From Verrucomicrobiota bacterium (GTDB lineage Bacteria > Verrucomicrobiota > Verrucomicrobiia > Limisphaerales > UBA1100): a stretch of DNA of 16,740 nucleotides. The DNA lies in NCBI GenBank assembly GCA_015660155.1, contig DQLO01000117.1:1-16740 (forward strand). Direction: 5' to 3'. Shown one piece after another: positions 1 to 16,740 of this stretch. Position 1 is the stretch's first letter, and each line of letters starts with the position of its first letter. The position numbers and the translations under genes are program-made. A model generated the notes under the pieces. It was not told the origin of the DNA, did no database searches, and was given only the letters and a program-made list of their open reading frames with translations.

Positions 1-1
1 C

Positions 2-136
2 CCGCAGGAATTGGACGCGCGCTTGCTCCAACTCGGGCTGGATCTCGAAGTGCCACGGCCGGAACAGATCGTGGTGCTGGTTGAGGCCAAAGGCAAGGCT
101 GACCCAACGAGGCCGCTACGCACGGCCAGTCGCTAG
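2..136 (+). CDS. ftsL: C-terminal end of an FtsL-like division protein (partial)
   Basis: An open frame enters from the left edge and ends at TAG 134-136, leaving 44 visible residues. The visible part contains LDARLLQLGLDLEVPRPEQI, followed by valines and a short basic tail. A run of Leu-rich helix, then a Pro-rich turn and a 'peQivvL' strand is the usual ending of FtsL/FtsL-like proteins, small bitopic coiled-coil proteins that join FtsB and FtsQ and activate FtsW-FtsI. The position directly before ftsI is the standard place for ftsL in dcw clusters. The transmembrane helix and coiled coil would lie outside the window, so the identity rests on position and this short tail. The next gene starts 26 bases after the stop, so the two are probably co-transcribed. 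Confidence 0.55.
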   Translation, partial: PQELDARLLQLGLDLEVPRPEQIVVLVEAKGKADPTRPLRTASR

Positions 137-151
137 GCCCTTCCTACAGCC

Positions 152-157
152 GAGGAG
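152..157 (+). promoter_or_regulatory. Ribosome binding site deciding the ftsI start
   Basis: GAGGAG lies 5 bases before the ATG at 163. An in-frame GTG at 157 overlaps this sequence and would have no ribosome binding site of its own, so ATG 163 is the better start. Confidence 0.6.
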
Positions 158-162
158 TGTGC

Positions 163-2043
163 ATGGAGGAAAAAAGCACCAAACAGAATCGCAAAGCCAC
201 AAGGCGCTGGCTTGTCTTTTTTGCCGCAGTGATGCTGCTCTCGTTCGGCGCGCTCGGCTATCGCCTTATCGACCTCCAAGTGCTGCGGCACGACGAGCTG
301 CAATCGTCCGCGCGCGATAACACCATCCGCACCCTCATCCGCGAACCCCGCCGCGGCGACATCCGCGACATCCGCGGCAACCTCCTCGCCACCAGTTTGT
401 TTGTGAAAACCGTGTGCGCCGATCCCGCGCTGATTGGCAATTGGCATCCTCACGTGGCACACGCGCTGGCGCCGATTTTGGATTTAGATGAACAGGCTTT
501 GAGTCAGCGACTCAAGCCGCAAATGATGCTTAACGAACAGGGCATCCTCCGCACCAATCGCTACGTCGTCCTCAAGCGCAAAGTGCCGCGCGAAGTTTGG
601 GAACAGGCGCAAGGCGCGTTGCGCGATATGGAGTTGGGGCTGGATGAAACCAAGTTTACCCGAAAACAACGTCTTGCGTTTCGGAGTCTCCGGCGGCAAT
701 CGGTTTTCGCCGATCGCAAGGAAGATCAGCTGCGCGTTTACCCCGGCAATCATCACGCCGCGCACGTGCTCGGTTTCGTCGGCGGCGTCGACCATCGCGG
801 CAAGGAAGGCATCGAGCGCGTGCTCGATAGCAAACTCGTGGGCTCCCGCGGTTGGCGCGTCACCGAAACCGATTCCCGCAAGCGGGAAGTTGTCGCGCTG
901 CGCCAACAGGATGTCGCCCCGCGCAACGGGCTGCACGTGGTGCTCACCATCGATTCCGGCGTGCAACACATCGTCGAGGCCGAGCTCGCCAAGGCGATGG
1001 CCAAGCACCAGCCGCTGGGCATCACTGCCATCGTTGTGCGCCCCAAGACCGGCGCCATCGTGGCGATGGCCAACCTTCCGGACTTCGACCCCAACGCCCC
1101 CGGCATCGCCAAGCCGGAAACCCGCCGCAATCGCGCAGTGACCGACACCGCCGAACCTGGCTCAACTTTTAAAATCGTCCCCGTCGCGGCCGCGCTCAAT
1201 GAACGAATCGTCAGCCTTGCCTCCACGTTTCATTGCGAAAATGGATCCTTCCGATACGGCGGCCGCGTGTTGCGCGACCACCACGCGTACGGCAGTCTCA
1301 CGGTCAAAGCCATCATCACCAAGTCCTCCAACATCGGCGCGGCCAAGGTGGGGCTGCGGCTCGGCGCGCCGCGGTTGCACGCCTATATGCAGCGGTTTGG
1401 TTTCGGTGCCCGCACGCGAATTAGTTTGCCCGGTGAAGTGCGGGGCACGGTGCATCCATTAAAAAAATGGAACAAACTTTCCATCACCCGCGTGCCGATG
1501 GGCCACGAGGTCTCCGCCACGCCGTTGCAAATGGCGATGATGATGAGCGCGATCGCCAATGGCGGAAAGTTGATGCGGCCGATGGTGATGAATCATCTCG
1601 AAGATGACCGCGGGCGGGTGGTGGTGCAGTATCATCCCGAGCCCGTGCGACAGGTGGTTTCGCCCGAGGCCGCGCGCGCCATCACCGAGGCACTCAAGAC
1701 CGTGCCCCAACCCGGTGGCACCGCCAAGCGCGCCGCGCTCCAATACTACACCGTCGCCGGCAAAACCGGCACGGCGCAAAAAGCCGGACGCGGCGGTTAT
1801 CTCCCCGGCAAATACTACGCTTCCTTCGTGGGGTTTTTCCCCGCCGACGCGCCGGCGTTATGCATCCTCGTTTCGATTGACGAACCGAAGGGCGACTACT
1901 ACGGCGGACTCACCGCCGCGCCGGTCTTCAAGGCCATCGCCGAGCGCACCGCCGGATATCTCGGCTTGAAACCGGATCTCGTGCAACAGGGCTCCATACT
2001 TCCGGCAACGACCCCCAACCGCGTGAGTGATGAACGGCGCTGA
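163..2043 (+). CDS. ftsI: Septal class B penicillin-binding protein (peptidoglycan D,D-transpeptidase FtsI/PBP3)
   Basis: This enzyme crosslinks septal peptidoglycan by acyl-transfer from D-Ala-D-Ala stem peptides and works with FtsW. The 626-residue protein has a short basic cytoplasmic N-terminus, one membrane segment at about residues 15-35, a PBP dimerisation domain, and a C-terminal transpeptidase domain. All three penicillin-binding motifs are present: STFK with catalytic Ser334, SSN at 388-390, and KTGT at 534-537. There is no glycosyltransferase domain and no PASTA repeat, so it is class B and not of the Spo/PASTA type. The usual DRNG-like motif near the domain start reads DIRG here, a small deviation. 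The end overlaps the murE start by 14 bases, which suggests translational coupling. The position between ftsL and murE supports FtsI rather than the elongation enzyme PBP2. Confidence 0.95.
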   Translation: MEEKSTKQNRKATRRWLVFFAAVMLLSFGALGYRLIDLQVLRHDELQSSARDNTIRTLIREPRRGDIRDIRGNLLATSLFVKTVCADPALIGNWHPHVAHALAPILDLDEQALSQRLKPQMMLNEQGILRTNRYVVLKRKVPREVWEQAQGALRDMELGLDETKFTRKQRLAFRSLRRQSVFADRKEDQLRVYPGNHHAAHVLGFVGGVDHRGKEGIERVLDSKLVGSRGWRVTETDSRKREVVALRQQDVAPRNGLHVVLTIDSGVQHIVEAELAKAMAKHQPLGITAIVVRPKTGAIVAMANLPDFDPNAPGIAKPETRRNRAVTDTAEPGSTFKIVPVAAALNERIVSLASTFHCENGSFRYGGRVLRDHHAYGSLTVKAIITKSSNIGAAKVGLRLGAPRLHAYMQRFGFGARTRISLPGEVRGTVHPLKKWNKLSITRVPMGHEVSATPLQMAMMMSAIANGGKLMRPMVMNHLEDDRGRVVVQYHPEPVRQVVSPEAARAITEALKTVPQPGGTAKRAALQYYTVAGKTGTAQKAGRGGYLPGKYYASFVGFFPADAPALCILVSIDEPKGDYYGGLTAAPVFKAIAERTAGYLGLKPDLVQQGSILPATTPNRVSDERR

Positions 2044-3466
2044 GTTGCTCCACGGATTGCCGCACGAACTCGTGCGCGGCCAGCTCGATTCGACCGTCAC
2101 CGGCCTCGCTCATGATTCCCGCCAGGTTACTCCCGGCACCGCCTTCATCGCATTGCCCGGCACGCGCGTGGACGGCCACGACTTTGCCGCCACGGCGATT
2201 GAACTGGGCGCATCACTGATCATCACCGCACGCCCCGTCGAGTTGCCCGGTGAAACCGCAATCGTCCGTGTCGAGAATCCGCGCGCGGCGATGGCCCAAC
2301 TGGCCGCGCGATTTCACGGTGAACCGGCAGAAAAACTCCATCTCATCGGCATCACCGGCACCAACGGCAAAACCACCGTTGCCTTCATCGTGCGCGAACT
2401 GCTGCGCGGCGCGGGCCGTCGCTGCGGCCTCATCGGCACGGTGGAGTACGATCTTGGCGACCGCGTTATCCCCGCCGCCCGAACCACGCCGGAGTCGCTC
2501 GAGCTGCACGCGTACTTCGCGGGAATGATCCGCGCCGGATGCAAATTCTGCGTGATGGAAATCAGTTCCCACGCACTCGCGCAGCACCGCGTGGCGGGGC
2601 TTGAATTTCAAACTACCGCCTTCACCAACCTCACTCAGGACCATCTCGACTACCATGGCGACATGGAGAAATACTTCGCTGCCAAGCGAACGCTTTTCAC
2701 CCAACAACCCGCCGACGCGCAACGCCTCATCAATGCCGACAACCCCTTCGGTGAACGCCTCGCCGACGAATTTGCCGCCACCACTTTTGGTGAAGCGGTT
2801 TCCGATTTGCAAATCACCCAACTCCAATTGGGCCAGCAACAAACCGAATTCACCCTGGCCGGCGTCAATTTTACGATGCCCCTCATCGGACGCCACAATG
2901 TTTCCAATGCCGCCGCCGCGCTGGGCATCGTCCGCGCCGTCGGCTTGGAGTTGGCTGACTGCGTTCCGCTACTCGCGGCAATGCCGCCGGTGCCCGGTCG
3001 GCTTGAGCCCTTACGCGAAGGCCAGCCCTTTGCGGTTTATGTGGATTACGCTCACACCGATGACGCGCTGCGGCAAGTGCTCGGCACGCTGCGCGAAATT
3101 ACGCCGGGCCGTTTACGCGTTCTCTTCGGCTGTGGTGGAAACCGCGACACCGGCAAGCGCCGCAAAATGGGCGAAGCCGCAGCCGATTTGGCGGATGACA
3201 TCCTCATCACCACCGACAACCCGCGACATGAAAACCCGCATCTCATTGCCGAACAAGTCGCCGAAGGCTGCCCGGGAATGGGCCGCATCGAGTTGGATCG
3301 CGCGCGCGCCATCGACGAAATTCTGCGCGAAGCCAAAGCGGGTGACACCGTCCTCATCGCCGGCAAAGGCCACGAAACTTATCAGGAAATCGAGGACGTC
3401 GTGATGCCCTTCGACGACCGCGAACAAGCGCGCGCCGTGCTCGCCGCATTACACGAAGGCCACTGA
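2030..3466 (+). CDS. murE: UDP-MurNAc-L-Ala-D-Glu:meso-diaminopimelate ligase
   Basis: MurE is the cytoplasmic ATP-dependent ligase that adds the third stem-peptide residue. The 478-residue length is normal for the family. The N-terminal substrate domain is followed by the ATP loop GTNGKTT at 110-116, the central Mur ligase domain with the expected carbamoylated lysine K219 (in YFAAKRTLF), and the C-terminal domain. DNPR at 396-399 is the motif whose arginine contacts meso-DAP, so the substrate is DAP rather than lysine; GKGHE near the C-terminus fits the same subtype. A GTG immediately precedes the ATG at 2030, so a start at 2027 is also possible. The start lies inside the end of ftsI, and the stop TGA shares its last base with the murF ATG, indicating a tightly coupled operon. 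Confidence 0.96.
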   Translation: MNGAELLHGLPHELVRGQLDSTVTGLAHDSRQVTPGTAFIALPGTRVDGHDFAATAIELGASLIITARPVELPGETAIVRVENPRAAMAQLAARFHGEPAEKLHLIGITGTNGKTTVAFIVRELLRGAGRRCGLIGTVEYDLGDRVIPAARTTPESLELHAYFAGMIRAGCKFCVMEISSHALAQHRVAGLEFQTTAFTNLTQDHLDYHGDMEKYFAAKRTLFTQQPADAQRLINADNPFGERLADEFAATTFGEAVSDLQITQLQLGQQQTEFTLAGVNFTMPLIGRHNVSNAAAALGIVRAVGLELADCVPLLAAMPPVPGRLEPLREGQPFAVYVDYAHTDDALRQVLGTLREITPGRLRVLFGCGGNRDTGKRRKMGEAAADLADDILITTDNPRHENPHLIAEQVAEGCPGMGRIELDRARAIDEILREAKAGDTVLIAGKGHETYQEIEDVVMPFDDREQARAVLAALHEGH

Positions 3467-4815
3467 TGCAACCGCGCCCACTCCAATTTGCAATCAAAGC
3501 CTGCGACGGACAGCCGCACGGTATCGATCCACACATTAATTTCCAGCGTGTGTGCACGGACACCCGCAAGCTCCAGCGCGGCGATTTGTTCGTGGCCTTG
3601 CGCGGTGAAAATTTCGATGGCAACCAATTCGCCGCCGCTGCCATCGCGGCTGGCGCTGTGGCAGTAATCGTGGATGCCCCGTGCGATGGGCCATCATTGG
3701 TTGTGCCCAACACTCGCCGCGCATTCGGCCAATTGGCCACTGCTCATCGCGCGGAAATGGAGGCCACGGTTTTCGGCATCGCAGGTTCCAACGGCAAAAC
3801 CTCCACCAAAGAAATGCTCGCCGCAATCTTGCGGGCTCAAATGGAAACGCTTCACAGTGAAGCTAGTTTCAATAATGACATTGGCGTGCCCGCCACGCTG
3901 TTGTCCATCGAGCCGCACCATCGCGCCGTGGTTTTAGAGCTGGGCACCAACCATCCTGGCGAGCTGGCGCCGCTTGTAAAAATGGCTGCGCCGCAATTTG
4001 GATTGCTCACCGGAATTAGCCGCGAGCACTTGGAATTTTTTGGCAATCTCGAAGGCGTCGCGCGCGAAGAGGGCGTGCTCGGCGAATTGTTGCCCGCCGG
4101 TGGAAAACTTTTTCTGTATGGCGACGACGATTGGAGTCAATCAATAGCCCAACGCAGCAACGCACCGGTGACCACCGTGGGTTTCGGCGAAGCCAACGAG
4201 TGGCGAGTGAGCGCAGTAAACGTGTCCGAAACCGGCACAACATTTGAAGTGCGCGCACCCTCCGCTGAATTGAGCGGTGAGTACACCACGCCGTTGCTCG
4301 GCCGCCACCAAGCTGCCAACGCCACGCTGGCCATAGCGGCGGCGGCGGAGTTGAGGCTCGATCGCGAAGCCATCGCGCGCGGTTTGGCTGAATGCCCCGC
4401 GTCGGCAATGCGTTTGCAGTTGAGTGAAAAAAACGGCGTGCGCTGGTTGAACGACGCCTACAACGCCAACGCCGATTCCGTGAAGGCCGCATTGGAAACG
4501 CTGGCGAGTTTGCCGGTGAAAGGAAAACGCTACGCCGTGCTGGGCGAAATGGCCGAGTTGGGCGATCACGCCGAACTGGCCCATCGCGAGGCGGGCGAAC
4601 ACGCGGCAAAAGTTTTGGGTGGTTTAATTGCAGTTGGCGCGAGTGCAGCGATCACGGTTGGCGCCGCGCAAGAAGCGGGTTTGACAAAAGTTAAAGCCGT
4701 GCCGGACGCCGAAGCGGCGGCTTGTGTTTTGCGCGAATGGTTGCAGGCGGATGATGTGGTGTTGTTGAAAGCGTCGCGCGCGGCGCGATTGGAGCAATTG
4801 GAAGATTTAATTTAA
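3466..4815 (+). CDS. murF: UDP-MurNAc-tripeptide:D-alanyl-D-alanine ligase
   Basis: MurF joins the D-Ala-D-Ala dipeptide made by Ddl to the UDP-MurNAc tripeptide, giving the pentapeptide precursor. The protein has 449 residues, normal for the family. It shows the ATP loop GSNGKTS at 107-113, the strongly conserved SFNNDIGVP segment shortly after, and the LNDAYNANADS motif of the C-terminal domain. One feature is unusual: in the HLEFFGNLEGVAREEGVL segment, the place where E. coli MurF has its carbamoylated lysine is filled by Glu202, with no lysine nearby. MurD and MurE in this window keep their lysine. The start overlaps the murE stop by one base (TGATG), so translation is probably coupled. 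The identity is secure; the effect of the substitution is unknown. Confidence 0.95.
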   Translation: MQPRPLQFAIKACDGQPHGIDPHINFQRVCTDTRKLQRGDLFVALRGENFDGNQFAAAAIAAGAVAVIVDAPCDGPSLVVPNTRRAFGQLATAHRAEMEATVFGIAGSNGKTSTKEMLAAILRAQMETLHSEASFNNDIGVPATLLSIEPHHRAVVLELGTNHPGELAPLVKMAAPQFGLLTGISREHLEFFGNLEGVAREEGVLGELLPAGGKLFLYGDDDWSQSIAQRSNAPVTTVGFGEANEWRVSAVNVSETGTTFEVRAPSAELSGEYTTPLLGRHQAANATLAIAAAAELRLDREAIARGLAECPASAMRLQLSEKNGVRWLNDAYNANADSVKAALETLASLPVKGKRYAVLGEMAELGDHAELAHREAGEHAAKVLGGLIAVGASAAITVGAAQEAGLTKVKAVPDAEAAACVLREWLQADDVVLLKASRAARLEQLEDLI

Positions 4816-4821
4816 GGGAGG
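4814..4821 (+). promoter_or_regulatory. Shine-Dalgarno sequence touching the mraY start
   Basis: AAGGGAGG directly abuts the ATG at 4822, with no spacer, and overlaps the murF stop codon. Normal spacing is about 5-9 bases. The MFYYL start nevertheless matches the usual MraY N-terminus, so the start is kept. Confidence 0.45.
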
Positions 4822-6000
4822 ATGTTTTATTATTTAAGCCAATTACCGGAATGGCTGGTGGTAAACGGCCACGCTCAATGGGGCGACTGGCTCTCGCCGC
4901 TGCGCGTGTTTCAGTACATCACCTTTCGCGGCGCGGGCGCGGCGGTGACGGCGCTGGTGCTGTGCTGGCTGCTCGGGCCGATGGTCATCCGCTGGCTGCA
5001 ACGGATCGGCGTGCGGCAGGAATACGAAGACCGCGCGCGCGAGGACGGCAAGATGACCGACGGCGTTTCCAAACGCGGCGTGCCCACGATGGGCGGACTG
5101 CTCATTGTGGGCGTCATTGATCTCTCGGCGCTGTTGTGGGCGCAGTGGAATCCGCTGGTGACGCTTACTTTGCTTTCAATGTTGGTGCTGTGTCTGTTGG
5201 GTTTTTACGACGACTACTCAAAAATCACGCGCCAAAACAGCGAGGGCCTCACGGAAAAAGTGAAGCTCATTGTTCAGTTTATTCTCAGCGCAACCATCGC
5301 CGTGTATCTGTGGCGGTTGGCGGAAACGCGCCAACTCATCACCGACGTGATGGTGCCGTTCCTGAAGGATCCCATTCTCTCCGGGCCATCGGCCACGATG
5401 GTTTTTTCGTGGGCGGCGGTACTGGGGGTGGTCATCACCGTGTGCGCGATTATGGGCAGCTCCAACGCGGTGAACTTTACCGATGGCCTCGATGGGCTTG
5501 CGATTGGTAGTGTGCTGATTGTGTCGATGGTTTTTTATGTGTTCACTTACATCGCGGGCCACGCGGAATTGGCGCGCGAGTTGTACGTGCCCGCAGTGTC
5601 CGGCGCGGGCGAACTTTCGGTGGTGTGCGCGGGCATGATGGGCGCGTGCCTTGGGTTTTTGTGGTTCAACTGCTTCCCCGCGCGCGTGTTCATGGGCGAC
5701 ACCGGCTCACTGGCGCTCGGCGGCTCGCTCGGCATCATTGCCGTGCTGATTCATCAACCCTTTGTGCTGGTCATCGCCGGCGGCATTTTTGTGCTTGAGG
5801 CGGTGTCGGTCATCCTCCAGCGCGGCTGGTTTAAGTGGACACGGATTCGCACGGGCGAAGGCCGGCGTATTTTTTTGAAAGCTCCGCTGCACCATCATTT
5901 TCAGGAAAAAGGCTGGCATGAAAATCAGGTGGTCGTGCGGTTTTATATCCTTGGAATCCTCTTCGCCGTGCTCGCGCTGGCCACGCTAAAACTGCGCTGA
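4822..6000 (+). CDS. mraY: Phospho-N-acetylmuramoyl-pentapeptide transferase (lipid I synthase)
   Basis: MraY is the integral membrane enzyme that transfers phospho-MurNAc-pentapeptide from UDP to undecaprenyl phosphate, forming lipid I. The 392-residue protein is highly hydrophobic, with about ten predicted membrane helices. It carries the family's catalytic signatures: the DD pair D130-D131 in GFYDDYSK followed by GLTEKVK, NFTDGLDGLA at 218-226 with D221 and D224, D293 in FMGDTGS, and the HHH motif at 357-359 in PLHHHF. It is slightly longer than the E. coli enzyme (360), mostly through the N-terminal part and periplasmic loops. The N-terminal MFYYL fits the usual MLYYL start. It lies six bases after murF and three bases before murD, so it belongs to the same transcript. 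Confidence 0.97.
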   Translation: MFYYLSQLPEWLVVNGHAQWGDWLSPLRVFQYITFRGAGAAVTALVLCWLLGPMVIRWLQRIGVRQEYEDRAREDGKMTDGVSKRGVPTMGGLLIVGVIDLSALLWAQWNPLVTLTLLSMLVLCLLGFYDDYSKITRQNSEGLTEKVKLIVQFILSATIAVYLWRLAETRQLITDVMVPFLKDPILSGPSATMVFSWAAVLGVVITVCAIMGSSNAVNFTDGLDGLAIGSVLIVSMVFYVFTYIAGHAELARELYVPAVSGAGELSVVCAGMMGACLGFLWFNCFPARVFMGDTGSLALGGSLGIIAVLIHQPFVLVIAGGIFVLEAVSVILQRGWFKWTRIRTGEGRRIFLKAPLHHHFQEKGWHENQVVVRFYILGILFAVLALATLKLR

Positions 6001-6003
6001 CCG

Positions 6004-7383
6004 ATGGATTGGTCGGCACAAAAAGTTTGCGTCATCGGCCTCGGCCGCAGTGGCGTGGCGGCGGCGGAATTGCTGCTGCAACACGGGGCAGCCGTCACCG
6101 CCGTAGACACCGCCGATTCGCCAGCGCTTCAACAAACCGCCAATGCCCTCACCGCCAAAGGCGCAACTTGCCAGCTGGGCGCGAGTGAGATTCCTGATGC
6201 CTTCGATCTCGCCGTCGTCAGCCCCGGCGTGCGTTTGGATTTGCCATTGGTCGCCAATCTCCGCGCGCGGGGTGTGCCGGTTTGGGGTGAGTTGGAGTTG
6301 GGTTGGCAATTCACCGAATGCCCCGCCATCGCCATCACCGGCACCAATGGCAAAACCACCACCACCGAATTGATTGCCTCACTGCTCGGCCAAGCGCAAC
6401 GCCGCACCGTGGCCGCCGGCAACATCGGCACGCCGCTTTGCGCCGTGACTGCACAGTCGCGCGCGCTTGATGCGGTGACACTTGAGGTCAGTTCGTTCCA
6501 ACTTGAAACCATCGCTGACTTTCGTCCCGCCATCGGCGTGTTGCTCAACCTCGCGCCAGACCATCTCGACCGGCACGGTTCGATGGAAAATTACATCCGC
6601 GCGAAGGCGCGCTTGTTTGAAAACCAAAAGCCCTTCGACCACGCCATCGTGCAGCTCGAGGCTTTGCGTGAATTGGAAAAACTCAATCTCGTTCCGTCTT
6701 CCAAACTGATCACTTTCAGTGCCACCGATGCCGAAGCCGATTTATACTTGGATCGTAGCTTGCTCGTGAGCCGTTTGCCCGACTGGGCCGGCCCGTTGCT
6801 AGACCTTGACGAATGCCCGCTTGATGGCTTGCACAATGCCGAGAATCTTTTGGCCACGCTCGCGGTGGGGCGTTGCCTGAAAATTTCCGTGGCCGAAATG
6901 AAAGCCGCGCTCAGCGCCAGCCGCGCCGGACCGCACCGTTGCGAGTTCGTCACCGAAATTGAGGGCGTGCGTTTTGTGAACGATTCCAAAGCCACCAATG
7001 TGCACGCCTTATGCAGCGCGTTGCGTGCAATGCCGGCGGGCGATTCGCCCAAAAATATCTGGCTCATTGCCGGCGGGCAGGACAAGGGGCTGGATTTTCA
7101 CGCCGCCGGGCCGGAGATTGCCAAGCGTGTGAAGGGTGCGTTTCTAATTGGCGAGGCGCGGGAGCAAATTCGTGCCGCTTGGGCGCTATTTTCCCCTTGC
7201 GAATTGGTGGCAAATTTGGTAGAAGGATTGGCAGAAGCAAGGAGGAAAGCTGTTCCCGGAGATGTGGTTTTGCTGTCACCGGCTTGTGCCAGTTTTGATA
7301 TGTTTGACAGCTATGAACATCGGGGCCGCGCGTTTTGCCAATTGTTGGCGGAGCTTGGCGCGGACACCCGAACCGGCGTTTGA
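6004..7383 (+). CDS. murD: UDP-MurNAc-L-alanine:D-glutamate ligase
   Basis: MurD adds D-glutamate to UDP-MurNAc-L-Ala in the cytoplasm, using ATP. The 459-residue protein starts with a Rossmann-like domain (VCVIGLGRSG), followed by the ATP loop GTNGKTT at 113-119, the DHLDRHGSMENY segment with the carbamoylation-type lysine K201, and the C-terminal NDSKATN motif at 326-332 that is typical of MurD. SPACASFDMFDSYEHRG near the end is also a MurD hallmark. No ribosome binding site is evident before ATG 6004; the mraY stop lies three bases upstream, so reinitiation is likely. A 190-base gap follows, the longest non-coding stretch in the window, which may mark the end of this part of the operon. 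Confidence 0.96.
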   Translation: MDWSAQKVCVIGLGRSGVAAAELLLQHGAAVTAVDTADSPALQQTANALTAKGATCQLGASEIPDAFDLAVVSPGVRLDLPLVANLRARGVPVWGELELGWQFTECPAIAITGTNGKTTTTELIASLLGQAQRRTVAAGNIGTPLCAVTAQSRALDAVTLEVSSFQLETIADFRPAIGVLLNLAPDHLDRHGSMENYIRAKARLFENQKPFDHAIVQLEALRELEKLNLVPSSKLITFSATDAEADLYLDRSLLVSRLPDWAGPLLDLDECPLDGLHNAENLLATLAVGRCLKISVAEMKAALSASRAGPHRCEFVTEIEGVRFVNDSKATNVHALCSALRAMPAGDSPKNIWLIAGGQDKGLDFHAAGPEIAKRVKGAFLIGEAREQIRAAWALFSPCELVANLVEGLAEARRKAVPGDVVLLSPACASFDMFDSYEHRGRAFCQLLAELGADTRTGV

Positions 7384-7416
7384 ACGCCGCAACCGCTCCG
7401 GGAAGAAACCTGAATG

Positions 7417-7436
7417 GCGTGTGACTATTCACACGC
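7417..7436 (+). promoter_or_regulatory. Perfect inverted repeat downstream of murD
   Basis: GCGTGTGA at 7417-7424 and TCACACGC at 7429-7436 are exact reverse complements separated by CTAT. As RNA this is an 8-bp hairpin with a 4-base loop. As DNA it could be a dimeric protein binding site. Five Ts occur only at 7447-7451, ten bases after the stem, so it is not a classical intrinsic terminator. It resembles the TGTGA/TCACA halves of CRP-family sites, but the spacing is 4 rather than 6 bases. Its role as attenuator, RNA-stability element or operator cannot be decided from sequence. Confidence 0.45.
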
Positions 7437-7508
7437 TGTCGACAAGTTTTTCACAATGGGTTTGGCGGGCCATCCTCCTTGATGTTAACTAATGCCTCGC
7501 CTGCGGGC

Positions 7509-7550
7509 GTGGGAGACAAAGGAGGTGCAGACCCGAATCCGGGTTTCCAC
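7509..7550 (+). promoter_or_regulatory. Candidate structured leader of the LysM gene
   Basis: GTGGGAG at 7509-7515 can pair with TTTCCAC at 7544-7550 (seven pairs including two G-U), enclosing CCCG-AATC-CGGG, a second hairpin at 7532-7543. The enclosed unpaired part contains AAAGGAGGTG at 7518-7527, a near-perfect Shine-Dalgarno sequence that has no start codon at a useful distance. CCTCCTT at 7474-7480 is exactly complementary to AAGGAGG at 7519-7525, giving a possible alternative pairing. This looks like a compact cis-acting RNA, but no known riboswitch class was recognised and the fold was done by eye. Confidence 0.3.
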
Positions 7551-7560
7551 TAATAAAAAA

Positions 7561-7568
7561 GGAGAGAG
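7561..7568 (+). promoter_or_regulatory. Ribosome binding site of the LysM gene
   Basis: GGAGAGAG follows an A-run (7555-7560) and lies about 5-9 bases before ATG 7574, a good translation start signal. Confidence 0.6.
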
Positions 7569-7573
7569 TTATT

Positions 7574-8443
7574 ATGAAGGAAACCAATCCAATCATTCCG
7601 CCGGGATTAAACTTTGAAGGTGCAAGCCGCGGCCGATCCAATATGCGAATGGCGGTCATCGTCGTAGTGCTGCTGCACGTGGCGCTGTTCACCGGCATTC
7701 TGTTCAACGCGTGCAAACAAAAGGACGAAGCCGCCGAAGGCATCAAATCCACCGCCGAGCAAATGGCCGAAATCGCCGGCCCGGCCCCCACGATAAAATC
7801 CGAGCCTCTGCCCGACCCCGTTCCCACGCCGCCCATCGGCAGTGGCAGCAGTAGCGGATTCAATCCACCGCCGATCATTCACAACCCGCCAATCGCAACT
7901 GGCGGCGGTTTCGAATCGACAACCGTGCCGCCGACGATTCCCCCAACCATTCCGCCACCACCCGTCACCGGCACGATGGAACACGTGGTGGCCAAGGGCG
8001 ACTCGTTTTATTCCATCGGCCGCAAGTACGGCGTGGGAATGAACGCGGTGGCCAAGGCCAACCCGAATATTGTTTCCACGCGATTGCGGATCGGGCAGAA
8101 GCTCATCATTCCCGCCGCGACGTCCGCGCCGGTGGTTGCGCTGCCCACGCCCGATGCGGCCAATGTGTACACCGTGAAAAGCGGCGACACGCTTGGCCAC
8201 ATCGCGCTCAAGTTTCGCACCAAGGTTGCCAACATAAAATCAGTCAACGGATTGACCTCGGACTTTCTCAAGATTGGCCAGAAACTCACCGTGCCAATGA
8301 GAACCTCCGCACCGCCCGCGCCCATTCCCACGGCGGCCCCGGCATTATCGCCGACCACCGGACTGCCGATTAGCGTGCCGGCACCGCCCATCGCGGTGGG
8401 GCCATCGAGCAGCAGCGTGGTGCCGCCTCCGCCCGCGGAGTAA
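7574..8443 (+). CDS. Membrane-anchored protein with two LysM domains
   Basis: The 289-residue protein has a short cytoplasmic start, one membrane helix at about 25-46, a Pro/Ser/Gly-rich linker at about 75-133, LysM domains at about 136-180 and 198-241, and a Pro-rich tail. LysM domains bind N-acetylglucosamine-containing glycans, so the protein probably tethers the inner membrane to peptidoglycan or positions a partner there. Both repeats have the typical 'V..GDs...I..ky.v....l...N' pattern ending in IGQKL. No catalytic domain (peptidase M23, amidase, NlpC/P60) is visible. A cysteine follows the helix (FNAC), but the preceding residues fit a lipobox poorly. It lies between murD and ftsW, which are often adjacent in dcw clusters, so a role in division or septal wall synthesis is likely but inferred. 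No gene name is recognised. Confidence 0.85.
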
Positions 8444-8461
8444 GGGTGGCTCCAAGCCGCG

Positions 8462-9601
8462 ATGCGGTACGCCACCACCATTTTGGCTTTTTGCGTGGCC
8501 GGCCTTTTGGCGCTGGGCATGGTGATGCTCTACAGTGCCGGCATGGCCACCGGCGGCGCGCGTTATCTTATGATGCAGCTCGTGTGGGGCGGGCTGGGGC
8601 TGGGCGTTTGCTTTGCCGCCACTTCCATTGACTATCGCATTTTGCAACGCCTCGCGCTGCCGCTCTTCATCGGCACGCTGGTGTTGCTGGTGCTGGTTTT
8701 GATTCCCGGCATCGGCATCAAGCTCAATGGCGCGCGGCGGTGGTTTGACTTGGGGCCGATGAATTTTCAACCCTCGGAGTTGGCCAAGATCACGATGCTC
8801 ATTGCCATCGCGGCATGGGCGGATTTGCATGTGAAAAAAATGCGCGAGTTCCGTCACGGGCTGCTTTTGCCCGGCGTGTTTATTACCCTCACGCTGGGGT
8901 TGATTTTTCTGGGACCGGATTTTGGCACCACCATGTTGCTGGCTACGGTGTGCTGCATTCTGTTGTTTGTGGCCGGCACGCACTGGAAATATCTCATCCC
9001 GCCGATGGGCGCGGGCGCGGCGGCGATCACAGTGGCCATCATGAATGATCCGCTGCGCATGAAGCGCATCACGGCTTTCCTGCATCCCGAACAACATCGG
9101 GAGGACACGGGGTTTCAGGCGTATCAGGCCATGCTCGCGCTGGGGTCCGGCGGCACCACCGGTTTGGGACTGGGCAATGGTCGGCAAAAACTTGGCTTTG
9201 TGCCGGAGCATCACACGGATTTTATTTTCTCCGTCATCGGCGAAGAGCTGGGCGTGGTGGCGAGTTTGCTGGTGGTGCTGGCGTTTGCGGCAATTGTCAT
9301 TTGTGGATTATACATCGCGTGGAATTCGCGCGATCGGTTTGGAATGATTCTCGGCACGGGCATCACGTTTCTAATTGGCTTGCAGGCGTTCATCAACATC
9401 GGCGTGGTGACCAGTGCGCTGCCGAACAAAGGCTTGCCGTTGCCGTTCATCAGCTACGGCGGCTCAAGCTTGGTGATGATGCTCGGCAGCGTGGGGGTGC
9501 TGCTCAGCATTGCCAGCCGCGCGGGCGAATCGCCGCCGGAAAAAACCAAGAACCGCGAGCCGGTTCACGAACCACAGGAACTCTTGCCGGACGCTCCCTG
9601 A
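8462..9601 (+). CDS. ftsW: Septal peptidoglycan glycosyltransferase (SEDS protein) FtsW
   Basis: FtsW is the SEDS-family polytopic membrane protein that polymerises lipid II at the division site together with FtsI. The 379-residue protein has about ten hydrophobic segments. SEDS signatures are clear: GARRWFDLGP followed by QPSELAK at 103-109, FVPEHHTDFIFSVIGEELG in the large periplasmic loop region, and PLPFISYGGSS near the C-terminus. The location before murG and in the same cluster as ftsI favours FtsW over the elongation homologue RodA. A GGGTGG sequence lies about a dozen bases before ATG 8462, a loose ribosome binding site. The stop overlaps the murG start by one base. Confidence 0.95.
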   Translation: MRYATTILAFCVAGLLALGMVMLYSAGMATGGARYLMMQLVWGGLGLGVCFAATSIDYRILQRLALPLFIGTLVLLVLVLIPGIGIKLNGARRWFDLGPMNFQPSELAKITMLIAIAAWADLHVKKMREFRHGLLLPGVFITLTLGLIFLGPDFGTTMLLATVCCILLFVAGTHWKYLIPPMGAGAAAITVAIMNDPLRMKRITAFLHPEQHREDTGFQAYQAMLALGSGGTTGLGLGNGRQKLGFVPEHHTDFIFSVIGEELGVVASLLVVLAFAAIVICGLYIAWNSRDRFGMILGTGITFLIGLQAFINIGVVTSALPNKGLPLPFISYGGSSLVMMLGSVGVLLSIASRAGESPPEKTKNREPVHEPQELLPDAP

Positions 9602-10635
9602 TGGCACCCCACGTGGCCATTGCGTGTGGCGGAACCGGCGGCCATTTTTTCCCCGGCGTGGCGGTGGCGCGCGAGCTGCAACAATCCGGCGCGCGCGTGA
9701 CGCTGGTGATTTCCGAAAAACCCGTGGATCAGCAAGCCGTCGCCACTGTGCCGGACATTCCACATTGGCGCGTTCCCGCCGTGGGATTCAGCGCGCGGCA
9801 TCCCATTCGTTTTCTGCTTGGCTTGCGAGCCGCGATGAAAACCGTGCGGCGACATTTTGAAAGTGATCCGCCCCAAGCAGTGCTCGCGATGGGCGGGTTC
9901 ACTTCCGCCGCGCCTATTTGGTGCGGGCGTCGCCGCGGCGCAGTCACGTTTTTGCACGAGTCCAACGCCATTCCCGGCCGCGCCAATCGTTTACTGGCGC
10001 GGAGTGCGGATGAAATTTTCGTCGGCTTCGAGGCGGCGACCAAACATTTTCGGGGCCGCGCTCTCGTCACCGGCACGCCCGTGCGCGAGGCGTTTCGTAA
10101 ACCATCCTTAAGCGATAAGCCGTTGCTACTCATCACCGGTGGCAGCCAAGGCGCGCACGTCATCAATCGATTGGCGACTGAAGTCAAATTAACCGAAGCC
10201 CCGATCGTCCATATTTGCGGCGCGGATGATTTTGACGCGGTCAAAGCCGCCTGCGCCAAACACTCGCCTCAAGCCGAAGTGCATGCGTTTGTTGAGGAAA
10301 TGCCCTCAACACTAGCCCGGGCCTCGGTGGTGATTAGTCGCGCGGGGGCGTCATTCCTGGCGGAGCTGGCGGCGGCGCGGGTGCCGGCGATTTTGATTCC
10401 GCTGCCCAATGCCGCCGACGATCATCAGCGCGCCAATGCCCGCGTGGCGGGGCAGGGCGGAGGGGCAATTGTTTTGGAGCAGAGCGAAACCACTCCCGAA
10501 GGTTTGGCTAAAGTCGTTCGTGAGTTGATGAATGACGAGTCGCGCCTCAAAAAAATGTCTGAAGCGATGGGCGCGCTCGATGCGCCCGAGGCGGCGCGGT
10601 GCATTGCCGGGCGCATTCTTGCGCGCTTGGGATAA
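9601..10635 (+). CDS. murG: UDP-GlcNAc:lipid I N-acetylglucosaminyltransferase
   Basis: MurG is the GT-B family glycosyltransferase on the cytoplasmic face of the membrane that adds GlcNAc to lipid I, making lipid II. The 344-residue protein begins with the glycine-rich GGTGGH at 10-15, followed by GGFTSAAP, HESNAIPG at 119-126 (E. coli has HEQNA), GTPVREAF, the second glycine-rich motif GGSQGA at 180-185, SRAGA at 246-250, and the C-terminal ADDHQRANA block around residue 275 that contacts UDP-GlcNAc. The reading frame is open further upstream, but the family N-terminus and the one-base overlap (TGATG-type junction, CTGATGG) with the ftsW stop fix the start at 9601. A 45-base gap to murC follows with no obvious signal. 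Confidence 0.96.
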   Translation: MAPHVAIACGGTGGHFFPGVAVARELQQSGARVTLVISEKPVDQQAVATVPDIPHWRVPAVGFSARHPIRFLLGLRAAMKTVRRHFESDPPQAVLAMGGFTSAAPIWCGRRRGAVTFLHESNAIPGRANRLLARSADEIFVGFEAATKHFRGRALVTGTPVREAFRKPSLSDKPLLLITGGSQGAHVINRLATEVKLTEAPIVHICGADDFDAVKAACAKHSPQAEVHAFVEEMPSTLARASVVISRAGASFLAELAAARVPAILIPLPNAADDHQRANARVAGQGGGAIVLEQSETTPEGLAKVVRELMNDESRLKKMSEAMGALDAPEAARCIAGRILARLG

Positions 10636-10680
10636 CGTGCCGTGGACAAACCGCGTCGCAGCCTCTAAACCATCCGCCGT

Positions 10681-12084
10681 ATGAAACGACTGAACCGCGA
10701 GGAGATGGCCCAATGGCTGACGGAGGCGACGCCGGGCGCGCCGGTGTATCTCGTGGGCATCGGTGGCTGCGGGATGAGCGGGCTGGCGCATTTATTGCTG
10801 GACGCGGGCTTTGCGGTGCACGGTTCGGACCTTCAAGAAAATGTCGAGGTGCGTCAGTTGCGCGAACGCGGCGCGGAAATTTTCATCGGCCACGCGCCGG
10901 AACAACTCATCAACGTCCGGCCCGGCCTCGTGGTTTACAGCTCAGCCATTCGCACGGACAACCCGGAGCTGGCCGCCGCCGAGCAGCAGAGCCTTCCCGT
11001 GGCGCGCCGCGCGGTTTTGCTCGCGGCGTTGGCGCATCGGCGGCGCGGCGTTTGCATCGCGGGGATGCACGGCAAATCCACCACCACCGCGCTCCTTGCG
11101 TACACGCTGGAATCGCTCGGCGCGAAACCGGGCTACGCGGTGGGCGCGTTGGCACCGCAACTGGGCTGCCACGCGCGATTCAGTGCGGATGGCGCGGACG
11201 ATCCTTTTTTTGTGGTGGAAGCCGATGAGAGCGACGGCACGCTGCGCGAGTTTCATCCGCGCCAATCCATCGTGTTGAATATCGACGAGGAGCATCTTGA
11301 TTTTTATTCCAACTTCGAAGCGGTCTGCGATGAGTTCAGCACGTTCGCGGCGCAGACGAGTGGCACCTTGTTTTATTGCGCGGACGATTCGCGGTTGGTG
11401 GAGTTGTATAGTGGACAGCCGGAGGCCGTGACCTTTGGCTTCCATTCCACGGCAGATTATCGCGCCGAGATTCAGGCGGATCACAGCTTCATCGTGTGGC
11501 GGGGCGAGGCGCGGTTGGGCGAATTTACAATCCGTTTGTTTGGCGAGAAAAACGTTTCCAACGCGGTGGCGACAATCGCATTTTTGCATCACAACGGATT
11601 TTCTTCGGAGGAAATTGCCAATGCGGTGGCTGGCTTTCGCGGCGTGGAACGGCGGCAACAGGAAATTTTTCGCGATGAGCGCTTTCGCATTTTTGATGAT
11701 TACGGGCATCATCCGCGGGAAATCACCGCCACGCTTCGGGCCATCAAGGAACAATGCGGCGGGCGATTGGTGGTGGCGTTTCAGCCGCACCGTTATTCGC
11801 GCACGCAACATTTGCTCAGCGAATTTGCAGAGAGCTTTGGCGACGCGGATTTGTTGTGGGTCACGGAAGTGTACGCCGCCAGCGAGACACCCATTGCCGA
11901 CGTGAACGGCCAGCGACTGGCGGCGGCCATCAGCAAACAAGGGCAACCGGCGAGCTACGCGGCCTCGCTGGAGGTGCTGCGCGAAAAGATGCGGGCGGCG
12001 TTGCAGCCGGGCGATGTGGTGGTGTTCATTGGCGCGGGCGACATCACCCGCGTGGCGCACGAATTGGCGGCGGATTTGAAATGA
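10681..12084 (+). CDS. murC: UDP-N-acetylmuramate:L-alanine ligase
   Basis: MurC adds L-alanine to UDP-MurNAc, the first step of stem peptide assembly. The 467-residue protein shows the N-terminal GIGGCGMSG loop at 26-34, the ATP loop GMHGKSTTT at 128-136, VEADESDGTL in the central domain, and DDYGHHPREI with H343-H344 followed by QPHRYSRT in the C-terminal domain; these together are specific to MurC. Its length matches single-domain MurC proteins, and it is not fused to Ddl as in Chlamydia. No ribosome binding site is evident before ATG 10681. The stop overlaps the murB start within the sequence ATGATG, so the two are translationally coupled. Confidence 0.97.
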   Translation: MKRLNREEMAQWLTEATPGAPVYLVGIGGCGMSGLAHLLLDAGFAVHGSDLQENVEVRQLRERGAEIFIGHAPEQLINVRPGLVVYSSAIRTDNPELAAAEQQSLPVARRAVLLAALAHRRRGVCIAGMHGKSTTTALLAYTLESLGAKPGYAVGALAPQLGCHARFSADGADDPFFVVEADESDGTLREFHPRQSIVLNIDEEHLDFYSNFEAVCDEFSTFAAQTSGTLFYCADDSRLVELYSGQPEAVTFGFHSTADYRAEIQADHSFIVWRGEARLGEFTIRLFGEKNVSNAVATIAFLHHNGFSSEEIANAVAGFRGVERRQQEIFRDERFRIFDDYGHHPREITATLRAIKEQCGGRLVVAFQPHRYSRTQHLLSEFAESFGDADLLWVTEVYAASETPIADVNGQRLAAAISKQGQPASYAASLEVLREKMRAALQPGDVVVFIGAGDITRVAHELAADLK

Positions 12085-12995
12085 TGAACGGCCAAACTAA
12101 TTTCGAAGCGTTGCGAACCCAACTGAGTGAAGCCTCGCGGGTGGTGGAAAACGAGCCGCTGGCCAAGCGCACCACACTCGGCGTGGGCGGTCCGGCGGAA
12201 ATTTTTATTGAACCCGCAAGCGAGGCGGATCTCGCGCTGGCGTTGCGTCATTGCGCGGCAAATGATTTGCCGGTGTTTGTGCTGGGGCGCGGCTCGAATT
12301 TGCTGATTCGTGATGGCGGCATTCGCGGCGTGGTGGTGAGTTTGCAAAACGAATTTTTTTCGCGCATTGAAGTGCGCGGCGTGGAACTCCATTGCGGCGC
12401 GGGCGCTCGCCTTAAACACGTGGCCAATGCGGCGCGCGATGCGGGCTTGGCGGGCTTGGAATTTCTCGAGGGCATTCCCGGCTGTGTGGGCGGCGCGCTG
12501 CGGATGAATGCCGGCGCGATGGGCGCGATGACTTTCGAGGCGGTGGAGCGCGTGCGTTTTATGGGCCGCGATGGGAAGGTGGAGGAACGCCCGGCGGCGG
12601 AGATGGCGGCGGTGTATCGGAGTTGTCCCGTGTTGCGCAACACCATCGCCCTTGGCGCAGTGCTGCGCGGTGAGCCTGCCGAGGCTGAAACAGTGCGCGC
12701 ACGGATGGAAGATTTTCGTATGCGCCGCACGTCCTCCCAGCCGCACAATCGCAGCGCGGGGTGCATGTTCAAAAACCCCACTGAAAAACCGGCTGGTCAG
12801 CTTGTGGATGAGTGCAGGCTGAAAGGGCTTCGCGTGGGCGGCGCGAGTGTGTCGGATGTGCACGGCAATTTCATCATCAACGACGGTGGCGCAATTGCTA
12901 GCGACGTTATTGCGCTTATTGAGCAAGTGCGCGCGCAAGTGCTCAAAAAAACGGGAATCGAGATGCAGACTGAAGTGCAAATCGTCGGCGAATAA
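12081..12995 (+). CDS. murB: UDP-N-acetylenolpyruvoylglucosamine reductase
   Basis: MurB is the FAD enzyme that reduces UDP-GlcNAc-enolpyruvate to UDP-MurNAc with NADPH. The 304-residue protein has the FAD-binding segment RTTLGVGGPAE, GRGSNLLI, and EGIPGCVGGALRMNAGAMG, the YRSC segment, and the C-terminal domain with SAGCMFKNP. The proton-donating residue that is serine in E. coli (Ser229) is Cys228 here; this cysteine variant is also seen in other MurB lineages. Glu298 in QTEVQIVG fits the second catalytic acid. The first ATG overlaps the murC stop by four bases; a second ATG at 12084 directly follows and would shorten the protein by one residue. The MurB substrate made here feeds MurC encoded just upstream. 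Confidence 0.95.
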   Translation: MMNGQTNFEALRTQLSEASRVVENEPLAKRTTLGVGGPAEIFIEPASEADLALALRHCAANDLPVFVLGRGSNLLIRDGGIRGVVVSLQNEFFSRIEVRGVELHCGAGARLKHVANAARDAGLAGLEFLEGIPGCVGGALRMNAGAMGAMTFEAVERVRFMGRDGKVEERPAAEMAAVYRSCPVLRNTIALGAVLRGEPAEAETVRARMEDFRMRRTSSQPHNRSAGCMFKNPTEKPAGQLVDECRLKGLRVGGASVSDVHGNFIINDGGAIASDVIALIEQVRAQVLKKTGIEMQTEVQIVGE

Positions 12996-13018
12996 TTCGC
13001 GCGTCGGCGTCTTTTGGA

Positions 13019-13046
13019 TTGTTAATAAACTGTTTTTTTGTATACT
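13019..13046 (+). promoter_or_regulatory. Candidate sigma70-type promoter upstream of ddl
   Basis: TTGTTA at 13019-13024 (4 of 6 to TTGACA) and TATACT at 13041-13046 (5 of 6 to TATAAT) are 16 bases apart, within an AT-rich island with a seven-T run in otherwise GC-rich sequence. A transcript starting 6-9 bases downstream would begin at or inside the ddl Shine-Dalgarno sequence. This would drive ddl-ftsQ-ftsA-ftsZ independently of the upstream genes. The call is by inspection only. Confidence 0.45.
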
Positions 13047-13052
13047 CAGAGC

Positions 13053-13060
13053 AAGGAGGT
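13053..13060 (+). promoter_or_regulatory. Strong Shine-Dalgarno sequence deciding the ddl start
   Basis: AAGGAGGT directly precedes TTG 13061. The first ATG (13088) is 27 bases further on and lies inside the conserved N-terminal strand, so TTG 13061 is the best start despite the nearly absent spacer. Confidence 0.5.
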
Positions 13061-13969
13061 TTGGCAAATCAGTTCCACATCACCGTCATGGCCGGAGGGC
13101 CGGGCGCGGAACGGGAGATTTCATTGCGCTCGGGCGTGGCCGTGCAAAGGGCATTGCGCGCGTCGGGCCATTGCGTGAGGGAAGTAGACCCGATGGATAA
13201 AAACTGGAAACTTCCCCCCGACACAGAGGTGGTATTTTTGGCATTACACGGCGAATACGGCGAGGACGGTCAGGTGCAAACCCGTCTGGAAAATTTGGGC
13301 GTGCCGTACACCGGCACCGGCCCGGAAGGCAGCCGTGTGGCGTTTGACAAGGAATTGACGAAACAAGTGTTCGAGCAAAACGAAATCCCCACCCCGCGCT
13401 GGACGATGCTGGCGAACACTGCCGCGCCGCCGCCCGCAGATTTGGGCGAAGGCTGGGTGCTCAAGCCGCCGTGCCAAGGCTCCAGCGTGGGCCTGCAAAT
13501 CGTGGAAGCGCCGGAACAATGGAGCGAGGCCTTGGCCATCGCGGGCGATTATGGCGGGCCGGTTTTGTGCGAAGAACTGATTCGCGGCCGGGAAATCACC
13601 GTGGGCATTCTCGATGACGCCGCGCTGCCTATCGTTGAGGTACGCCCAAAGGACGGCCCGTACGATTACCACAACAAATACACCGTCGGTGCCACGGAAT
13701 ATTTTTGCCCGGCGGATTTGCCGGCGGACACTGCCGAGCGCATTACTGAAATCAGCCTGAAATCGTTCACGGTTGTTGGCGCATCGGAATTTGGCCGGGT
13801 GGATCTCATGCTCGATGAGGCGCTCAATCCCTTCGTGCTCGAGGTCAACACCCTGCCCGGGCTCACTGAGACGAGCCTCCTGCCCAAGGCCGCCGCCGCT
13901 GCGGGTATTGATTTTCCCGCGTTGTGCGGGCGGATGGTGGGTTTGGCTGTAAAAAATCATGTGGGGTAA
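13061..13969 (+). CDS. ddl: D-alanine:D-alanine ligase
   Basis: Ddl makes the D-Ala-D-Ala dipeptide used by MurF. With a TTG start at 13061 the protein has 302 residues, close to E. coli DdlB (306). The ATP-grasp features are all present: MAGGPGAERE with Glu17, LALHGEYGEDG, Lys135 in LKPPCQGSSVG, the omega loop DYHNKY with Lys206-Tyr207, and the metal and substrate residues of LEVNTLPG (Asn263) and Ser272. The tyrosine in the omega loop is the D-Ala type; VanA-like D-lactate ligases carry a different loop, so this is a housekeeping enzyme. An alternative TTG at 13019 is in frame but lacks a ribosome binding site and adds an atypical hydrophobic extension. The gene follows a 65-base gap with a promoter-like sequence, and its end overlaps ftsQ by 11 bases. 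Confidence 0.93.
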   Translation: MANQFHITVMAGGPGAEREISLRSGVAVQRALRASGHCVREVDPMDKNWKLPPDTEVVFLALHGEYGEDGQVQTRLENLGVPYTGTGPEGSRVAFDKELTKQVFEQNEIPTPRWTMLANTAAPPPADLGEGWVLKPPCQGSSVGLQIVEAPEQWSEALAIAGDYGGPVLCEELIRGREITVGILDDAALPIVEVRPKDGPYDYHNKYTVGATEYFCPADLPADTAERITEISLKSFTVVGASEFGRVDLMLDEALNPFVLEVNTLPGLTETSLLPKAAAAAGIDFPALCGRMVGLAVKNHVG

Positions 13970-14864
13970 AAAACGCAATCGCCGCCAGGGCCGGTATCGG
14001 CTGCTGGAAGTGGATCTGCCCGTGGGCAAGGCCCGCCGCCAGCGCGTGAAAGTGATCGCCCGCTGGGCCGGCAGCTTGCTTGGGGTGGCGGCGTTGTTCC
14101 TCGGCGTGTGGTACGGTGGCGCGTGGGTGATGCGCGTGGGCTTTTACGAGAATGAAATTTTCACCGTCAAAAAAATCGACGTGCGCGTGCAGGGCATCAT
14201 CCAGCCGGCTCACTTGCAAAAGATGGCGGGAGTGCGCACCGGTGAAAATTTATTTCAGGTTGATCTGCTGCGCGTGAAGCGCGACCTCGAGCTGACGCCG
14301 CTTATCGAAACCGCCGCCGTGGAACGCGTGTTGCCCGACACGCTGCGCCTGCGCATCGTCGAGCGCCGCCCGATTGCACAGGTGGTGGGCTATCGCCAAC
14401 AGGCCGATGGAAAACTCGCGCGGCAAGTTTACTGGCTCGACGCGCGCGGCGTGGTGATTCCGCCCATCGCCCCCGGCCTCACCGCGCAAAAGAAACAACC
14501 CAAATGGCTACCGCTCATCGTAGGCATTCCGCCCGCCAAATTGTTGCCCGGGCGCACTGTGGATTCGCCCGCGCTGCGTTCGGCGTTGCAACTCGTTAGC
14601 CGTTACGATCTTTCGCCCATGGCCGGCCTCGCGCACTTGCGGCAGATTGATGTGTCCGACAGCCGAACGCTGGGCGTCGTCACCTGGCAAGGCGCGCGCG
14701 TCACGCTTGGCCTCAATGGCTTAGACGCGCAACTCCAGCGCTGGCGGCAAATTTATGACCTCGGCCGGCAACATCATCGCGCCGTGGCCACCGTGGATTT
14801 ATCCATTAAAAACAATCTCCCCGTGCGCTGGGTGCAAGCGCCTGCCCGTCCCGCGGGCGGCTGA
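13959..14864 (+). CDS. ftsQ: Cell division protein FtsQ/DivIB (POTRA domain)
   Basis: FtsQ is a bitopic inner membrane protein that links the early cytoplasmic divisome to FtsL, FtsB, FtsW and FtsI. The 301-residue protein has a strongly basic cytoplasmic N-terminus (about residues 1-35), one membrane helix at about 36-58, and a periplasmic POTRA domain from about residue 67 (FTVKKIDVRVQG, then RTGENLFQVD and ERVLPDTLRLRIVERRP), followed by the beta domain. This layout and the ERxxPxTLxixVxERxP-like signature are typical of FtsQ. Sequence conservation is otherwise low, as usual in the family. The start lies within the last codons of ddl, and ftsA follows after four bases, giving the conserved ddl-ftsQ-ftsA-ftsZ order. 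Confidence 0.9.
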   Translation: MWGKKRNRRQGRYRLLEVDLPVGKARRQRVKVIARWAGSLLGVAALFLGVWYGGAWVMRVGFYENEIFTVKKIDVRVQGIIQPAHLQKMAGVRTGENLFQVDLLRVKRDLELTPLIETAAVERVLPDTLRLRIVERRPIAQVVGYRQQADGKLARQVYWLDARGVVIPPIAPGLTAQKKQPKWLPLIVGIPPAKLLPGRTVDSPALRSALQLVSRYDLSPMAGLAHLRQIDVSDSRTLGVVTWQGARVTLGLNGLDAQLQRWRQIYDLGRQHHRAVATVDLSIKNNLPVRWVQAPARPAGG

Positions 14865-14868
14865 AACC

Positions 14869-16083
14869 ATGTTTGATAAATCAGAAATAATTGTGGGCTT
14901 GGAAATTGGCACCGCCAAAGTGTGCGCCGTGGTTGGCGAAGCCGATGCCGATGGCGCGCTGGAATTCCTCGGCGTTGGCACGGAGCCCACCCGGGGCGCG
15001 GTACGCAAAGGCGAGATTGTGAATGCCGATCTCGCCGAGGAAGCCATTCGCGCCGCGCTGGCTGCTGCTGAGGAAAGCGCGGATGTGGAATTGCGCAGCG
15101 TTTATTTATCGGCCACCGGTAGCCACATCGAGGGCAATAATTATCACGGAGTGCATCCGATCGCCTCGGTAGATCGCGCAATCGACGAGGAAGACCTTAA
15201 GGCAGTGGAACGCAAGGCGCATCCAAAATTGACCGTTGGACGCGAGGTGCTGGACGCGTTGCGGCAGGGTTATCGTGTGGATGGACAGGGCGGCGTGGAG
15301 AATCCACTGGGCCGGTTTGCCTCGCGGCTGGAGGTGGATGCCCACGTGGTGAGCGGCCAAATTACGCGCCTGCAAAATTCCGTATGTGCGGTCAAGGGGT
15401 TAGGGCTGGAGGTGGAGGCTCTCGCCTTCGCCGGCCGCGCTGCCGCCTGTGCCGCGCTATCGCCCGAGCAATGCGAGCTGGGCGCGCTGCTCATCGATCT
15501 TGGCGCGGGCACAACGGATTATGTGGTTTATCATAACCGCTCGTTGCGCCACAGCCGCGTGATTGCCGTGGGGGGCGAGCACGTTTCGAATGACATTTCC
15601 GTGGGGCTGAAGCTTTCCAACGCGCGCGCGGAAAAGCTCAAGGTCGACCACGGCGCGGCCTTGCCCGACCCCACCGCGCACGGGCGCACGGTGAATCTTA
15701 CCAGCGACGTGGGTCTCGATAATCGGACTGTAAGCATCAGTCATTTGCATCAGGTAATGAACGCGCGACTGGAGGAATTGCTGATGCTCATTCGCGATGA
15801 CCTTGCGCGCGCCGGGCTGCTGGCGCATTTGCGTGCGGGGGTGGTGCTCACCGGTGGCGGCGCGCGCGTGCCGGAGCTGGAACGGCTGGCTACGCAGGTG
15901 TTTCAAATGTCCGTGCAAACCGCCCGGGCCAAGGCGGGCAGCGGGCCGAGCAGTATTTTGGATGAACCCGAGTGCAGCACCGCGCTGGGGCTCGTAAAGC
16001 TGGGCGTGCAACAACGCGCCGCCCAGCGTCAATCGCGCACGGGCGTGTTCGATTGGCTGGCCGGCAAACTGGTGGGAGCATAA
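14869..16083 (+). CDS. ftsA: Cell division protein FtsA (actin-like FtsZ membrane anchor)
   Basis: FtsA is an actin-family ATPase that attaches FtsZ filaments to the membrane and recruits later division proteins. The 404-residue protein has the phosphate-1 motif LEIGTAKV at 11-18 (most FtsA have LDIGT), a 1C subdomain region around residues 80-165, the phosphate-2 motif DLGAGTTD at 210-217, GGEHVSNDI from 235, and the adenosine motif VLTGGGA at 326-332. It ends in the short amphipathic sequence FDWLAGKLVGA (394-404), which fits the membrane-targeting helix. The frame is open 38 codons upstream, but that part overlaps ftsQ out of frame; ATG 14869 matches the family N-terminus. The protein looks like an intact, conventional FtsA, in contrast to the diverged FtsZ encoded one base after its stop. 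Confidence 0.95.
   Translation: MFDKSEIIVGLEIGTAKVCAVVGEADADGALEFLGVGTEPTRGAVRKGEIVNADLAEEAIRAALAAAEESADVELRSVYLSATGSHIEGNNYHGVHPIASVDRAIDEEDLKAVERKAHPKLTVGREVLDALRQGYRVDGQGGVENPLGRFASRLEVDAHVVSGQITRLQNSVCAVKGLGLEVEALAFAGRAAACAALSPEQCELGALLIDLGAGTTDYVVYHNRSLRHSRVIAVGGEHVSNDISVGLKLSNARAEKLKVDHGAALPDPTAHGRTVNLTSDVGLDNRTVSISHLHQVMNARLEELLMLIRDDLARAGLLAHLRAGVVLTGGGARVPELERLATQVFQMSVQTARAKAGSGPSSILDEPECSTALGLVKLGVQQRAAQRQSRTGVFDWLAGKLVGA
16074..16078 (+). promoter_or_regulatory. Ribosome binding site of the ftsZ-family gene
   Basis: GGGAG within the last ftsA codons lies six bases before ATG 16085, a normal spacing. Confidence 0.5.
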
Positions 16084-16084
16084 A

Positions 16085-16740
16085 ATGTCAAAACAACCAC
16101 AGACCCCCGGAGTGAATGTGAAAGTCGTGGGCCTCGGTGGCGCGGGCGGGCGGGTGGTGGATAGCCTTGCCGCGCTGGGCTTTCCCGCCGCGCGTTTTCT
16201 CGCGGTGGATACGGACAGCGAAAAACTCCAGCACTGCCAACTTGCCGCGAAACTGCAGCTCGGCGAAAGCGCCCGGCGCGGCTGGGGTTGCAGTGGCGAT
16301 GCCGGCGCGGGAGCGGCGTGCATGCGCGCGGCGAAAGATACATTATCGGAAAAACTGGCGGACACCGATTTGGTTTTACTCGTCACCGGTTTGGCCGGCG
16401 GACTGGGCGGCGGCGGCGCGCCCGTGGTGGCGGAGATTGCCGCCGATGCCGGCGCGCTGGTGGTGGCACTGGCCATCGAGCCGTTTGATTTGGAAGGGCT
16501 TGACGCCCAGTCGCGCGAGGCCCTCCAACGGCTGCGGGGCACAGCCGACACCGTGGTGTGCATGCCCAACCAAGCCGTGATGGATCGGCAGCCGGGCGGA
16601 GCTTCGGTCCCCGAATGTTTTGAGGCGGCCAATAATTTGATTCTCGAGGCGCTCTTGGGAATGGGCCGGTTGCTGCGAACCGATGGCCAGATGAATATTG
16701 ATTTTGCTCATTTCCATTCGATGATGTCCGGTCGCCACAC
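16085..16740 (+). CDS. ftsZ: Divergent FtsZ-family protein (3' end outside window)
   Basis: The position after ftsA and the overall pattern identify this as the tubulin-like division GTPase FtsZ; 218 residues of the GTPase domain are visible. Recognisable parts are VVGLGGAGGR (16-23, loop T1), LAVDTD at 39-44, RGWGCSGDAGAG (65-76, loop T3), VTGLAGGLGGGGAPVVAEIA (100-119, loop T4), IEPFDLEG (131-138, loop T5), MPNQAV (160-165) and NIDFA (204-208). Many positions are changed: the tubulin signature GGGTGTG reads AGGLGGG with both threonines lost, the T1 asparagine is Arg23, the asparagine of AVNTD is Asp, the ANP of T3 is not kept, and the arginine after the EG of T5 is missing. The catalytic T7 loop and C-terminal peptide lie beyond the window. 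It may be the only FtsZ of a lineage with relaxed sequence or a paralogue with altered nucleotide use. Confidence 0.85.
   Translation, partial: MSKQPQTPGVNVKVVGLGGAGGRVVDSLAALGFPAARFLAVDTDSEKLQHCQLAAKLQLGESARRGWGCSGDAGAGAACMRAAKDTLSEKLADTDLVLLVTGLAGGLGGGGAPVVAEIAADAGALVVALAIEPFDLEGLDAQSREALQRLRGTADTVVCMPNQAVMDRQPGGASVPECFEAANNLILEALLGMGRLLRTDGQMNIDFAHFHSMMSGRH

Follow-up and report, generated by a model that had tools for sequence, protein, structure and literature searches.

FtsZ is regarded as a GTPase whose hydrolysis of GTP drives treadmilling and distributes wall synthesis round the septum. The locus described here raises the question of what an FtsZ may do once the residues of its GTPase site have been replaced. 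The window, i.e., the whole stretch of 16,740 nucleotides that was analysed, comes from a verrucomicrobial draft genome of 423 contigs. Literature is cited by PMC number.

The ftsZ gene of the window and its GTPase site

The dcw cluster at the end of the window comprises genes for a PBP, mraY, ftsW, murG, murC, murB, ddl, a probable ftsQ, ftsA and ftsZ (Table 1), with ftsZ starting one base past the end of ftsA, in the ftsA-ftsZ order of the cluster. Because the contig (C103) ends at base 16740, ftsZ is truncated there and its 3' part is missing; an uncut ortholog (L003, 98%) has 391 aa. The encoded protein matched PF00091 with 88.1 bits (cut-off 33), as expected of a GTPase-domain homolog, and TIGR00065 with 171.1 bits (E 3.9e-50), below the equivalog cut-off of 295.2; the window gene is truncated, and the uncut orthologs of G003 (182.6) and G005 (168.8) also missed that cut-off. 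The predicted structure has the FtsZ fold with a C-terminal domain. The FtsA-binding peptide region lies beyond the contig end and was seen in 6/6 full-length genus orthologs, and judged from these relatives a C-terminal tail probably still links the window FtsZ to FtsA. The identification as FtsZ in the preliminary description is thus borne out by the fold, the position behind a sound ftsA and the tail of full-length relatives.

Table 1. Features of the window and motifs of its FtsZ, with residues compared to E. coli K-12 FtsZ
Feature	Position	Strand	Remark
Protein with LysM-like stretches	7574..8443	+	two such stretches; dcw cluster, between murD (assigned by position and reading) and ftsW
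murC, murB	10681..12995	+	distinct overlapping ORFs
ftsQ, probable	13959..14864	+	weak match, 33.6 bits (cut-off 353), plus location upstream of ftsA
ftsA, 404 aa	14869..16083	+	TIGR01174 313 bits (cut-off 175.85); PF14450 and PF02491 above cut-off
ftsZ, GTPase site eroded	16085..16738	+	218 codons, ORF open at contig end
T1 GLGGAGGR	16130..16153	+	Arg23 where E. coli has N24
T2 AVDTD	16202..16216	+	Asp42 where E. coli has N43
T3 CSGDA	16289..16303	+	E. coli AGANP; D at N73
T4 AGGLGGG, residues 104-110	16394..16414	+	E. coli GGGTGTG 105-111: G105A, T108L, T110G
T5 EPFDLEG	16478..16498	+	Glu137 (E. coli E138) retained; R142 segment 2 residues short
MPNQ	16562..16573	+	Asn162 (E. coli N165) retained
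AANN	16625..16636	+	Asn184 where E. coli has D187
T7 NIDFAH, residues 204-209	16694..16711	+	E. coli NVDFAD; His209 for D212

Residues were numbered by alignment to E. coli K-12 FtsZ, which also showed that the letters reported earlier for T1 to T5 had been read correctly; the T7 loop, absent from that description, adds the replacement of D212 by His. We take D212 to be the catalytic Asp of FtsZ, T108 presumably sits at the phosphate end of the site, and D187 is presumably a guanine-side position. The window FtsZ deviates at four of the seven scored positions (24, 108, 142, 165, 207, 209 and 212); it retains E138, N165, N207 and D209 as well as the glycines of T1 and T4. AGGLGGG does not fit the T4 signature [SAG]GGTG[SAT]G (quoted in PMC1845146), nor does NIDFAH fit the T7 pattern NxDxxD. 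The alignment supports the earlier proposal that the GTP contacts are altered; two of the listed changes, N73D and N43D, are ordinary in the phylum (221 and 112 of the 270 verrucomicrobial FtsZs examined, respectively).

That the T4 letters stem from faulty assembly or sequencing has practically no probability left. The draft state of the genome would allow it, but all 7/7 independent genus genomes carry the same T4 letters and the T7 His (SIDFAH in G003), so neither chance nor error accounts for them, and the T4 codons differ synonymously among relatives while the amino acids stay constant. In the 15 closest database proteins (one of which, P0016, is the window's own protein) the T7 His was present throughout and AGGLGGG in 14, the remaining one having no aligned residues there. 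A DNA pattern search for glycine codons was uninformative. Values of dN/dS for ftsZ between 0.024 and 0.124 rule out a pseudogene.

A second tubulin-like protein elsewhere had been suggested as the companion of a non-hydrolysing scaffold, with mention of the bacterial tubulins of Prosthecobacter. Neither idea found support: a second tubulin or BtubA/B was found neither in the window's genome (73.6% complete, one PF00091 gene) nor in the 20 genomes of its family. Exactly one PF00091 gene was present in 19 of these, among them all 10 with a completeness of 90% or more; the exception, G015, is 50% complete and had none. When the protein itself was used as query, a single additional weak match appeared in G004 (19.6 bits, with an internal stop), which PF00091 did not report. 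The 52 distinct solved sequences matched by the window protein carry FtsZ names, except 3zid (Tubulin/FtsZ GTPase), with no BtubA or BtubB among them. MreB was above cut-off in 17/20 family genomes. In four genomes elsewhere in the phylum (G281, G289, G308 and G343; L288 and L289 for two of them), TIGR00065 also weakly matched a second ORF, 366-376 aa long, possibly an FtsZ-like paralog.

Distribution of the T4 and T7 changes in the phylum

TIGR00065 detected FtsZ in 135/146 genomes of the order, with only 36 above cut-off, and in 13 of 14 control genomes, all 13 above it. FtsA was detected in 146/146 genomes of the order (137 above cut-off) and in 11 of the 14 controls (7 above); the two cut-offs were curated separately, and the pass rates are therefore not on one scale, while the controls indicate that FtsA is not generally the easier family. 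We aligned 270 FtsZs, of which 149 are from the order (60 families), 67 from the class (29) and 54 from the phylum (30). The order set combines the 135 TIGR00065 genomes with G139 and 13 more from the window's family, and 10 rows gapped in T4 or T7 were excluded from the joint counts.

Within the order, the T4 pattern was retained in 70 and the T7 pattern in 43 of 149 proteins; among 147 usable rows both were retained in 40, T4 only in 29, T7 only in 3 and neither in 75. The window's family contributes 19 of the 75 and none of the 40, and leaving it out (n = 128) still gives 56 with neither and 40 with both. Position 108 was neither Thr nor Ser in 48/147 order FtsZs (16 families), and 212 was not Asp in 45/147 (20 families). 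In the class and phylum sets, which are uneven (best-scoring loci plus one to a few picked per family), both motifs were retained in 12/64 and 6/49 and neither in 22/64 and 33/49, respectively. Letters found at 212 include H, T, E, A, R and S, with His in 9 families and Glu in 10/149 order members. Among named organisms, Pedosphaera parvula has canonical GGGTGTG and NVDFND, Fontisphaera persica GGGTGSG and HLDLGA, and Methylacidiphilum kamchatkense (family f68) GGAMGSA and SINFPS. Glu138 was retained in 270/270 proteins, even where T4 is gone (the alignment of G139 being weak). In class family f72 (12 genomes), T4 reads GGGTGSG in 11/12 and GGGTSSG in 1/12, and 212 is T, A or G in 12/12, which makes the family a natural single-site test of the requirement for D212.

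On the sequences compared, the window FtsZ exemplifies a pattern found throughout the phylum, and the lineage-specific filament proposed earlier gives way to a motif erosion spread over many families of order, class and phylum. On a partial FtsA tree, parsimony required 20 changes for D212 and 15 for T108 within the order (145 rows); with every row included the numbers were 35 and 30. As these counts are blind to gain versus loss and the tree is weakly supported (35/144 inner branches starred, with a long-branch warning), many separate losses of D212 and T108 are a reading of them. Loss of T108 with an intact T7 triad occurred in 1/64 T108-lost proteins (260 usable; family-level Fisher p 0.004). 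D212 taken by itself was kept in 30/64, so that there is no nesting for this residue. In a test on phylogenetically independent pairs, the informative ones were too few (median p 1). For both reasons an order of events in which T4 decays only after T7 was dropped.

Tail, constraint and readings of the altered site

Because the third residue of the FtsA-binding tail varies, we widened the pattern to [LIMVY][DN]xPxxxR (a stricter version matched 108, 47 and 38 proteins in order, class and phylum), which was present in 140/149, 66/67 and 53/54 proteins, respectively. The nine misses in the order lie at a contig end (G000, G076, G098, G146, G151), in masked bases (G012, G093) or in fragmented genes (G045, G092). 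The tail was retained in 70/75 order FtsZs with both motifs broken, and is normal even in three proteins that have lost the T4 glycine loop. These are G119 (GDDCSDP at T4, tail NLDEPTFQRK), G084 (L161, order family f61; GRPSTSS, tail DLDIPTFIRN) and G139 (L213, order family f21), whose gene (1642-2907, minus strand) was missed by TIGR00065 and found by reading the ORF behind its ftsA. The G139 protein has nothing recognisable at T4, an FtsZ C-terminal half and the tail NLDEPTYLRK; its AlphaFold model is poor (pLDDT 50.7, pTM 0.48). One draft genome of the window's family, G001 (L214), has an ftsZ ORF of 296 aa in which most of the C-terminal domain is gone and a normal tail stands at the end. 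Within families, median identity was 0.62 for the FtsZ core and 0.61 for an FtsA piece (about the last 200 residues), with FtsZ lower in 291/431 pairs; the changed FtsZ evolves like its FtsA partner, slightly faster, which argues against a relic.

Changes at the same positions have been studied in E. coli, where T108A lowers GTPase activity and stops treadmilling while rings are still made (PMC8175707), D212A leaves 7% of activity (PMC8142252) and D212N gives stable filaments (PMC12754632). Since the window FtsZ is changed at both positions, a slow or static scaffold tethered by FtsA is the simplest reading. The weakly or non-hydrolysing scaffold of the preliminary description probably remains the best account of the sequence, and D212H strengthens it; we give a probability of about 0.5 to the window FtsZ being kept as such a scaffold with little GTP turnover. 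The GTPase site would have been dismantled by the T7 Asp to His, T4 Thr to Leu and T1 Asn to Arg changes and the loss of the R142 segment, leaving nucleotide binding weak or slow. Head-to-tail filaments would presumably still form, with little or no GTP hydrolysis and hence little treadmilling; FtsA would fix this slow-turnover scaffold to the membrane, where it would recruit septal wall synthases, and wall synthesis would be the main drive of constriction.

Several observations weigh against the scaffold. In yeast, the FtsZ of Nitrosopumilus, whose T4 reads AGKAGSA and which lacks T7, failed to polymerise (PMC3684127), and filaments are therefore not assured; the 296-aa protein of G001 seems ill-suited to the usual protofilament; and the FtsZ core is less conserved than FtsA in most of the pairs above, the medians being alike. 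The changes could also compensate each other, with His at 212 as a possible working substitute. This leads to the main rival, a GTPase that is altered yet working, in which His209 or another residue would be catalytic, phosphate would be bound by the backbone of the T4 glycines and filament turnover would continue. It gains from the recurrence of His and Glu at 212, from the retained N165, E138 and T4 glycines and from f72, where T4 is intact without D212; the variety of letters at 212, however, looks like loss more than replacement, and T108L, N24R and the R142 deletion come on top, so that we regard a working GTPase as rather unlikely.

A vestigial FtsZ heading for loss, with division becoming FtsZ-free as in Planctomycetota and Chlamydiota, would fit the graded erosion down to the three proteins without the T4 loop and the sister phyla that lack FtsZ (PMC12283558). 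It is improbable in view of the low dN/dS, the widely retained tail, a gene that still adjoins ftsA and the essentiality of ftsZ in Verrucomicrobium spinosum (PMC12283558), although the protein of that species is closer to canonical FtsZ. There is likewise only a small chance that the site accepts a different nucleotide, or by default stays empty, with assembly left to partner proteins or lateral contacts: D187 to Asn on the presumed guanine side, N24 to Arg and the absent T4 loop of G119, G139 and G084 would agree with this, but E138 and N165 are retained in the window and a ligand other than GTP has no direct support. The invariant Glu138, a further point against the scaffold, hints at a persisting nucleotide or interface role, with which a loss of nucleotide binding where T4 is gone sits ill.

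Comparison with known division proteins

Extended from the window to the phylum, the scaffold reading says that many separate Verrucomicrobiota lineages have an FtsZ without GTP hydrolysis, at the extreme without the T4 phosphate loop, that is still selected as an FtsA-tethered scaffold; this we put forward tentatively, at somewhat less than even odds. Much of the phylum has broken GTPase motifs but retains FtsA and the tail, and a natural series, named organisms included, runs from FtsZs with a full GTPase to ones whose T4 loop can no longer be recognised. On such a series, the need for GTP hydrolysis by FtsZ can be tested directly. Bacteria of this phylum may thus use a division ring with very little GTP turnover. 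If the scaffold reading holds, FtsZ treadmilling would be dispensable for septation in bacteria with peptidoglycan-synthesis genes, and the conserved core of FtsZ function would be tail and fold and not the GTPase. The literature searched, with partial coverage, gave no description of T4/T7 residue loss in FtsZ of this order, and active-site loss across the phylum with tail and FtsA retained appears undescribed there. A 2025 paper states that most Verrucomicrobiota probably divide canonically with FtsZ (PMC12283558).

Compared to E. coli K-12 FtsZ, the window protein shares the fold, the ftsA-adjacent gene and, in relatives, an LDIPxFxR-like tail; it differs in AGGLGGG for GGGTGTG, NIDFAH for NVDFAD, Arg for N24, Asn for D187 and the missing R142 segment. 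The E. coli mutants T108A, D212A and D212N are single laboratory changes, whereas several are fixed in nature here. BtubA/BtubB of Prosthecobacter belong to the tubulin superfamily and occur in the same phylum, but are tubulin-like and coexist with FtsZ (PMC3232192), while the window's family has no second PF00091 gene. V. spinosum FtsZ has been called divergent (PMC1845146, PMC12283558); in contrast to the window protein it keeps the tubulin signature GGGTGSG and is essential (PMC1845146, PMC12283558), and its genome has a murCB fusion (PMC12283558) where the window has separate genes. Accelerated evolution of ftsZ was reported for Methylacidiphilum, as data not shown, and by citation for Prosthecobacter (PMC2474590). 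Methylacidiphilum FtsZ resembles the window protein in its phylum, its eroded T4 and T7 and its retained tail; it belongs to another class family and carries other substitutions. The loss of both the T4 signature and the T7 loop has a counterpart in Nitrosopumilus maritimus, where Cdv is thought to divide the cell (PMC3684127); the window ftsZ, by contrast, stands in a dcw cluster after ftsA, and its relatives keep the tail.
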